Positions 1 to 64,000 of a stretch of DNA of 64,000 nt are shown in pieces. A model generated the notes under the pieces. That model searched no databases. It was not told where the DNA came from and saw nothing but the letters and a program-made list of their open reading frames with translations. Within the stretch, counting starts at the first letter, position 1; every line of letters begins with the position of its first letter. Position numbers and translations under genes: made by a program. Source of the DNA: Leptolyngbyaceae cyanobacterium C42_A2020_001 (GTDB lineage Bacteria > Cyanobacteriota > Cyanobacteriia > Leptolyngbyales > Leptolyngbyaceae); contig JACYLN010000101.1 of NCBI GenBank assembly GCA_015272515.1, positions 1 through 64,000 on the forward strand, written 5' to 3'.

Positions 1-98
1 AGGTGTGGACATTTTCTATGCTGAAGTTTACTAGCAACCTTGCTCAACAGTAGTCTCAAAAGCCTGTACGTCTGAGTATTTTTAGTTGGGTTGGTGTT

Positions 99-1610
99 AT
101 GCAAGAAGAGCTCAACATATTAGTTCAAGCTCAGTATCCTTTGATTTACCTGGTTACCTCCGAGGAAGAGCGCGCTGAGCAGACCATAGCAGCGATCGCC
201 CAACAATCAAAGCCTCAACGTCGGGTGTTCATTTGGACAGTAACTCACGGGATTGTGGAATACGGTCAACCAAGAAATGTGACCCAGCACAATACCGTCT
301 CTCCAGAGGCAGCAATTGAGTGGGCGACACGGCAGAGAGATCCAGCTCTCTTTGTCTTCAAAGATTTGCATCCATTTGTAGATTCGCCAGCCGTTGCTCG
401 TTGGTTGAGAGATGCGATCGCCAGTTTTCGAGGAGCACAGAAATCAGTGATTCTGATGTCTCCGATTCAACAAGTCCCAATCGAGCTTGAGAAGGATGTG
501 GCAGTTCTGGATTATCCCATGCCAGATATGACTGAACTGAATCACGTTTTATCGCAACAGCTTGAGCAAACCCGCAATCGCCGTATCACGACAGAAACCC
601 GCGAGAAATTACTCAAAGCTGCTCTGGGTTTGACCAAAGATGAAGCTGAGAAGGTGTATCGCAAAGCATTTGTTACGGCTGGACGACTCACTGAAGAAGA
701 AGTTGACATTGTTCTATCTGAAAAGAAGCAACTCATTCGTCGCAACGGAATCTTAGAGTACATTGAGGAAGATGCAACCATCGACTCTGTAGGGGGTCTT
801 GAAGAACTCAAACGCTGGTTGCATCAACGCTCAAACGCTTTCACAGAGCGCGCCAGAGAATACGGACTGCCGCAGCCTAAAGGGATGTTGATTCTGGGTG
901 TACCCGGTTGTGGAAAATCCCTAATTGCCAAAACGACTTCTCGCCTGTGGGGGTTGCCTTTGCTGCGATTGGATATGGGTCGTGTTTATGACGGCTCAAT
1001 GGTCGGGCGTTCTGAAGCAAACCTGCGAAATGCACTTAAAACCGCTGAGTCAATTTCTCCAGCAATCCTCTTTATTGATGAACTAGACAAGGCATTTGCG
1101 GGTGGTGCCGGTTCTGCGGATTCTGACGGTGGCACATCCAGCCGAATTTTTGGCTCATTCCTAACCTGGATGCAAGAAAAATCTTCTCCCGTATTTGTAA
1201 TGGCGACCGCAAACCGGGTTGAGCGATTACCTGGAGAATTCTTGCGGAAGGGGCGGTTTGATGAGTTGTTCTTTGTGGATCTACCGAACGCTGAGGAACG
1301 GCGCGAAATTTTTAGAATCCATCTCTCCAAACGGAAGCGCGATACGACTCGGTTTGATCTAGAACAACTTGCCAATGTCAGTGATGGTTTTTCGGGTGCC
1401 GAAATTGAACAAGCATTGGTGGCCGCCATGTACGATGCCTTTGCTCAAGATCGGGAATTTACCCAACTGGATATTATTGCAGCGGTCAAGGCGACTCAGC
1501 CTTTGTCTAAGACGATGAGTGAACAGGTGACGGCTCTGCGCGATTGGGCACGTCAACGAGCAAGACCTGCTGCTGCTTCAGTGGCTGAATATCAGCGCCT
1601 GGAGTTTTAA
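99..1610 (+). CDS. ycf46: Ycf46-type AAA+ ATPase
   Basis: A 503-aa AAA+ ATPase of the Ycf46 family, conserved in cyanobacteria and red-lineage plastids and linked in Synechocystis to photosynthesis/CO2-utilisation regulation. The first ~230 residues are the family-specific region beginning MQEELNILVQAQYPLIYLV. The ATPase core follows, with Walker A GVPGCGKSLIAK (~residue 267), Walker B ILFIDELDKAF (~327), an arginine-rich sensor stretch (ANRVERLPGEFLRKGRFDE) and a C-terminal lid. The length matches the family. The next gene, 131 bp downstream on the same strand, is ycf35, which fits a shared role. The substrate or remodelling target is unknown. Start ATG at 99; no strong Shine-Dalgarno sequence is visible. 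Confidence 0.93.
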   Translation: MQEELNILVQAQYPLIYLVTSEEERAEQTIAAIAQQSKPQRRVFIWTVTHGIVEYGQPRNVTQHNTVSPEAAIEWATRQRDPALFVFKDLHPFVDSPAVARWLRDAIASFRGAQKSVILMSPIQQVPIELEKDVAVLDYPMPDMTELNHVLSQQLEQTRNRRITTETREKLLKAALGLTKDEAEKVYRKAFVTAGRLTEEEVDIVLSEKKQLIRRNGILEYIEEDATIDSVGGLEELKRWLHQRSNAFTERAREYGLPQPKGMLILGVPGCGKSLIAKTTSRLWGLPLLRLDMGRVYDGSMVGRSEANLRNALKTAESISPAILFIDELDKAFAGGAGSADSDGGTSSRIFGSFLTWMQEKSSPVFVMATANRVERLPGEFLRKGRFDELFFVDLPNAEERREIFRIHLSKRKRDTTRFDLEQLANVSDGFSGAEIEQALVAAMYDAFAQDREFTQLDIIAAVKATQPLSKTMSEQVTALRDWARQRARPAAASVAEYQRLEF

Positions 1611-1741
1611 CAAGCTTTCTCCTGCTCCCAACAGGATGAAAGGCTAGCGATTTGCTAGCAGTTTACCCAACCGCCAATAGCTTTGTTATTGGCAATTAGC
1701 TACAAAACGTTGTTCTCAACTCTCTATCAGGAGGAAATCCA

Positions 1742-2095
1742 ATGTCTCACTTTAGCACTCTGCGTACCAAGATCACCGATGCAGAAATCCTGAAAGCTTC
1801 CCTGCGTGATCTGGGCATCAGCGTTAAATCCGATGCAGATGTACGGGGCTACAACGGTCAACGTGTTCGCGCTGACTTGGTTGCAGTTCTCGAAGGCGAG
1901 TACGACCTCGGTTGGTCTCGCAACGCTGATGGTTCTTTCGACCTCATTGCTGACCTGTGGGGTGTTGCTAAGCGCCACAATCAGACTGAGTTGATTAACT
2001 CCATTAACCAGAAGTACGCTGTGAACAAGACTCTGGCTGAAGTTAAGCGCCCCGGTCTGCAAAACGCTAACGTTAAACTGGTGGTACAAAAGTAG
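1742..2095 (+). CDS. ycf35: Ycf35 / DUF1257 protein
   Basis: A 117-aa DUF1257 protein (Ycf35), conserved in cyanobacteria and red-algal plastids, with no established biochemical function. It begins MSHFSTLRTKITDAEILK, typical of the family. The body contains short conserved blocks around GYNGQRVRADLV and DLGWSRNADGSFDLIADLWG. A perfect AGGAGG at 1729-1734 sits 7 bp before the ATG and fixes the start; codon choice is that of a well-expressed gene. It follows ycf46 after a 131-bp gap and ends at a good terminator, so it is probably co-transcribed with ycf46 or strongly expressed alone. Confidence 0.94.
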   Translation: MSHFSTLRTKITDAEILKASLRDLGISVKSDADVRGYNGQRVRADLVAVLEGEYDLGWSRNADGSFDLIADLWGVAKRHNQTELINSINQKYAVNKTLAEVKRPGLQNANVKLVVQK

Positions 2096-2119
2096 TCTCC
2101 CCACGCGTTCCCAAACTAG

Positions 2120-2153
2120 CGGGCTAACCTTGTGTTTGGTTAGTCCGTTTTTT
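2120..2153 (+). terminator. Rho-independent terminator after ycf35
   Basis: A 10-bp stem (CGGGCTAACC at 2120-2129 pairing with GGTTAGTCCG at 2138-2147, one G-U pair) with an 8-nt loop is followed directly by six T residues. It lies 25 bp downstream of the ycf35 stop. Confidence 0.85.
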
Positions 2154-2180
2154 ACATCACAAAGTCCAGAAGGCAGAAAT

Positions 2181-2222
2181 CAGGAGTTGGTAGTCAGAAG
2201 GCATTTTGACTTCTAGCTCCTG
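2181..2222. repeat. Imperfect hairpin upstream of crcB
   Basis: CAGGAG (2181-2186) pairs with CTCCTG (2217-2222), and inside it AGTCA (2192-2196) pairs with TGACT (2207-2211). The surrounding text (cagaaggcagaaatcagg) resembles the short dispersed intergenic repeats common in filamentous cyanobacteria. It ends 6 bp before the longest crcB start. I looked for the fluoride riboswitch consensus and did not find it. Confidence 0.4.
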
Positions 2223-2228
2223 GTTTTA

Positions 2229-2696
2229 TTGGGAGTAAGGGGGCTATCTCCAGTGCTAAGTTTTTGGATTCAGGGGGTTCACAAGCTTGTAAGTGGGCTG
2301 TTGTCAGTTGATCCCGCTTTGCGATCGCCCATTGCCATCAGTCTAGGAGCGATTCCAGGCGCACTCAGCCGCTACTATGTGGCAACTTACTTCACTCAGT
2401 GGTTTGGTACTCGTTTCCCATATGGAACCTTGTTTGTGAATCTCACGGGTGCCTTTGTGATGGGGATATTTGCAACCTATGTGATTGAGAGAGCGATCGC
2501 GTCTCCCGATTTGCGCTTACTGGTTGCTGTCGGTTTCTTAGGCTCCTACACTACGTTTTCGACCTATGCACTCGATACCGTAAATCTCTGGCGAGTTGGT
2601 AACCATTGGCTTGCGTATGGGTATTGGCTCAGCAGTGCGGTGTTGGGTGTTGTTGCCCTGGAGTTGGGCAGCTCCCTTGCCAGACGACTTCCCTAA
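2229..2696 (+). CDS. crcB: CrcB/Fluc fluoride channel
   Basis: A 155-aa member of the CrcB (Fluc) family of dual-topology fluoride exporters in the inner membrane. Four hydrophobic segments are visible. The family hallmarks are present: GAIPGALSRYY near the first helix, GTLFVNLTGAFVMG (Asn of the pore), and GFLGSYTTFSTYALD (the Phe/Ser/Thr-rich pore motif). The longest reading starts at TTG 2229. The family usually begins near the Asp-Pro-Ala-Leu-Arg stretch, so in-frame GTG 2253 or TTG 2301 are credible alternatives. It converges on the SpoIID-domain gene with only 19 bp between stops. Confidence 0.9.
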   Translation: MGVRGLSPVLSFWIQGVHKLVSGLLSVDPALRSPIAISLGAIPGALSRYYVATYFTQWFGTRFPYGTLFVNLTGAFVMGIFATYVIERAIASPDLRLLVAVGFLGSYTTFSTYALDTVNLWRVGNHWLAYGYWLSSAVLGVVALELGSSLARRLP

Positions 2697-2715
2697 CAGG
2701 AATGAATCATTCTCC

Positions 2716-4407
2716 TTAGCGGCTACTTTGCAATTGAGCAGGGTCGCGCCAAAACACGATCGCGTCATTGATGGGCTGAAGCTGGGTACCTGGAAAATAA
2801 AAGCTGAGGATGCGATCGCTTGTCCAGCCCAATTTGCCCAGATGATAAGACCCAGTTTGGCTGAGACCAACCCCATGCCCCAAGCCACCACCTGTAAAGG
2901 CATAACCTGTGATTTGTTTTTTGGCGTTGTAGATTGGGTCAACATGAAACAGCAGGCTGGCAGGGGCATAAAAGGCAATCAGAATATTGTCTTTTTCCAG
3001 CTCGACAACCCCCTGATCCGTTGTGACTCGCAGTTTCTGCACTCGTCCGCCCAGCGATCGCTGCACCACCTCCAGACGTTGAATTGTCTTAAAGTTCACC
3101 AGCGGACTTCTCATCGCCTTGAGATAGTCCCGCAGGTCTTGATTCAACTCTGCCGTTGAACTGTCGTAGCGCCAGCGAAACCATTTCTGGTCAATTTCGT
3201 TGAAGCCTTGCTTTTGTTTGATGAATTGCCGAAAGTGAGCTTCTTCAGATAACGGCTTCCGAACTAAATCCCAAGAATTTGCGACCGAATCAATCCGAGT
3301 GGTGAGATAGGGGCGATTGGGTCCGTGCCACACATCGTTGAAGGCGGCGGTTACGCCGCCCGTCGTTGCGGAGTAAACGGCATCCACCAGTTCATTTTGA
3401 TAAGTCAACACTTTGCTGCGTGTGGCTGCGATCGCGCGATCGGTTTTGGGGTGAGTGTCTCCCAAGCCAAAATACACCTGACATTGAGTATCGGCGCAGA
3501 GCTGGTAGCCGTCAACCTCAAACCGTCTCAAGTTGCGGAGAGCGTAGGTTCTGGCTAACACGGCTTGTGCTTCCAGGACAGCAGGAGCCGCAAACGTCCC
3601 AATTTCATGGGGAACAACTCCTCGTAGATAGGCTTCCAGCGGTACCTGATTCACGAGAGTATAAGTGCCGTAGGCATTGGGTTGTAAGCGCAAACTGCCT
3701 GCATAGAGGCGAGTGGTGCGATCGTCCGTGCCAATTTTGCTTGTTATCTGAATTTTGCCGCGCCCTGCCCCAATCTGGAGCGCATCTTGATTCACACGCT
3801 GCCCATTAATTACCAGGGATGCTTGCGGCTCTTTTTGCAGCACTTGCGTGTCAATAAATGCTGTTTGAATGCCTTTTGCCTGCAAACTTTGCAGCAACAA
3901 GCGTCGTAGTAGGGGGGTATGGTAGACATCGCGCTTTGCCCACACCTGCCAGCGTTTGGGTTGGGCAATTTCCACCGGAATTCCTTCTGCTTTCCAGCGG
4001 GTCGCATCTTCTTCGGCACTTTCAAAGCTGCGATGGGTGCTGAGTACTACTCGTTCCTCAATCCGAGCTTCTGGCAGAGGCTGCATCACAACGTTGAGGG
4101 TGGCAGTTTCTCCTGCCAGGGTTTTGGTCTGATTATTCGCTTGAAACCTCACCGTGAGGCGATCGCCGGGTTGTGCTTTGAGGATCAGGCTATCTGTGGG
4201 CAAACTGCCAAACCGCTGCACGACTCCTACCTGAAGTTCAATGTCTTTTTGGGCAGCAACTTCTGCCCGTTCTGCCGTCAACCCAACGGCGATCGCGCCC
4301 GCTAAAACGGCTCCTGACAAGTATTGGAATCGAACAAAAGACACAATTTTTGCCCAGAAGGGGGAGGAAAGATGCAGAGTCATGGATGAACAAAAGATGG
4401 GTTGCAA
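2716..4407 (-). CDS. SpoIID/LytB-domain protein
   Basis: A 563-aa protein with a SpoIID domain (amidase enhancer/peptidoglycan-lytic family). A hydrophobic N-terminal segment (SGAVLAGAIAVGLTA, ~residues 31-45) suggests export or membrane anchoring. The SpoIID region runs from ~residue 225 to the C-terminus, with VPLEAYLRGVVPHEIG, AVLEAQAVLARTYAL, the CADTQCQVYFG loop, VYSATTGGVTA and the terminal GGGLGHGVGLSQTGSYHLG. By analogy with Bacillus SpoIID it may cleave or help cleave denuded glycan strands in the cell wall; that role is inferred. Met9 (about 4383) is an equally good start because the first eight residues are not membrane-like. Cyanobacterial members are usually of this size. Confidence 0.88.
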   Translation of the reverse strand: MQPIFCSSMTLHLSSPFWAKIVSFVRFQYLSGAVLAGAIAVGLTAERAEVAAQKDIELQVGVVQRFGSLPTDSLILKAQPGDRLTVRFQANNQTKTLAGETATLNVVMQPLPEARIEERVVLSTHRSFESAEEDATRWKAEGIPVEIAQPKRWQVWAKRDVYHTPLLRRLLLQSLQAKGIQTAFIDTQVLQKEPQASLVINGQRVNQDALQIGAGRGKIQITSKIGTDDRTTRLYAGSLRLQPNAYGTYTLVNQVPLEAYLRGVVPHEIGTFAAPAVLEAQAVLARTYALRNLRRFEVDGYQLCADTQCQVYFGLGDTHPKTDRAIAATRSKVLTYQNELVDAVYSATTGGVTAAFNDVWHGPNRPYLTTRIDSVANSWDLVRKPLSEEAHFRQFIKQKQGFNEIDQKWFRWRYDSSTAELNQDLRDYLKAMRSPLVNFKTIQRLEVVQRSLGGRVQKLRVTTDQGVVELEKDNILIAFYAPASLLFHVDPIYNAKKQITGYAFTGGGLGHGVGLSQTGSYHLGKLGWTSDRILSFYFPGTQLQPINDAIVFWRDPAQLQSSR

Positions 4408-4521
4408 GTGCTCAGATACTAAGATACTGCCCTCTGTTTAGATGGAGCACTTTCCTCGCAGGAACTTGAAATATGAAGTCGTAATGACTATGATTTATAA
4501 GGACGCGTAAAGTGAGATGAC

Positions 4522-4785
4522 ATGGTTAGAATTGAAGCAATCCCCTTAAACAAGATTCGTCGTCCCCTGTATCGACAAAATGACCAAGCAAAAGTTGCCG
4601 CGTTGATGGCATCAATTCGGGAGATTGGGCAGCAAGAACCGATCGATGTATTGGAAGTGGATGGAGAGTATTACGGCTTTTCGGGCTGCCATCGCTTTGA
4701 AGCGTGTACCCGTTTAGGGCAAGAGACGATTTTGTGTCGAGTTCGGCGTGCTCCGCGATCGGTGTTACATCGACATCTGGCTTAG
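4522..4785 (+). CDS. srx: Sulfiredoxin
   Basis: An 87-aa protein with the ParB/sulfiredoxin fold. The signature FSGCHRFEA places the catalytic Cys at residue 56, matching the sulfiredoxin F-G-G-C-H-R-x-E motif (Ser replaces one Gly). Sulfiredoxin reduces the sulfinic acid form of 2-Cys peroxiredoxins using ATP and thiols. The only peroxiredoxin in this window is a 1-Cys type, so the partner is elsewhere. The C-terminus overlaps by four bases the stop of a degraded convergent coiled-coil gene. Confidence 0.88.
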   Translation: MVRIEAIPLNKIRRPLYRQNDQAKVAALMASIREIGQQEPIDVLEVDGEYYGFSGCHRFEACTRLGQETILCRVRRAPRSVLHRHLA

Positions 4786-5089
4786 GTATCACGACGGAGA
4801 TCGCGCAGTTCTCTCAAAATACGGCGATTGTCTACTTGTAGACCGCTGACCTCAGTTTGCATAGAGCGAATTGCAGAAATGTTGTTGGCAACTAATTGCA
4901 TCGTGTCGGTGCTGACCTGCACTAAACCTTCAAAACTTTCTCTCAAATCGCGAGTAAGTTCTGCGATTACCTTTGTGTTGGCATCAACCTGCCATGGGTG
5001 GCTTCTGATTGTTGTTGCAAAGCAAAGATACGCTCAGAGGTTTGCAGCAACAACGATTCAATTTGAGCAAAGTGTTCTTCGGGAGTCAT
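4782..5089 (-). pseudogene. Frameshifted small coiled-coil protein
   Basis: On the minus strand ATG 5089 opens a reading MTPEEHFAQIESLLLQTSE that continues about 34 codons and soon stops. The neighbouring frame then carries the rest (QVDANTKVIAELTRDLRE ... LRELRDLRRDT) to a TAA at 4784-4782. Joined across a one-base deletion near 4995-5000 it gives a ~102-aa, Gln/Leu-rich coiled-coil protein of a kind common in cyanobacteria, with no known function. The two halves share composition and helix periodicity, which supports one former gene. A sequencing error would explain it equally well. Plus-strand frames here are shadows. Confidence 0.6.
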
Positions 5090-5147
5090 AGAAAAGAGAG
5101 TGGCTTTAAACTCGGTACACTGGTTCTACTGTTGTCTGGCCGTAGTA

Positions 5148-5822
5148 ATGGATTCGATAAATAGCGATCGCACAGCTCAACTACAAAAGCTGATGCAGCA
5201 GGCGGGCTTTTCTAGTTTCAAAGCCTTGAGTGCGACTGCAACCGTGTCGGAGAAGCAGATTCGGGCACTGCGACAGGGCAAGCTGCAAACCGTACGGCTT
5301 GAGACGTTAGTCAAGTTAAGTCGAGCTTTGCAGATAGCGATGACTGAACTGGTAGCGGTGTTTGTAAGCGAAGAATTAACCGCGAGTGAGCAACCTTCTA
5401 CTAGCGGAGATTCCCAAGCTGCTCATCAAGCACAAGACGTGGCAGCGTTGCGGCAAGAGTACGATCGCCTCCTGGCAAAGCTGGAGCAGCAAAAACAGGA
5501 ACTCTGGCAGGAGTTTCAGCAATCGAGTTGGCAAACGTTAGAGTCACTCCTATTGCAACTGCCCACGGCGGCTTATGCGGCTCAACAAAATCCCAATGCT
5601 CCAGCGGTCAAATTGCTGCCATTGCTGCGTCCAATTGATGTGTTGTTGCAACAATGGGGCATTGAGGCGATCGCGTCGGTTGGCTCAGAAGTTGCCTACG
5701 ATCCGCAGCAGCATCAACTGATGGAAGGGAATGCGACACCGGGCGATCGCGTGCGAGTGCGCTATATCGGCTATCGACAGGGTGAGAAACTGTTGTATCG
5801 AGCAAAAGTCAGCCCGGTTTAG
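5148..5822 (+). CDS. XRE-type HTH protein with GrpE-like C-terminus
   Basis: A 224-aa protein from ATG 5148 (MDSINSDRTAQLQKLMQQAG); a GTG at 5100 would add 16 residues of poor quality. Residues ~8-72 look like a Cro/XRE helix-turn-helix (ATATVSEKQIRALRQGK, then TLVKLSRALQIAMTELV). Residues ~95-145 are a long Gln/Leu/Glu coiled coil. The C-terminus (WGIEAIASVGSEVAYDPQQH ... VRVRYIGYRQGEKLLYRAKV) matches the GrpE head, whose usual form is a Glu-x-Ile/Val-G-x-x-F/Y-DP-x-x-H block followed by GYR-x-G-x-x-LRPA-x-V. Whether it acts as a DnaK nucleotide exchange factor, a regulator or both is not known. Its stop overlaps by four bases that of the convergent SpeD-like gene. Confidence 0.75.
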   Translation: MDSINSDRTAQLQKLMQQAGFSSFKALSATATVSEKQIRALRQGKLQTVRLETLVKLSRALQIAMTELVAVFVSEELTASEQPSTSGDSQAAHQAQDVAALRQEYDRLLAKLEQQKQELWQEFQQSSWQTLESLLLQLPTAAYAAQQNPNAPAVKLLPLLRPIDVLLQQWGIEAIASVGSEVAYDPQQHQLMEGNATPGDRVRVRYIGYRQGEKLLYRAKVSPV

Positions 5823-6196
5823 CTGGCTAGAGAGAGCGATCGCCATTCAGCCGGATGCTCACTTAATTCCAGTGCCAGCAAGTGCGCCAGTTTCTCGGCT
5901 TTGGGCTGGTTATCTTGATGAAAATCGCAGATGTGAATATCCACGGTGATTTTGCCTTTTTCGGGCCAAAAGTGAATCGCCACGTGGGACTCCTCCAGCA
6001 GCAGTACCGCAGATACGCCTTGCGGCTGAAACGTAAACGCTGCTTCGTTGACCGCATTCAATCCAGCTAGTTTGACGGCGCGTTTGAGTCGTGTCAGGAA
6101 GTCGGCTTCTGTCCAGTGGTAAGATTCTGGGCTAGCGGTGAGAATTGCCGACCAGTGATGAGATTGAAGGGATTCAGTTTGTTGGTATTCAGTCAT
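5819..6196 (-). CDS. speD: S-adenosylmethionine decarboxylase (SpeD/SpeH-like)
   Basis: A 125-aa pyruvoyl enzyme of the small prokaryotic AdoMet decarboxylase class, giving decarboxylated AdoMet, the aminopropyl donor for spermidine-type synthesis. From Met1 at 6196, the block LLLEESHVAIHFWPEKGKIT aligns with the T. maritima enzyme. The cleavage pair is Glu69-Ser70 (Ser becomes pyruvoyl), with catalytic His75 and Cys90 (VDIHICDF) at exactly the same spacing as Ser63, His68 and Cys83. A longer reading to 6262 exists. I prefer 6196 because the ATG overlaps the upstream DUF4178 stop (ATGACTGA), a translational-coupling arrangement. Last gene of the polyamine-like operon. Confidence 0.85.
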   Translation of the reverse strand: MTEYQQTESLQSHHWSAILTASPESYHWTEADFLTRLKRAVKLAGLNAVNEAAFTFQPQGVSAVLLLEESHVAIHFWPEKGKITVDIHICDFHQDNQPKAEKLAHLLALELSEHPAEWRSLSLAS

Positions 6197-6779
6197 CGTA
6201 AACTCTGCGTCCATCTCCTGGAAGAAGCAAAAGCGAACTGGGGCGAATACGTTTTCCCACACTCACTTCTATGTCTCCGTCCCAATTTTCGACCGATAAA
6301 ACCTGCCCATTAGGAGCGGTATATTCAAAATATCGGCAGCGCTGCGCTTGTTTATTCATCGTGGTGCCGATACGAGTCATACGGGCAGATCCCTGTTCAA
6401 CCTGTTGATAAGTGGTTCCAGCGTAAGTGATGCGGTTGGGTGGTTCGCCACTGATATCTAGATTGGCGGCTGGCTCCATCCATAAAACTTCCACGCGATC
6501 GTCTTCTTCTACGGAAAGCCAGCGGATAGTGTCGTTGTCTTGCAGCATGTATTCAAACCAGGAGTAGCCACTATCATCAAAGGTCAGCCGACCTTCCACC
6601 ACCCAATCAACTCCTTCGTATTGCACAATGTCCCCAATTTGCAGGGTAAACACTGTGCGTTGCAGGGATGGTAACGCGTCTTGTTCTTTCTTATGGGGAA
6701 GTGCCATGCGTTGCCGGATCACAATTACTGTGCCGACCACTGCGATCGCAATAATTCCCAACCAAACCCACGTCAGCAT
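6189..6779 (-). CDS. DUF4178 protein, membrane-anchored
   Basis: A 196-aa protein with one N-terminal membrane segment (WVWLGIIAIAVVGTVIVI) followed by a soluble DUF4178 domain. Visible family features are LQIGDIVQYEGVDWVVEGRL, the aromatic stretch SGYSWFEYMLQD, and a second half with TYAGTTYQQVEQGSAR and SVENWDGDIEVSVGKRI. DUF4178 domains recur in bacterial genomes next to DUF350 membrane proteins, AdoMet decarboxylases and spermidine synthase-like proteins, exactly the company seen here. No biochemical function is established. It lies 15 bp after the spermidine synthase-like gene and overlaps the SpeD-like gene by 8 bp, so it is firmly in the operon. Confidence 0.83.
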   Translation of the reverse strand: MLTWVWLGIIAIAVVGTVIVIRQRMALPHKKEQDALPSLQRTVFTLQIGDIVQYEGVDWVVEGRLTFDDSGYSWFEYMLQDNDTIRWLSVEEDDRVEVLWMEPAANLDISGEPPNRITYAGTTYQQVEQGSARMTRIGTTMNKQAQRCRYFEYTAPNGQVLSVENWDGDIEVSVGKRIRPSSLLLLPGDGRRVYDD

Positions 6780-6794
6780 TTTTCAATTCCTCCT

Positions 6795-8633
6795 CTAGTC
6801 ATAGGCTGCCCATCGAGGGTCTGCCTGATACCTTACGATCACAGGCTGTGACAATCGATTGATTTCCACATTGCCTAATTGAATATCTTTGGGCAGATCG
6901 AATAAGTTTTGCATGGTGGGTACATCCAAAAACCGGGTTGCAATCGGTAGTTGCATTTGCTCACGCTGGATTGGCGATCGCACCGCCATGACAAACCCCC
7001 ATAGTCCAAAGCTAGGTACATCTACTACGTAAGGGTAAGTTTTCAGCCCAACTGATTCCACCGTTGCCGCGACACAAGCAAACGCTTTTGGGGCAAAAAA
7101 CGGACTGGATGCTTGCGTTACCAACACACCGTCTGGAGCCAATCTAGACAGCAGCCGTTGATAAAATCCCTGCGCGTAAAGTTTGGCGATCGCATCCCGG
7201 TCTGGATCAGGAAAATCCGCAATGATCACATCAAACAGCTCTTGCAGTGATGGAACTGCTATAAACGCATCGCCCTGAATCACCTCCACTCGTGGATCGG
7301 CATAGGCTGCCGCATTCGTCTGCACTAAAAAAGGATGCTTTCGTGCCAGATTGACGACCGCTTTATCCAGATCAATCAACACCACCCGCTTTACATCCTG
7401 CCATTTCAGTACCTCACGCAAGGCAAGTCCGTCTCCAGCACCGAGGATGAGAACCTGGCGAGAGGAGGGAGATGAGGAAGGGGGGGATGATGGGGAAGGA
7501 GGAGATTGAGGATTGGAGACGTTCGTGAGCCTCAGTCGAACGATTGCAGATTGAGGAGTTGGAGAATTTTGTTCTCCCCGTCGGACGTTCGGCGAAGCCT
7601 CAGTCGAGCCGCTGACGCTCTGGGAAACCTGAGTCGAACCGAAGGAAATTTCTCCTCTATCTTCCCTATCTTCTCTATCTCCCTCCCCTCCTGCCTCCTG
7701 CCTCAACGCCTGGTTTGCACTCATTGCCGGATGTACCAGTGCTTCATGGTAGCGATACTCGTCGTAACTGGAGAATTGCAGGTCGCCATCGAGAAACAGG
7801 CGCAGGTCAGATCCTTGACGGGTGAGAACAATGCGTTGATAAGGCGATTGAATCCGGGTGATGACGGGAGCTTTGTAAAGGGTGTTTTCCAGGCGATCGC
7901 CCAGTGGTACAGTAAACGGCACCAAAATCAACAACCCAATGCCCAAAATCAGCCCTATGCGCCCCCATTTGCGAAGCTTGGGAAAGGCGATCGCTAAAGC
8001 GACGACCATGAAAGCCGGGATGGCACCGATCACCATTGCCGCTGGGAACATTCCCAACAATGGCAACAGCACAATGGGCAAGGCGAGTGAGCCAAGCAGT
8101 GCCCCGACGTAATCTAGCGCCAGCACACCAGCGAGGGCATCTTTCAGCCCTTCATCCTGTTCTAGCAGACGAGTTAGGACGGGTAGTTCTAAGCCTGCCA
8201 GCGTTCCCAAAACCAACGTTGCCAGAAACAGGGCAATCCAGAACGGACCATCAATCACGAACAGGGCAAACAACCCCAGGGGAATGAAGGCACTCAGGGG
8301 AGCAATCAGCAATTCAATCCAGATAAAGGTAGTTTGTAACTGCTGTTGCTGGTTTCGATCGCTGCCAGACGTAGCAACAAATCGGCTGAGGTAGGCACCC
8401 AAGCCCATTGCGGCTAAAAATCCGCCCACTGCCACTCCATAAGACAGCGCCTGATTCCCTACTAAGTAACTGGCAAGGGTGCCCAGAAGTAACTCCACTG
8501 CCAGCCCACAACTTGAAGAAGCCGCCGCTGTCAGCAGCAACAAATTCCGCTGTCGCCGACTCAGATGAATGGGCTTGGGCAATTCTTCCGCCGAAAAAAC
8601 CTGATCCATCCTCGACTCCTGCCGCTTCCCCAT
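6795..8633 (-). CDS. Membrane spermidine synthase-like protein with in-frame insertion
   Basis: A 612-aa protein. Residues ~25-235 form about seven membrane helices. Residues ~240 onward are a spermidine synthase-like Rossmann methyltransferase fold: YDEYRYHEALVHPAMS, the nucleotide loop VLILGAGDGLALREVLKW, the acidic VVLIDLDKAVV, VEVIQGDAF and FDVIIADFPDPD, the aminopropyltransferase active-site motif. Relatives of this membrane type are typically about 100 residues shorter. The excess is a low-complexity stretch (~residues 310-391; Arg/Glu/Asp-rich then Pro/Ser-rich) splitting the domain just before the GAGDG loop. Start ATG 8633 lies 3 bp after the stop of the 76-aa gene. With the SpeD-like gene downstream, aminopropyl transfer to an unknown acceptor is likely; the substrate is inferred. 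Confidence 0.85.
   Translation of the reverse strand: MGKRQESRMDQVFSAEELPKPIHLSRRQRNLLLLTAAASSSCGLAVELLLGTLASYLVGNQALSYGVAVGGFLAAMGLGAYLSRFVATSGSDRNQQQQLQTTFIWIELLIAPLSAFIPLGLFALFVIDGPFWIALFLATLVLGTLAGLELPVLTRLLEQDEGLKDALAGVLALDYVGALLGSLALPIVLLPLLGMFPAAMVIGAIPAFMVVALAIAFPKLRKWGRIGLILGIGLLILVPFTVPLGDRLENTLYKAPVITRIQSPYQRIVLTRQGSDLRLFLDGDLQFSSYDEYRYHEALVHPAMSANQALRQEAGGEGDREDREDRGEISFGSTQVSQSVSGSTEASPNVRRGEQNSPTPQSAIVRLRLTNVSNPQSPPSPSSPPSSSPSSRQVLILGAGDGLALREVLKWQDVKRVVLIDLDKAVVNLARKHPFLVQTNAAAYADPRVEVIQGDAFIAVPSLQELFDVIIADFPDPDRDAIAKLYAQGFYQRLLSRLAPDGVLVTQASSPFFAPKAFACVAATVESVGLKTYPYVVDVPSFGLWGFVMAVRSPIQREQMQLPIATRFLDVPTMQNLFDLPKDIQLGNVEINRLSQPVIVRYQADPRWAAYD
7459..7705. repeat. Composite repeat inserted in frame in the spermidine synthase-like gene
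   Basis: About 245 bp with three parts read on the plus strand: a purine-rich tract (7461-7515, A/G only over long runs), a centre with related short units, and a pyrimidine-rich tract (7650-7705). The centre holds GACGTTCG-(few bases)-GCCTCAGTCGA-x-C at 7518-7541 and again at 7584-7610, with a third partial copy at about 7628-7640. The flanks are roughly complementary, so a long imperfect hairpin is possible. Read on the minus strand it has no stop and adds ~80 residues to the enzyme. Confidence 0.7.
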
Positions 8634-8636
8634 TAC

Positions 8637-8867
8637 TTACTTGCCCGCTCCAGGACCACCACCCCGGAAACTGCCATAGGAGCTACGCAAAGGCGAGGAA
8701 ACCCAGACCCCACTGCGATAAGTGCCGGAGGATTGGGTATCGTAGCGGGGCCAATAGTTGTCTTGGTTCTCTTGGCGCAGAACCAGGGCAGCTTGTTGGG
8801 TGAAGCCAGCCGTGAGGGTGATGGCTGCGATCGCGATCGCAGCCGCTGCAAAAAGTTTACTGAGCAT
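8637..8867 (-). CDS. Small secreted Gly-rich protein
   Basis: A 76-aa protein with a clear N-terminal export signal (MLSKLFAAAAIAIAAITLTA, then GFTQQA). The short mature part is rich in Tyr, Ser, Arg, Trp and Gly and ends SSYGSFRGGGPGAGK. I do not recognise a named family. Its start lies inside the end of the upstream 332-aa gene (11-bp overlap) and its stop is 3 bp before the spermidine synthase-like gene, so all are probably translated together. In comparable DUF350-containing loci of other bacteria a small exported protein with a Gly/Ser-rich tail is often present. By analogy this one may be the target of the modification enzymes, which is inference. Confidence 0.72.
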   Translation of the reverse strand: MLSKLFAAAAIAIAAITLTAGFTQQAALVLRQENQDNYWPRYDTQSSGTYRSGVWVSSPLRSSYGSFRGGGPGAGK

Positions 8868-9855
8868 CAGAAGATTTCAACGTAACGACTTTAACGGGAA
8901 ATAGGGTGCGAGCATTTTCGCGCACAATAATGCGAGTACGGTCTACCGACGCATCCGGCGTGACCTCTGCATGAAAGCCATAGGAACCGCGTGGTTCTAA
9001 AACAAAGAATGTTGTCAAAGCGCTACTGCCAGAGGTGACTTTGCCGTCACTCTTAGAACGTTTGACATTAACCAGATGAGTTTGTGAGTAGAGCTGCTCT
9101 CCATTGGCATCGTTCACTGTCAGGCGAATGTGTAGGCTGGATGGCGAATACTCATCTGACTGAACCTTCACCACGACTCTAATCAGCCGATCTTTGTTGC
9201 CACAAATTGCTCGTGCCACTACATCGCTATCAGGATTGGACTTATTAATTACAACCTTGCCAGTGGAGGAAACCGTAAACAGCGCCAACACTGAAAGCAA
9301 TAAAGTACCGAACAACCCAGTCCACAGGTAGCGATCGTCTACGACCCCATTCTTGACGATTACTTGAAACGAGACAGGTTTATCAATTTCCTTGCCAGCC
9401 GTATCAGAGTATTCCAAAACATCGATCGCGATGATGACGGGTTCTGATTGATTGGCACGAACATCCAATCCACCCATCAAATCATTTTCTGCCCAAGTGC
9501 CTGATTCCCCCTCTTCTACCCAAGTGCCCGACTCTGCCCAAGCTTGCTTAATACCGCTTGCTAATACCTTGCCCTGCTGGTCTTTGACTTGAATTTCGTA
9601 AGTCACCCATTGGTTATAAGAAATTGATGCATTGACATCAATTCGTAAAGCTCCAATCGGTTCTTTCTTAAGCTGAATAGGTTTAAGTTCAGCGGCGGTG
9701 TCAGGATTTACCAGCAAGTTGGTGGAAACCATCGTCCGCTCCCACAGGGCACCAAAGATAAGCGCAAACACCATTCCGCCCGTAAGTAGCCAGGGAATGT
9801 AGGGAAATAAGTCGATATAGCGCCCCGTTGTTTGAGGTTGAGGTTGGGCGTACAT
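8857..9855 (-). CDS. Two-helix membrane protein of unknown function
   Basis: A 332-aa protein I cannot assign to a named family. It has a cytoplasmic N-terminus, a membrane helix at ~22-40 (IPWLLTGGMVFALIFGALW) and a ~140-residue beta-rich domain (SYNQWVTYEIQVKDQQGKVL). A second helix follows at ~180-198 (WTGLFGTLLLSVLALFTV), then another beta-rich domain (LRIRVVVKVQSDE-like region ... HIRLTVNDANGEQLYSQTH). The two soluble parts look like Ig-like/jelly-roll modules outside the cytoplasm or facing different sides. A short duplication (ESGTWVEEGE / ESGTWAENDL) sits in the first. It is the first gene of the operon and is divergent from DUF350 over a ~93-bp gap that must hold both promoters. Confidence 0.7.
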   Translation of the reverse strand: MYAQPQPQTTGRYIDLFPYIPWLLTGGMVFALIFGALWERTMVSTNLLVNPDTAAELKPIQLKKEPIGALRIDVNASISYNQWVTYEIQVKDQQGKVLASGIKQAWAESGTWVEEGESGTWAENDLMGGLDVRANQSEPVIIAIDVLEYSDTAGKEIDKPVSFQVIVKNGVVDDRYLWTGLFGTLLLSVLALFTVSSTGKVVINKSNPDSDVVARAICGNKDRLIRVVVKVQSDEYSPSSLHIRLTVNDANGEQLYSQTHLVNVKRSKSDGKVTSGSSALTTFFVLEPRGSYGFHAEVTPDASVDRTRIIVRENARTLFPVKVVTLKSSDAQ

Positions 9856-9948
9856 GGGGAGAAGTTAGCTATCAGAGTTTAGAGTTGGGAGAAGCATCCA
9901 GTGCCATAATAGTCACTCAGCAAGAGACTGACATGGGGGAATATCGTG

Positions 9949-10158
9949 ATGCCTTTTTTGCAAAAACTTGCTGAGACAACGGCATGGTCAGTGGTAGGAG
10001 TCGTGTTGCTGTTTGGTAGCCTGTGGCTGTTTGACAAGCTTGACCCGATCGATTTTCGACAGGAAATTCGAGATGGCAATATTGCGGCTGGCATCATCGT
10101 GGGAGCTGTTGTTGTGGCGATCGCTGCGATCGTTGTGGCAATTTTGCTCACGCCTTAA
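9949..10158 (+). CDS. DUF350 small membrane protein
   Basis: A 69-aa membrane protein (ATG 9949, preceded by GGGG at about 9934-9937; a GTG codon one position upstream is also possible). Two hydrophobic segments flank the charged stretch LDPIDFRQEIRDGNIAAGII, the typical DUF350 arrangement: D-P-x-D-x-R-x-E-I, then G-N-x-A-A-x-I. Full DUF350 proteins often have two such units; this is a single-unit version. DUF350 proteins occur with DUF4178, AdoMet decarboxylase-like and spermidine synthase-like genes, and all of these are transcribed away from this gene across a short shared promoter region. Function unknown; an integral membrane component of the system is likely. Confidence 0.8.
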   Translation: MPFLQKLAETTAWSVVGVVLLFGSLWLFDKLDPIDFRQEIRDGNIAAGIIVGAVVVAIAAIVVAILLTP

Positions 10159-10251
10159 CAATTCAATAAAAAAATCAGGAACAGAGATACCCAGTAACTA
10201 CCACTGATTTATCATCCCTTACTGATTTGTTTATGCAAATTCTTATAGAAA

Positions 10252-10310
10252 ACCGTCCAAGCGATCGCTAGCCTTGAAGTTCAAACACTAGCTCTAAATA
10301 CTTGGACGGT
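10252..10310. other. Nested inverted-repeat element between DUF350 and lrtA
   Basis: A 10-bp perfect outer stem (ACCGTCCAAG 10252-10261 with CTTGGACGGT 10301-10310) encloses GCTAG (10267-10271)/CTAGC (10288-10292). Between those lies the palindrome TTGAA-g-TTCAA. It lies between two convergent genes and may end transcription from either side or be a small structured RNA. No T-run follows it on the plus strand. Confidence 0.55.
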
Positions 10311-10374
10311 CTAGAGGTGACAGGATTCTCCCGTCATCGATCAAGAGCGGGCTTAAACAAACCCTTCAAGGGCA

Positions 10375-11025
10375 TCAATGAATAGAACTCACATCCGCAC
10401 TGGCAATATTGGGAGCGTGAGCCGATTTGCCGTTTTTCTCTGTGTGGTGTCCATTACTGCGGCGGGGTTGAATTACGCCATAACCACCATGATTGCGCTC
10501 ATACACCACATTGATTTCACCTGTTTCAACGTTGCGGAACACATAAAAATCGTGATCAACCAGATCCAAATGCTCAAGTGCTTCCTGCACACTCATGGGC
10601 GGCATGGCAAAGTACTTGGTACGGACCACTTGAGCCGGAAGTTCGGGTGTGCGGTTGGTGGGCAGTTCTGCCACAACGGGCTGATCGCTAAGTGCTTCTG
10701 CCGTTTTCATCGAAGGTTGGTGTTTGTCGTAGCGTTTTTCCTTATATTTGCGTAACTGTCGAGAAATTTTGTCGGCAACCATATCAATGCTGGCGTATAG
10801 GTTCTCGCTACCTTCTTCTGCCCGGACAACTGCACCGTTGACATAAATTGTAACTTCAGCAACTTGTTTGGAATTAATTCGGGGATTACGCGCTACCGAC
10901 AGATGGACATCCACTTCCGTAATCATTGTTTGAAAATGGGAAACCGCTTTCTCAATTTTTTGGTTGACATATTCACGAATGGAGTCGGTGATTTCAATGT
11001 TTTTGCCCTGAATTACGAGCTTCAT
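10375..11025 (-). CDS. lrtA: Long-form ribosome hibernation factor LrtA/HPF
   Basis: A 216-aa long-form hibernation promoting factor, called LrtA (light-repressed) in cyanobacteria. Residues 1-100 are the S30AE/YfiA domain ([52 protein letters not shown]). A linker leads to the C-terminal dimerisation domain ([48 protein letters not shown]). It binds the 30S subunit and promotes inactive 100S dimers in the dark or under starvation. A GGAGG-type site (ggaggaagctcc, minus strand) precedes the ATG. The 284 bp between this start and lipB is A/T-rich and long enough for the extended 5' leader reported for lrtA in other cyanobacteria. Confidence 0.94.
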
Positions 11026-11309
11026 GGAGCTTCCTCCCCTAGAAACTGGGTATTTAACTTTTCCCTAGCTGGGTCTTAACTTCACCGTAGCACTTTGTAT
11101 CTCGGTGAACAGTCCGCTTCAAAATGTTTTGCATCCTTTGATAATTCTTGATTTGAACCTTGCTAAATTGATGCACAATTCCGCCGAATCCCTCTTGATT
11201 CGGGGTTGATTTTAGACGATCCTGAAAAGTTGGGGATCAATAAACCTTTTATCTATCTTTTATCCAGGCTTGAGCGAGTTATTTATCTGTAAAAAAAATT
11301 GAGTTTGAA

Positions 11310-11990
11310 TTGGTTAATTCCCGTTTTTGTGAGCTTTATACGCCAGGAATACTGCCTTACCGAGCTGCCTGGGAGTGGCAGCGATCGCTCACGTTTGAGC
11401 GCAGGGCTGACCCATCTCTTAACGATGTTTTAATCTTATTGGAGCATCCCCCGGTTTATACGTTAGGGCAAGGATCAGATTCACAATTTCTGAAATTCGA
11501 CCCCAATCAATCTCCTCATGACGTGGTTTGGATTGAGCGGGGCGGCGAGGTGACTTATCACTGTCCGGGGCAACTGGTGGGTTACCCTATCTTAAATTTG
11601 ACTTACTATCAAAAAGATCTCCACTGGTATTTACGTCAGCTTGAAGAGGTGCTGATTCGGGTATTAGCGCACTACGATTTAGCTGGAGAGCGAATTCCAG
11701 GTTTGACGGGCGTTTGGATTGAAGGGTGCAAGGTGGCAGCGATCGGTATTAAAGTCAGCCGATGGATTACGATGCATGGGTTTGCACTTAATGTGTGTCC
11801 AGATTTAAGCGGGTTTCAGCGGATCGTTCCCTGCGGAATTGCAGATAAGCCTGTGGGTAGCTTGGAGCAGTGGATTCCTGGTATTCAATTACTAGAGGTG
11901 CAAAAGCAGGTTGCGATCGCTTTTGCTGCCGTTTTTCAGGTTCACCTGATAACCTGCGAATTTCCAGCCTCAGGGTTAACCCTGCATTGA
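11310..11990 (+). CDS. lipB: Octanoyltransferase LipB
   Basis: A 226-aa octanoyl-ACP:protein octanoyltransferase, first step of lipoic acid synthesis, which loads GcvH and the E2 subunits of 2-oxoacid dehydrogenases. Signatures: [15 protein letters not shown], the [19 protein letters not shown] block, the catalytic Lys in [19 protein letters not shown] and the catalytic Cys in [15 protein letters not shown]. The length is normal. The reading starts at TTG 11310 ([13 protein letters not shown]); the family usually starts within a few residues of this and no ATG is available upstream. Divergent from lrtA. Confidence 0.93.
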
Positions 11991-12070
11991 CTTATCCCTC
12001 AGCGCAATTCCCGCCCTCAATTCTGCTGCAACAAATACTTGTCAAACCTCACTTGCAGGGAACTCAGTAG

Positions 12071-12532
12071 TTAAGCCAGCGATCGCAGACTTTCAATCAC
12101 CTGTTGCAGGTAAGCATTGATTGATCTTGCACATTCCGGCGGTAGATGTTTTTGAATGATGATTTGCAAAGTACTATAGGCGCGTGCCGATTGGGCTTCT
12201 TTTTTCACCGCCCGCACCATATTCTGCATCCAGAGCACAAAATTACGGAAATCATCTGGATCATCCATCAAAAAGGCGCGGGCACTTAACCGCAACACAT
12301 CGCCCATATCTCGCCGACACAAATCCCCGTGTTGTTGTACGGTTGCCTGATCGGTTTGGGCAAGTTGCTGCAACGCCATTGCGACCAACTGGTCTGCATA
12401 CTTCTCAATCAATAAATAGGTGTTGATTCGATTGGAATAGGTTTGAGCATAGCTCTCCAACGGCATTAACTCGTCATTGGTTAAATACCGCCCTTCAGCG
12501 CTTTGAACATCCTGCGTGAGAGTTCTACTCAT
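12071..12532 (-). CDS. Phycobilisome-like (phycobiliprotein-fold) protein
   Basis: A 153-aa protein with the all-helical phycobiliprotein pattern. It opens MSRTLTQDVQSAEGRYLTND, then ELMPLESYAQTYSNRI. The diagnostic stretch DLCRRDMGDVLRLSARAFL has Cys72-x-Arg74-Asp75 in the register of Cys84-Arg86-Asp87, the bilin-binding site of allophycocyanin and phycocyanin subunits. Most other positions diverge from the rod and core subunits. It may be a bilin-carrying regulator, lyase-like or degradation-related protein (compare NblB-type and orphan allophycocyanin-like proteins). No other phycobilisome gene is nearby. A weakly conserved relative in which the Cys no longer binds pigment is possible. Confidence 0.62.
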   Translation of the reverse strand: MSRTLTQDVQSAEGRYLTNDELMPLESYAQTYSNRINTYLLIEKYADQLVAMALQQLAQTDQATVQQHGDLCRRDMGDVLRLSARAFLMDDPDDFRNFVLWMQNMVRAVKKEAQSARAYSTLQIIIQKHLPPECARSINAYLQQVIESLRSLA

Positions 12533-12848
12533 AGGTTCCTGCTAAGTGACGAAAGAAATGTAGCTTTGGTCAGAACGTTTAGGACACGTTGAATTCCGGC
12601 AAATCTGATTCTGGGTTAGGCGTTCTGGCTTGCCGTCGCTACGTTTCCTACGGCTACGGCCATAACACATGTATTAAGTATTCCCTTCAAGTAGGAAACT
12701 TAAACAGCATTCCGATTGGATGGTGCAGGGGCGCGCTCGTCTGTATCTTACGCTTCCTCACTAGGAATTTGCATCTATAACAATTAAGCGTCGCTCACCC
12801 CGCGCATAGTTTCCTTACAGGCGTGGGTATTCTAGCTATTTGAGAGAT
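12533..12848. other. Intergenic region, divergent promoters
   Basis: This 316-bp gap separates the divergent phycobilisome-like gene and amidohydrolase gene. It contains the imperfect palindromic stretch gccgtcgctacg...cgtagccgtaggc around 12632-12662, typical of small dispersed cyanobacterial repeats. I see no coding sequence with a credible start. Confidence 0.4.
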
Positions 12849-12860
12849 AGGAGGTTCCCT

Positions 12861-14384
12861 GTGGCGATTTTGATTAAAGACGGATACGTGTTCACGGGTA
12901 ATGTTGAGCAGCCGTGGTTGCCCCGCGCCAGCATTTTGATCAAAGACGATCGCATTGCAGCGATCGCACCCGACCTGGCAGACCTTCCTGAAGCGAATGC
13001 TTCCCATGTGGAGGTGATTGATGCCAGTCGCAGCTTGGTTTTGCCGGGATTTGTGAATGCTCACATGCATTCTAACGAGAGCTTTGAGCAAGGGGCGTAT
13101 GACAATTTACCGCTGGAACTGTGGCTATTGCACAAGTATCCGCCCTTTATCACGCCACCTTTAACTAAAAACGATCAGTATTTGCGAACGATGCTGTGTG
13201 CTATTCGCTCGATTAAGTCGGGCGTGACCAGCATTCAAGATGATGTGATCAACTACGGTAGCCTGGATGTGATTGCGGGAGCTTGCGCCGCCTACCGAGA
13301 TGCGGGCTTGCGTGCCTGGGTTACAACGGACATGGGCGATCGCCAATTTTTAGAGCCATTACCCTGGCTGGCTGAACTGATGCCAACCGATCTGCAACAG
13401 GAACTGGCAGCGATTCCCAATCCTCATTGGCAAGACCAGATTGCTTTATTTGAGCAGGCGTATTCCGATTGGCATGGCGTGGATGATTTGATCCGAATTA
13501 TTTTGGCTCCGGTTGGTCCGCAGTGGTGTTCGACTGAGTTGTTGCAAGCTGTGACTGAACTATCCCAGGCGAAAAATGTGCCCGTCCATATGCATTGCCT
13601 GGAGACAAAAACTCAGGCTGTGACGGCGCAGTGGCTCTACGGCAAACCTGCGATCGAATATTTGAACGACATTGGTTTCCTGTCATCCAGGGTGACGCTG
13701 AATCATGCGATATGGCTCAGCGATCGCGAAATTGAACTGTTGGGCGAACACCAGTGTTCCATCACCCACAACCCGCTCAGCAATCTCAAACTGGGTAGCG
13801 GCATTTGTCAGGTTCGCAAATTATTGAACGCTGGCGTAAACGTAGCCCTGGGAACTGACGGCGTTTGCACGTCCGATACCGCTGACATTTTCACCGCTCT
13901 CAGTTCTGCTTCCCTGTTGCACCGAATTGGCACCTTTAATTACGACGAATGGATCACCGCAGAAGAAGCCTACGACATGGCAACGGCGGCTGGTGCCCGG
14001 TCTGGCTTGATGCAGTCTGAGGTAGGCAGTTTGGCAGTCGGTAAAAAAGCCGATGTGATTCTGGTCGATCGCTACCATTGGGGTTTAATTCCGCTGAACC
14101 AACCGCTGCAACAACTGGCATTTTCCACCACCTCCGATGCGGTGCAAACGTCGATTATCAATGGGCAGATCGTCATGCGCGATCGCGTTCTGACGTTGGT
14201 TGACGAAGCCGCCTTGAACCAGGAAATTTCTGAAGTGGCTGAACACTATCTCAAAGAGTTGTTTCCCAAAATGACGGCGATCGCACAACGCTATGAACCC
14301 TACTTTAAATCCATCTACAAACGAGCAACCGAGTCAGAAACTCCAGCCAAAATCGCCTCTGTGCATTTAGGGGAAAAGGGGTGA
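12861..14384 (+). CDS. Amidohydrolase (TRZ/ATZ/SsnA-like metal-dependent hydrolase)
   Basis: A 507-aa cytosolic amidohydrolase-superfamily enzyme. A perfect AGGAGG (12849-12854) 6 bp before GTG 12861 sets the start (MAILIKDGYVFTGN); the ATG-less extension upstream is not used. Metal ligands and motifs: GFVNAHMHSNESF (~residue 70), VPVHMHCLETKTQ (~238), the Ser/Thr-His pair in CSITHNPLSNLKLGSG, and GTDGVCTSDTADIF (metal-binding Asp). The C-terminus returns to the urease-like beta sandwich (GKKADVILVDRYHW). Relatives are deaminases or chlorohydrolases of the guanine deaminase/SsnA/AtzA type; the substrate cannot be told from sequence. Longer than the ~450-aa norm by a C-terminal helix. Confidence 0.88.
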   Translation: MAILIKDGYVFTGNVEQPWLPRASILIKDDRIAAIAPDLADLPEANASHVEVIDASRSLVLPGFVNAHMHSNESFEQGAYDNLPLELWLLHKYPPFITPPLTKNDQYLRTMLCAIRSIKSGVTSIQDDVINYGSLDVIAGACAAYRDAGLRAWVTTDMGDRQFLEPLPWLAELMPTDLQQELAAIPNPHWQDQIALFEQAYSDWHGVDDLIRIILAPVGPQWCSTELLQAVTELSQAKNVPVHMHCLETKTQAVTAQWLYGKPAIEYLNDIGFLSSRVTLNHAIWLSDREIELLGEHQCSITHNPLSNLKLGSGICQVRKLLNAGVNVALGTDGVCTSDTADIFTALSSASLLHRIGTFNYDEWITAEEAYDMATAAGARSGLMQSEVGSLAVGKKADVILVDRYHWGLIPLNQPLQQLAFSTTSDAVQTSIINGQIVMRDRVLTLVDEAALNQEISEVAEHYLKELFPKMTAIAQRYEPYFKSIYKRATESETPAKIASVHLGEKG

Positions 14385-14456
14385 GGGAAGGCATAGGGTG
14401 AGAGTGGGTGAGTACCCAGCTACTCCACCTATCCATCTCTATGCCTCCACCCTTTG
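14376..14456. terminator. Nested hairpin between convergent genes
   Basis: AGGCATAG (14389-14396) pairs with CTATGCCT (14439-14446). The flanks (AAAGGG...GTG with CAC-CCTTT) extend the stem and GTGG...CCAC plus GGGT-gagt-ACCC pair inside. It overlaps both stop codons and probably ends transcription from both sides. The purine/pyrimidine skew resembles the composite repeats inside radA and the spermidine synthase-like gene. Confidence 0.5.
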
Positions 14457-14804
14457 ATTTAACTCAATCACGTTGCCATCGGGATCTTGGGTAAACAGGG
14501 CAGCACGACCGGAAGCACTGGCTTGAATGGGGCAATTGTGTGCCAGTAAGTGGGATTTTGTCGCATCCAGGTCAGCGACTGCAAAGGCGATGTGGCGATT
14601 GCGTCCCCATTGGGCGGGATCGTGGAGGGCTGGCACTTCACCCACCATCAAATGAATCTGGTAGCCGTCTACTTCGTACCAGGCTCCGGGAAATTTGAGG
14701 ACGCGATCGACTTTTGGTAAGCCTAAAACGGTGCCATAGAAGTGCTCGGCTTGAGTCAAATCGGAGACTAGGATGGCGGTATGCAGGCAACGGGTGATGT
14801 GCAT
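14439..14804 (-). CDS. VOC (glyoxalase/bleomycin-resistance) family protein
   Basis: A 121-aa single-domain VOC protein: HTAILVSDLTQAEHFYGTVL at the start, HLMVG in the middle, HIAFAVADLDATKSHL opening the second beta-alpha-beta unit, and FTQDPDGNVIELNQ at the end. His8, His52, His71 and Glu116 occupy the usual metal-ligand positions of this fold. Members act as dioxygenases, lyases or drug-binding proteins; the reaction is not predictable. Convergent with the amidohydrolase gene. Confidence 0.85.
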   Translation of the reverse strand: MHITRCLHTAILVSDLTQAEHFYGTVLGLPKVDRVLKFPGAWYEVDGYQIHLMVGEVPALHDPAQWGRNRHIAFAVADLDATKSHLLAHNCPIQASASGRAALFTQDPDGNVIELNQRVEA

Positions 14805-14900
14805 GGAAGGGGGGATGGGGGATAGGAAGGAATCGTAGGGGCAATGCCTTGTGCTTACCCAGTCAAAAAAGGAATAGGTGAACCGGGTGAGAGTGTATGT

Positions 14901-15971
14901 CTAAGGGATGGATGGCTGCTCGAAACTTGCCAGGCGTTCTTTCAATAAGCTGGTTTGCTCTGGGTTATTGAGTCCTTCCGCTACAACGATCGCTTGTTCG
15001 TAATAGCGTTGTGCCAGGGTGACTCGTCCAATGTCTGAATTAATTTCGCCGAGGGCTGCCAGGGTTGCCAATTCTTCACGAGGATCGCTGAGTGATCGCG
15101 CCAGCACTAAACGGTCCTCTAAAGAATCGGTTGCCAGGTCATAGCGACCCATTGCCCGGTAAGCAATCACCAGATCATCCAGGGTTTGGAAGCGGAGAGC
15201 GGCGCTGTTGGCTTCGTCTGCCAGAGTTGTTGCCACCCGATTAAAGCGCGTTGCCATGTAGTAGCGTTGTTGGTTCAGGCGGCGATCGCCTTGTTCATTT
15301 AACCTGGCGCTGAGGCTGGTGGGATTGGCAACCCACTGGCTGGGCGGCAGAAAGGCAAATTCGTACTGGCGAATCTTTAGATCTGGCTGATCCAAACTGT
15401 TGGCCAGCCAGGTGAGATTGTCAGCAGTCAAGCGTTCTCCACGTTGGTTTCGCACACTGGTAGCAACATCCATCCCTTCCACAAAAAGTTCTCCGGCGGC
15501 AGGGCTACCACTTGCTCTGGGTGCGAGGGCGGTTCCTAAATTGTTGTTGGCAGAAATTTGGTCTGTAAAATTGCGCTGATCTCGCGCGATCGCGAGTTGT
15601 CGCCGCATAGCATCTTCTCTCGCAGCGATCTGATCTGTTTGGGCGTAAGCTCTCATCAAATAGTCGTATGCCAACCCCTGCCCATCCATGTCGCCAATTT
15701 GCTGGTACAACAATTGGGCTTTGCGCCAGGCAGCGATGGCGGCGGCTAAGTCTCCGTTTGCCTGATGGGTTTTGCCTTCCGCGATGAGGCGATCGGCGCG
15801 ATCGCGCTGCGGACTACGGGTGCCGCTATTCAGTTGAATGGTTAATTGTTGATTTAAGTCTTGGGCCGGTGAACGTTGAGCAATGGTCGCTGTCATTAAG
15901 GCAGAAAACACAATTGCTCCAGTCAAGCGAGCTGACCTGGAGCAAAAACTTGCGGCACGGCGATCGCGCAT
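14901..15971 (-). CDS. Exported TPR-repeat protein
   Basis: A 356-aa protein with an N-terminal signal (LTGAIVFSALMTATIAQRSPA, ~residues 16-36). Helical repeats follow, fitting tetratricopeptide units: LIAEGKTHQANGDLAAAIAA, then LYQQIGDMDGQGLAYDYLM, and near the end LATDSLEDRLVLARSLSDP and LGEINSDIGRVTLAQRYY. It is probably periplasmic or thylakoid-lumenal and a scaffold. The family is widespread in cyanobacteria without a function. The ORF begins with a basic cluster (MRDRRAASFCSRSAR) and HIP1 sites overlap its start. Confidence 0.75.
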   Translation of the reverse strand: MRDRRAASFCSRSARLTGAIVFSALMTATIAQRSPAQDLNQQLTIQLNSGTRSPQRDRADRLIAEGKTHQANGDLAAAIAAWRKAQLLYQQIGDMDGQGLAYDYLMRAYAQTDQIAAREDAMRRQLAIARDQRNFTDQISANNNLGTALAPRASGSPAAGELFVEGMDVATSVRNQRGERLTADNLTWLANSLDQPDLKIRQYEFAFLPPSQWVANPTSLSARLNEQGDRRLNQQRYYMATRFNRVATTLADEANSAALRFQTLDDLVIAYRAMGRYDLATDSLEDRLVLARSLSDPREELATLAALGEINSDIGRVTLAQRYYEQAIVVAEGLNNPEQTSLLKERLASFEQPSIP

Positions 15972-16113
15972 AACAACCTCCTGAACTGGGCGATCAAAGA
16001 CTGACGGTTGAGGGGATCAGGGAAACTAAATCTTAAATCCTCAATCTCCAATCTTCAATCTTATAGGGACGATCAGGGAATTCCCAAATCGCACTATCCA
16101 TGCTTATGAGAGG

Positions 16114-16761
16114 TTAGATAGTTGCCAGTGGGTCACCCTGCAACCAAGTATTCCCTGTCAAATAAATGGAGCGTACATCATCCGGCAGGTTTGCTTCTAG
16201 AAGCTGGTATCCCTCCTGGAGCCGCACGCGCACCTCTGCTGGAGACATAAAATCTCCCTCCGCTTGCAGGTAGGCAGAAATTCGGGTTTCGCTCCAGCCA
16301 AAAGTTTGAGCCATCAGCACAATTAGCCGCAGCACGGGTGGAAGCTGATCCAGTGCTCGTTCCATATAACACCAGAGTGGGGGAGGAGCCGCTTGCAGGT
16401 TGTAGTGAATTGCTTCGACTGGGGGTAATTCTGCCTGATTGATGCAAACGGCAGTTACGTTCAATAGCCAGTTTTGCAGAGTGAAGGCTGCTTCGCCATC
16501 GGGCGATCGCAAATCTAACCCACCCAATTCGTAGAAAATATGTCGCCAGGTTTGAGCAAATAAATAATCTGCCTGCACAGGCGATCGCGCAGAATGTTGA
16601 ATTAGCGTATAAACCATCGGGCTGTAGCGGCAAAAAATCGCCGCAAAATACTGACCCGCGTCAGCATGGCGTTGAAACAACGTCAGTAATTCCTGGTCGC
16701 TGTAGTGCGACAACGACTTGACCAGGGGATGATTACATTCGGGAAACGTGGGAATTGTCAC
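16114..16761 (-). CDS. Sigma-70-like regulator, cyanobacterial type
   Basis: A 215-aa protein resembling ECF-size sigma factors. The region-2-like part (SDQELLTLFQRHADAGQYFA, FCRYSPMVYTLIQHS) and the LPPVLRLIVLMAQTFGWSE stretch with its following helix (region-4-like) are present. The usual DNA-contacting residues of region 4 are weak, so it may be a divergent sigma factor or a regulator derived from one. Close homologues occur in many filamentous cyanobacteria. No anti-sigma gene is adjacent; the upstream gene is the TPR protein on the same strand 142 bp away in the downstream direction. Confidence 0.6.
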   Translation of the reverse strand: MTIPTFPECNHPLVKSLSHYSDQELLTLFQRHADAGQYFAAIFCRYSPMVYTLIQHSARSPVQADYLFAQTWRHIFYELGGLDLRSPDGEAAFTLQNWLLNVTAVCINQAELPPVEAIHYNLQAAPPPLWCYMERALDQLPPVLRLIVLMAQTFGWSETRISAYLQAEGDFMSPAEVRVRLQEGYQLLEANLPDDVRSIYLTGNTWLQGDPLATI

Positions 16762-16989
16762 GATTCAAACCACCAATGACTGAGAAATGCCCCTCAATAT
16801 ACGTCCATTTCTCAGAACAGCACGACTTTTTCCAGCAAACATTCTTAAACCTTGCCATTATTCAAATCTCTCTCTAGCCAGAGAGCGTTACACAAGGGCA
16901 ATGCGAGAATCGAGAGTGTTCGGCAAGCCAGCGAGAGCCGCAGCGATCGCGCTACACTACCGTCGAACCTGCTACGGCAATTCAAACCC

Positions 16990-17595
16990 ATGATTGATCT
17001 ATATACCTTTACCACTCCCAACGGGCGCAAAGCCTCCATCATGCTGGAAGAAGTGGGATTGCCCTACACCGTTCACGTGATTGACATTACGAAAGGTGAT
17101 CAATTTGCACCGGAGTTTGTTGCAATCAACCCAAACAGCAAAATTCCGGCGATCGTCGATCAAGACACGGGGATGACGGTATTTGAGTCAGGGGCAATTT
17201 TGATCTGCCTGGCAGAAAAAACGGGTAAATTCCTACCAACTGAGCCTGTCAAGCGCTTTCAGGTATTGGAATGGCTAATGTTTCAGATGGGTGGAGTCGG
17301 TCCCATGTTTGGGCAACTCAACCACTTCAAGCGGTTCGCGCCGGAGAAAATTCCTTACGCGATTGATCGCTATGAAAAAGAAACGTTACGGCTTTACAGT
17401 GTCATGGATAAACGGTTGGCAGCAAACGAATACCTGGCGGGTGATTACTCAATTGCAGACATAGCAACCTTTCCCTGGGTTGCTGCTTATCCATTTCAAG
17501 GATTGACGCTAGATAACCATCCTCACCTCAAACGCTGGTACGAAGGCTTAAGTGTGCGCCCAGCCGTAGAGAAAGGAATGAAAGTTCCAGTCTAA
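16990..17595 (+). CDS. Glutathione S-transferase (YghU/Ure2p-like)
   Basis: A 201-aa cytosolic glutathione transferase. ATG 16990 ([20 protein letters not shown]) is the natural start; a longer reading from 16852 has no family support. The N-terminal thioredoxin fold has the TPNGRK catalytic segment, [13 protein letters not shown] (cis-Pro) and [14 protein letters not shown] (glutathione-binding Glu-Ser). The C-terminal helical domain ends with [15 protein letters not shown], the N-capping box of GSTs. The nu-class (YghU/YfcG/Ure2p) members act as disulfide reductases or peroxidases. Confidence 0.9.
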
Positions 17596-17708
17596 GACCC
17601 TTATGGGTTTCTTATCTTTCGCTTTTAAGATTTTGAGTATTTTGCTACCAATGAAGTGACTTTCACGAAAACTCGCATTTTGTTCACCCACTATCAGGAG
17701 ATTGCCCT

Positions 17709-18338
17709 ATGACTACACGTTGGCATCGCATATTCACTTCCTTGTTGCTTAGCTTGTTGCTATTTGTTACTGCTTGCGCCCCCCAAACTTCGCGGTATGA
17801 CCAGGTGCAGAAGGAAACCACGCAACGTGGTGCAGCTCCTGCGGTTGCTAAACAAGCAGAGCAAGGCGCGACCTTTAACAAAATCTTCCCTAAATCGGTG
17901 AAGGGCTACAAAGGCTATGAAGTGGTTCCAACCCAGGAGAAGAAGGGATTTGCTGAGTACAAAGTGAAGGGCAAAGATGGCAAAACGGTGGCCATGCTCT
18001 CGATTAGCGATACTACGAGCGTTCCTGCTGCTGCCGCCAAGTACCAGAATGCGACAGAAACCATTGCTGGCTATCCCACGGTTGAGCAAGGTACGACGAC
18101 GACGGGACTATTAGTGAACGGTTATCAGGTCAAGGTGCTGTCGCGAGATGCATCGTTTACCAGAGCCGATCGCGTTGCCTGGTTACAAAAATTTGACTTG
18201 AGAGAACTGGCGCAGTTGAAGCCTGCGATCGCGCCAACAGCAACCGCAAAACCCGCCATTCCCAGTTACTACAACACGAAAACTCCCAGTCAGCAGCCAC
18301 AAAAAACGCCTGTACTGACTCCTCAACCCGCTGGCTAG
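17709..18338 (+). CDS. Lipoprotein, tandem paralogue A
   Basis: A 209-aa lipoprotein precursor: basic start, hydrophobic stretch (SLLLSLLLFVTAC) and a lipobox ending at Cys23. The mature part starts APQTSRYDQVQKETTQRG. A globular domain follows (KIFPKSVKGYKGYEVVPTQE, KKGFAEYKVKGKDGKTVAML, AGYPTVEQG, YQVKVLSRDASFTRADR, then WLQKFDL) and a Pro/Thr/Gln-rich tail. A site (caggag) sits 10 bp before the ATG. The next gene is a close paralogue, and the following 294-aa gene is close behind, suggesting one unit. No function is known. Confidence 0.8.
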   Translation: MTTRWHRIFTSLLLSLLLFVTACAPQTSRYDQVQKETTQRGAAPAVAKQAEQGATFNKIFPKSVKGYKGYEVVPTQEKKGFAEYKVKGKDGKTVAMLSISDTTSVPAAAAKYQNATETIAGYPTVEQGTTTTGLLVNGYQVKVLSRDASFTRADRVAWLQKFDLRELAQLKPAIAPTATAKPAIPSYYNTKTPSQQPQKTPVLTPQPAG

Positions 18339-18455
18339 TTCGGCGACCTGTTCCATTAACTTTATTCACATCCAAATCCGTCGTTTTTCCTGAAAGAAAC
18401 CTTTAGTTTTCGAGTTGGATGTGATTTGTAGCTGTTGCTTTTAGTCAAAGTCATC

Positions 18456-18965
18456 ATGGTTTCAATTCGTTTGCGTAAAGTGTTTGTTCCCGTGGTTGTT
18501 AGTCTTTCGCTAATGACCGTAGCCTGTGCACCAGAGCCTCCTTCCCGCTATGACCAGGTACAAAAAGAAACGTCTCAAAAAGGTAGCTCGGCAGTTTCTA
18601 AAGAGGCGATTAATGGCAGCAAGTTGAATCGCTACTTCCCAAAATCAGGTAGTGGTTTTGCGGTTGTTCCATCGCAGGAGAAGAAAGGCTTTGCAGAACA
18701 CAAAGTTAGCAGAGGCGGCAAGAATGTGGCAGTGCTGTCCATCAACGACACGATCAGTAACCCATCTGCCGCTGAGAAGTATCAGCAAAGTTCCGTCAAA
18801 ATTGGCGGATTCCCAGCCGTTGAACAGGGGCAGAATGGGACGGGTGTTTTAGTGGGCGATCGCTTCCAGGTGAAAGCTCAATCTCGTGACCCCTCGTTTA
18901 CCAAGCAAGATCGCGCAGCATGGATTCAAAAATTTGACCTGAATGGTCTTTCAACCTTGAAATAA
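18456..18965 (+). CDS. Lipoprotein, tandem paralogue B
   Basis: A 169-aa lipoprotein precursor (start ATG 18456, MVSIRLRKVFVPVV) with lipobox SLSLMTVAC. It is colinear with the preceding gene: SRYDQVQKETSQKG, GFAVVPSQEKKGFAEHKV, VAVLSINDTISNPSAA, GGFPAVEQGQNGTG, FQVKAQSRDPSFTKQDRA and WIQKFDLNGL. It lacks the Pro/Thr-rich tail of paralogue A. A tandem duplication is clear. It ends 11 bp before the 294-aa gene, which it probably precedes in an operon. Confidence 0.8.
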   Translation: MVSIRLRKVFVPVVVSLSLMTVACAPEPPSRYDQVQKETSQKGSSAVSKEAINGSKLNRYFPKSGSGFAVVPSQEKKGFAEHKVSRGGKNVAVLSINDTISNPSAAEKYQQSSVKIGGFPAVEQGQNGTGVLVGDRFQVKAQSRDPSFTKQDRAAWIQKFDLNGLSTLK

Positions 18966-18976
18966 GGAGACGATTT

Positions 18977-19861
18977 GTGAGTAAACCCATTTTCAAAGAA
19001 GTGGATGACCTCCCTACTGGGGGCTTAACCGTAACGGCGCTAAAGTCGCTCGACTTTCTCATCCCCGGACAGTGGCAAAACTTGACAGGCTTCGATAACA
19101 CCATCCGCGCTGTTACAGGCGAAACCGATGAAGCACTCATCCAGCAAATTGGCGAACGGGCTGTAGCACTTTACAACGATAAGTCTCAAGGCTATCAGCG
19201 GGCGCTGTGGCTCTACGAAACCGTAGAAAGCGGCTCTGGCTTACTGGGTGCGGCAGCTTTAGCAAACCGCATTGGGCAAGATAGTTTTTTGGGCTTCTTG
19301 AAAAACATCACCCCCAAACCAGAAAAAGCACAAAGTATCGATCTCTGCGTCAAGTTGGTGACAGAGTTGGTGGCTTTCTGCCAGATTAATGGCATTCCCG
19401 GCGATAGCATTGGCGATTTTCTGGCGGCGCTAGGAGACTACAGCGGTGAGTCACTCATGCGGATGGCTGCTCTGGTCAGCTTTGATGGCGTGATTCCTTT
19501 AGGTCCAGAATTTGCTAATAAAGCACTGTCGATCTTTGATAGCACCAGCCCTCAAGAGCTGGAAGGAAACCAAACCTATAAGAGCGTGCAGGAATTAATT
19601 CCGGGCGGCGGTTCATCGGAGAAGAAAGGCTTTATTACCAAAAGCTTCGATTCCACCAAAAATTGGATGCAGAGTTTTGTGTCAGCCAAAAACGTGACAC
19701 GGGAAGGGCTACTCAGCCGCTTGAAGGGCTTTATCGACTTCACCGATGACAAAGCTGATTATGTGGGAGCGTTGCTGGATATGAACGTGAAATATTACCG
19801 TCATACTGGCTTGCAAACGTTGGCACGCCGTTTGGTGGAACGCGCTGTTGCCGAAATTTAG
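18977..19861 (+). CDS. Conserved cyanobacterial protein, unknown function
   Basis: A 294-aa soluble, mostly helical protein (GTG start at 18977, with AAGGAGA 7-13 bp upstream). It opens MSKPIFKEVDDLPTGGLTVT and contains FDNTIRAVTGETDEALIQQI, repeated helical stretches and a C-terminal YYRHTGLQTLARRLVERAVA. I do not recognise a named domain. It follows the two lipoproteins at 11 bp, so it is probably co-transcribed and may act in the same envelope process. Confidence 0.7.
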   Translation: MSKPIFKEVDDLPTGGLTVTALKSLDFLIPGQWQNLTGFDNTIRAVTGETDEALIQQIGERAVALYNDKSQGYQRALWLYETVESGSGLLGAAALANRIGQDSFLGFLKNITPKPEKAQSIDLCVKLVTELVAFCQINGIPGDSIGDFLAALGDYSGESLMRMAALVSFDGVIPLGPEFANKALSIFDSTSPQELEGNQTYKSVQELIPGGGSSEKKGFITKSFDSTKNWMQSFVSAKNVTREGLLSRLKGFIDFTDDKADYVGALLDMNVKYYRHTGLQTLARRLVERAVAEI

Positions 19862-19880
19862 ATTCAGCATTGGTTGATTG

Positions 19881-19912
19881 AGCAGGATGGGTTACGGCTC
19901 GTCCTGCTTTTT
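19881..19912. terminator. Terminator between convergent genes
   Basis: AGCAGGA (19881-19887) pairs with TCCTGCT (19902-19908), followed by a short T-run. It lies 20 bp after the 294-aa gene stop and overlaps by two bases the stop of the GIY-YIG gene coming the other way. Confidence 0.75.
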
Positions 19913-20495
19913 ACTTTCCACCTACAAAGGGAGTTCCCCAAAAGGTCCAGTTTTGCTTATTGAAGGGCGATCGCCATTGATAGATCAGGGCAGATTCAAG
20001 CTGTTGGCGGGAGCGGGTTTCAGTCGGTGCCCAATGCAAAAAGGCAATCCCGACAGTGTTCTCCTCGCCACACCGCCGATGGACTGAAATGTAGTTTTCA
20101 ATGTAGCGTTTGCAGTCGTGTTCCCCTTTCCAGCGCTGATTTGCCTTTACCGTTTCGCCTACATACAGCAAAATTGGCAGTTGATAATCAATCACAAAGT
20201 AGAATGCGGCAACCCCTACATCGTCCACCTGCCATCGCCAAAACTCTGCATTCTGTCGAGGCAGGGTGAAAGGGTTAACTTCGGCGGCGATCGCTTCAGC
20301 CGAAGGACTCAAACCAAACAAGCTCCCCTGCTCTCCTGCCAAACTGACAATGACTTGCTGCTGAAATCGGTTGACTCGCTGCTTCCAGTTGCGTAACGCA
20401 CTCTGACTAATGGCTAACGGTTCTATCGGCTGCCCATAGCGGGCACTTTGTAGCTCTGCCGCCGAGAAAAGCGATCGCTGTTCACTGCTCATCAC
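19911..20495 (-). CDS. GIY-YIG nuclease domain protein
   Basis: A 194-aa protein with an unassigned N-terminal ~90 residues and a GIY-YIG-type endonuclease domain. PILLYVGETVKANQRWKGEH contains the Y-V-G core plus the catalytic Arg-like and Lys region. The distal catalytic Glu is in QQLESALIYQWRSPFNKQNW, followed by the Asn seen in the family. The first tyrosine position (Phe/Tyr in PILLYVG) fits the relaxed GIY motif. Role unknown (repair, mobile or defence use are all possible). Confidence 0.75.
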   Translation of the reverse strand: MMSSEQRSLFSAAELQSARYGQPIEPLAISQSALRNWKQRVNRFQQQVIVSLAGEQGSLFGLSPSAEAIAAEVNPFTLPRQNAEFWRWQVDDVGVAAFYFVIDYQLPILLYVGETVKANQRWKGEHDCKRYIENYISVHRRCGEENTVGIAFLHWAPTETRSRQQLESALIYQWRSPFNKQNWTFWGTPFVGGK

Positions 20496-20792
20496 TGCAT
20501 TCCCAACACTTCAATTTCCCACACTACCAGCCATGCTGCAAATTTGACTACTAGATGTGGCGTTTTGATTGGAAATTGAGCAACTTCAGCGCTACCTGTG
20601 GAAAGCGATCGAAACCCTCATACCAGTGATGACACGCTTAATTCAGTTCTTTAGAGTATAAAAACACCCTTGCAGCACGCCGTTTATAAAAAATTGAGTC
20701 GTTTTGCCAGGTTTCCAAAATGTGTCAGGAGAAAATGGTGACGGGGCACTAGGTCCCCACCTTTGCAAACTTTGACTGAAAGGATTTCTACC

Positions 20793-21545
20793 GTGACGAG
20801 GTCGGTTCACTCAGTAACAAGTCGTCTGTCTCCGCTCCTGCTCTCTAGCATTTCCATTGCTGTGTTGGTTATTATCTGCGAACCAGCGATCGCGTTGGGC
20901 AAAAGTATGAGAAAACTTGTGGGAAATACGCCTGGAAGCACGCCCGAACTTTCTTCGCCTACTGAATCATGCCGGGATGAGAATGGGAGCATGAGCGAAT
21001 GGCTGCTCAGAGAGCGTGTGGTGATGATTAGCGGCGAAATTGAGCCGGGAATGGCAGAGAACGTGATTCTGCAACTGTTATATCTCAACGCCCAAGCCCC
21101 AACCAAAGATATTTATGTATACATAAACTCTCCCGGTGGAGAGATCAGCGCGGGGATGGCAATTTACGACGTAATGCGCTCTCTCCGGGCCGATGTGGTA
21201 ACGGTGAGCTTGGGAGAAGCTAGCTCGATGGCAACGTTTCTGCTGGCAGGCGGCACCAAAGGCAAACGGCTGGCATTGCAAAATTCCCGGATTATGATTC
21301 ATCAACCGTTGAATTGGGGTGTGCAAGGGCAGGCGAGTGATATTGCCATTGCCGCAAAAGAGATTTTGTATCACCGAGGCAATTTGAACCGGATGCTGGC
21401 AGAATTCACTGGGCAATCGTTGAAGCGGATTGAGACAGATAGCGATCGCGATTTCTTTATGTCTGCCCAAGAAGCAAGAACCTATGGAATTGTGGATAAT
21501 GTTGTGGAAAAACTGCCGTCTGCTTCATTTCCAATGGAGAAATGA
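20793..21545 (+). CDS. ClpP-family serine protease with hydrophobic N-terminus
   Basis: A 250-aa ClpP-like protein from GTG 20793 (AAAGGA about 9 bp upstream); a TTG at 20763 would add 10 residues. The ClpP domain has YVYINSPGGEISAGMAIYDV and the catalytic triad in family register: Ser145 in EASSMATF, His170 in RIMIHQPL and Asp220 in DSDRDFFM. Unlike ordinary ClpP the first ~75 residues include a hydrophobic segment (SPLLLSSISIAVLVIICEPA) and an Ala-Ile-Ala/Leu signal-like boundary. It could therefore be exported, lumenal or membrane-bound, if the start is right. Internal ATG codons at about 20908 and 20991 would remove this segment. It converges on ftsH. Confidence 0.82.
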   Translation: MTRSVHSVTSRLSPLLLSSISIAVLVIICEPAIALGKSMRKLVGNTPGSTPELSSPTESCRDENGSMSEWLLRERVVMISGEIEPGMAENVILQLLYLNAQAPTKDIYVYINSPGGEISAGMAIYDVMRSLRADVVTVSLGEASSMATFLLAGGTKGKRLALQNSRIMIHQPLNWGVQGQASDIAIAAKEILYHRGNLNRMLAEFTGQSLKRIETDSDRDFFMSAQEARTYGIVDNVVEKLPSASFPMEK

Positions 21546-21567
21546 GTTGCAATGAGTATTTATGAAA

Positions 21568-21597
21568 AAAGAGCAGCCTTTATTTAGACTGCTCTTT
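21568..21597. terminator. Bidirectional terminator between clpP-like and ftsH
   Basis: A perfect 9-bp stem (AAAGAGCAG 21568-21576 with CTGCTCTTT 21589-21597) with a 12-nt loop is flanked by an A-run on the left and T-rich sequence on the right. It serves both converging genes. Confidence 0.88.
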
Positions 21598-21633
21598 CTT
21601 TGGATAAAACTTATTGCAATCTGCTAACGGTCG

Positions 21634-23508
21634 CTATGCAATAGAAGCCACTTTAACATCGCTATTCGCCAGCAATTCCTGAAGTTCATCAGCATCCACT
21701 GTTTCTTTCTCAACCAGCATTTCTGCCAGCTTGTCTAGCACGGCACGGTTTTGCGTTAGCACGGTCTTGGCGCGACGATAGGCTTGGTCTACCAGGTTGC
21801 GAACTTCATCGTCAATGGTGGCAGCGGTTTCTTCAGAGAAGTCGCGTTCAGCCGCAATGTCGCGACCCAAGAACATATTGCCCTGTTGACGACCTAAAGC
21901 AACCGGACCGAGGCGATCGCTCATACCAAAGCGCGTTACCATCTGCCGAGCAACCCGTGCAACTTGCTGAAGGTCATTGGAAGCACCCGTGGTGACTTCT
22001 TCTTCACCAAAGATGATTTCTTCCGCAATCCGACCACCCAACGCTACTGCCATCTGGTTTTGCAGATAAGAGCGAGAGTACAAGCCAGAATCCATCCGGT
22101 CTTCGCTGGGGGTGAACCAGGTTAAACCACCTGCACGACCACGCGGAATAATGCTGATTTTCTGTACGGGATCGTAATCGGGCATTAGCGCACCAACTAG
22201 AGCATGACCTGCTTCGTGATAAGCCACAAGTTCTTTACGCTTTTCGCTCATCACCCGATCTTTCTTCTCTGGACCTGCCAGGACGCGATCAATCGCATCA
22301 TTGACTTCATCCATTGAAATTTCGGTCAAGTTGCGCCGAGCTGCTAGGATTGCCGCTTCGTTCAACAAGTTGGACAAGTCTGCGCCAGTAAAACCGGGAG
22401 TCCGACGGGCAATTTTCTCCAGATCCACATCCTTCGCCAGGGTTTTGCCACGAGCGTGAACTCGCAGAATTTCCAGACGACCAGCATAATCGGGGCGATC
22501 GACAACCACTTGACGGTCAAACCGACCGGGACGGAGCAGGGCGGCATCCAACACGTCTGGGCGGTTGGTCGCTGCGATGATGATGATGCCAGTATTGCCC
22601 TCAAAGCCATCCATTTCGGTTAGCAATTGGTTGAGGGTTTGTTCTCGTTCATCGTTACCGCCACCTAAGCCAGCACCCCGTTGCCGACCGACGGCATCAA
22701 TTTCATCGATAAATACGATGCAAGGAGCGTTTGCTTTTGCTTGCTCAAATAGGTCACGAACGCGAGATGCACCGACACCCACAAACATTTCGACGAACTC
22801 GGAGCCAGAGATTGAGAAGAAGGGCACGCCTGCTTCCCCTGCAACGGCGCGAGCTAGCAACGTTTTTCCAGTTCCTGGAGGTCCGACTAGCAAAACCCCT
22901 TTAGGAATCTTGGCTCCAACCGCTGTAAAGCGATCGGCGTTTTTGAGGAAGTCTACAACTTCATTTAGTTCCAGCTTTGCCTGATCAATCCCAGCAACAT
23001 CACCAAAGGTTACTTGGGTTTGAGGCTCCATCTGCACACGAGCCTTCGATTTGCCAAAGTTCATCGCCTGGCTACCGGGGCCATTCTGCGCGCGTCGGAG
23101 GAGGAAGAACAGACCCACCAACAGCAAGATGGGGAAGAAAAGGCTGCTCAATGCTTTAAACCAGAAGTCTCCCCCTTCTGACTGGGGTGTCACTGCAATA
23201 TCAACACCGTTCTTGGTGAGAATATCGACCAGTTCAAGATCGTTTGGAGGCAGATTGACGATGTACTCTGTATCTCCGCTGCGGTAGCGCGCTTGGGTGC
23301 GATCGGCGCTAATCCGAACTTTGCTGATCCTTGTATTTTCTTCGCCTGGTTTCACAGGTTTACCCGATTCAACGTTCTGAATGAACTCGCTGTAGGGCAC
23401 TGAACCTTTACTTTGAGGCTGTCTACCATCAATGAATGCTGTTGCTAGTGAAATTACCACGATCGCTAGCAAGGCATATAAACCAACGTTTCTCCACCGC
23501 TTATTCAC
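21634..23508 (-). CDS. ftsH: ATP-dependent zinc metalloprotease FtsH
   Basis: A 624-aa membrane AAA+ zinc protease of the FtsH family. Two N-terminal membrane helices ([38 protein letters not shown]) flank a lumenal/periplasmic domain. The ATPase core has Walker [18 protein letters not shown], Walker [17 protein letters not shown] and the SRH region [19 protein letters not shown]. The protease site is [11 protein letters not shown], with the third zinc ligand further on in the Glu/Asp-rich region. In cyanobacteria several FtsH proteins act in photosystem II repair; which paralogue this is cannot be told here. Length and motifs are standard. Confidence 0.97.
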
Positions 23509-23595
23509 CGGGGTCTGTCCTCCTAGTTATCAAAATGCGGAGCTTTTTATCCATTCTACTGTGTTAACTAATCTTAACGTACTCTCAGAATTGCT

Positions 23596-23700
23596 GGTAG
23601 GGGAAATGGAGGATAGAGGATGGGGAATACAGAAGATGCAGGTAGGGGATAGGGAAGATAAGGGAGAAATTGCTGGGTAAGTGGGAACAACTAATAGAAA
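23596..23700. repeat. Purine-rich dispersed repeat upstream of ftsH
   Basis: A degenerate G/A-rich tract (ggggaaatggaggatagagg ... ggtaggggatagggaagat) is followed around 23700-23750 by a T/C-rich tract (cttttacctttacccattcc). The pattern resembles short tandemly repeated repetitive (STRR-like) sequences of filamentous cyanobacteria and the composite insertions in this window. Confidence 0.5.
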
Positions 23701-23744
23701 GGATTTGTTGCTTTTACCTTTACCCATTCCCTTTTACTCTTTCC

Positions 23745-24155
23745 ATGTCCTCTTGCGGTGAAGTGTTGGTTGCCATTATGAATAATCGGGCGGATTGGGC
23801 GATCGCGAGTGAGCAGCACTGGTATCGCATCCCAATTGAGCAGGTTGAGAAGTTGAAGCAGCGCAACCAATGGCCGCCGAAGTGGTTAGCGTTTTACCAA
23901 ACGAAGGCGTTTGGCGATGAAGCCCATGCGGTGACCTATTATGCCGAGGTTATCGATATGCGGGAAGTCAGCCGCGTCGAGTTGTTTCCCCTTGAAGCTC
24001 AAACAGCAAAAAGCCACACACGTTATTACAAGTTGGAGTTCGCAACGCTGCAAAGACTTTCCCACCCCATCAAAAGTCAGCGGTTGCGACGCATCACGTT
24101 TATTCCCACCACTTTAGAGAAATTGCATCGGGCTACTCAGATTGAGGAATTGTAA
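23745..24155 (+). CDS. Conserved cyanobacterial hypothetical protein
   Basis: A 136-aa protein from ATG 23745 (MSSCGEVLVAIMNNRADWAI); a longer reading upstream runs through the repeat and is not credible. Its opening EVLVAIMNN-x-x-D-x-x-IA-x-x-QHWYRIP is a pattern I associate with cyanobacterial proteins of unknown function, some with a C-terminal nuclease-like domain absent here. The middle has WPPKWLAFYQTKAFGDEAHA and the end has LRRITFIPTTLEKLHRA. Its stop overlaps the end of the convergent sigma-factor gene by 19 bp. Confidence 0.7.
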   Translation: MSSCGEVLVAIMNNRADWAIASEQHWYRIPIEQVEKLKQRNQWPPKWLAFYQTKAFGDEAHAVTYYAEVIDMREVSRVELFPLEAQTAKSHTRYYKLEFATLQRLSHPIKSQRLRRITFIPTTLEKLHRATQIEEL

Positions 24156-25378
24156 TGGTGCGATCGCTGCATCAGGAATTCCCGAATGGCGGGGTCTTCC
24201 GTTAGCCCGATCGCCCGGACATAAGCTTGCTGGGTGTCTGAGTGGTTCGGTGAGTGTTTCAGTAAATGCGCCTTCAATGCCCAATAGGGTTGATAGCTAT
24301 TCACCCGTTCTGGTGGTAATGCTTCTAAGAGTGCTAAGCCTTGTTCCCACCCTTTGACTTCTGCGATCGCCGCAGCATGACTCATCAATGCGCCTAGCGT
24401 CGGTGAAAGCTGAATTAACCCCTCATAGAGCAATGCTAGTGCCTGCCAATCTACTTGCTGGGTAATGGCGCGTCGAGCGTGGATGGATTGAATCGCGGCT
24501 TCAAGTTGGAATCTTCCTAATTGTTGAAACGTTGATGCCTGGGTCAGTTCTGCTTCTGCCTCTGCCATCATGGGTTGCGACCAAAGCCGAGTATCCTGCT
24601 GCAATAGGGGAACATATGCCCCATCTGCTGTGCGACGAGCTTCCCGCCGCGCTTCACAATGCAGCATCAAAGCCAACAATCCGCGCACTTCCGGTTCTTC
24701 TGGCAACAGTTGAACGCACAACCGAGCTAACCAGATGGCTTCTTCTGCCAGGCCTTTTTGTCGGGGATCGGCTCCGCTAACGCCTTCCCAGCCATTGGTA
24801 TAAGCGGCATAGATCGCTTCCAGGACGGCTTCTAACCGGGTTGGCAACTCGAAGGCAAGGGGCAACTCGAAGGCAATCCCTGCATCCCGAATTTTGGCTT
24901 TTGCTCGAACTAATCGCTGGCTCATGGTGGCAGGTGCAACCAAAAAGGCAGAGGCAATTTGGGCAGCATTCAGCCCCAAAACGGTTTGCAGCATCAGGGG
25001 CGTGTGAATGGTTGGATCAATGGCAGGGTGAGCGCAGATAAACAGGAGTTTCAGGCGATCGTCGGGAAAGGTGACATCCTCTAGGGATGGTTCTGTGGTT
25101 GGTGCGAATCTGTCTAATTTAAAGGCGTTAAGGATGCGATCGCTCACCTGAGTGCGTCGCGCCATGTCAATTAAGCGATGACGAGCCGTGACCAAGAGCC
25201 ATGCCTCCGGATTATGGGGAATTCCGCTTTCTGTCCAGGTTTTCAGCGCTGCCAGGAATGCATCGCCGAGCGCATCTTCTGCCGCTGCTACATCGCGGGT
25301 TTGTGCCACCAGATAGGCGATCAAACGACCATAGGAGTTGCGGGCTGCTAATTCTGCGGCTCGACGTGCATCCATCAA
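24137..25378 (-). CDS. ECF42-type RNA polymerase sigma factor
   Basis: A 413-aa sigma factor of the ECF42 group, which differs from ordinary ECF sigmas in a long C-terminal helical/TPR-like domain (DUF6596). Region 2: YGRLIAYLVAQTRDVAAAED, then LGDAFLAALKTWTESGIPHN. Region 4: FICAHPAIDPTIHTPLMLQT, VLGLNAAQIASAFLVAPATM and SQRLVRAKAKIRDAGI. The C-terminal part is all helical (LYEGLIQLSPTLGALMSHAA). ECF42 genes typically lie beside a DGPF/YCII-like protein gene and lack an anti-sigma factor. The same is true here: a GST and a DGPF protein lie upstream with gaps of 6 and 10 bp. Confidence 0.87.
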   Translation of the reverse strand: MMDARRAAELAARNSYGRLIAYLVAQTRDVAAAEDALGDAFLAALKTWTESGIPHNPEAWLLVTARHRLIDMARRTQVSDRILNAFKLDRFAPTTEPSLEDVTFPDDRLKLLFICAHPAIDPTIHTPLMLQTVLGLNAAQIASAFLVAPATMSQRLVRAKAKIRDAGIAFELPLAFELPTRLEAVLEAIYAAYTNGWEGVSGADPRQKGLAEEAIWLARLCVQLLPEEPEVRGLLALMLHCEARREARRTADGAYVPLLQQDTRLWSQPMMAEAEAELTQASTFQQLGRFQLEAAIQSIHARRAITQQVDWQALALLYEGLIQLSPTLGALMSHAAAIAEVKGWEQGLALLEALPPERVNSYQPYWALKAHLLKHSPNHSDTQQAYVRAIGLTEDPAIREFLMQRSHHYNSSI

Positions 25379-25384
25379 CTGACC

Positions 25385-26002
25385 TCAGCCTTGTGGGGTG
25401 GTCTTTTGCCAGGCGGGCAACTGCTCCATCCGCCCATACCAGGCACGAATATGCGGGTAGTGGTCTAGGGGGAAGTGGGCAGGCACAGCATAGGTTAACG
25501 CACTCGCCACCGAAAAATCAGCCAATGTCAACGTGTCATTGACTAGAAATTTGTGTTCTGCCAGGTGATTATCCAGGGCGATCGCTTCTTTGTGAAACCG
25601 CTCAACTGCCTGGTGCACCACAGCCAAATCGGGATCACCCAATTGCAACACTTGCTTGACGAAGTTTTCGTATTGCAAGGGCTGACAGGCTGGAGTCCAA
25701 TGCGCCAGTTCCCAACTTTGCCAGCGCACGATGTCTGCCCGGATTTTGGCATCTTCTGACCAGAGTGAATTTGGTACCTGACTGGCGAAATACTGCATGA
25801 TGGCGGTTGATTCCCACAGGGCAAAGTCTCCATCCTGCAAAGCAGGCGTTCGACCTGTGGGGTTGAGGGCAAGAAATTCGGGCGATCGCTGCTCTCCTTG
25901 TTGCAAGTTAACCAAATGGAGTTCTAACGGCAGTTCCAGATGAATGGCAACGGCATGCGCTTTGCGCGTGTTGGGCGAAGGTGGAAAGTAATAAAGTTTC
26001 AT
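25385..26002 (-). CDS. Glutathione S-transferase in sigma-factor operon
   Basis: A 205-aa glutathione transferase. Start ATG 26002 (MKLYYFPPSPNTRKAHAVAI) has AGGAGA 7-12 bp upstream. The N-terminal domain has SPNTRK (catalytic segment), NPTGRTPALQDGD (cis-Pro) and LWESTAIMQYFAS (glutathione-binding Glu-Ser). The C-terminal domain has LVNDTLTLADFSVASALTY (N-capping box). It lies between the DGPF and ECF42 genes, so it is likely part of that stress regulon. Confidence 0.88.
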   Translation of the reverse strand: MKLYYFPPSPNTRKAHAVAIHLELPLELHLVNLQQGEQRSPEFLALNPTGRTPALQDGDFALWESTAIMQYFASQVPNSLWSEDAKIRADIVRWQSWELAHWTPACQPLQYENFVKQVLQLGDPDLAVVHQAVERFHKEAIALDNHLAEHKFLVNDTLTLADFSVASALTYAVPAHFPLDHYPHIRAWYGRMEQLPAWQKTTPQG

Positions 26003-26012
26003 GAGTTGTCTC

Positions 26013-26354
26013 CTATGCCTGATCCATCGTGAGTAACGGACGCACTTCGACGGCACAATTGCTGGCAGCCGGACAACGGGCAGCCCAATCCAACGCGGTA
26101 TCCAGGTCGGGAACCTCGATTAGAAAAAATCCACCGATCTGCTCTTTTGTATCAGCATAAGGACCATCCTGAACTTTCCGCTGACCATCGTGCAGTCGAA
26201 TAGTTGTGCCGGTATGGGGCGGATGTAGCCCTGCCCCACCAGCCATTACACCTGCTTCAGCCAATGCCTGGGAATAGGCGCTATAGGCGGGCATATGCAT
26301 CTCGCGGTTGGCAAAGTCTTGTTCAGTCTCGTAAACCAAAATTGCGTACTTCAT
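26013..26354 (-). CDS. DGPF/YCII-related protein
   Basis: A 113-aa protein of the YCII/DGPF family from ATG 26354 (MKYAILVYETEQDFANRE); the longer reading from 26393 has no support. It has the family pattern: alpha-beta core with a hydrophobic opening strand, then HPPHTGTTIRLHDGQRKVQD and the DGPY-x-D-T-K-E signature (VQDGPYADTKEQIGGFFLIE). These proteins accompany ECF42 sigma factors and are thought to be their regulated partners; enzymatic function is unproven. First gene of the three-gene operon. Confidence 0.87.
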   Translation of the reverse strand: MKYAILVYETEQDFANREMHMPAYSAYSQALAEAGVMAGGAGLHPPHTGTTIRLHDGQRKVQDGPYADTKEQIGGFFLIEVPDLDTALDWAARCPAASNCAVEVRPLLTMDQA

Positions 26355-26533
26355 AGTGATCCGTCCATTTTGAATGGGGTTGCACACAGCCAAATTTTCT
26401 GTGCTCTAACTCTATGACGGGTGGCGACCAGTGATTTCGACAGCCCTGCAAAACTTTTTTGCGATCGCTGCCTGGACATGGCTCTGGGTTTCGTCACAAT
26501 GAAAGCAAGATGTTTATCGGGATAGTGGGCAAC

Positions 26534-27110
26534 ATGACGATCGCAACCAACCATATGACGCTGGAGGAGTATTTGACCTATGACGATGGCACTGACAAAC
26601 GGCACGAACTGGTAGCAGGGGAACTCGTTGAGATGCCGTCCGAAAGTCCGCTAAACATCCAGATTGCTCTTTTTTTTGTTGGCCCATTTGCTGCAATTCC
26701 TGCCAATCAACCGATTGAGTAACAAAGCTGAGATAGTTGTAAGTGGTGCTCGCGCTACCACACGGATTCCAGACTTGACTGTGTTTACAGTTGAATTAAC
26801 CGAAGCTCTGCGAAACGCGAAACGCTCCACAATCCTGCTAGATATGCCACCGCCATTGTTGGTGGTGGAAGTGGTATCGCCTGAAAAAGCTAATGAAGAT
26901 TGGGATTATCGCTACAAGCGATCAGAATATGCGGCGCGAGGCATTGCAGAATACTGGATTGTCGATCCGATGCGAGAGCAGATTACAGTTCTAACGCTGG
27001 TGGATGGCTTGTACGAGGAGCAGGTATTTCGCGACGAGGAACGGATTCTTTCATTCACCTTTTCATCTTTAGAGCTAACGGTTCGGCATGTATTGCAAGC
27101 CGAAAACTAA
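26534..27110 (+). pseudogene. Uma2-family protein broken at a poly-T tract
   Basis: A Uma2-type PD-(D/E)XK nuclease-fold gene split over two frames. The first part starts at ATG 26534 ([20 protein letters not shown]) and runs to the eight-T tract at 26670-26677. The rest continues in the next frame ([20 protein letters not shown] ... RIPDLTVFTVE ... LLVVEVVSPEKANEDWDYRY ... AEYWIVDPMRE) to the stop at 27110. Removing one T restores a normal ~191-aa Uma2 protein with its PDL and E-V-x-S-x-x motifs. It could be a real frameshift, an expressed slippage site, or an assembly error. An intact Uma2 gene lies at 40300. Confidence 0.8.
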
Positions 27111-27119
27111 GGCTAAACG

Positions 27120-28286
27120 TTAGACGCTGGAAAGGACTCGTCTGGGTTGCAGACGTTCCAGAACTTGCTTGAGTGCCATCGCTGTCCAGTCAATATCTTC
27201 AACGGTTGTATCTCGCCCTAATGTGAGGCGAATGCCAGATTTGGCAACGCGATCGCTATAGCCCATTGCCTTTAATACCGGGCTGGGGGTTACTTTGCCG
27301 CTGCGACAAGCTGCCCCCGCACTGATGCCAACGCCAGCCAAATTCATCTGACGCACCAGTGATTTTCCGGTTAGAACTTCGCCATCAGCATATTCCACAC
27401 AAAAACTGGCGTGATGGGGTAAGCGCTGCCAGCGATCTCCGGTCAGCTTCAAGCCAGGTATATCTAGGAGCTGATCAAATAAGCGATCGCGTAATTCCAG
27501 CAGGCGTTGATTCTCGACCAGCATTTCTTGGGCAGCGAGTTCGGCGGCAACCCCAAATCCGGCAATGGCGGGAAGCGCCTGAGTCCCGGAGCGAAAACCT
27601 GATTCCTGTCCACCGCCACCTAGCAAAGGTGCGAGTGCTACACCGGGACGAACGTAAAGTGCTCCTGCTCCTTGCGGTCCGTAAAATTTGTGGCTGGAAA
27701 GGGAGAGCAAATCTACGGGAAACTGCTGCACATCAATCGGTAAGCGTCCAGCAACTTGCACCGCATCTGTATGGAACAACGCGCCATGAGCATGGGCGAT
27801 CGCTGCCAGCGTGGGAATTGTCTGGAGTGTTCCTACTTCGCTTTGTCCATAGATAATTGACACCAAAACTGTATTGGGTTGCAGCGCTGCCCGCAAATCC
27901 ACCGGGTTAACCCGCCCCTGCCGATCCACCGGCAACCGAGTCACCTGCCAGCCGTGCTGTTCCAAAAACTGAGCAGGTTCACTCACGGCAGAGTGTTCAA
28001 CGCTGGAAATAATCAGGTGTTGCGGTTGTGAGTACTGCTGAGCCACACCAAACAACGCCAAATTATTGGCTTCGGTGCCGCCAGATGTAAAGACGATCGC
28101 TTCTTCTGGCGCATTAATTAAGCGGGCAACCTGTACCCGTGCCCGTTCCAGTGCCGTTGCGGCCCGTTGCCCCCATTGATGCAGGCTGGAAGGATTGCCC
28201 CACTGCGCTGCGAGGATATGCTGCATTGCCGCGATCGCCTCTGGTCGCGGGGGGGTTGTGGCGCTGTAATCCAGGTAAATTTGCAT
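27120..28286 (-). CDS. Cysteine desulfurase (NifS/IscS-like)
   Basis: A 388-aa PLP-dependent cysteine desulfurase, which moves sulfur from cysteine to an enzyme persulfide for Fe-S clusters, thio-cofactors and tRNA thiolation. It shows MQIYLDYSATTPPRPEAI, GNPSSLH, FTSGGTEANNLA, the PLP-Lys in LLSLSSHKFYGPQGAGAL and the persulfide Cys in GISAGAACRSGKVTPSPVL, in the longer loop typical of IscS/NifS-type (group I) enzymes. It is 31 bp downstream of rpaB on the same strand and converges on the broken Uma2 gene (stops 9 bp apart). Confidence 0.93.
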   Translation of the reverse strand: MQIYLDYSATTPPRPEAIAAMQHILAAQWGNPSSLHQWGQRAATALERARVQVARLINAPEEAIVFTSGGTEANNLALFGVAQQYSQPQHLIISSVEHSAVSEPAQFLEQHGWQVTRLPVDRQGRVNPVDLRAALQPNTVLVSIIYGQSEVGTLQTIPTLAAIAHAHGALFHTDAVQVAGRLPIDVQQFPVDLLSLSSHKFYGPQGAGALYVRPGVALAPLLGGGGQESGFRSGTQALPAIAGFGVAAELAAQEMLVENQRLLELRDRLFDQLLDIPGLKLTGDRWQRLPHHASFCVEYADGEVLTGKSLVRQMNLAGVGISAGAACRSGKVTPSPVLKAMGYSDRVAKSGIRLTLGRDTTVEDIDWTAMALKQVLERLQPRRVLSSV

Positions 28287-28317
28287 GAATATCGGACAAG
28301 CAACGTACTCTTCCAGC

Positions 28318-29064
28318 TTACGCCTTCTCGTTTTCTCCAGGTTCTACAATTCGTTGGAAAAGATAACCCGTTCCTCGTGCCGTCAGGATGAGTTCAGGAT
28401 TGCTGGGGTCATCTTCCAATTTGGCGCGTAGGCGAGAAATGTGCACATCCACCACCCGCGTATCTACGTGGCGTTCTGGTGTGTAGCCCCACACTTCTTG
28501 CAAAATTTCGGAACGAGAAAAGGCTTCTCCACTACGGCTTACCAATAATTCCAGCAAGCTAAACTCCATACCCGTCAGCCGAATTCGTTCATCACCCTTA
28601 TAAACCTGGCGTTTGTTGGTATCAATTCGGATGGTGTTGATTTGAATCACACCGGAACTGGGAATGCCAGAGGTTCCGGTTTTTTCCACCCGACGCAAAA
28701 CGGAGCGAATTCGGGCTTCCAGTTCTTTGGGGGAAAATGGCTTCACCACATAATCGTCTGCGCCAAGCTCCAAGCCTGTGATGCGATCTGCAACATCACC
28801 CAATGCTGTCAGCATAATAATGGGCACATCTGACTCTTTTCGTAGCTCTTGACAAACGCCATATCCATCGAGCTTGGGCATCATCACATCCAACACCACC
28901 AGATCTGGATCTGCGTTACGAAAGGTTTCCAGCGCTTCTTCGCCATCGGCGGCCGTGACAACATCGTAGCCAATCATTGAAAGACGGGTTTCAAGAATAC
29001 GACGGATACTCGCTTCGTCATCAACAACTAAAATTTTTTCTTTGTGGTTTTCCAATTTTCCCAC
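28318..29064 (-). CDS. rpaB: OmpR-type response regulator RpaB (Ycf27)
   Basis: A 248-aa two-component regulator matching RpaB/Ycf27. The receiver domain has DDEASIRRIL, the phospho-Asp in LVVLDVMMPKLDGYGVCQEL, a Thr in IIMLTALGD and Lys in DDYVVKPFSPKELEAR. The DNA-binding domain is a winged helix (LTGMEFSLLELLVSRSGEAF ... WGYTPERHVDTRVVDVHISR). In cyanobacteria RpaB represses high-light genes through the HLR1 element under low light and controls photosystem I genes. A candidate target in this window is the hli gene at 36379. A 12-bp perfect inverted repeat lies 15-54 bp upstream. Probable operon with the cysteine desulfurase gene. Confidence 0.93.
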   Translation of the reverse strand: MGKLENHKEKILVVDDEASIRRILETRLSMIGYDVVTAADGEEALETFRNADPDLVVLDVMMPKLDGYGVCQELRKESDVPIIMLTALGDVADRITGLELGADDYVVKPFSPKELEARIRSVLRRVEKTGTSGIPSSGVIQINTIRIDTNKRQVYKGDERIRLTGMEFSLLELLVSRSGEAFSRSEILQEVWGYTPERHVDTRVVDVHISRLRAKLEDDPSNPELILTARGTGYLFQRIVEPGENEKA

Positions 29065-29078
29065 GCTCCTTAAGCAGA

Positions 29079-29118
29079 ATTTCTAATCATTAAATTTTCG
29101 TACCCTATGATTAGAAAT
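29079..29118. promoter_or_regulatory. 12-bp perfect inverted repeat upstream of rpaB
   Basis: ATTTCTAATCAT (29079-29090) is repeated inverted as ATGATTAGAAAT (29107-29118) with a 16-nt spacer, in the 176-bp gap between rpaB and radA. It is 15-54 bp upstream of the rpaB start, so it could be an operator dyad or a 5'-leader hairpin of the rpaB transcript. Confidence 0.6.
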
Positions 29119-29240
29119 AGTACTCCATTGATAATACTTGAGATCGCCAAAATTCTTCATGGGGGGACATTTCAGACTTTTTTAAGCTTTCTTTCAAATG
29201 TTGCTGTTTGTCTTTAAATGTAAATTTTTTCTAAATTCAA

Positions 29241-30791
29241 ATGCCGAAATCGCGATCGCTCTTCGTTTGTAATCAATGTGGCGCTGAATTCTCCCAATAC
29301 TTTGGCAAATGTTTAGCGTGTGAAGCTTGGAACTCTCTAGAAGAACAAGTGGTTGCCGCCTCAAATTCCACTGCTAAGCAAAACACTGCCTCTGGAGCGC
29401 GTGCTTCTAGTCGCAAACGGGGAAATTCTCAAGCCGTTGCCCAACCCCGTGTCTCTCTCACCCTGGCACAAATTTCCGATCATCCCCAGCAACGCTTGCC
29501 CTCTGGCTACACCGAACTCGATCGCGTCTTGGGTGGTGGCATCGTGCCCGGTTCCCTCGTTCTCATTGGTGGCGATCCAGGCATTGGCAAATCTACCCTA
29601 CTGCTACAAACTGCGAATCGGCTGGCGCAACATTATCGAGTGCTGTATGTGTGTGCTGAAGAATCGGGACAGCAAGTGAAGTTGCGGGCGATGCGATTGG
29701 GAGTAGGGCAAGACAAGAGTCAAGAAGGAGAGAGTGGGAGAGTGGGAGAGTGGGAGAGTGGGAGAGTCGGGGAATTAGCGCAATCATCTCCGCTTATTTC
29801 CTCCCCTTCCTCCCCTCCACCCTCTCACCCCTCCACCCTTTACCTGTTGCCAGAAATCGACTTGGACACAATCCTGGCAGAACTGGAATCGCTTCAACCC
29901 CAGGTAGCCGTGATTGATAGTATTCAGGCGTTGTATTTCAGTGCGCTGACTTCGGCTCCGGGGTCGGTGGCACAGGTGCGAGAGTGTACGTCGGTGCTGA
30001 TGCAGATGGCGAAGCGACAGAATATTTCGCTGTTTATTGTGGGGCATGTGACGAAGGAAGGGGCGATCGCGGGTCCGAAAGTGTTGGAACATCTGGTGGA
30101 TACGGTGCTGTATTTTGAGGGCGATCGCTTTGCCAGTCATCGCTTGCTGCGAGCGGTAAAAAATCGCTTTGGTGCCACTCACGAAATCGGCGTGTTTGAA
30201 ATGGCAGATCAGGGTTTGGATGAAGTCACAAACCCTTCCGAGCTCTTTTTGGGCAACCGGGAAGAGGCTTCACCCGGTAGTGCGACGATCGTGTCCTGTG
30301 AGGGCACTCGCCCGATTGTGGTGGAATTGCAGGCGTTGGTCAGTCCCACGAGCTATAGTTCCCCCCGACGCTCAACGACTGGAATTGAATACAATCGCCT
30401 CTTGCAAATTCTGGCAGTGCTAGAAAAGCGAGTTGGCATTCCTTTATCCAAACTGGATGCCTATGTCGCGTCATCTGGTGGCTTGAATGTGAACGAACCT
30501 GCGGCTGATCTGGGTGTGGCGGTTGCGGTGGTTGCTAGTTTCCGCGATCGCGTGGTTGATCCGCGCATGGTGATCATCGGGGAAGTGGGCTTGGGTGGGC
30601 AGGTGCGCCCCGTATCCCAAATGGAATTGCGATTGAAGGAAGCCGCGAAATTAGGTTTTAAGCAGGCAATCATTCCCAAAGGACAAACCTTTTCCAATGT
30701 GGGCTTAGAGGTGGTTCCCGTGGGGCGCGTGGTGGATGCAATCGCGATCGCTCTGTCCGCCAAACACTCCACCCAAGAAATAGAGCCTTGA
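29241..30791 (+). CDS. radA: DNA repair protein RadA/Sms with in-frame insertion
   Basis: A 516-aa RadA (Sms), a RecA-like helicase that extends recombination intermediates. It has the N-terminal C4 zinc finger (FVCNQCGAEFSQYFGKCLAC), Walker A GGDPGIGKSTLL and the AEESGQQVKLRAMRLGVG stretch. A Walker B-like VAVIDSIQALYF, the RadA-specific KNRFGATHEIGVFEM and a C-terminal Lon-like domain (GLNVNEPAADLGVAVAVVAS, GEVGLGGQVRPV) follow. Between RLGVG and YLLPEIDLDTIL there are about 44 extra low-complexity residues (Gly/Glu/Arg/Ser, then Ser/Pro). The canonical gene is ~455 aa. Start ATG 29241. Divergent from rpaB. Confidence 0.95.
   Translation: MPKSRSLFVCNQCGAEFSQYFGKCLACEAWNSLEEQVVAASNSTAKQNTASGARASSRKRGNSQAVAQPRVSLTLAQISDHPQQRLPSGYTELDRVLGGGIVPGSLVLIGGDPGIGKSTLLLQTANRLAQHYRVLYVCAEESGQQVKLRAMRLGVGQDKSQEGESGRVGEWESGRVGELAQSSPLISSPSSPPPSHPSTLYLLPEIDLDTILAELESLQPQVAVIDSIQALYFSALTSAPGSVAQVRECTSVLMQMAKRQNISLFIVGHVTKEGAIAGPKVLEHLVDTVLYFEGDRFASHRLLRAVKNRFGATHEIGVFEMADQGLDEVTNPSELFLGNREEASPGSATIVSCEGTRPIVVELQALVSPTSYSSPRRSTTGIEYNRLLQILAVLEKRVGIPLSKLDAYVASSGGLNVNEPAADLGVAVAVVASFRDRVVDPRMVIIGEVGLGGQVRPVSQMELRLKEAAKLGFKQAIIPKGQTFSNVGLEVVPVGRVVDAIAIALSAKHSTQEIEP
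29707..29838. repeat. Composite repeat with 8-bp tandem unit inside radA
   Basis: Four perfect copies of GAGAGTGG (29730-29761) plus one with a single mismatch (29762-29769) form a purine-rich left half. A short spacer follows, then a C/T-rich right half (about 29790-29838, with cctcccctccaccctctcac). The whole is open in the radA frame. Because the unit is 8 bp, gain or loss of one copy would shift the frame. Confidence 0.8.
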
Positions 30792-30819
30792 AGTACTTCT
30801 CTACAATGGGAATCAAAGG

Positions 30820-31080
30820 TTGCTGCTGCATCTCGAACTCCGTGCCACTACACCCGACACCGAGCCAACCTTGCAAGATGTATCGAATAAGCTGCAAGAT
30901 CTTTCTGCTAACGTATAAGACCTTGTAGACAAGGTAGACAAGCTCACAGCCGAGAACGAGAAATTCAACGATAAATTTGACAACTACCAGCAAGCGACTC
31001 AATGGGTGGTGCAGCTTGCTTTTACCCTCATCGCTAGCGCAACAATTACCGTTATTATTACGTCTGTCTTACGTAAGTAA
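30820..31080 (+). pseudogene. Remnant of a small coiled-coil/membrane protein
   Basis: In frame 30832 the sequence reads LELRATTPDTEPTLQDVSNK, an in-frame stop (TAA at 30916-30918), then DLVDKVDKLTAENEKFNDKF and the hydrophobic end WVVQLAFTLIASATITVIIT to a stop at 31078-31080. There is no credible start codon and one internal stop, so this is a degraded gene. Whole copies of such coiled-coil plus one-helix proteins are frequent in filamentous cyanobacteria. It fills most of the 312-bp gap between radA and the DUF2141 gene. Confidence 0.6.
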
Positions 31081-31103
31081 CTGTTTATTGGAGCGTACCA
31101 ATT

Positions 31104-31556
31104 GTGGGTTTGAGACTAAGAGCCTTGTTACTAGCCACCTTCACTACGCTCGCTTTTGCCTGCAACGCGGAAGCTCAGTTCAAAGGCAACTTAATTGTGG
31201 ATGTGAATGGGCTGAAAGATAAAAACGGCTTGCTCTGCATTAAAGTTTTCAACGGCAGTCAGGGCTTTCCCAACAGCAACGATCGCGCCATCAAACGAGA
31301 CTGCATCAAAATTACCGAAGAACCAATGCGTTTCGTTTACAAGGGATTAGCAGCGGGGAACTATGCAGTAGCTGTATTTCACGACTCTAACGGCGATCGC
31401 AGCCTCAACCGTAATGGAGCTGGAATGCCCACAGAAGGTTATGGCTTTTCCAAAAATCCGGTTGTGAAAACCAGTGCACCCAAGTATGGCGAAGCTGTTT
31501 TCCTGTTAGCTGGAGCCAACACCAGAACGGTGATTCAGATGAGATACGGCAACTAG
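31104..31556 (+). CDS. Exported DUF2141 protein
   Basis: A 150-aa protein with an N-terminal signal (LRALLLATFTTLAFACNAEA) and a DUF2141 beta-sandwich: LIVDVNGLKDKNGLLCIKVF, an adjacent stretch with GFPNSND, VYKGLAAGNYAVAVFHDSNG, and PTEGYGFSKNP. Start GTG at 31104. The Asp/Asn-rich AVFHDSNGDRSLNRNG loop might bind calcium. Located in the periplasm or thylakoid lumen; function unknown. Confidence 0.85.
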   Translation: MGLRLRALLLATFTTLAFACNAEAQFKGNLIVDVNGLKDKNGLLCIKVFNGSQGFPNSNDRAIKRDCIKITEEPMRFVYKGLAAGNYAVAVFHDSNGDRSLNRNGAGMPTEGYGFSKNPVVKTSAPKYGEAVFLLAGANTRTVIQMRYGN

Positions 31557-31638
31557 GATAAGTAGGATTCAGCCACCAGAAGGCAATAGCGTCAGAGGAA
31601 TCAAAAGTTGACATCGAGTAGACACGTTGAAAATTAAT

Positions 31639-31657
31639 CCCGACTTATTTTGTCGGG
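31639..31657. other. Short hairpin upstream of thrC
   Basis: CCCGAC (31639-31644) pairs with GTCGGG (31652-31657) around a 7-nt loop, 82 bp after the DUF2141 stop and 87 bp before thrC. It may end the DUF2141 transcript or belong to the thrC leader; no T-run follows. Confidence 0.45.
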
Positions 31658-31743
31658 TATATTTGACCCTGATTTTTTGAGCGTGTTAGTATCCGATGTA
31701 ACGAAAAAGATAGCCAACCCTAAAGACGCAAGAGACTCAACCC

Positions 31744-33045
31744 ATGACCCAGGCAACCCAACTTAAAACCCAATCGGCAGCGACCTTCCGCGCTTTGAAA
31801 TGTAAAGAATGTGGTTCGGAGTATGAGCCGAAAGCCACTCACGTTTGCGAATTCTGTTTTGGTCCGTTGGAAGTTGCCTACGATTATGATGCGATTCGGC
31901 GTACCGTCACGCGTGAAAGTATTCAAGCCGGTCCCCATTCCATTTGGCGCTACCGGGCGTTTTTGCCTGTTGAGTCGGAGCAGCCGATTGATGTGGGCAC
32001 GGGGCTAACCCCACTCGTTCAAGCAAAGCGGTTGGCACGTCGTCTAGGGTTGAACAAGCTTTATATCAAAAATGATGCGGTCAATATGCCCACCCTCAGC
32101 TTCAAAGATCGGGTAGTGTCTGTGGCGTTGACTCGGGCTCGTGAATTGGGCTTCTCTACGGTCTCTTGCGCCAGCACTGGTAATTTGGCAAATTCAACGG
32201 CCGCGATCGCGGCTCACGCTGGGCTGGATTGCTGCGTTTTCATTCCCGCTGATCTGGAAGCTGGAAAAGTTATGGGCACTTTAATCTACAGCCCAACCGT
32301 GATGGCAGTGCAGGGCAACTACGATCAGGTGAATCGCCTTTGTTCAGAAGTGGCAAACACGCATGGCTGGGGCTTCGTCAACATTAACTTGCGTCCCTAC
32401 TATTCCGAAGGCTCCAAAACGCTGGGGTATGAAGTAGCAGAACAACTGGGCTGGCAATTGCCCGACCACATCGTTGCACCACTGGCATCCGGATCTCTGT
32501 TTACTAAGATCTACAAAGGGTTCCGCGAGTTTGTAGAAGTGGGATTGGTAGACGACAAGCCTGTTCGCTTCAGTGGTGCTCAGGCAGAGGGGTGCTCCCC
32601 GATTGCTCAAGCGTTTCGTGAAGAGCGTGACTTTATCTCGCCTGTGAAACCTAATACCATTGCCAAATCGATCGCGATCGGCAACCCAGCCGATGGAGTA
32701 TACGCGGTAGACATTGCCCGTAAAACCAACGGCAACATTGAATCGGTGACCGACGCTGAAATTGTAGATGGCATCAAGTTGCTGGCAGAAACCGAAGGCA
32801 TTTTCACTGAAACCGCTGGTGGTACGACGATCGCCGTTCTCAAGAAGTTAGTAGAGGCGGGCAAGATTAACCCTGACGAAACTACGGTTGTCTACATCAC
32901 GGGTAACGGGTTAAAAACACAGGAAGCCGTGCAAGGGTATGTAGGGGAACCGCTCACCATTGAACCGAAACTCGACAGCTTTGAACGGGCACTGGAGCGC
33001 TCCCGCACTTTAGATCGCCTGGAATGGCAACAGGTGTTGGTCTAG
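31744..33045 (+). CDS. thrC: Threonine synthase
   Basis: A 433-aa PLP enzyme converting O-phosphohomoserine to threonine. The N-terminus has a zinc-ribbon-like segment (LKCKECGSEYEPKATHVCEF). PLP binding is in NMPTLSFKDRVVSVALTRAR, with the catalytic Lys in FKDR. The family blocks CASTGNLANSTAAIAAHAGL, IADLEAGKVMG-like region and TAGGTTIAVLKKLVEAGKIN follow. The length is that of the cyanobacterial/plant class. The MoaD/ThiS-like gene follows 154 bp downstream on the same strand. Confidence 0.95.
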   Translation: MTQATQLKTQSAATFRALKCKECGSEYEPKATHVCEFCFGPLEVAYDYDAIRRTVTRESIQAGPHSIWRYRAFLPVESEQPIDVGTGLTPLVQAKRLARRLGLNKLYIKNDAVNMPTLSFKDRVVSVALTRARELGFSTVSCASTGNLANSTAAIAAHAGLDCCVFIPADLEAGKVMGTLIYSPTVMAVQGNYDQVNRLCSEVANTHGWGFVNINLRPYYSEGSKTLGYEVAEQLGWQLPDHIVAPLASGSLFTKIYKGFREFVEVGLVDDKPVRFSGAQAEGCSPIAQAFREERDFISPVKPNTIAKSIAIGNPADGVYAVDIARKTNGNIESVTDAEIVDGIKLLAETEGIFTETAGGTTIAVLKKLVEAGKINPDETTVVYITGNGLKTQEAVQGYVGEPLTIEPKLDSFERALERSRTLDRLEWQQVLV

Positions 33046-33199
33046 TCTTAGGGTACTTTTAGTCATCGATTCAGGTTGATTTAGAATAGCCCTCAGGTAT
33101 TAACAATCAGCAAAAATTGCTCTCTGGATTGTTGATGCCTGAATTGCTGGTGACTGCTCGTTTGGTTGATTACTCATTTCTCAAAATTCATGGATTGCT

Positions 33200-33475
33200 A
33201 TGGCTGTTAAAGTTCTGATTCCGACTCCTCTGCAAAAACTAACCAACGATCAAGCAACGGTTGAGTGCGAAGGCTCAACGATCGCGGCTCTCCTAGAATC
33301 GCTGGAATCAAGCTGTCCTGGAATTAAAGGGCGTTTATGTGATGACAAAGGCGAATTGCGCCGCTTTGTAAATTTTTACGTTAACAGCGAAGACATTCGA
33401 TTTTTGCAAGGGGTCGATACACCGCTCAACGATGGCGATGAGGTCAGTATTATCCCTGCGATCGCGGGCGGCTGA
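33200..33475 (+). CDS. MoaD/ThiS-family sulfur carrier
   Basis: A 91-aa beta-grasp protein ending in the diagnostic Gly-Gly (SIIPAIAGG) needed for C-terminal thiocarboxylate formation. Other features: [53 protein letters not shown] and [12 protein letters not shown], characteristic of MoaD/ThiS/CysO-like carriers. It follows thrC, an association reported in several phyla. It might supply sulfur to an enzyme related to methionine, cysteine or thiamine synthesis, or to molybdopterin if this is MoaD; the sequence alone does not decide. Confidence 0.88.
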
Positions 33476-33487
33476 TTGGCACAAAAA

Positions 33488-33521
33488 AGCAGAGGAATTT
33501 CAAAACCGAAATTCCTCTGCT
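33488..33521. terminator. Strong bidirectional terminator
   Basis: A perfect 13-bp stem (AGCAGAGGAATTT 33488-33500 with AAATTCCTCTGCT 33509-33521) and 8-nt loop, flanked by A-runs on the left. It serves the sulfur-carrier gene and the 815-aa gene converging from the right. Confidence 0.9.
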
Positions 33522-33545
33522 ACGAGGTGTCATCTCAAATCACAG

Positions 33546-35993
33546 CTAAAAACCAAGCCCTTGTAAGTCTAGATCGCTGAATAGATCATCGGGAACGTCT
33601 GCTGGAAGCACTTCTCGATCCAGGCTAACTTTTTGGCTTTCTCGTTGAGTTTGCATCTCAACTGCGATCGCTTCCACTCGCATCTCCAGACTGCCGAGCG
33701 GTGCAATCAGTTGAGTGGTGGCTTCCAGTTCCCCCAATCCATTCGGCAAGAAATCAACCAGCCAGCGAGGACCATCTAACAGCGATCGCGTCTGGCGATC
33801 GTTGACCCAGAGCTTGACATAAATCTTGGGTAGGAGGTCGGGCAATTTAACCCGAACTTGAATCAATCTGCCAGCGACAATTTCATCTGTCGCAATTTCC
33901 AGAGTGGGCATGGGGACTGGCTGCTCTTTGTCCAGCACCAACAAATTAGTAGAAATCGGCTCACTGGCAACGGTTTCTGATTCTGGTTCAACTCGTTTTG
34001 TCCGTGACCCTGCCCGCTTCAGCCACTCTCGCCAGGATGGGTCATCGTCAACCACAATCTCATTGGTTGAGAAATCTTGCACAAGCTCCGGAGTTGCTGC
34101 TTTAGCGTCTGTTGCAACGGTTGCTGGCTCAACGTCGGACTCTTCAATGGGCGGCATGGCGAGTTTTAGCAGCGTCGTTAGCTCTGCATCAGCAGCGATC
34201 GCGCTGAGTCGGTTCAAAAATCGCTCTTGTAAATTCAGAGCTTGAAAGGCTGACCGAATTGGAGACGACAACTCATCTAAAAGTGCCAGATCTTCTGCAC
34301 CGCTATCGCTAGGTGGTTGTGGCGACGATTCAGCAGCCAAAACTGGTTCGGAGGAAGATTCCGCAAGAGTATTTTCCAACGGAAGTTCCATTGCATCCAA
34401 AGGTTCTGAACTCGTTGCGCCAAATAGCTCAGTCCCTAAAGACAAAATGAGATCCAAGCCAGATTCTTGCAAATCAAAGACGGCTTCTTCCGTGACCGCG
34501 GCTTCTGTCACTGGCTCTGCGATCGCCGTAGCTCCGCTTCTAGCTCCCACAAAACCGGGTAGTTCTAGCTTGCGTTTGCCAGCCATCTCTGCTTCTGGCT
34601 GATAAAGTTGGGGCGGCAAAATTTGCTGACCAGCCGTAACCCTGACTTTCATGGGGGCAGGAGTCTCAGCCGTTTTGGGTAGTTGCTCCGTGACCGTGGG
34701 GGTCATGCTTAAAAACGACAGATCCAATTCCTGGCGAGCTTTTTCCTTCCGCAGCCGATCAGATAGTTGCACCATCACATCGGGCACCTCCTCCTGGTCA
34801 GAATTCTCTACCAACGCCGAAGTGACTTTGTGCAATTCCTCAACTAATGCCTCTGGGTCAACGGTGACTGTAAAGTGAAAGGTTTTCAATGTTACCAAAA
34901 CACCATCGGCACCAGGTAAGGTTCCGGCAACCACCACTTCTCCTAATAACAGATGAGTTGTGAGGTCTTCTGGCAAGCGACACAAAAAGCTGAAGGGGCA
35001 AGGAACCTTGTCTGTTGGGAAAGATTGACAAGCATGGAACAAAACTTCTGATGTTTGGGGATCACGGAGTTGAATCTGGATTTCTTGGGGAGTAGCATCT
35101 TCTAACTCGGATTCTGACCAGTCGAGATCGTAGGGTGGCTGTGAGGCGGGGGAATCGATCAGTTGAATCTGCCCAGCGATCGCGAGAGCATCTCCCCGTT
35201 TTGCCATCCACACGGCTTTCTCTAGCTCAATTTGCAAACAAGCGGCATTAATCACTGGTTGAAAAGTTTGGGTAGCCAACGACTCAAAGGATTCAGCGAT
35301 GGCTGGTTCAGAGATGGCTGCTGGATGATCAACCGCGGTTGCGGCAACATCCACTGTGGATGGAGCTAAACTAAACTCGCGAAAAATCTCGTTAACCAAC
35401 TGATGGGATAAGTGATCGGTCATTTCAACCAGTCGCTCCATCGAAACTCCCAATGCCTGGGCAATCTCCACGTTTAATGCTGCTAAATCGTGGGCGCTGG
35501 GTGTTTCCACAGGGATTGACACCTCCTGGGCGATCGCTGCCGTTGACTCAACGCTTGCAGCATCGGGTTCAATCTGAGGATTGGCTGGCATTTCGGCTAA
35601 ATCTGCGGTTGGCGCATCCCACTCTTCTTCATCGGCAGCGATCGCAGCACAGACTCGTAGACGCACCGCATGATGCAACGTATCGCCCACTAAATCGGAC
35701 ATGGGATCACTTAAGAAGCAGGACAATTCCCAATTGCCCGGTTGCAGGTGGGTAAATGGAGCCACTACCATCAGCCCGTTCCCATTCGTGCGGTTACTAC
35801 GCTTTTGAATGCGTCGTTTAGGCGGCTCTTCTTCTGTCGCTAAATGACAAACGCGAATATTAACATCGGTATGGGGGCAATCGGTTTGAGCAACGATGCG
35901 ATAACGCCCTTCTAAAATCTCGACATCTGGCGAGTCCAGCGGCAACCAGGAGCGATCGCCGTCTTTTTGCAAGAGAAATGTCCACTCTTTCAT
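33546..35993 (-). CDS. Large acidic cyanobacterial protein, unknown function
   Basis: An 815-aa acidic, low-complexity-rich protein of unknown family. The N-terminal ~115 residues look like a folded beta domain (MKEWTFLLQKDGDRSWLPLD, FTHLQPGNWELSCFLSDPMS). The region 115-260 is Ala/Glu/Pro-rich linker. A second folded region is near 265-430 (IELEKAVWMAKRGDALAIAG, TLKTFHFTVTVDP). Long disordered stretches follow, ending in a last beta domain (ATDEIVAGRLIQVRVKLPDL, IYVKLWVNDRQTRSLLDGPR). It resembles cyanobacterial proteins with repeated Ig-like folds joined by acidic linkers. No signal peptide is visible, so it is probably cytoplasmic. Confidence 0.72.
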   Translation of the reverse strand: MKEWTFLLQKDGDRSWLPLDSPDVEILEGRYRIVAQTDCPHTDVNIRVCHLATEEEPPKRRIQKRSNRTNGNGLMVVAPFTHLQPGNWELSCFLSDPMSDLVGDTLHHAVRLRVCAAIAADEEEWDAPTADLAEMPANPQIEPDAASVESTAAIAQEVSIPVETPSAHDLAALNVEIAQALGVSMERLVEMTDHLSHQLVNEIFREFSLAPSTVDVAATAVDHPAAISEPAIAESFESLATQTFQPVINAACLQIELEKAVWMAKRGDALAIAGQIQLIDSPASQPPYDLDWSESELEDATPQEIQIQLRDPQTSEVLFHACQSFPTDKVPCPFSFLCRLPEDLTTHLLLGEVVVAGTLPGADGVLVTLKTFHFTVTVDPEALVEELHKVTSALVENSDQEEVPDVMVQLSDRLRKEKARQELDLSFLSMTPTVTEQLPKTAETPAPMKVRVTAGQQILPPQLYQPEAEMAGKRKLELPGFVGARSGATAIAEPVTEAAVTEEAVFDLQESGLDLILSLGTELFGATSSEPLDAMELPLENTLAESSSEPVLAAESSPQPPSDSGAEDLALLDELSSPIRSAFQALNLQERFLNRLSAIAADAELTTLLKLAMPPIEESDVEPATVATDAKAATPELVQDFSTNEIVVDDDPSWREWLKRAGSRTKRVEPESETVASEPISTNLLVLDKEQPVPMPTLEIATDEIVAGRLIQVRVKLPDLLPKIYVKLWVNDRQTRSLLDGPRWLVDFLPNGLGELEATTQLIAPLGSLEMRVEAIAVEMQTQRESQKVSLDREVLPADVPDDLFSDLDLQGLGF

Positions 35994-36378
35994 GACCTAC
36001 CTCCGCGAGTTCTGCTGGACTCGAAATTGTGTAAACCCTACATCTAGCGCTTAGGCATCAATAAAATACCACCTGAACGCCTAAAGATACTAGATATAGT
36101 GAAAAAGTGGGGATTTTTTATGAAAACTTCAGGTTTCTTGAATCAGAATAAAGCAGAATAAACTCTGCCTACGTTCAAATTTTCATCTTCTCTAAAGTCG
36201 TTCTTTTAGAGAAGTTGCCAATTAAAAAAGCTGCCAACCTTTGAGCGAACCCCAGTTCAACTACAACTCCTGGCTGGTTGTACTGCATTCGCACCCAGTT
36301 TACGCCAAAAAGAAAAAACGGACTCCCCAATATGAGAAATCCGTTCGCCTAGTCATGATTAGGATTAATCAGGAGAAA
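35994..36378. other. Intergenic region with terminator of hli
   Basis: A 385-bp gap. The left part is the A/T-rich upstream region of the 815-aa gene (no recognisable operator). Near 36317-36345 a hairpin (AACGGA at 36317-36322 pairing with TCCGTT at 36340-36345) is followed on the minus strand by two T-runs, a good terminator for the hli gene. The long plus-strand frame here is a shadow. Confidence 0.6.
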
Positions 36379-36555
36379 TTACAGCAGACCCAGGAAATGC
36401 AGAACACCTTGATTGGTAACCAGTTCAGTAATGAGAGCAGCAACAAACCCGATCATGGCGAAACGACCGTTCCACAGCTCAGCCTGGGGAGTGAACCCAA
36501 ACTTCCAAGCGTTGCGATCTTCCGTAACAGCAGGCATCTTTTGTGCGTCTTGCAT
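36379..36555 (-). CDS. hli: High-light-inducible protein (Hlip/Scp)
   Basis: A 58-aa one-helix protein of the light-harvesting superfamily, too short for simple ORF calls. It reads [20 protein letters not shown] at the start and then has the chlorophyll-binding motif [20 protein letters not shown] (Glu26, Asn29, Arg31). A short C-terminus ends GVLHFLGLL. Hlips protect photosystem II during high light and stress in the thylakoid membrane. They are classical RpaB targets, and an HLR1-like site lies 36 bp upstream of the start. A hairpin terminator follows at 36317-36345. Confidence 0.93.
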
Positions 36556-36590
36556 AATGATTACTCCGAGTCATTCGTACCTACTCTCAC

Positions 36591-36608
36591 ATTGTAAATA
36601 GATGTTAA
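36591..36608 (-). promoter_or_regulatory. HLR1-like RpaB site upstream of hli
   Basis: Read on the minus strand this is TTAACATC-TA-TTTACAAT. It fits the two-direct-repeat HLR1 consensus (G/T)TTACA(T/A)(T/A)-NN-(G/T)TTACA(T/A)(T/A): the second repeat is perfect and the first has two mismatches. It is 36-53 bp upstream of the hli ATG. The matching regulator RpaB is encoded at 28318. Confidence 0.6.
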
Positions 36609-36804
36609 GGAAAGTGTCAAAGCGTAAATCTTGTTGCGTCAGGGAAAACCCACAATAGTGCTTGGAAACTGATGGATGCTGAATTCGTTGCGCGATCGCT
36701 CCGTAGTAACCATTGTTTAAATTCTGAAAAGATGACAAAATAATACGTATGTCCTATAATTCTTCTCAACTTTGCCCTGGGAATGTTACCCGAATTGGTG
36801 TTCT

Positions 36805-38556
36805 ATGATTTCTCCTTTGGCTCCTGGAACGCTGGTTTTCAATCGCTACTGTGTCGTTGGTTTGGCGGGACAGGGAGAGTTTGGGTTGACTTATCTGGCG
36901 CAGGATCAAAAGCGGTTTGACGAGTTGTGCATCTTGAAAGAGTTTGTGCCCCTGCGGCAAGACCCTGCCATGCTAGAAGTACAGCGGCAGTGCTTTCACC
37001 AGGAAGCAACAGTGCTGTATGAGTTGCAGCACGCTCAACTGCCCCATTACCGGATTATGTTCGTCCACGGCGATCGCCTGTATCTTGTGCGGGAATACAT
37101 TGTAGGCAAAAGTTGTAGTGCATTGTTAAACGAGCGTCGCTCTGAAGGGCAAGTGTTTTCTCAAGCTGAGGTGTTGCGGCTGTTGTTGCAAGTCCTCCCC
37201 GTGTTAACAGATTTGCACCGGGCAGGCATCATTCACGAAAATCTTGCACCTCAAAGCATCGTGATTCGGCGGGAAGAACAGACCCCTGTTTTGATTGAGG
37301 TGGGGTTAGTGAAGCGCCTGGTCGCACAGTTACAGCTTCACCCAGTTTTGCCAGATACTCCCATTGGGCGGATGGGCTATGCTTCACCAGAGCAAGAGCA
37401 TGGCGGAAAGGTGCTCCCCTGTAGTGATGTGTATTCCCTCGGCGCGATCGCGATGGCGCTGTTGCTGGGCAAAGAACCGCAAGAAGCCGCTCACCAATGG
37501 ACGAGATCACCCAACTGGTACACGCAACTCGATATCCACCCTGACTTTGCCAGCGTTCTGAAGCGAATGCTGCATCCCAACCCGCAGAAACGCTTTGCTT
37601 CAGCTCCCCAGGTATTAAGGGCGCTAGAACCCATTGCGACAACTATTTTGTGCTCCGAACCCACCATTCCACGCCGTCTTCCGATTCCTCAGCCACAAGT
37701 AGCGATCGCGGGTCATGCCGCTTCCAGGCAAGCATCTCCGGCTCCTTCACCCATTGAAGATCTGCCTCTAGCAGACGAGGCAGCCTTTCCGCTAGTACCG
37801 CGATCAACGCCACGTTCCCGAACATCACCCACCCGTGGCAAACCCTCTCCAGGAACATCTCATAAAAAACCGCGATCGCAATCCAAAGCCGACTTCAAAG
37901 CTTCAGCGATTCTGGTATTAAGCGTGGCGCTTCTGGTCTCGGTTGTGTCTTTTCGAGCGCTCTCTTGGGTGCAAACAGGTCCGGTAAAAGCACCTTCCCC
38001 AGCAAATACCGTTGCCAGTTCAGAGCCAGCCACCTCAGACACTCAGCCCTCCCCTGCGGCGACCGTTTCTTCCACCATGCCGACTCGAGAATCTGGTGCT
38101 CAACCCGATGCTACAACAGCAGGGGGCAAACCTTCGTCGGGCGATCGCTCGCAGACCACTATTGATGCTCAATTTCTCTCTGACCTGACGGATGAAGTGT
38201 TCTACGCGAAGCATCCTGATCTGCAAGGGCAAAAACTGACAGAAGACCAAAAGGACTTGCAAAACGAGTGGAAGGCAATTTCTAGCGATGTGGAAAGCAA
38301 GCTGAGTGGGTTAAGCCCAGAAGTTCTTAGTAAATTGGGCAGCTACGATCGCGCCGCCTATGAACGTTGGACCGCTCCTGACAGCGGTGCTAGCCTCAAC
38401 AGCCGAGAACTAAACGTGCTCGTCAACAATCGCTTTGCTGAACTCTTCCCTGATCAAAAAGGCAAATCCCTCAATCCCAAAACCTTTGGGCAGGTGTGGT
38501 ATGCCCTGGCAGAAGAAGAACTCAACAAACTCAAGCCCCAAAATTCAGAAAACTAG
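36805..38556 (+). CDS. Serine/threonine kinase-like protein, probable pseudokinase
   Basis: A 583-aa protein from ATG 36805 (MISPLAPGTLVFNRYCVVGL). The N-terminal ~270 residues have the Hanks kinase fold. A glycine-rich loop (GLAGQGEFGLTYLAQD), a Lys in CILKEFV and a hydrophobic HRD-region are present. That region is degraded: HEN-LAPQSIVI replaces HRD-x-K-x-x-N, and IEVG replaces DFG. Catalytic Asp, catalytic Lys/Asn and the metal-binding Asp are therefore altered, so phosphotransfer is unlikely. Thr/Pro-rich linkers (~300-350), a membrane helix (FKASAILVLSVALLVSVVSF, ~375-395), a low-complexity region and a helical C-terminal domain follow. It may be a membrane signalling scaffold. Confidence 0.82.
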   Translation: MISPLAPGTLVFNRYCVVGLAGQGEFGLTYLAQDQKRFDELCILKEFVPLRQDPAMLEVQRQCFHQEATVLYELQHAQLPHYRIMFVHGDRLYLVREYIVGKSCSALLNERRSEGQVFSQAEVLRLLLQVLPVLTDLHRAGIIHENLAPQSIVIRREEQTPVLIEVGLVKRLVAQLQLHPVLPDTPIGRMGYASPEQEHGGKVLPCSDVYSLGAIAMALLLGKEPQEAAHQWTRSPNWYTQLDIHPDFASVLKRMLHPNPQKRFASAPQVLRALEPIATTILCSEPTIPRRLPIPQPQVAIAGHAASRQASPAPSPIEDLPLADEAAFPLVPRSTPRSRTSPTRGKPSPGTSHKKPRSQSKADFKASAILVLSVALLVSVVSFRALSWVQTGPVKAPSPANTVASSEPATSDTQPSPAATVSSTMPTRESGAQPDATTAGGKPSSGDRSQTTIDAQFLSDLTDEVFYAKHPDLQGQKLTEDQKDLQNEWKAISSDVESKLSGLSPEVLSKLGSYDRAAYERWTAPDSGASLNSRELNVLVNNRFAELFPDQKGKSLNPKTFGQVWYALAEEELNKLKPQNSEN

Positions 38557-38798
38557 AGCAACCAATCGCGATCGCCAGTCCTAATGTTGATTGGGTTGGC
38601 AGTACCCAGGATCAAGGATAGGCCAGCGGCAGCGATCGTGGCACGAGCGATCGCCATCATCGTAAAATCTCTTAATTCTTAAAAAGAGCTTTCTCCCAGA
38701 GTTCCCATGCAGAAACCAGAGATGAAATAGCTGCCATCCCTGGTACACAAAGTCTAATTAGAAATAATGGGCCAACAGAAGGTAAGTTAACCAAGCAT

Positions 38799-39062
38799 TT
38801 AACTTGATACAAACCCTCTCTTATGTTGATTCAAGAGGGTGATGAGAGCCTCTCGATACTCTGGAGAAACATCTTTCAGAAAACGCGGTTCATGCTGAAA
38901 AAGATCAATAAAGTAACCACGCCATTCAGGTCCACCTTGCCCATTAATTAGTTGAACTGCAATATCAGTCATAGATTGATTGAGACTGTCACCCTTGTAC
39001 TCAGTGGAAGCAGTAGATGCTTGGAGCCTAGAGTCAGGATTGCGACGAAAAAGATTAAACAT
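38799..39062 (-). CDS. Small hypothetical protein
   Basis: An 87-aa, probably soluble helical protein (MFNLFRRNPDSRLQASTAST; GPEWRGYFIDLFQHEPRFLK; EYREALITLLNQHKRGFVSS). No known motif or signal. It is the first gene of an A/T-richer orphan cluster (38.8-40.1 kb) not obviously linked to its neighbours. Confidence 0.5.
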   Translation of the reverse strand: MFNLFRRNPDSRLQASTASTEYKGDSLNQSMTDIAVQLINGQGGPEWRGYFIDLFQHEPRFLKDVSPEYREALITLLNQHKRGFVSS

Positions 39063-39191
39063 CGTAAGTCATCCTTATTTAGTACAAAAGAACTACTCTA
39101 GTTTTACAGAAAATTGCCCCATTTTCCGGAAACGTTTTAGGATGTCATACCATTGGAGAAAATTCGCACTCTTTATCAGGCGTAGCTTCCT

Positions 39192-39881
39192 ATGGTTCAG
39201 AGTTCTCCTCACTGGTCCACGATCGTTATAGGTAGCGGCGGGATACTCGGTGGAATACTTACTGTAGTAGCCCTAGTAACAAAAGGAATTGTTGATAAGA
39301 AAGAAACACAAATTTCTGACCTTACTCAACGCAACGCCCGATTAGAACGAGAACTTGCGGAAGAGCAAGAGAAAAGTCAAAGATTGATTACTAGCTTTTC
39401 TGAGCGACTTCGGAGTATTGATGCGGGTCGGCTAAGTCCCGAAGATGCAGTACGTCTCAGAGAAATATTCAGTCTTATTAAGGGCTTTGAGGATTTACAC
39501 CAGGGTTTCAGCGACTGCAAACGAGCAGCAAAATGGTTAGATATCCGAAGCAAGACGTGGGTTCAGCAAGCCTGTGAGTCTGTAACCCGAAAGTATCGAG
39601 ATTTAGTTCCGCGCGACAAGGTAAAGACTTTTAAGGACGAACTAACGCTGTATCTAACTTGGGTGCATACATGTCTCAACGAACATGGGCATACAGACAA
39701 CACTCCATTACCTAAATTCGTTTCAGATCCGAGCATTACATCCCCGCATCCGTATGTAGCAGCAGTAAGCTATCTCATTGACAAAGAAGATTGGGGAGAA
39801 CTTACTCCAGACCAAATAGCGTACCTACGAGAAGTGTTAATGCGATTAAAGGAGAGGATTGGAGAATCTTTTGCTAGTTAG
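39192..39881 (+). CDS. Membrane-anchored coiled-coil protein, unknown function
   Basis: A 229-aa protein: a short polar start, a membrane helix (IVIGSGGILGGILTVVALVT, residues ~11-30), a Gln/Glu/Arg/Leu-rich coiled coil (RNARLERELAEEQEKSQRLI) and a soluble helical C-terminus (RLREIFSLIKGFEDLHQGFS; DKVKTFKDELTLYLTWVHTC; AYLREVLMRLKERI). No recognised domain. Codon use and A/T content are higher than in the photosynthesis genes, possibly from transfer. Its last four bases overlap the stop of the 39878 gene on the other strand. Confidence 0.65.
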   Translation: MVQSSPHWSTIVIGSGGILGGILTVVALVTKGIVDKKETQISDLTQRNARLERELAEEQEKSQRLITSFSERLRSIDAGRLSPEDAVRLREIFSLIKGFEDLHQGFSDCKRAAKWLDIRSKTWVQQACESVTRKYRDLVPRDKVKTFKDELTLYLTWVHTCLNEHGHTDNTPLPKFVSDPSITSPHPYVAAVSYLIDKEDWGELTPDQIAYLREVLMRLKERIGESFAS

Positions 39882-40027
39882 CAATTGAAATACCTTGCAA
39901 GCAAATCTACTGCACTGAGTAAAGCATCTTTCTCATTCTGAGAAATGGAAAGAGACTGTATATGACCCCTAAGTGCCGAGATATACTGGCAAGCTTTTTC
40001 TCCAGGAAGAGTTACTCTTTGTGGCAT
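39878..40027 (-). CDS. Very small hypothetical protein
   Basis: A 49-aa protein (ATG 40027, MPQRVTLPGEKACQYISALR) with AGGAGC about 7 bp upstream, which is why this shorter start is preferred over a 77-aa reading from 40111. Helical, ending LLSAVDLLARYFNC. Possible partner of the 39192 gene, whose end it overlaps. Confidence 0.45.
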   Translation of the reverse strand: MPQRVTLPGEKACQYISALRGHIQSLSISQNEKDALLSAVDLLARYFNC

Positions 40028-40299
40028 AAACAAGCTCCTGAATATGAACAAGTTCTCTAAGTTGTTTTTCCAGAGAAAATGTTCTTGATCAGGACAAAGC
40101 AAATATTTCAATTCCTAAGCGATCGCACTACTGCCCTAACCGCTTCCTGGCTCCCTTCACTTCCCTAACTGCTTTAACGTCATCACCGTCACCAGCGCCA
40201 CTCCACCCATGAGGTAGATCAGTGTGATTTTTGCTGATCTGAAGCGATCGCGGCAGGCTTCGCCACAATAAAGACAAGCCCACTTATCCAAACCACGCT

Positions 40300-40881
40300 A
40301 TGGTCGCCACCCCCCATCCTGATCACATGACGATCGCCGAATATCTCGACTGGGAACCGCTGCAAGAATTGCGCTACGAATATGTTCACGGCATCGTTAT
40401 CGCTATGACTGGGGGCACCATTCCCCACAACGACATCGCCCTCAACCTCTACCGCACCCTCTATCCACACGTTCAATCCAATGGTTGCCGCATCAATGTT
40501 GCTGATGTCAAACTCGAAATCAGTAGTGACAGTCCCTACTATTACCCGGATGTCATCGTCACCTGTGACCCTCGTGACCTCAATGCTCGCAGATTGTTGC
40601 GTTACCCCAAGTTGATTATCGAAGTCCTTTCTCCTGGCACTGAAGCGAAAGATCGGGGCGAGAAATTTGCCTATTACCGCTCCAGTTCCACTCTGCAAGA
40701 ATACATTTTGGTTGAATCCGAGAAAATCGGTGTGGAATGCTATCGTCGAGGAGAAGGCAGGTTATGGCTGTACTATCCCTACACAAGCGGCGACATTATC
40801 ACCTTAGAAAGTATTGGTTGCAGGGTCCCAATTGACCTTCTCTACGAAAATGTTTCCTTTGAGGAATCCCTACTGCCCTGA
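40300..40881 (+). CDS. Uma2-family nuclease-fold protein
   Basis: A 193-aa Uma2 (DUF820) protein, a PD-(D/E)XK-like family amplified in cyanobacteria. It opens MVATPHPDHMTIAEYLDWEP; the core has YEYVHGIVIAMTGGTIPHND, YYYPDVIVTCDPRD and KLIIEVLSPGTEAKDRGEKF, then YYRSSSTLQEYILVESE. The Asp of PDV and Glu of IEVLS are the usual metal-binding acids. Function is unknown; many copies occur as solitary genes. Converges on the phosphoribosyltransferase gene with a 26-bp gap. Confidence 0.88.
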   Translation: MVATPHPDHMTIAEYLDWEPLQELRYEYVHGIVIAMTGGTIPHNDIALNLYRTLYPHVQSNGCRINVADVKLEISSDSPYYYPDVIVTCDPRDLNARRLLRYPKLIIEVLSPGTEAKDRGEKFAYYRSSSTLQEYILVESEKIGVECYRRGEGRLWLYYPYTSGDIITLESIGCRVPIDLLYENVSFEESLLP

Positions 40882-40907
40882 ATTCTTGGGCAAGGTAGTT
40901 GTACTGC

Positions 40908-41651
40908 TTAGTTCTGCTTCTGGTTGGCGGCTTGCAGGCATGCGATCGCATCCTCCGTTTCCACTTGATCAAACGTTCGGTAAAAGCGACTGACACTATA
41001 AAACGGGCTGGGTGTTGCCAGCACAATCACCCGATCTGCCCACTCACAGAGTTTGGGAAGAATTTCTGGAGGTGTGACAGGTACACAAATCCAGATTTGG
41101 GCAGGCTGTTGTGCCCGCAATGCCTGTACTGCTACCGCCATCGTCATTCCAGTGGCAACTCCATCATCCACAATCAGCGAGATTGCCCCTTGCGGCTCCA
41201 CAATTGGACGACTGGGTGCAAACTGTTGCCATTGGCTGTAAGCCTTCTCTCGTGCCTCGTGCAATGCCATTTCGTAGAGGTAGGCGGGTTCACGGGGCGA
41301 TCGCGGTCTAGGTAGCCACAGCGTTTGCCCATCAGAAGTGACAGCCCCGATCGCCAATTCTCGATTATCAGGACGGGTAATTTTTTTTGCAACAATTACA
41401 TCCAACGGGCAGCCCAGCTTTTCTGCAACGGGAGCCGCCACCGCTAAACCTCCCCGTGGTAGCGCGTATACAATCAGTGGCAGCGAGTTTGCGATCGGCT
41501 GCTCAAGCAAAGACTCTAACACCGCTTCGGCTAAACGTTCGCCTGCTTCCTGGCGATTTGTAAAACAAACCGTCGAATCAAAATCTGATGCAAGTGAACC
41601 AGGTGCCATCACAATCTCCCCAGCCTGTGCAGTGGGATTAACTTTCATCAT
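40908..41651 (-). CDS. Phosphoribosyltransferase-domain protein
   Basis: A 247-aa type-I phosphoribosyltransferase fold. It has the hydrophobic core ALPRGGLAVAAPVAEKLGCP, the PRPP loop ISLIVDDGVATGMTMAVAVQ (the D-D-G-x-A-T-G-x-T motif), and conserved Lys in VAKKITRP. Proteins of this type (like Mycobacterium Rv0571c) are of uncertain substrate; the missing hood domain argues against purine salvage assignment. Confidence 0.8.
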   Translation of the reverse strand: MMKVNPTAQAGEIVMAPGSLASDFDSTVCFTNRQEAGERLAEAVLESLLEQPIANSLPLIVYALPRGGLAVAAPVAEKLGCPLDVIVAKKITRPDNRELAIGAVTSDGQTLWLPRPRSPREPAYLYEMALHEAREKAYSQWQQFAPSRPIVEPQGAISLIVDDGVATGMTMAVAVQALRAQQPAQIWICVPVTPPEILPKLCEWADRVIVLATPSPFYSVSRFYRTFDQVETEDAIACLQAANQKQN

Positions 41652-41834
41652 GCCTGAAAAATCAAAACCTGTTCAGGCAATCTCATAAGTTTTGAAAACT
41701 TCTTTCTTGAAATCCCAGGTTTTTGCCAAAATCCCTCCCTATAGACTGGAAAAAACTGTTAAGTTGCCTTACTCTCACACACAGATCAGTATATTTTTTG
41801 CCAATCTCACCCACGCTGAATTTCACCATTTCCC

Positions 41835-42536
41835 ATGTCTGCTGAAAGCCAAATCGACCTTTTTAATTTTTCTGATAACTCTAACCCGACTCCTCAACCA
41901 GCCATTGACCCAGAGCTGATCCCAACCAGCGCCACAATTCCTATCCCGCTGGGTACCTACAGCAGCATGGAGCAGATGAACGCCCATTGCAATCGCTGCT
42001 TCCGTTGTGATTTGGGCAATAATCGAACCCACGCCGTGGTTGGAGAAGGCAACCTCAATGCAGATGTGATGATTGTGGGCGAAGGTCCTGGACAAACGGA
42101 GGATGAAACTGGACGACCGTTTGTGGGGCGATCGGGGGAATTACTCGACAAAATTCTGGCATCCGTTAAACTGACGCGTGAGCAGGATGTTTTCATCTGC
42201 AATATTGTGAAGTGCCGTCCACCTGAGAATCGAGAACCCACGCTGCAAGAAGCAGATGCCTGCAAGGGGTATTTACTGGAACAGATTCGTATGATTGATC
42301 CCAAAATTATTCTACTAACCGGAAAAACAGCACTGCGAAATCTGGTTGGTGTTAAGGAAGGGATTACGAAAGTGCGGGGACAGTGGATTGAGCGTGATAA
42401 CCGACTGTATATGCCGATCTTTCACCCTGCGTATTTACTGCGAAACCCTTCTCGTGAAACGGGTAGCCCCAAATGGCTGATGTGGCAGGATATTCAAACG
42501 GTGAAAACGAAGCTGGATGAGATTCGATCGCGGTAG
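41835..42536 (+). CDS. udg: Family-4 uracil-DNA glycosylase (Fe-S)
   Basis: A 233-aa Fe-S uracil-DNA glycosylase. Cysteines for the [4Fe-4S] cluster: Cys52, Cys55 and Cys58 in HCNRCFRC, plus NIVKCRPPENR and DACKGYL. Catalytic and binding motifs: VGEGPGQTEDETGRPFVGR (motif A, the GEGPG-x-x-ED) and the C-terminal MPIFHPAYLLRNPS (H-P-A/S motif). It removes uracil from deaminated cytosine in DNA. ATG 41835 is a natural start; the first 30 residues are low complexity. Confidence 0.9.
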   Translation: MSAESQIDLFNFSDNSNPTPQPAIDPELIPTSATIPIPLGTYSSMEQMNAHCNRCFRCDLGNNRTHAVVGEGNLNADVMIVGEGPGQTEDETGRPFVGRSGELLDKILASVKLTREQDVFICNIVKCRPPENREPTLQEADACKGYLLEQIRMIDPKIILLTGKTALRNLVGVKEGITKVRGQWIERDNRLYMPIFHPAYLLRNPSRETGSPKWLMWQDIQTVKTKLDEIRSR

Positions 42537-42868
42537 CAGTCCCTCGCTGAATCATTCGTTGACCCAGACAACGTCGCGTAACAGATCTCAACATCGCGGG
42601 TGACCTTTCGTTTGTTGCAGTGTTGTATACTCACCGCAACAGATTTTTTAATTGTTGCGTCCAGAGAACTCTGAATTCGGCTCCATCCCGTTCGTCTCAG
42701 GTTTGGAGCGTATTGGTTCTCGGCAATGGGGAATGCGATCGCCATTTTGGCGGTTTGATAGCCTGATCAAATGACTACAACTGAATATCCAAGTGCGGTT
42801 TTTAATTTGTCCCTTGTCAAATGATTGGGCTGAATTGACCAACACTTTTAATATTCCGGAGGTTACTG
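42537..42868. other. Intergenic region upstream of the radical SAM gene
   Basis: A 332-bp gap with no credible ORF. It holds a T-rich stretch (agattttttaattg) near 42640-42660, which may be promoter sequence, and ends with a good ribosome site (GGAGG at 42859-42863). I looked for a cobalamin riboswitch and found no recognisable B12 box. Confidence 0.4.
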
Positions 42869-44476
42869 ATGAAAGCCTTGCTGCTTTGGCCCCTCATGCC
42901 CAACTCCTTCTGGTCTTACCAGGAAACATTAGACATGGCAGGGCTACGATCCACCAATCCTCCTTTAGGCTTAATAACGGTTGCAGCATTGCTGCCATCC
43001 ACCTGGGAACTTCGCTTCTGCGATCGCAATATTCGCCCCGAAACCGATGCAGACTGGGAGTGGTGCGATCTGGTGATCATCTCAGCCATGATCATTCAAA
43101 AGCAGGACTTTTACACCCTGATCCAAAAAGCATTGGCATTGGGCAAAAAAGTCGCAGTCGGCGGTCCCTACCCCACGTCCTATCCAGAAGTTGCGCTTGA
43201 GGCGGGTGCTCAGTATTTGATTTTAGATGAGGGGGAATGTACTATTCCCTTGTTTTTGGAGGCGATTGAACGGGGCGACGCACACGGCATTTTCCGCTCA
43301 GCCGAAAAACCCGATGTTACCCAAACTCCAATCGCTCGTTATGACCTGCTTAACCTCAGCGCCTATCTTGCCATTACCGTTCAGTTTTCGCGCGGTTGCC
43401 CGTTCCAGTGCGAATTTTGCGACATCATCAACCTGTACGGACGCAAACCCCGCACCAAAACTCCAGAACAGATGCTGCAAGAGTTTGAAGCACTCTACAA
43501 CCTGGGCTGGCGACGCTATATTTTTGTGGTAGATGACAACTTTATTGGTAACAAGCGCAACGCCAAATTGTTCCTGCGGGCGTTAATCCCGTGGATGGAG
43601 GCTCACCGTTATCCCTTCAAATTGATTACCGAAGCCTCACTAAATTTGGCAGAAGACGATGAACTGATTGAACTAATGGTGAAAGCGGGGTTCATCCTGG
43701 TCTTTATGGGGATTGAAACGCCCGATGTGGATAGTCTGATGGGCATTAACAAGGTGCAAAATACCCGTAAAGCACTGGTTGACTCGTGCCACAAAATCAC
43801 CCGCGCCGGATTGCAAATTATGTCGGGTTTCATTATGGGGTTCGATCATGAGAAGCCAGGCGCAGGCGATCGCATTCGAGATTTCATCCAAGAAACTGGC
43901 ATCCCTCAAGGGCAATTCAGCCTGCTGCAAGCCCTGCAAAATACCGCCATGTGGAATCGTCTGAAACAAGAAGGGCGATTACAACAGGGGTTGGGCACGT
44001 TCCATCAAGGCGCGATCATGAATTTCGTGCCGACTCGCCCAGTTGAAGAAATTACCCGCGAATACATCGATGCGTTTTGGGAAATTTACTCCCCAGAACC
44101 CTATCTCAAGCGCACATTTCGTCACTTCATGATGATGAATGGTTGGCGTGGTAAAAGCGATCGCTCCATCACCGCAGAAGAATGGCGACTTTTTTGGAAG
44201 TTACTCTGGCGACAAGGTGTTGTCCGCTCAGTGAGGCTCCGCTTCTGGTGGCAATTGGCCGCGATCGCCTTGCGGAAACCCCGCCTCTTAACTGAATACC
44301 TGGCAACCTTAGGAATTGGTGAACACTTTTTTAATTACCGCTACGAGGTGAGAGCACAACTAGAAAAACAACTTGAAACTTTGAAGCAGCAGCAGTCTAA
44401 AACGCTTGAAGATGATGTAGATCGGCAAGAAACCGCCCAGTCTGCTGAATTAACTGTGCCTGTGCGCCAACGCTAA
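42869..44476 (+). CDS. B12-binding radical SAM protein with DUF4070
   Basis: A 535-aa radical SAM enzyme. Residues ~1-150 form a cobalamin-binding-like Rossmann domain (MKALLLWPLMPNSFWSYQET, PPLGLITVAALLPSTW, AVGGPYPTSYPEVALEAGAQ). The radical SAM core has CxxxCxxC in RGCPFQCEFCDIINLYGRKP (Cys for the Fe-S cluster), VVDDNFIGNKRNAKLF and GFIMGFDHEKPGAGDRIRDF. A C-terminal ~100-residue DUF4070 tail follows (PVEEITREYIDAFWEIYSPE). B12 radical SAM enzymes usually methylate unactivated carbon. The hopanoid C-2 methylase HpnP belongs to the same broad group, but its N-terminus differs from this one. ATG 42869 with GGAGG upstream. Confidence 0.85.
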   Translation: MKALLLWPLMPNSFWSYQETLDMAGLRSTNPPLGLITVAALLPSTWELRFCDRNIRPETDADWEWCDLVIISAMIIQKQDFYTLIQKALALGKKVAVGGPYPTSYPEVALEAGAQYLILDEGECTIPLFLEAIERGDAHGIFRSAEKPDVTQTPIARYDLLNLSAYLAITVQFSRGCPFQCEFCDIINLYGRKPRTKTPEQMLQEFEALYNLGWRRYIFVVDDNFIGNKRNAKLFLRALIPWMEAHRYPFKLITEASLNLAEDDELIELMVKAGFILVFMGIETPDVDSLMGINKVQNTRKALVDSCHKITRAGLQIMSGFIMGFDHEKPGAGDRIRDFIQETGIPQGQFSLLQALQNTAMWNRLKQEGRLQQGLGTFHQGAIMNFVPTRPVEEITREYIDAFWEIYSPEPYLKRTFRHFMMMNGWRGKSDRSITAEEWRLFWKLLWRQGVVRSVRLRFWWQLAAIALRKPRLLTEYLATLGIGEHFFNYRYEVRAQLEKQLETLKQQQSKTLEDDVDRQETAQSAELTVPVRQR

Positions 44477-44492
44477 ACTTTTAAACATAAAA

Positions 44493-44521
44493 AACAGGGT
44501 GAGTTAATCGCTCATCCTGTT
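44493..44521. terminator. Hairpin terminator
   Basis: AACAGGGTGAG (44493-44503) pairs with CTCATCCTGTT (44511-44521) with one G-U pair. The A-run on its left gives a T-run on the minus strand, so it suits the peroxiredoxin gene and may also end the radical SAM transcript. Confidence 0.75.
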
Positions 44522-44594
44522 CGTTCAAATTTACAAGTCAATCATTGACCATCAATCCACCCCCATTGCTTGTTGAAGGGGCACATACAAGAAG

Positions 44595-44715
44595 AAAAAA
44601 CTAAAACTCTTGCGCTTGCCCCCTTAACCCCACCAATTCTGGGGGACATTTAAACTTCCAACTCTCCCAGAAAGGGTGTGTGGCGGGCGAATGCAAAATT
44701 CTTTATTTGTATGAA
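44595..44715. repeat. Dispersed-type intergenic repeats
   Basis: Two stretches look like common cyanobacterial intergenic repeats: cccccttaaccccaccaattctggggg (about 44620-44646) and cgggcgaatgcaaaattctt... to ...gaaccgccct (about 44685-44720). The second forms GGGCG/CGCCC-type pairing. They lie 200 bp after the radical SAM stop in the gap before the peroxiredoxin gene. Confidence 0.5.
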
Positions 44716-44726
44716 CCGCCCTGCCC

Positions 44727-45359
44727 TTACTTGTTGGGTTGGGGGGTCATACGTAGGTAAGGCTTTACTTCAGTCACACCCTTTGGAAACTTCTGCTTGG
44801 CTTCCTCAGTAGGGATCGAAGGCACCACTACCACATCATCACCATCCTTCCAGTTGACGGGGGTAGCAACGCCGTAGTTGTCGGTGAGTTGCAGCGAGTC
44901 GATGACACGCAGAATTTCCTCGAAGTTACGCCCGGTGCTGGGAGGATAGGTGAGTGTGAGGCGCAATTTCTTTTGAGAATCGATCACAAATACTGTCCGA
45001 ACGGTTACCTTCGCGTTAGCGTTGGGGTGGATCATGCCATACAGGTCAGAAACTGACTTGTCTGCATCGGCAATGATAGGGTAATTAACGGTGGTGTTCT
45101 GAGTCTCGTTGATGTCACTGATCCAGCCTTGATGGGAGTTCGTGTCGTCCACACTCAGCGCGATTACTTTGGCATTGCGCTTATCGAACTCTGGTTTGAG
45201 TCGAGCAACTTCACCTAGTTCAGTGGTGCAAACGGGGGTATAGTCGGCAGGGTGGGAAAACAACACAACCCAGCTATCGCCAGCCCACTCGTAAAAATCA
45301 ATTTCACCTTCAGAGGTTTGTTGTTTGAAGTTTGGAACGGTGTCGCCTAGTTGGAGAGT
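44727..45359 (-). CDS. 1-Cys peroxiredoxin (Prx6-type)
   Basis: A 210-aa peroxiredoxin from ATG 45359 (MTLQLGDTVPNFKQQTSEGE). The peroxidatic Cys is in HPADYTPVCTTELGEVARLK and the catalytic Arg lies further on in the conserved context. No second resolving Cys is seen, so it is the 1-Cys type, and the long C-terminal region (VNWKDGDDVVVVPSIPTEEA, FPKGVTEVKPYLRMTPQP) is typical of Prx6. It detoxifies hydrogen peroxide and alkyl hydroperoxides. An eight-residue extension from 45383 is less likely. Confidence 0.94.
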   Translation of the reverse strand, partial: TLQLGDTVPNFKQQTSEGEIDFYEWAGDSWVVLFSHPADYTPVCTTELGEVARLKPEFDKRNAKVIALSVDDTNSHQGWISDINETQNTTVNYPIIADADKSVSDLYGMIHPNANAKVTVRTVFVIDSQKKLRLTLTYPPSTGRNFEEILRVIDSLQLTDNYGVATPVNWKDGDDVVVVPSIPTEEAKQKFPKGVTEVKPYLRMTPQPNK

Positions 45360-45947
45360 CATACCTGAATTACTTCCTCGCAAATTCCAAAAATGTGTGT
45401 GCTACTATCGCTTATCGATCATGCCATAAAACCCCGGTTACCCGGTCGGAGTTTAGATCTATTTATGATTTGCCATCGCTCAGGGTTAAAGATTAACTCT
45501 TGCCCTCTGCCCTAGTAGTCACCAGCAAAAACTTTCAAGCTTTGTAGGAGGAGCGATCGCGCTACAACATAAGAGTAGTTTAGGTCTGGATGCAAGGCAG
45601 TAAACAATTGCTAATTATCGTTGCGGCAAACCCGATCAGCATTTAGAAGCATCAGTTTGTTGAGCTAGGATAGTGAACGCAAAAGTTTCTAGTGCCAGCA
45701 ATTATTTGCACTGTTTAGGATATCAGAGTTATGGCAAATATAGAACGTTGTGGAGTAAACATATTGAATTTGTATTCCTGTATCTGAATCTGAATCGACG
45801 TATCCCTCTCAATCTTGCTTGGAAGTTGTAATTTGACGACTAAACAGAAGCTTTCAATCAAAAAATGCCCACAAGCACCATTCACGCTATTCTCAGCCCT
45901 GAGAATTTAGACTGCAGAAAATTTTCAACATAACCAACCAGGGATTC
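45360..45947. other. 588-bp intergenic region with an inverted repeat
   Basis: No credible gene is present. The short frame starting ATG near 45731 is only 18 codons. A perfect 8-bp inverted repeat ATTCTCAG-cc-CTGAGAAT (45889-45906) lies 41 bp before the PpiC-like start and could be an operator. The rest is A/T-rich and probably carries promoters for the peroxiredoxin and the secretion genes. Confidence 0.45.
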
Positions 45948-46709
45948 ATGGATTCAAAAGCACTGTTGATTGTTGATGAACAACCCCTTTCGCTCAGGCA
46001 ATGCCTGAGATACTTGCAAACAGCGGGTAAATTACAGGGGTTTATTGGTGATATTTTGCGCCAGTATGTACTAGAGCGAGAGTTGGAAATGCGAGAAGAC
46101 CTGGAGATCAATCCTGCGATCGTTGAGCAGGCAGTGGTTGACTTTCGTTTGCAAAACAAACTCACAGAACCTCAAGCTTTCCAGGATTGGTTAGCTAAAA
46201 ACGGCAGCAATTACGAACTCTTCCACAATCAAATCAGCAGCAGCTTTAAGCTAGAAAAACTGAAGGCGCAAATTGCCGAAGCTCGCTTGCAGGAGCATTT
46301 TATCGAACGCAAACTCATGCTCGATCGCGTTGTTTTGTCGCGCATCGTGGTGGAAAGTAAAGAACTGGCAGAAGAACTCCATACCCAGATCACAGAAGGA
46401 GCCAGCTTTGAGCAACTCGCTCAGGAGTACTCCAAAACCGATGAAAGGGTTGCCAATGGCATGATGGGTCCAGTCAGCCGAGGGACAATGCCCGATGTGT
46501 TAAGAGCGGCGATCGATTCTACCAATCCAGGAGAACTGGTTGGTCCCATGCAGGTTGAAAACTATTGGGCGATTTTTCGGGTTGAACAGTTTCTCCCCGC
46601 TACCTTGGAAGACAACCAACTTAAACAAGCTATGCAAAACGAGTTGTTCGATCGCTGGATTGCCGAGAAAATTCAGACCATGACCGTTAAACTGCAAGTG
46701 ACCGAATAA
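45948..46709 (+). CDS. PpiC/parvulin-type peptidyl-prolyl isomerase
   Basis: A 253-aa protein: helical N-terminal domain (SLRQCLRYLQTAGKLQGFIG) like SurA/PrsA chaperone parts and a parvulin domain (VLSRIVVESKELAEELHTQI, EGASFEQLAQEYSKTDERVA, NGMMGPVSRGTMP, VEQFLPATLEDNQLK). No signal peptide is visible, so it may be cytoplasmic. It lies 71 bp upstream of the HlyB-like exporter, same strand. Such foldases accompany type I secretion exporters in cyanobacteria and may hold long repeat proteins unfolded for export. Confidence 0.83.
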   Translation: MDSKALLIVDEQPLSLRQCLRYLQTAGKLQGFIGDILRQYVLERELEMREDLEINPAIVEQAVVDFRLQNKLTEPQAFQDWLAKNGSNYELFHNQISSSFKLEKLKAQIAEARLQEHFIERKLMLDRVVLSRIVVESKELAEELHTQITEGASFEQLAQEYSKTDERVANGMMGPVSRGTMPDVLRAAIDSTNPGELVGPMQVENYWAIFRVEQFLPATLEDNQLKQAMQNELFDRWIAEKIQTMTVKLQVTE

Positions 46710-46780
46710 CCCTGTGTTCACCTTTTACCCTGCTCCCACTCGCCAGATATTTCGCCCCCCTCTACTCATCAAAACGCTCC

Positions 46781-49351
46781 ATGATTGCAAACGACTTAAC
46801 TACAAACTTGCCCTGGGATGCTCCTCCGCTCAGTTTGTTGAGTCCTGAACAGCAGGTTCAGTTCAAGCAAAAGGTGCAAGTTCGTCGGTACAGCTTAGGG
46901 GAGGTAATTTGGTCAACCGAACAACCAGGTAGCCAACTTCTGGTAGTGGCTGGCAAAGTTCGGTTAGTCCCAGAGGACGGGCAATCGGTTCTGCTCAAAC
47001 CTGGCGACTGGGTGGGAGATTTGCTTGAACTTCCAGGTGGTTGGAAAGCCCGAGCCGCAGACAAAGAATCAGTCGTTGCCATGTGGGATGCAGGACTCTG
47101 GCGCGGCATCGTTTCTACCGAGTTGGAGCGATATTGGATTTCGCAGCGGGTACGGCTCCAGCCTAAAACATCTGACGCACCCCAACCGGTTACAGGGTTT
47201 CCATTTGTAGCGGGGGTGAATTCAGGTGCGGCCTGTTTAACAATGGTTGCCAACCATTTGCAAAATGCTACTCAATTGGAATGGGTACAGCGGCAGCTTC
47301 GAGGGCAACGCCCACCAGAGTTGGTAGATGCCGCAGAAAAGCTTGGTTTGCAGTTGCGTCGCGTTGAAGTGGACTGGGCAGGGTTACATCGGCTAGGACT
47401 GCCAGCATTAATGCTTTGGCAAGAACCTGTGGTGGCTGCTCAAGGGGCTGGATCAAATGGGGCAGCAGGCTCACCGCATTGGGTTGTAGTCTACGCCATG
47501 AAGGGCGATCGCTTGATTATTGCTGATCCCCTCAATCCGGATCAAACCTGCGAAAGTATTCCCCGTTCCTTAATTGAACCAGGTTGGACGGGTGAACTTT
47601 GGCAAGTTGAAACCATCCAGAAGCAAGATCGGTTTAACCTCGGTTGGTTTCTGCCTGCCGTCTGGAAATACCGCACCCTGCTGAGTGAAGTATTGTTGGC
47701 ATCCTTCACCCTGCAAGTCATTGGCTTGGCAAGTCCCGTCATCACTCAGGTTGTGATCGATAAGGTCATGGTTCAGGGCAGCCTCTCGACTCTGGATGTC
47801 ATGGCATTTGCACTACTGGCGGTCGCCTTTTTTGAGGCAATCTTGGGCACCTTACGCCTGTTTATCTTCACCCACACTGCCCGCCGACTTGATCTCAGCC
47901 TTTCTGCTCAGCTTTTCCGCCACTTGATGCGGCTTCCCCTGTCCTACTTTGAATCCCGACGCGTTGGAGACACAGTTGCGCGAGTTCAAGAGCTGGAGAA
48001 TATTCGCCAGTTCTTAACTGGAACTGCGATGACGGTTATTTTAGACGCAATCTTTGCGGTGGTTTATTTGACCATCATGTTCTACTACAGCCCCACGCTC
48101 ACCTGGGTTTCTTTATCAGTTTTGCCGCTATTTGCCGCACTGACGCTGATTTCAACGCCCATTTTGCGGAAGTGGCTGAACGAAACCTTCAACCGCAGTG
48201 CCGATAGTCAGTCCTTTTTGGTAGAAACAGTGACGGGAATTCACTCCGTCAAAGCTCACACCGCCGAACCCGTCTCACGAGAACGGTGGGAAGGCTTGTT
48301 TGCGCGGTTTGTGCGAACTGGATTTAGAGCGTCCACAACCTCCAACATCAGCAATAACATTGCCAGTTTTCTGACCAACCTGTCTTCACTATTGATTCTA
48401 TGGTTTGGTGCCAAGCTTGTGATTGAACAGAAGCTCACAATTGGTCAGTTAGTGGCATTCCAGATGTTGTCTGGGCGCATGACGGGGCCACTGCTACGGC
48501 TGATTCAACTGTGGCAAAACTTGCAGCAGGTGTTGTTGTCCGTCGATCGCATCGGGGATATTCTCAACACGGCTCCTGAAGCCGAAGCTGGCAGTGGTTT
48601 AGTGTTGCCACCCCTGAGAGGACAGGTGGTTTTTGATCAGGTCTTTTTCCGCTACAAACCCAATCAAGAACCTGTATTGCGGGGAATTTCCTTCACCGTT
48701 GAACCAGGAATGCTGGTGGGGGTTGTTGGACGCAGTGGTTCTGGCAAAAGCACCCTCTCCAAAATGATTCAACGCCTCTACTCACTAGAGTCAGGACGCA
48801 TTCTGATTGACGGATTTGACATTCGCACCGCCGATCTAGGTTCCCTACGGCAACAAGTTGGGGTTGTTTTACAAGAAGACTTCATGTTTAACGGCACCAT
48901 TTACGACAACATCAGCCTGGGCAATCCCGATGTTACCCCTGAGCAAGTGATTGAGGCTGCCCGTCTTGCTGCTGCCCACGATTTTGTGAGTGAGCAACCC
49001 CACGGGTACGAAACCAACATTGGTGAACGAGGCACCGCCCTTTCCGGTGGACAGCGACAACGCCTGGCATTGGCTCGTCTGTTTCTTTCGGATGCACCAA
49101 TTCTATTACTGGATGAAGCCACAAGCGCTCTAGATAGTGAAACCGAGCAACAGGTGCTGCAAAGTTTGCAAAAGGTTGCCGAAAACCGAACCGTCTTTTT
49201 AATTGCCCACCGTTTTGCGCCCCTTAAGAAAGCGGACTTGATTTTGGTGTTAGAAAAAGGTGTGTTGGTAGAAAAAGGAACCCATGATGATTTGCTGCGG
49301 AGTAAGGGACTCTATTGGTCGCTGTACCAACGTCAGCAAGCCGCTGTTTAG
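46781..49351 (+). CDS. Type I secretion ABC exporter, HlyB-like
   Basis: An 856-aa exporter. Residues ~20-120 resemble a cyclic-nucleotide-binding/CRP domain (VRRYSLGEVIWSTEQPGSQL, KVRLVPEDGQSVLLKPGDWV). Residues ~145-280 are a C39-like domain in which the catalytic Cys has become Ser (NSGAACLTMVANHL), although PHWVVVYAMKG and IADPLNP keep His and Asp; it should bind but not cleave substrate. Six membrane helices follow (~300-580), then the ATPase: Walker A GVVGRSGSGKSTLSKM, signature ALSGGQRQRLALARL, Walker B ILLLDEATSALDSETEQQ. It resembles the Synechocystis Sll1180-type exporter. No HlyD membrane fusion protein is adjacent. Cargo is probably the 2739-aa and 812-aa proteins downstream. Confidence 0.92.
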   Translation: MIANDLTTNLPWDAPPLSLLSPEQQVQFKQKVQVRRYSLGEVIWSTEQPGSQLLVVAGKVRLVPEDGQSVLLKPGDWVGDLLELPGGWKARAADKESVVAMWDAGLWRGIVSTELERYWISQRVRLQPKTSDAPQPVTGFPFVAGVNSGAACLTMVANHLQNATQLEWVQRQLRGQRPPELVDAAEKLGLQLRRVEVDWAGLHRLGLPALMLWQEPVVAAQGAGSNGAAGSPHWVVVYAMKGDRLIIADPLNPDQTCESIPRSLIEPGWTGELWQVETIQKQDRFNLGWFLPAVWKYRTLLSEVLLASFTLQVIGLASPVITQVVIDKVMVQGSLSTLDVMAFALLAVAFFEAILGTLRLFIFTHTARRLDLSLSAQLFRHLMRLPLSYFESRRVGDTVARVQELENIRQFLTGTAMTVILDAIFAVVYLTIMFYYSPTLTWVSLSVLPLFAALTLISTPILRKWLNETFNRSADSQSFLVETVTGIHSVKAHTAEPVSRERWEGLFARFVRTGFRASTTSNISNNIASFLTNLSSLLILWFGAKLVIEQKLTIGQLVAFQMLSGRMTGPLLRLIQLWQNLQQVLLSVDRIGDILNTAPEAEAGSGLVLPPLRGQVVFDQVFFRYKPNQEPVLRGISFTVEPGMLVGVVGRSGSGKSTLSKMIQRLYSLESGRILIDGFDIRTADLGSLRQQVGVVLQEDFMFNGTIYDNISLGNPDVTPEQVIEAARLAAAHDFVSEQPHGYETNIGERGTALSGGQRQRLALARLFLSDAPILLLDEATSALDSETEQQVLQSLQKVAENRTVFLIAHRFAPLKKADLILVLEKGVLVEKGTHDDLLRSKGLYWSLYQRQQAAV

Positions 49352-49570
49352 AAAAGACTTTCACCGTATAATACTTCGGCATTGCGATCGCGTTATTGAA
49401 AAAACGTGCTCGTGCGATCGCGAATCATCTCCGTGCAAAATTACGTGTATTTACGGGGTAGCTTTTGCCCCACCTGCGTGAAACCCACGAAACACGTAGG
49501 TAATTTGGCTTATTTTTGTAAAGATCTACGAATTGTGTAAGTCAAATTCGTCTCATGGGGCATTATATCA

Positions 49571-52500
49571 ATGCCATTTCATGGGGTTTTAGCAGCGATG
49601 CCGGACAGTATAGGTAATACCCTCAACGACGCTCGATCTATCGTTATCGGCACTACCACTAAGCAGTTTTCAGATTCGGTTGAGTTTGGCGACAATGATT
49701 ATTTTCGCTTTACCTTAAATAGAGCTAGCAGTTTTGCCCTCGCCCTGTATGGCTTAAGTGCCAATGCCGAGGTTGAAGTTTTAAATAGCTCTGGAAATCT
49801 TGTCACAGCCGATACGGTGCCGCTTCGGTCAGCCAATGAGGGAACGCTGACTGAATCCATCAATACAATTTTGGGCCCAGGAACTTACTTCATCCGGGTC
49901 TTTCCAGGTGCGCCCACTGACCCAACCAATCCAACTGGCACCACTCCCAGCACCAACTACACGCTGGATGTGAGAGCCGATAACGGAATTAGCAACGATA
50001 TCGTTTGGCGCTACTACGCCGCAGAGGTAGCAGCAACGGGTATCTGGCGGATGGATGGCACTAACTTTGTGTCGGGGCAACTGGTTGATCCTCCCCAACG
50101 AGATGCATTGTGGCGGATTGTTGGAACGGCAGATGTGAATGGCGACAATTCCTATGATTTCCTCTGGCGGTACTACGGCGATGTTCCCGGCTTCACTGGA
50201 ACCAACGGTTTTTGGCTGCTAGACAATGGCACGGTGACCACCTTCTTCCCTATCAACCCGGAACCCGACCTTACTTGGCAAATTCGGGGTATGGGGAACT
50301 TTGACGGTGGAGTTGGTAAGCCCGATATCCTCTGGCACAACCCCATTACAGGTGCGCTGAGAGTTTGGTTCCTGGATGATGCTTACAACGTAACGGCGGT
50401 TGCTCCTATTGATAGACCGATCGCTGGAGGCTGGCAAATTCAGGCACTTGGAGACTTTAACGGAGATGGCAATACTGACCTGATTTGGCGATTGAATGAC
50501 TTCAACGCCATCTGGTACATGAATCAAACCAGCGTTGCTGGCATCGCCGAAATTATCGGAGAGCCAAACGTCAATAAGCGCATCCAAGGAGCTGGTGACT
50601 TTAACTCAGATGGTTCTCCTGATTTGCTCTGGCGCAATTTTGCCACCGGAGAGAACGAAGTGTGGTTGATGGAGGGAACTAGCCGCACGGCGATCGTTCC
50701 CATTTTGGGAGTGTCCGATCCTGCGTGGGAGGCAATTACTCCCTTTGAACGCACAGAGCCATTGACGCTTCTAGATCTGGCGGGAACTGGGGCACCCGGA
50801 TTTGGCGTGGGTCCCTTAAATGGTAGCGGCATCTACCGAGATTCCATTGAGGTCAACGATACGAATGACTTCTATCAATTTTCTCTGGGTAGCCGCACTC
50901 GATTGAACCTGAGCTTAGACGGGTTGGGAACGAACGCCCTACAAGGCAACCTGGATCTCGAAATTCTTAGCGCAACCGGAGCCGTGGTTGGACGTAGCGC
51001 CAATGGCGGAACTGCCAATGAGACGATCGCAGATTTAGACCTCAATCCCGGAACCTATTTCTTCCGGGTCTTTGCAGGGCAAAATGGTGCGGCTTCTGCC
51101 TACGACTTGAACTTATCCGTTAACAACTTGCCTGTGCTGGTGTCGAGTGGACCCCTAACGGTTAGCGAGGGACAGACCCAGACTCTGAGCAATACCTTGT
51201 TGCTGGTTACAGATGAAAACGATCCAGCCACAAGATTGACCTATACCTATGCCTCAACCCTGCAAAATGGCAGTTTGCTCTCCAATGGACAAGCACTGAT
51301 TGCCAACAGCACCTTCACCCAGGCAGATATCAACGCTGGCAGAATTGTCTATCAGCAGAACGGTGGTGAAGCTCCCACAGACACGTTTGTATTTGGTGTG
51401 TCAGATGGTCGAGGCGGGGTAGTTCCCAACACGACATTTACGATTAATGTTGTTCCAGTCAATGATCCTCCGCAACTGCGATCGCTCAACACCCTAACCG
51501 TTAGCGAAGGGCAACTCGCCACCCTGAGCAACTCCACCCTCTTGGTTACAGATACTGAGCAACCTGCCGCCCAAATCATCTACAGCATCAACAGTCTGCC
51601 AACGGCTGGCACCCTATCGTTGATTGCTGGAGCGGTTACAGGTCCTCTAACTCTGGGTAGCACGTTCACTCAAGCAGATATTGATGCCAATCGTCTTGCC
51701 TTCCGGCAAAGCGGCAGTGAGACAACGAGCGACAGCTTTACCTTCGTGGCTACCGATGGAGCGGGTGGTTTCCTCAATCCTCAAGTGCAAACTCTGTCGG
51801 TCAATGTCATTCCGGTAGATGATCCCCCAGTGCTTGTGACTAACGTGGCACTCACCGTGAACCAGGCTGGACCGAACGTGATTCGGACGAGTTTGCTAGA
51901 AGCGACAGACGCAGAGTTTACCTCCCCCGTTCAGAGAGACCTGATCAAGTATTCCGTGACGGCATTACCAACCGAAGGGACCCTATTCCTGAATGCCACG
52001 GCCCAGACAGCTCCGTTTACCTTTAGTCAGGCGGATATCAACGCTGGTGCCCTAGCCTATGCTCAACGAGGAACTCCCACCAATAGTGATCGCTTCAACT
52101 TCCGCCTCAGCGATGGCACCAACATCGTTCCCAACACAGGCGACTTCACCTACGAGATCTTCGTTCAGCGTGTGGCAGGGCCCCCAGTTCTGGAAACCAC
52201 CAACCCGCGATTGACCTTAAGCGAAGGGGAGACGACAACCGTCAGCAGCACGATTCTTCGAGTAACTGACCCAGACAGTGCTGCACCATTTATCACCTTC
52301 ACTCTTGGTTCAACTCCAACGACGGGGCAATTGCTACGGTTGGGCACTGCCTTAACGACAGGGCAAACCTTTAGCCAGGACGACATCAATAATGGGCGGA
52401 TTGCTTATCGACACAACGGTAACGAACAGCCCCTCACTGATGCCTTTACCTTCACCTTCAAAGACGAAACAGGGCAGGGTCCAGCCAATGCTGAAACCCT

Positions 52501-55500
52501 CAGCGTTAACATTATTTCCACGAATGATCTGCCCACAATCCTGACAATCAATACTCAAATAACGGTGACAGAAGGATTTGCCGTTGACCTTACGCCGAAT
52601 CTTCTAAATGTTACTGATCCAGATAACCTGGCTCAGCAAATCACTTACACGGTTGCACCGGACCCAACGGGTGGTATCGTTCTTCGTTCAGGCACACAAG
52701 TCAGCAGCTTCACTCAGGCAGATGTCAACAGCGGACAGATTAAATACCTGCAAAACGGTTCAGAATCCACCTCAGATAGCTTCAGTTTCACGGTCACGGA
52801 TCTCTCTGGTACACCCGTTGGACCCGGAACCGTCAACATTTCGGTGATTCCATTCAACGATGCCCCTGGAATTGCATCGCTTAACCCGATTACCTTAAAT
52901 GAGGGCGACACGGCTACGATTCTGGATGCCAGTTTGCTGATTACCGATAATGATGGTCCTGGTCCCATTACCTACACGGTGGGGACTCTCCCAACTAACG
53001 GTATTATCCGGCGGGGGAATGTGACGTTGAGTACGGGTGGCACGTTCACTCAGGCAGAAGTCACCAATGGTCAACTGTTTTACGTCAATAATGGTGCAGA
53101 AACTACGAGCGATCGCTTCACCTTCACTGCCTCCGATGGAGCCACTACTGGACTGGGTGCTCCTGGATTAATTGGTGAAAGAACCTTCAACATCACCGTT
53201 ACCCCAGTCAACGACACCCCCGGCATTTCCGTCAATACCGGACTCACACTGTCTGAAGGTGCCCTCTCGGTCATTAACAGTGCCCGTCTGCGAACCACCG
53301 ACCCAGACAACATCGCTTCGCAGTTAACCTACAACATTCTGACCGGACCTTCCAGTGGTACGTTGCTAAGTTCGGGCACTGCGGTTACCAGCTTTACCCA
53401 ATCTCAAATTAACGGCAACTTGATCAGTTACCGCCAAAACGGTGACGAAACCACGCTAGATGCCTTCATCTTTGAAGTGACCGATGGCAGCACTTCAACG
53501 GGTGCCCAAACCTTTAACATCTCCATCACTCCGGTCAACGATATTCCCACCATCGTTGCCAATACTGGTTTGACGGTGGATGAAGGCAGTGTCGCCGTAC
53601 TCTCGGATGCCGCCCTCCTGGCAACCGATCCCGATGGTCCCAGTGAAAGCGTCATCTTTACGATTGGTGCAGCCCCCACTCGTGGTTTCATCATTCGAGA
53701 TGCAATCACTCTCACCAATGGTCAAACCTTTACCCAGGCAGATATTTCCAGTGGATTGATCAGCTACGCCAACAACGGTACCGATCCTGTTGCTAACGAT
53801 CGCTTCACCTTCACTGCCTCCGATGGCACACCCACCGGAACGTTGTCGCTAAGAACCTTCAGCCTCACGGTTAGCCCGATCAATGATGCGCCCATCGTTT
53901 CTGCGCCGCTTAGCGTTAGCGCCCTGGAAGACCAAACCTTCACCTTCGCAGGCAACAATGTCATTAACGTTGCCGATATTGATGGTGGTCCAACCTATGC
54001 GGCGGTGATTTCCTCCTCTTCTGGCGGAACCATCAACCTGGGTTCCACCACTGGTTTGACCGGGTTAAGCGGAAATGGTTCTAGCTTTGTCACCTTCAAC
54101 GCCCCCATCGGCAACCTCAATGCGGCACTCAACAACTTGAGATATCGCGGGGTGCAAAACTTCAACGGAACTGAAACTCTGGCAATCAGCATCAACGATG
54201 GCAACGGCGGAGCCACTGACAGAACTGTTACCCTCAACGTTGCCCCGGTGAATGATGCACCCACTCTCACCGCTTCCACTGCAACCCTCAGCATCCTGGA
54301 AGATCAAACACCGCCACCTACCGTTAGCTTCACGGTGACCGATGTCGATTCTGACCTCAGCCCGATCAGGGTCACGCTCAGAGCCACCAATGGTTCAATC
54401 ACCGTTACCGATCCAGGCACATTGACCTTTGTCGATAACACAGCCAACGGCAGTAGCACGGTCACCTTCACAGGTCTGCTATCTGATGTGCAAACGGCAC
54501 TGGCAGGAGTCACTTATCAGAGCAATCTCAACTACTTTGGCTCCGATCGCATCATTGCAACGGTAGATGACCAGGGTGCGACGGGTGGCACCACTGGCTT
54601 AACCGCCAGCCAAACTATCAACGTCACTGTGACACCAGTCAACGACAGACCCACCTTTACGGTCACAGGTAGCTCAGTAATTAACGTCAATGAAGACGTA
54701 CCGCAACAAACTGTGCCCTTCATATTTGCACCCAGCATCTCAACAGGCGCACCCAATGAAACGCAAGGCTTGTCCTTCTCTATTGCCCCCAGTTCGCCAG
54801 CCGATGCTAACTTGCTGACTGCTCTGTTTACAGCAACCCCCAGCATCAATCTGGCAACTGGCAACCTCACCTTTACCCCAAGAGCCAATGCCAACGGTAC
54901 TGTGTCGCTTTCGGCATTCTTGATAGATAACGGCGGAACAGCAAATGGTGGTTTTAATACCTCTGAGCCATTTGCCTTTGTGATTGGAGTCAATCAGGTG
55001 AATGATGCACCTTCCTTCACCCGCGGCACAGTCCCCAACGTCACAGAAGACGGTGGACCCATCACGATCAACAACTGGGCAACTAATATCTCAGTTGGAC
55101 CATCCACCCCTGCTGCCAACGAAAGCACTCAAACTCCAACCTTCCTGTTTGAAACCAGCAACCCATCCCTGTTTGCCTCCGGTCCTGAAGTCGTCAACCT
55201 GTCGGGGAACACGGCAGCGCTGACCTTTACCCCGGCTCCAGACGCGAATGGCATTGCCACGGTTACTGTACGCTTGCAAGACAGCGGTGGAACCGAAAAT
55301 GGCGGACGGGATACCTCCAACCCGCAAACCTTTACGATTAATGTGCTTTCCCGCAACGATGCGCCGACCTTTACTCAAGCGGTCACGGATGTGGTAGTGC
55401 TGGAGGACGATCCACAGCAAAGTGTGCAGATTGCAACCGATATTGTGGTAGGTCCATCCAATGAACTAACCCAAACCGCCACCTTCACCATCACTGCCAA

Positions 55501-57790
55501 CAGCAACCCCAATTTGTTCCTGGCATCTGGTGGTGGTCTTGCGCCGACAATTAATCCACAAGGTTTCTTGACCTTCAAGACGGCAGCAAATGCCTTTGGC
55601 TCAGCAATTCTCACGGCTCGATTGGTTGATAACGGCGGCACCCAAAACGGTGGAGCAAACCAATCGGCACCGTTCACCTTCACGATTAATGCAACGCCCG
55701 TGAACGATGCGCCAACCTTCACGAAGGGAACGGATCGAACGGTGAATGAGGATGCTCCGGCTCAAACTGTGGTGAACTGGGCGACCAACATTAACCCAGG
55801 ACCGAATGAATCGACGCAGACGCGTACCTTTGGCGTGGAAACCAGTAATCCAGCCTTGTTTGCGCCAACTGGACAGCCTGCGATTGACTCAACGGGTAGA
55901 CTCACCTACACCCCAGCAGCCAATGCCTTTGGAACGGCGATCGTAACGGTTTCGCTGGTAGATAACGGCGGAACAGACAACGGCGGGATTGATACCTCAG
56001 CTCCGCAAACCTTCACCATTACGGTGAACCCTGTGAACGATGCCCCCACGTTCACCAATGTGCCAGGTGGGCAAACCACTCAAGAAGATCAGCCCATTAC
56101 CTTCACAGGGGCAACGGCGATTCAGTTTACGGATATTGACTCTGGCATGAATCCGATTGAAGTGCGGTTGACAGTTCGTAACGGTACGGTGCTGCTGCCA
56201 TCAACGAATGGGCTGAACGTAGCTTCTGGCTCGAATGGTGGCAGTACGGTGACCTTTACCGGAACAGTCGATGACTTCACTACGGCATTCGCTAGCCTCA
56301 TCTACACACCGAACCGAGCCTTTAACGGTACGGATGGATTGACTGTTGTTGTCAACGATCGCGGTTTCTTTGGTAGCGGCGGTACGCGATCGATTACAAC
56401 CTCGGTGCCAATCACCATTACCCCTGTCAACAACCCACCAGAACTGTTATCGCTGGGTCAACTACTCGTGAATGAGGGTGGCAATGGTCTCATCACCAAC
56501 ACGTTGCTCCGAACGACCGACGTAGACAATCCACCTGCTCAGGTCGTTTATACCCTGGCGAATACGCCTACCAACGGAGCGCTACGGCTGTCAGCAGGGG
56601 CTGGCTTCACCACCATTGCCGCGAATGGCACCTTTACTCAAGCCGACATTGATGCCGGCCGGTTGAGCTACATCCAAAATGGTAGTGAGGCAACATCGGA
56701 TAACTTTGTCTTCCGGGTATCCGATGGTCAAATCACGTTGCCGGATGCAACCTTTGATATTTCGGTCATTCCAGTTGACGATGCTCCAACTCAAGCAGCG
56801 AACGCTGGAGTGGCGCTGAGTGAAGGTGGGGTTGCCACGATTGACGGTACGCTACTGCAATTTACTGACAATGACGATCCACCAAGCGCTATCGTTTACA
56901 CCATCAACAGTGCGCCGAGTGCAGGCATTTTGCGGTTGGGTGGGACTGACCTCTCTACCGGAGGCACCTTTACTCAGGAGCAATTGGATAACGGTCAGCT
57001 AACTTACGAACAGAACGGCAGTGAGCGGACTAGCGACAGTTTCAACTTCTTGGTAGGAGATGGAACGACGAATCTTCAAGGCTCCTTCAACATCTCGATT
57101 CAACCTGTAAATGATCCGCCGACTGTGGTATCGAGAGGACCCCTGACGGTAAATGAAGGATCGTCTGCACCCATCTCTAGTTCAATTCTCAATACCTCTG
57201 ATCCAGATACGCCATCAACTCAGATTGTTTACACCGTAACGGGTTCGCCGATCTTTGGTAACTTGCTCCGGAACAACAGTGGCACCATCTCGAATGGGCA
57301 AACCTTTACCCAGGCAGAGCTGAATGCCGGAGCAATTAGCTATCGCCAAAATGGCAGCGAAAATGCGAGTGATGTGTTTGTGTTCAATGTATCGGATGGT
57401 GGAACGCCTGTTTCAGACATTGTGAATATCAACGTGTTACCTGTGAACGATCCACCCGTACTGGTGACCAACACTGGTCTATCATTGCGGGCAGGAACGC
57501 CAGCAACCCGGACTTTGAGTAGTAGCCAGTTACGGGCAACGGATGTGGATAATCCTACTTCCGATCAGGTCTTCTTCCGATTGACAACGCTTCCAAGTGC
57601 TGGGACGCTCCGGGTCAACGGTGCGGCGTTGGCAGTGGGGCAAGCCTTCAGCCAGCGGGATATTGAGTTGGGTCGAGTGTCCTATCAGTACTCTGGTACG
57701 GGTTCGAGTGATGGATTCCAGTTCACTGTTGTTGATGCCAATAACACCGCAGGAGGCACTGGCTTCTTCAGCATCTCGTTCACTGCTTAA
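49571..57790 (+). CDS. Giant repeat adhesin-like type I secretion cargo
   Basis: A 2739-aa protein of extracellular-type repeats. ATG 49571; in-frame ATG 49598 (MPDSIGNTLNDARSIVIGTT) is equally likely because homologues begin there. The N-terminal ~520 residues contain a PPC-like beta domain, a set of VCBS/FG-GAP-like units with DxNxDGxxD loops (DFNGDGNTDLIW, DFNSDGSPDLLW) and a second PPC-like domain. Then come about 19 units of 100-120 residues joined by V-N-D-A-P-type linkers. Roughly eight are CSPG/NG2-like (TFTQADINAGRIVYQQNG), seven Ig/cadherin-like, and four CSPG-like again. There is no LPXTG, signal peptide or RTX nonapeptide array. A surface or matrix protein is likely. Confidence 0.88.
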   Translation: MPFHGVLAAMPDSIGNTLNDARSIVIGTTTKQFSDSVEFGDNDYFRFTLNRASSFALALYGLSANAEVEVLNSSGNLVTADTVPLRSANEGTLTESINTILGPGTYFIRVFPGAPTDPTNPTGTTPSTNYTLDVRADNGISNDIVWRYYAAEVAATGIWRMDGTNFVSGQLVDPPQRDALWRIVGTADVNGDNSYDFLWRYYGDVPGFTGTNGFWLLDNGTVTTFFPINPEPDLTWQIRGMGNFDGGVGKPDILWHNPITGALRVWFLDDAYNVTAVAPIDRPIAGGWQIQALGDFNGDGNTDLIWRLNDFNAIWYMNQTSVAGIAEIIGEPNVNKRIQGAGDFNSDGSPDLLWRNFATGENEVWLMEGTSRTAIVPILGVSDPAWEAITPFERTEPLTLLDLAGTGAPGFGVGPLNGSGIYRDSIEVNDTNDFYQFSLGSRTRLNLSLDGLGTNALQGNLDLEILSATGAVVGRSANGGTANETIADLDLNPGTYFFRVFAGQNGAASAYDLNLSVNNLPVLVSSGPLTVSEGQTQTLSNTLLLVTDENDPATRLTYTYASTLQNGSLLSNGQALIANSTFTQADINAGRIVYQQNGGEAPTDTFVFGVSDGRGGVVPNTTFTINVVPVNDPPQLRSLNTLTVSEGQLATLSNSTLLVTDTEQPAAQIIYSINSLPTAGTLSLIAGAVTGPLTLGSTFTQADIDANRLAFRQSGSETTSDSFTFVATDGAGGFLNPQVQTLSVNVIPVDDPPVLVTNVALTVNQAGPNVIRTSLLEATDAEFTSPVQRDLIKYSVTALPTEGTLFLNATAQTAPFTFSQADINAGALAYAQRGTPTNSDRFNFRLSDGTNIVPNTGDFTYEIFVQRVAGPPVLETTNPRLTLSEGETTTVSSTILRVTDPDSAAPFITFTLGSTPTTGQLLRLGTALTTGQTFSQDDINNGRIAYRHNGNEQPLTDAFTFTFKDETGQGPANAETLSVNIISTNDLPTILTINTQITVTEGFAVDLTPNLLNVTDPDNLAQQITYTVAPDPTGGIVLRSGTQVSSFTQADVNSGQIKYLQNGSESTSDSFSFTVTDLSGTPVGPGTVNISVIPFNDAPGIASLNPITLNEGDTATILDASLLITDNDGPGPITYTVGTLPTNGIIRRGNVTLSTGGTFTQAEVTNGQLFYVNNGAETTSDRFTFTASDGATTGLGAPGLIGERTFNITVTPVNDTPGISVNTGLTLSEGALSVINSARLRTTDPDNIASQLTYNILTGPSSGTLLSSGTAVTSFTQSQINGNLISYRQNGDETTLDAFIFEVTDGSTSTGAQTFNISITPVNDIPTIVANTGLTVDEGSVAVLSDAALLATDPDGPSESVIFTIGAAPTRGFIIRDAITLTNGQTFTQADISSGLISYANNGTDPVANDRFTFTASDGTPTGTLSLRTFSLTVSPINDAPIVSAPLSVSALEDQTFTFAGNNVINVADIDGGPTYAAVISSSSGGTINLGSTTGLTGLSGNGSSFVTFNAPIGNLNAALNNLRYRGVQNFNGTETLAISINDGNGGATDRTVTLNVAPVNDAPTLTASTATLSILEDQTPPPTVSFTVTDVDSDLSPIRVTLRATNGSITVTDPGTLTFVDNTANGSSTVTFTGLLSDVQTALAGVTYQSNLNYFGSDRIIATVDDQGATGGTTGLTASQTINVTVTPVNDRPTFTVTGSSVINVNEDVPQQTVPFIFAPSISTGAPNETQGLSFSIAPSSPADANLLTALFTATPSINLATGNLTFTPRANANGTVSLSAFLIDNGGTANGGFNTSEPFAFVIGVNQVNDAPSFTRGTVPNVTEDGGPITINNWATNISVGPSTPAANESTQTPTFLFETSNPSLFASGPEVVNLSGNTAALTFTPAPDANGIATVTVRLQDSGGTENGGRDTSNPQTFTINVLSRNDAPTFTQAVTDVVVLEDDPQQSVQIATDIVVGPSNELTQTATFTITANSNPNLFLASGGGLAPTINPQGFLTFKTAANAFGSAILTARLVDNGGTQNGGANQSAPFTFTINATPVNDAPTFTKGTDRTVNEDAPAQTVVNWATNINPGPNESTQTRTFGVETSNPALFAPTGQPAIDSTGRLTYTPAANAFGTAIVTVSLVDNGGTDNGGIDTSAPQTFTITVNPVNDAPTFTNVPGGQTTQEDQPITFTGATAIQFTDIDSGMNPIEVRLTVRNGTVLLPSTNGLNVASGSNGGSTVTFTGTVDDFTTAFASLIYTPNRAFNGTDGLTVVVNDRGFFGSGGTRSITTSVPITITPVNNPPELLSLGQLLVNEGGNGLITNTLLRTTDVDNPPAQVVYTLANTPTNGALRLSAGAGFTTIAANGTFTQADIDAGRLSYIQNGSEATSDNFVFRVSDGQITLPDATFDISVIPVDDAPTQAANAGVALSEGGVATIDGTLLQFTDNDDPPSAIVYTINSAPSAGILRLGGTDLSTGGTFTQEQLDNGQLTYEQNGSERTSDSFNFLVGDGTTNLQGSFNISIQPVNDPPTVVSRGPLTVNEGSSAPISSSILNTSDPDTPSTQIVYTVTGSPIFGNLLRNNSGTISNGQTFTQAELNAGAISYRQNGSENASDVFVFNVSDGGTPVSDIVNINVLPVNDPPVLVTNTGLSLRAGTPATRTLSSSQLRATDVDNPTSDQVFFRLTTLPSAGTLRVNGAALAVGQAFSQRDIELGRVSYQYSGTGSSDGFQFTVVDANNTAGGTGFFSISFTA
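51130..57780. repeat. Tandem protein repeats within the giant gene
   Basis: About 19 repeat units separated by linkers of the type PVNDAP, PVNDPP or PVDDPP. I count units 1-8 of CSPG type, 9-15 of Ig/cadherin type (with ED-x-P and DNGGT-x-NGG motifs in 11-15) and 16-19 of CSPG type. Similar DNA in neighbouring units would favour copy-number change and assembly collapse. Confidence 0.75.
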
Positions 57791-57801
57791 TCGGTTTGGC
57801 T

Positions 57802-57830
57802 GCAATCGCCCCTGGTAAAGGGGCGATTGC
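57802..57830. repeat. 11-bp hairpin, dispersed-repeat type
   Basis: GCAATCGCCCC (57802-57812) pairs perfectly with GGGGCGATTGC (57820-57830), loop TGGTAAA. It is 12 bp after the giant gene stop. The pattern matches a mobile intergenic hairpin family common in cyanobacteria. Confidence 0.7.
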
Positions 57831-57852
57831 CCCTCTACGAAACGCAAAACAG

Positions 57853-57892
57853 CCAGGAGCAATTAAGTGGTCGCTTCTGGTTTTATTTTTTT
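57853..57892 (+). terminator. Terminator of the giant gene
   Basis: CCAGGAGC (57853-57860) pairs with GCTTCTGG (57873-57880, one G-U pair) and is followed by TTTTATTTTTTT. Intrinsic terminator 63 bp after the stop of the 2739-aa gene. Confidence 0.85.
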
Positions 57893-57907
57893 GGTAAATT
57901 TTGCTAG

Positions 57908-58519
57908 CTAACTGAATACGTAGTTGAAACTGATGCTGACTCGTTCTTCCTCGCTCAGGTTGGGGTCAACTCCGTGCTTCAACCAGCTTGGGAAAATGAG
58001 TAAGATTCCTGCTTCGGGAGGATGGGCAACCGCATCCGCCGTGTAAGCCGTAAACGCTTGTACCGCAGGTTTGTAAAAAGTTCGGGCTTCGCGTGGGTCG
58101 TAGAACATCAAGTTGCCAGAATCTTTGGGTGTTTTAACGTAATACACGCCGCTGAATAAGCAGTTGGCATGATCGTGAATTTTATTGCTGGCGTATTTCG
58201 GATTCACATTTGCCCAACAGTTTGCCGGACGAATCGGCACATTACCATACCCCATGGCATTAGCGCACTCAGCGATCGCCGCCGTAACCACTTCTTGAAA
58301 CGGTTTAATTTCTTCCAAATCAAATAAATTTCCCTGGCTGTGCCATCCCAACACATTGGAGGCAACCCGTCCCACGTCAGACTGTTTAAGTTGGTGAATC
58401 ACCGTTAGAAGAAGCTGATCCAGTTCTTCATGATTATGCAATTGAAACGAAAATAGCGCCGTTGGAAATAGCGTGTGACAGGTTGCCACCCAGCGATCGT
58501 GCGTCATAACATCCATCAA
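57908..58519 (-). CDS. Putative 2OG-Fe(II) oxygenase
   Basis: A 203-aa protein of the cyanobacterial 2OG-Fe(II) oxygenase family (TIGR02466 type). The iron ligands are expected to be His and Asp in NKIHDHANCLFSGVYYVKTP and the distal His in IFPSWLKHGVDPN. The 2OG-binding Arg is in EERVSISFNYVFS. The N-terminal part is helical (NHEELDQLLLTVIHQLKQSD). It sits on the opposite strand between the two large secreted-type proteins. A role in hydroxylating those proteins is attractive but untested; other substrates are equally possible. Confidence 0.82.
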   Translation of the reverse strand: MMDVMTHDRWVATCHTLFPTALFSFQLHNHEELDQLLLTVIHQLKQSDVGRVASNVLGWHSQGNLFDLEEIKPFQEVVTAAIAECANAMGYGNVPIRPANCWANVNPKYASNKIHDHANCLFSGVYYVKTPKDSGNLMFYDPREARTFYKPAVQAFTAYTADAVAHPPEAGILLIFPSWLKHGVDPNLSEEERVSISFNYVFS

Positions 58520-58713
58520 CTCTCAACGAAAAACAGCACCATGCGTGAACTTACTCCATCGTGTTCAGGATTCAATTAAGCAAAAACCGTAAGACTACGG
58601 TTGTTATTCAAAATCCGAAAGAACCCGCAAATATTGCATGAAGTTCTGGTGCAGGTGCTTGTTAATCGTATGAAGCGGGGAAAGATAACCATGCGATTGT
58701 AGAGGGTCTCCCA

Positions 58714-61152
58714 ATGGCTGACAACATTAACATTTTTGATAACACCGCAGTTGGGACACAGCGTCTCATTCAAGCAACCGCTGGTGTCCTTACTCTTCAA
58801 AGCACTGCCGCAGATCCTGGCTTTTCAATTGGTCCTGGAGATACAGACGATTTTTTTAGACTTACCGTTAGTCGCAGCAGCAACGTTGTTGTAAAACTCA
58901 ACCCAGATGTTGGAGATTTGAGCCTCGCTGTTCTAGATGCAGCAGGTAATCTCATTCCTACCATCGGCACCAGTAATAATCCCAGTGCTTTGGCAGACGC
59001 GGCTGTTACAAATGCTGCGAATCCTCTACAGCCAGGGCAAACTTACTACATTCGAGTTTCTGGCAGCGAAGCTACAACAGTTAATTACACTCTGACCGTT
59101 GAAACCAATCCAGTTAGTCGCGCCGACATTCTTTGGAGAAATATCAGCCCTCCAGGTTCACCAGATAGCGGCGCAAATGGCATTTGGCGCATGAACGGAA
59201 CTCAAGTGTTGAGTTACGACAATACAGGAGTACCTGTCGATCCAGCTTGGCGATTAGCGGCTGTCGGCGACTTTAATCGGGATGGAGCAGCAGACTACTT
59301 CTGGCAGGAACCTACAACCGGCACAATCGGTACCTGGTTAATGGATGCATCCGGAACAACTGTTAAATCCTTCGCGCAAATCCCCTACAACGTCACCGGA
59401 GAATGGTATATCGGCGGTGTCGGTGATTTTAACGGAGATGCTGGCTTAGATATCATATGGCGCAACTCCAACACTGGTTTGACGGGTGTTTGGCTGATGA
59501 ATGGCACTAATGTTGCCTCATTCCAACCTATTGACTACATAACAGATACCAGTTGGCTAATCGAGAGCGTAGCAGATTTTAACGGTGACTCCAAGCCGGA
59601 TGTGTTTTATCGAAACTCTGCGACTGGAGAAAATTTGTTGTGGATGATGGATGGTATCTCTTTCCTGTCAGCGGAGGGGAATCTGCCGTCACTTCCAATT
59701 GGCTGGTCAATGGAGGGAGTGGGTGATTTTGATGGTGATGGCGATGCTGATCTACTTTGGAGAGATTACTCCACTGGAACCAATGCTGTTTGGTTTTTGA
59801 ATCGCACGGAATTCGCTTCTGGTGAATTTTTGCAACCCCTGGTTGATCCAACGATTTACAGAATTGCAGGGGTGATCACCAACACATTGCCTATCGATCT
59901 TGCTGGAAATACGCCGCAATCTAACTTCTACATTGGCAAATTAGACAACACTGCTACCTATGCAGATACCATTGGTGGAACAGACAGTTTCGACTACTAC
60001 GTCTTTAATCTGGCAGTTGGTTCCAAGATAGGCATTACCGCACAAGGTACTGATCTTTCTGCCCTCGCAGACATCGAAGTGTTAGCAGCCGATGGTAGCA
60101 CCGTTTTAGGCAGTACCACTGCCACCAACCCGAATGAAGAAAGACTCACTGATTTAACATTGAATGCTGGTAGTTACTATGTTCGCGTGAGATCGTTCTC
60201 GCCTACTAGCGTTGGTTATGCGATCGCGATCGCCGCAGAAGAGCAACTGCCAGTCAACCTCCGCATCTCCGCCGATCCACCCATCACTACGCCCGTCACC
60301 ACCTTCAGACGTTTGGATGGAACAACCTTCACCTCTAGCAATGCTGTGAGTGTTAAAGATCCATTCACGTTCGATATGGATTACAAAGTGACTTACGCAG
60401 GTAGACCACTGAATGAATTCAAAGTTGGCTTCTTCCTTTCTAAGGATGGCGTGTTGGATGCGGCTGACCTTCGTCTTGACTTAAACAATGACGGACAAAG
60501 CAATGCAAACGATTTTGCTCTCATTACCGGTGCTCAACCAAATACTGAAATCACCCGCACCCAACGGCTCACCCTGCCCAGCAAAGATAGTCCCTTCTGG
60601 ATTGACGAAGGACTTTACAACATCATCATTGTGCTAGATCCCGATAATGAAATCCTTGAGCAAGATCCACAAACTGGCAACCCCGCCGAGACTGACAACG
60701 CATTTGCAGCTCCAATTCGTGTGCGGGATGCACGCCGACCCGACCTGATTCCTGAAAACTTTGATGTCGTACAACCGGGCATTGTGAGGGGAAATACCAT
60801 CAATTTAGCGGGTGCAATTCGCAATATTGGTACTGCTTCCTCGGATGCGTTAAATACACAAGGCACACAATTCACCATTCGGTTCTACCTCTCAACCGAT
60901 CAACAACTGAGTACTGCTACCGACTTTGCCTTGACCAATAACATCTCGTTTACTCCCCTGGCAGCGGGTGCTCAAACCAGTATTGGCAACAACGTGACTG
61001 CAACGATTCCAACTACTTGGGGTGGCTACAACTCTCCACCACCAGGAAATCAATACTACGTGTTGATGGTTGTCAATTCAAACGGTAACGTGCAGGAGAT
61101 TACGGATGGTAACCTCAATAACGTTGTGTTTGATACGCTTGTCATCTCATAG
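58714..61152 (+). CDS. Secreted-type PPC/VCBS/CARDB protein
   Basis: An 812-aa protein (ATG 58714, GAGGG ten bases upstream; start MADNINIFDNTAVGTQRLIQ). Order: PPC-like domain (~30-130), VCBS/FG-GAP-like units with DFNRDGAADYFW, DFNGDAGLDIIW, DFNGDSKPDVFY and DFDGDGDADLLW (~140-400), a second PPC-like domain (~420-510), a linker, then a CARDB-like domain (PDLIPENFDVVQPGIVRGNT ... QEITDGNLNNVVFDT). The N-terminal ~500 residues are paralogous to the 2739-aa protein, suggesting export by the same type I system and recognition through this module. No RTX repeats. Confidence 0.87.
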   Translation: MADNINIFDNTAVGTQRLIQATAGVLTLQSTAADPGFSIGPGDTDDFFRLTVSRSSNVVVKLNPDVGDLSLAVLDAAGNLIPTIGTSNNPSALADAAVTNAANPLQPGQTYYIRVSGSEATTVNYTLTVETNPVSRADILWRNISPPGSPDSGANGIWRMNGTQVLSYDNTGVPVDPAWRLAAVGDFNRDGAADYFWQEPTTGTIGTWLMDASGTTVKSFAQIPYNVTGEWYIGGVGDFNGDAGLDIIWRNSNTGLTGVWLMNGTNVASFQPIDYITDTSWLIESVADFNGDSKPDVFYRNSATGENLLWMMDGISFLSAEGNLPSLPIGWSMEGVGDFDGDGDADLLWRDYSTGTNAVWFLNRTEFASGEFLQPLVDPTIYRIAGVITNTLPIDLAGNTPQSNFYIGKLDNTATYADTIGGTDSFDYYVFNLAVGSKIGITAQGTDLSALADIEVLAADGSTVLGSTTATNPNEERLTDLTLNAGSYYVRVRSFSPTSVGYAIAIAAEEQLPVNLRISADPPITTPVTTFRRLDGTTFTSSNAVSVKDPFTFDMDYKVTYAGRPLNEFKVGFFLSKDGVLDAADLRLDLNNDGQSNANDFALITGAQPNTEITRTQRLTLPSKDSPFWIDEGLYNIIIVLDPDNEILEQDPQTGNPAETDNAFAAPIRVRDARRPDLIPENFDVVQPGIVRGNTINLAGAIRNIGTASSDALNTQGTQFTIRFYLSTDQQLSTATDFALTNNISFTPLAAGAQTSIGNNVTATIPTTWGGYNSPPPGNQYYVLMVVNSNGNVQEITDGNLNNVVFDTLVIS

Positions 61153-61215
61153 ATGGTTGACTGCGAAAACAAAATGTAGCTTCTGATCTGCCGTTTGTAA
61201 AAAGGCTGCAAAGAA

Positions 61216-61244
61216 AAAGCAGGGTGCATGATGCATCCTGCTTT
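61216..61244. terminator. Bidirectional terminator
   Basis: A near-perfect 12-14-bp stem, AAAGCAGGGTGCAT (from 61216) with ATGCATCCTGCTTT (to 61244), with A-rich sequence on its left. It lies between the converging 812-aa gene and the CO2 hydration gene. Confidence 0.85.
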
Positions 61245-61268
61245 GCCATGAGGTGTGTGTGGAGAGAA

Positions 61269-62570
61269 CTAGCGGTAATCTGGCGATTGAATATCGCGCA
61301 GGCGAGCTTCAGGACGGAGGAAACGATCCATCTGAGACTCGAAGAACTTGCGGTTTGCCATCAGATGTTTGGGGTTGGGGTCATCCAGTGGATAGAGGAG
61401 AGCCGTTCGGAGTGCCTGAATTACGGCGGAAGTGACGCAATACATCGATCGCTGGAAGCTAATTGCCAACTGAATCAACATATCGTCTTCACCGCGACAG
61501 TGCTGCTGGTAATACTTCACCAGGTAATCGGGTAGAAAGTGCAGCATATCTTGTGCCAAAAGCGTGGGTGGAATTCCGGCTGTTCCTACGGGGAATTTAT
61601 CGGCATACAACACACCGTAGTGGAAGTCTTTTTGGTCATCCGGTACTTGCCCCGCCTGGGCGTTGTAAGATTTGGTGCCCCGGAATGGCGAGGTGCGGTA
61701 GAACACGGCTTCCACATAAGGCAGCGCAGCTTCGTAGAGCCAGGTGAACCCTTTTGACTTGGGAATAATTTCGTAGCACTCACCCCGGATGTAGACATGG
61801 TGATAGATGGGGCGACCCGCGATCGCAAAAATCCCATTCACCAAAAAGTTCATGGCATCGGGGACGCTGGCGATCTTGCCTTCATCATACAAATCAGACA
61901 TCTCGAAGAATACGGGAGCCATGACTTCCCAGAACAAGCCCAAATTGGCGTAGTAAGATGCTTGGCGGCACTGCTCCAAAAACATTTCGGGGAAGGCTTG
62001 ATACAATCCCAGCATTAACGGATTGCCCTTGAAGTAAGCCCGAATCGCACGATCGGCGTTTGCCCGATATTCATCGCTGTCGAGATAGGGGTCAAACTGG
62101 TTAACAGGAGCATACATATTGCGGTGCCACAGCATTGCCCGCATACACTCCTCGGCAAACTCCATATTGATGCGATCGTGCCAGAGGTGGTGGAATAGGC
62201 GGGGCAATCCCTGCTTCAATTCACCTTTTTTGATGAACTCTTCCAGTTCTGGGTGAACGGTTCCGCGACCTCGCCAAATTCGCAAATCGGCGTTGTCTCC
62301 GGCGTAGTGGTTTTCCCGCTGGAGGTATTCATCCGAAATAAAGAACTTGAAAAAGGGAAGGGGATTGAGAAACACCTGCTCGCCGATATAAAGCAGATCT
62401 CGCCAGTAGAAATCCATTGGCACAGCATAGGCTTTGTACAGTCCAATGATTTGCATCAGGTTCTCTGGCGTATCAGGAAGCATGGCTCCCCCCGCTTCGA
62501 GCCGATAGATAATTTCGGCGAAGGGGTGGTTAGATGGTGGAATTTTGGATTGGGGCGCAGACATATTCAT
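61269..62570 (-). CDS. CO2 hydration protein (ChpX/ChpY, CupA/CupB)
   Basis: A 433-aa CO2 hydration protein of the NDH-1 carbon-uptake complexes, where it converts CO2 to bicarbonate at the thylakoid membrane using electron transport. It opens MNMSAPQSKIPPSNHPFAEI; family blocks include LMQIIGLYKAYAVPMDFYWR, RLFHHLWHDRINMEFAEECM and HCRGEDDMLIQLAISFQRSM. It is 84 bp downstream of ndhD on the same strand. No cupS gene follows (the next gene converges), which favours the constitutive NDH-1MS' (ndhF4-ndhD4-cupB) type, but the subtype is not settled. Confidence 0.92.
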   Translation of the reverse strand: MNMSAPQSKIPPSNHPFAEIIYRLEAGGAMLPDTPENLMQIIGLYKAYAVPMDFYWRDLLYIGEQVFLNPLPFFKFFISDEYLQRENHYAGDNADLRIWRGRGTVHPELEEFIKKGELKQGLPRLFHHLWHDRINMEFAEECMRAMLWHRNMYAPVNQFDPYLDSDEYRANADRAIRAYFKGNPLMLGLYQAFPEMFLEQCRQASYYANLGLFWEVMAPVFFEMSDLYDEGKIASVPDAMNFLVNGIFAIAGRPIYHHVYIRGECYEIIPKSKGFTWLYEAALPYVEAVFYRTSPFRGTKSYNAQAGQVPDDQKDFHYGVLYADKFPVGTAGIPPTLLAQDMLHFLPDYLVKYYQQHCRGEDDMLIQLAISFQRSMYCVTSAVIQALRTALLYPLDDPNPKHLMANRKFFESQMDRFLRPEARLRDIQSPDYR

Positions 62571-62654
62571 AGGCGCAGTTCCTGGGTTAATGGGTTGGAT
62601 GAATGACTGGCAGATAGACCAAATGCAGATTTGCGAGTTTATAGAGAATGGCGA

Positions 62655-64000
62655 TTACAGTTGAGGCGCGATCGCGGCCGTTGGTACCGGAGCCTGACTC
62701 ACAACAATTTGTCGCTCTACAGGGGTTGCCTCAACTAGAGCTGTAGTGGTTGTTTCACTCCAACGCACCAGCCAAGTAGGTTGAATGCCCAACCACAAAA
62801 TCAGCCCAGTAAGAGCCAGCGCTGGAAAATGCTCCTTGAATGTGACACGGGGATAATATGCCGTTTTGGTATCCAACTTGCCGAAGCAAGTTCGATTCAA
62901 CAAAATCACAAAATACACCGCCGTTAGCCCTGAACCTACAACCCCCAGCAGCGTGGGGATGGGAAAGATTTTGAAGCTGCCCTGGAACACCAGAAATTCT
63001 GAGATAAAGCCCACCATGCCAGGAATTCCAGCACTTGCCATGCCTGCCAAAATCAGCAGGGCGCTGGTCATCGGCAACCCGCGAATGGCGTTTAGCAACC
63101 CGTTTAATACATCCAGTTCGCGCGTGCCCACTTTGACCTCAATCACCCCAACTAAGTAGAACAACAGTGCCAGAATTAAACCGTGGCTCACCATCTGCGA
63201 AACGGCACCCACCATGCTGAGTGGAGTAAGCGCCGCCATGCCCAGCAGAACGTAACCCATGTGACCGATGGAACTGTAGGCAACCATGCGTTTGATATCT
63301 TTCTGAGCGATCGCCACCATTGCCCCATACATCACACACACAGCAGCAAGGATGGACAAACCTGGCGTAATTAATGACCACGTTTCAGGAAATAACCCCA
63401 CTCCAAAGCGGGCAAGACCATAGGTTCCTAGTTTTGACAACACCCCGCCCAGCAAAATCGCTGTCGGCGTAGAGGCTTCAACATATGCATCTGGTAACCA
63501 GGTGTGCAGCGGCACCAGAGGAATTTTGATCCCAAAACCTACCAGCACCAGTGTCAACAGAATCAGTTGGGTTCGCTGCGATAATTCCCCAGTTTGAATC
63601 GCGCTGTATTCAAAATTGGCAGATCCAGTCAGCCATCCAATCGCTAAAAATGCCGCCAAAATCAAAATGCCAGATGTTGCTGTATAGATCAAAAACTTCA
63701 TCCCGGCATAATCTCGTTTCTGCCCACCCCAGATCACAATTAACAAGTAAAACGGGATCAACTCCAACTCATAGAAAAAGAAGAACAGCAGCAGGTTTTG
63801 TGCCAGCAGTGCCCCTGCCATGCCCGCATTAATCAGCAATAAAAGACTGTAAAAAAGGCGTGGGCGATGGAGTTCTGTTGATTTTGGCGTAAGACTATTG
63901 CTACTGAAGGCAACAACTAACGTTAGCAAGTTACTGAGGGCGAGCAACGGCAGCGATAATCCATCAATTCCCAGGGAATAGTTAATGCCTAACGTGGGAA
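62655..64000 (-). CDS. ndhD: NAD(P)H-quinone oxidoreductase subunit NdhD (partial)
   Basis: A membrane subunit of NDH-1, the antiporter-like NdhD. The reading is open through the window end (the last bases encode FPTLGINYSLGIDGLSLPLL), so the start is outside; the ATG-like Met at 63947 is not the real start. Visible: QNLLLFFFFYELELIPFYLL, KIPLVPLHTWLPDAYVEAST (the PLHTWLPDAH-like signature), Lys/His residues in LAKRMVAYSSIGHMGYV-type helices and SEFLVFQGSFKIFP. With the CO2 hydration gene downstream it is of the NdhD3/NdhD4 type. Confidence 0.93.
   Translation of the reverse strand, partial: PTLGINYSLGIDGLSLPLLALSNLLTLVVAFSSNSLTPKSTELHRPRLFYSLLLLINAGMAGALLAQNLLLFFFFYELELIPFYLLIVIWGGQKRDYAGMKFLIYTATSGILILAAFLAIGWLTGSANFEYSAIQTGELSQRTQLILLTLVLVGFGIKIPLVPLHTWLPDAYVEASTPTAILLGGVLSKLGTYGLARFGVGLFPETWSLITPGLSILAAVCVMYGAMVAIAQKDIKRMVAYSSIGHMGYVLLGMAALTPLSMVGAVSQMVSHGLILALLFYLVGVIEVKVGTRELDVLNGLLNAIRGLPMTSALLILAGMASAGIPGMVGFISEFLVFQGSFKIFPIPTLLGVVGSGLTAVYFVILLNRTCFGKLDTKTAYYPRVTFKEHFPALALTGLILWLGIQPTWLVRWSETTTTALVEATPVERQIVVSQAPVPTAAIAPQL

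Follow-up and report, generated by a model that had tools for sequence, protein, structure and literature searches.

The host gene and the inserted segment

The DNA analysed (the window) is a stretch of 64,000 nucleotides from the Leptolyngbyaceae cyanobacterium C42_A2020_001. On its minus strand, an open reading frame of 612 aa (6795-8633) encodes a fused membrane and polyamine aminopropyltransferase-like protein of the PRK03612 type, as indicated by its matches to NCBIfam NF002956 (PRK03612 polyamine aminopropyltransferase; 533.6 bits, cut-off 472) and to Pfam PF01564 (Spermine_synth; residues 384-553). The flanks of the insert described below display a dN/dS of 0.038 against those of a congener (G002), the genome of which is a single contig. 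According to the initial annotation, a repeat had been inserted in frame immediately ahead of the GAGDG loop, and the frame indeed remains open, with no stop across the repeat segment, which adds ~80 aa to a linker of 10 aa in orthologues. The features of the gene are as follows:

6795-8633, minus strand: host gene, fused membrane and polyamine aminopropyltransferase-like protein, PRK03612 type, 612 aa (NCBIfam, Pfam, flank dN/dS)
7461-7700, minus strand: in-frame insertion of ~80 codons, residues ~312-391 (linker length against orthologues; AlphaFold2 pLDDT)
7646-7700, minus strand: purine-rich arm, 5' on the coding strand (sequence; polarity common to 19/19 intragenic inserts)
7629-7645, minus strand: left part of small dispersed repeat (SDR) unit M1, CCTTCGGTTCGACTCAG (21 genomic copies; intact, 24-nt-filled and 51-nt-filled alleles)
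7612-7628, minus strand: left part of SDR unit M4, nested in M1 (24-nt insertion in M1 at 5 loci; further 27 nt at 4 loci)
7585-7611, minus strand: SDR unit A, 27 nt, nested in M4 (in M4 at 5 loci; that site empty elsewhere)
7578-7584, minus strand: right part of SDR unit M4, CCGACGG (comparison of filled and empty alleles)
7571-7577, minus strand: right part of SDR unit M1, GGAGAAC (filled and empty alleles; copies of GAGAACAAAATTC in the genome)
7518-7541, minus strand: SDR unit M3, GTTCGACTGAGGCTCACGAACGTC, 24 nt, amid CAATC-type heptads (genome repeat matches)
7461-7517, minus strand: pyrimidine-rich arm, 3' on the coding strand, heptad-like (sequence; arm polarity)

The nesting order of the insert is M1(M4(A)), together with M3. 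The motif AGCCTCAGTCGA lies at 7528-7539 and 7596-7607, and a degenerate third copy occupies 7626-7637, in agreement with the positions annotated initially. These had been described as two copies and a third partial copy of one unit; the motif is shared, but the unit is not the same, as the copies belong to three distinct units, M3 (7518-7541), A (7585-7611) and a part of M1 (7629-7645). Arms of 39 nt at 7460-7498 and 7652-7690 are 72% complementary. In sequence the insertion is mainly a purine-arm/pyrimidine-arm hairpin, and it is only moderately palindromic beyond its purine/pyrimidine composition (z -0.7).

Solved spermidine synthases match the N-terminal strand part of the host protein up to residue ~306 and its Rossmann part again from ~387. 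The insertion site, as judged from sequence, is a predicted surface linker between these two parts, outside the catalytic core. The earlier description of a split catalytic domain therefore holds in so far as the insert precedes GAGDG, but not for the catalytic core, since the structure matches end and restart on its two sides and the Pfam domain begins only at 384. In an AlphaFold2 model of the host protein, obtained from a shallow alignment (mean pLDDT 61.8), residues 317-388, which follow a helix and precede the first Rossmann strand, display a pLDDT of <50, which is consistent with a disordered loop. The predicted translation of the insert frame includes, for example, EISFGSTQVSQSVSGSTEASPNVR. 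When the segment 7461-7700 was read in six frames, only the used frame was free of stops, the other five holding 2-4 stops; in mononucleotide shuffles of the segment, a given frame stays open in 4.2% of cases.

The linker in orthologues

Among the loci matching the motif pattern (those without a match were left uncounted), the linker from the conserved HP to VL.LGAGDG measures 10 aa in ~30 cyanobacterial orthologues, including those of Calothrix, Phormidium, Geitlerinema, Coleofasciculus, Symploca and Mastigocoleus, and 13-15 aa in a few others; by identical counting, it measures 91 aa in this genome. The insert segment, whose presence in distant orthologues had been named at the outset as evidence against the claim, is absent from all the ~30 distant cyanobacterial orthologues compared.

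The only group with a clearly longer linker comprises the relatives of the source genome, which are Leptolyngbya-like MAGs and strains. Their linkers measure 24, 37, 39, 47, 49 and 71 aa and are unrelated in sequence. The DNA of several of them consists of heptad-type repeats, such as (AAAATCC)n in L004 and (GGGCAGA)n in L003.

Recurrence in the genome

A search of the same genome with the 247-nt segment returned 60 matches, the best outside the segment itself displaying 90% identity over 208 nt (E=1.4e-75), and the majority of the 30 leading match loci lie inside long ORFs. It is from these whole-genome matches that the repeats of the insert derive their significance, the 11-mer count within the window alone being not significant. 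Insertions like this one occur across the genome in about 20 conserved genes, and a set of 19 intragenic insertions in 18 genes was examined; copy numbers given here derive from pattern searches and a 464-kb sample. The suggestion of the initial annotation, a cyanobacterial analogue of the in-frame elements of Rickettsia, agrees with these comparative data.

Family searches identified among the hosts quinone-dependent dihydroorotate dehydrogenase PyrD, diaminopimelate decarboxylase LysA, aspartate carbamoyltransferase PyrB, PriA, DnaX, RimI, NagA, an S15-type hydrolase, CobN/Mg-chelatase, an ABC ATPase, a histidine kinase, a sigma-70-like protein, a STAND NTPase, a pyridine nucleotide oxidoreductase, a SIS-domain protein and a second PLP decarboxylase. 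The last of these (L068, 306-1955) has one in-frame insertion in its first half and another in its second. A composition-based arm scan of 464 kb (the window and 20 stretches of 20 kb, picked by position on contigs already known to carry matches) revealed 11 purine-arm/pyrimidine-arm elements as compared to 2 in a reversed-order control; three are intragenic, in the host gene, RadA and O-succinylbenzoate-CoA ligase (L213). Two further elements of the window are:

29705-29845, plus strand: second in-frame arm-type insertion of the window, inside RadA (29235-30788) (purine/pyrimidine arm scan)
23596-23756, no strand assigned: arm element of the same type outside any long ORF (arm scan)

RadA matches TIGR00416 with 665 bits and has 518 aa against the 454 positions of the model. 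Its insert of ~144 nt contains tandem GTGGGAGA-like repeats and separates the Walker A region from the LPEIDLD segment. At L039, a 499-aa ORF on the minus strand enters a purine arm and ends within it, so that an element may also provide a protein C-terminus. Three candidates were dropped: the acidic DEGDEEDGDEWED stretch of L059 is a composition match and not a repeat copy, and the elements of L043 and L053 lie upstream of the likely start codon and are not intragenic.

The source is a draft genome of 149 contigs, in which repeats may misassemble, and the insertions might hence be an artefact of assembly or a misread coding region. This is scarcely credible, as ~20 genes are affected, each with its own arms and all in frame, and similar inserts are present in independently assembled relatives, one of them a single-contig genome; genome completeness is 99.98% and contamination 0.13%.

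Arms, nested units and reading frame

On the coding strand, each of the 19 intragenic inserts (18 genes) is purine-rich in its 5' half and pyrimidine-rich in its 3' half. This polarity is symmetric, since the reverse complement retains it. Insert lengths range from 144 to 312 nt, each insert being a mosaic of arms and nested units. Arm pairing beyond composition is clear in 4 of the 19 inserts, those of PyrD, the S15 hydrolase, RimI and PyrB (z -2.4 to -3.8), and is near zero in most, which suggests that the term palindromic is true mainly at the purine/pyrimidine level.

AAAATTC and CAATC heptads border the core units. M1 is a 24-nt unit (CCTTCGGTTCGACTCAG/GGAGAAC) that is intact at 12 places, interrupted by a gap of 24 nt (M4) at five and by a gap of 51 nt (M4 and a 27-nt unit) at four. 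M4, in turn, holds a 27-nt unit, which is A at five places and B at two, and M5 (24 nt) holds a 24-nt unit, C or D, at four. All such gaps measure 0, 24, 27 or 51 nt, inside and outside genes alike (L032, L039 and L043 being extragenic); these filled and empty alleles establish both the nesting and the unit sizes. A strict pattern extending over two motifs had no match, the units being nested and variable. Gaps of 74, 33 and 71 nt were rejected as real unit sizes, having arisen from a misreading of M1 as the left half of M5.

M1 has 21 genomic copies within 2 mismatches (17 exact) and GAGAACAAAATTC has 19, with 0 in the reversed control of each. No copy of M1 was found in two congeners, and among 115 genomes searched, isolated 2-mismatch matches occurred in 5 others, at about the level of the reversed control, which demonstrates a recent expansion at the level of the species. 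About 16 of the 21 copies, three near contig ends included, lie inside ORFs. All the 15 scored intragenic copies are in sense orientation and 13 share one codon phase, although the copies are less than fully independent if the cores spread via recombination between arms. M1 and M4 alone are open in all three sense frames; the phase bias must therefore stem from the arms, the other units or the encoded peptide. The favoured phase encodes EIPFGSTQ..GEQNSPTPQS, a hydrophilic sequence, the other phases being more basic or hydrophobic.

The 19 inserts hold no stop in the used frame, and their antisense frames almost always contain stops. Since elements that disrupt their host would be lost, in-frame status points to survival and is not evidence of targeting. 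An insert could also be removed before or during protein production, by RNA processing, translational bypassing or intein-like splicing. Such removal would account for the tolerance of essential enzymes, and the hairpin of the window insert is fairly stable against dinucleotide shuffles, in which the purine/pyrimidine pattern is not kept (z -2.6 as RNA, -2.9 as DNA). It is nevertheless very improbable, as every insert examined is in frame and stop-free in the used frame, which would be needless if it were removed, and an Rfam search gave no match, to an intron or ribozyme or otherwise. Inserts of 48-104 aa are, moreover, short for an intein. Translation of the inserts is probable.

Comparison with the congener

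Fourteen further host genes have an orthologue in G002 in which the insert is missing, shorter or different at the same junction, and the insert of the congener is absent, shorter or different in 15 of the 18 host genes examined. The histidine kinase has 67 more residues here than in G002. These differences, with the absence of the segment from distant orthologues of the host gene, establish the longer state as an insertion. The flanks of 15 gene pairs (the 14 and the host gene) display dN/dS values of 0.038-0.153 against G002 in a Nei-Gojobori-type count made with our own script, which demonstrates that the hosts are under purifying selection. They are 81-95% identical to those of the congener, and the insert sequences are almost wholly different. 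The inserts of the congener are mostly arms, the core units being missing.

The inserts might have been given a host function in regulation, protein interaction or mRNA structure, since the majority of M1 copies are intragenic and a single frame with a hydrophilic peptide predominates. This is distinctly improbable in view of the near-complete divergence of the inserts between such similar flanks and of host genes that are functionally unrelated to each other. The inserts are probably nearly neutral.

In PyrD, the loop between motifs measures 17-26 aa in most genomes examined and 35-65 aa in several members of the family, where differing, often heptad-like in-frame inserts occupy it in several genera (loci L240-L269). 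This different filling across genera suggests that tolerant sites are reused.

Polymerase slippage on heptads could have lengthened the linker, with core units copied in via recombination between repeats and nothing mobile involved. The degenerate heptads of the arms, the inserts of the congener with arms and no core units, and the PyrD loop filled by different heptads in several family genomes are all as expected from such a process. As a full account, however, it is unlikely: slippage does not yield discrete, exactly bounded units of 24 and 27 nt, filled and empty alleles or nesting, and the expansion of M1 is confined to one species. The units probably spread by movement of DNA, as opposed to recombination or templated repair, which between heptad arms would be a possible route.

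Relation to known repeats and proposed explanation

The SDRs of Nostoc punctiforme and relatives, reportedly described by Elhai et al. in 2008, are said to be units of 21-27 nt that lie in tandem heptameric repeats, are inserted into one another and are limited to some lineages. The present units resemble them in their presence at many loci and in size (24 and 27 nt, within the SDR range of ~21-27 nt), in being set in heptameric repeats and nested (M1/M4/A), and in their recent spread (21 copies of M1 here, 0 in the two congeners). They differ in belonging to a Leptolyngbya-like lineage and are likened to SDRs by anatomy, not by the published sequences of SDR1-8. Here, the copies lie mostly in protein-coding genes and in frame, and all the units found are of 24 or 27 nt.

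Rickettsia palindromic elements (RPEs; Ogata, Claverie) are inserted in frame in functional genes (PMC10969869, PMC3733652). As with RPEs, dispersed repeats lie here in frame in unrelated conserved genes, are missing from orthologues (in the 14 further genes against the congener, in the host gene against distant orthologues) and add peptide segments. RPEs, however, are palindromes of ~150 bp in obligate intracellular alphaproteobacteria, whereas a cyanobacterium carries heptad arms with nested units; in place of a clear single-family palindrome of ~100-150 nt, mosaics of 144-312 nt were found, in most of which pairing beyond purine/pyrimidine composition is weak. The likeness is one of behaviour only, and no sequence relationship is claimed. 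The heptameric tandem repeats (STRR) of cyanobacteria such as Calothrix and Nostoc are mainly intergenic (PMC4692102); the arms are likewise based on heptads, but these are here intragenic and form purine-arm/pyrimidine-arm hairpins with SDR-like cores. The elements are accordingly SDR-like with an RPE-like lifestyle, and are not RPEs. A review of 2024 considered a similar in-frame process in other prokaryotes only 'conceivable' (PMC10969869), and the literature searched, most subscription papers lying outside its scope, yielded no account of SDRs inserted in frame in the genes of cyanobacteria.

The explanation proposed, to which we assign a probability of roughly 0.87, is that a composite, mobile-type repeat of the SDR type, built of nested 24- and 27-nt units and foreign to the ancestral enzyme, was inserted in frame in a tolerant linker and is probably translated as a disordered loop of a working enzyme. 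Degenerate heptameric repeats forming a purine-arm/pyrimidine-arm hairpin would first have entered the tolerant surface linker. Into this hairpin, and into each other, SDRs of 24 or 27 nt would then have inserted (M1, M4 and unit A, in that order), with M3 entering separately. As the lengths of the core units are multiples of three, nested insertion would leave the frame intact, and purifying selection would retain only those events whose total length and orientation are in frame and free of stops. The insert would be translated as a hydrophilic disordered loop, rich in E/G/D/R and then S/P/Q, with the enzyme still functional. An in-frame insert already present could, we infer, take up units of 24 or 27 nt undisturbed, and this would account for the build-up of copies in genes. 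On the best reading, the elements last inside genes owing to unit lengths divisible by three and to one frame free of stops, and this divisibility suggests a simple reason for intragenic survival.

More broadly, and only tentatively, mobile repeats with lengths in multiples of three and one stop-free hydrophilic frame may colonise genes of essential enzymes in this free-living cyanobacterial lineage, as an ongoing source of disordered loops and an independent equivalent of the Rickettsia elements, the same tolerant sites (the PyrD loop) being reused in several genera. In-frame insertion of repeats in many conserved genes is a known peculiarity of Rickettsia and relatives, and is found here in a lineage of free-living cyanobacteria. 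As the nested steps are recent and still distinguishable, and a comparison within the genus is available, the origin of loops and their tolerance by essential enzymes become directly testable. In annotation and in structural biology, the absence of such segments from sister species should be expected; the proteins are predicted to carry extra floppy loops.

Candidate mobilising machinery

The terminal inverted repeats of MITEs are shared with a transposase gene and accompanied by a target-site duplication. The arms here differ from copy to copy, and a target-site duplication was not established. Four identical IS200/IS605-type TnpA loci (L234-L237) each contain one TGA inside the family match and are possibly inactive copies; no core units were found in their flanks. 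A reverse transcriptase as the driver is unsupported, an RVT_1 search of the genome having given no match; so far as that search extends, this argues against an RNA-mediated route encoded by the host.

REP/REPIN elements with RAYT transposases are extragenic, often GTAG/CGTC-tagged and have stem-loop potential (PMC3116915, PMC3733652). The present elements are likewise small dispersed repeats with stem-loop potential, but no core unit adjoins the sole RAYT-like ORF (L238), and a RAYT transposase as the driver is thus unsupported. This ORF, of 236 aa, is flanked by repeats of the GTAGGGTGCGTT / AACGCACCCTAC type, which are unrelated to the core units.
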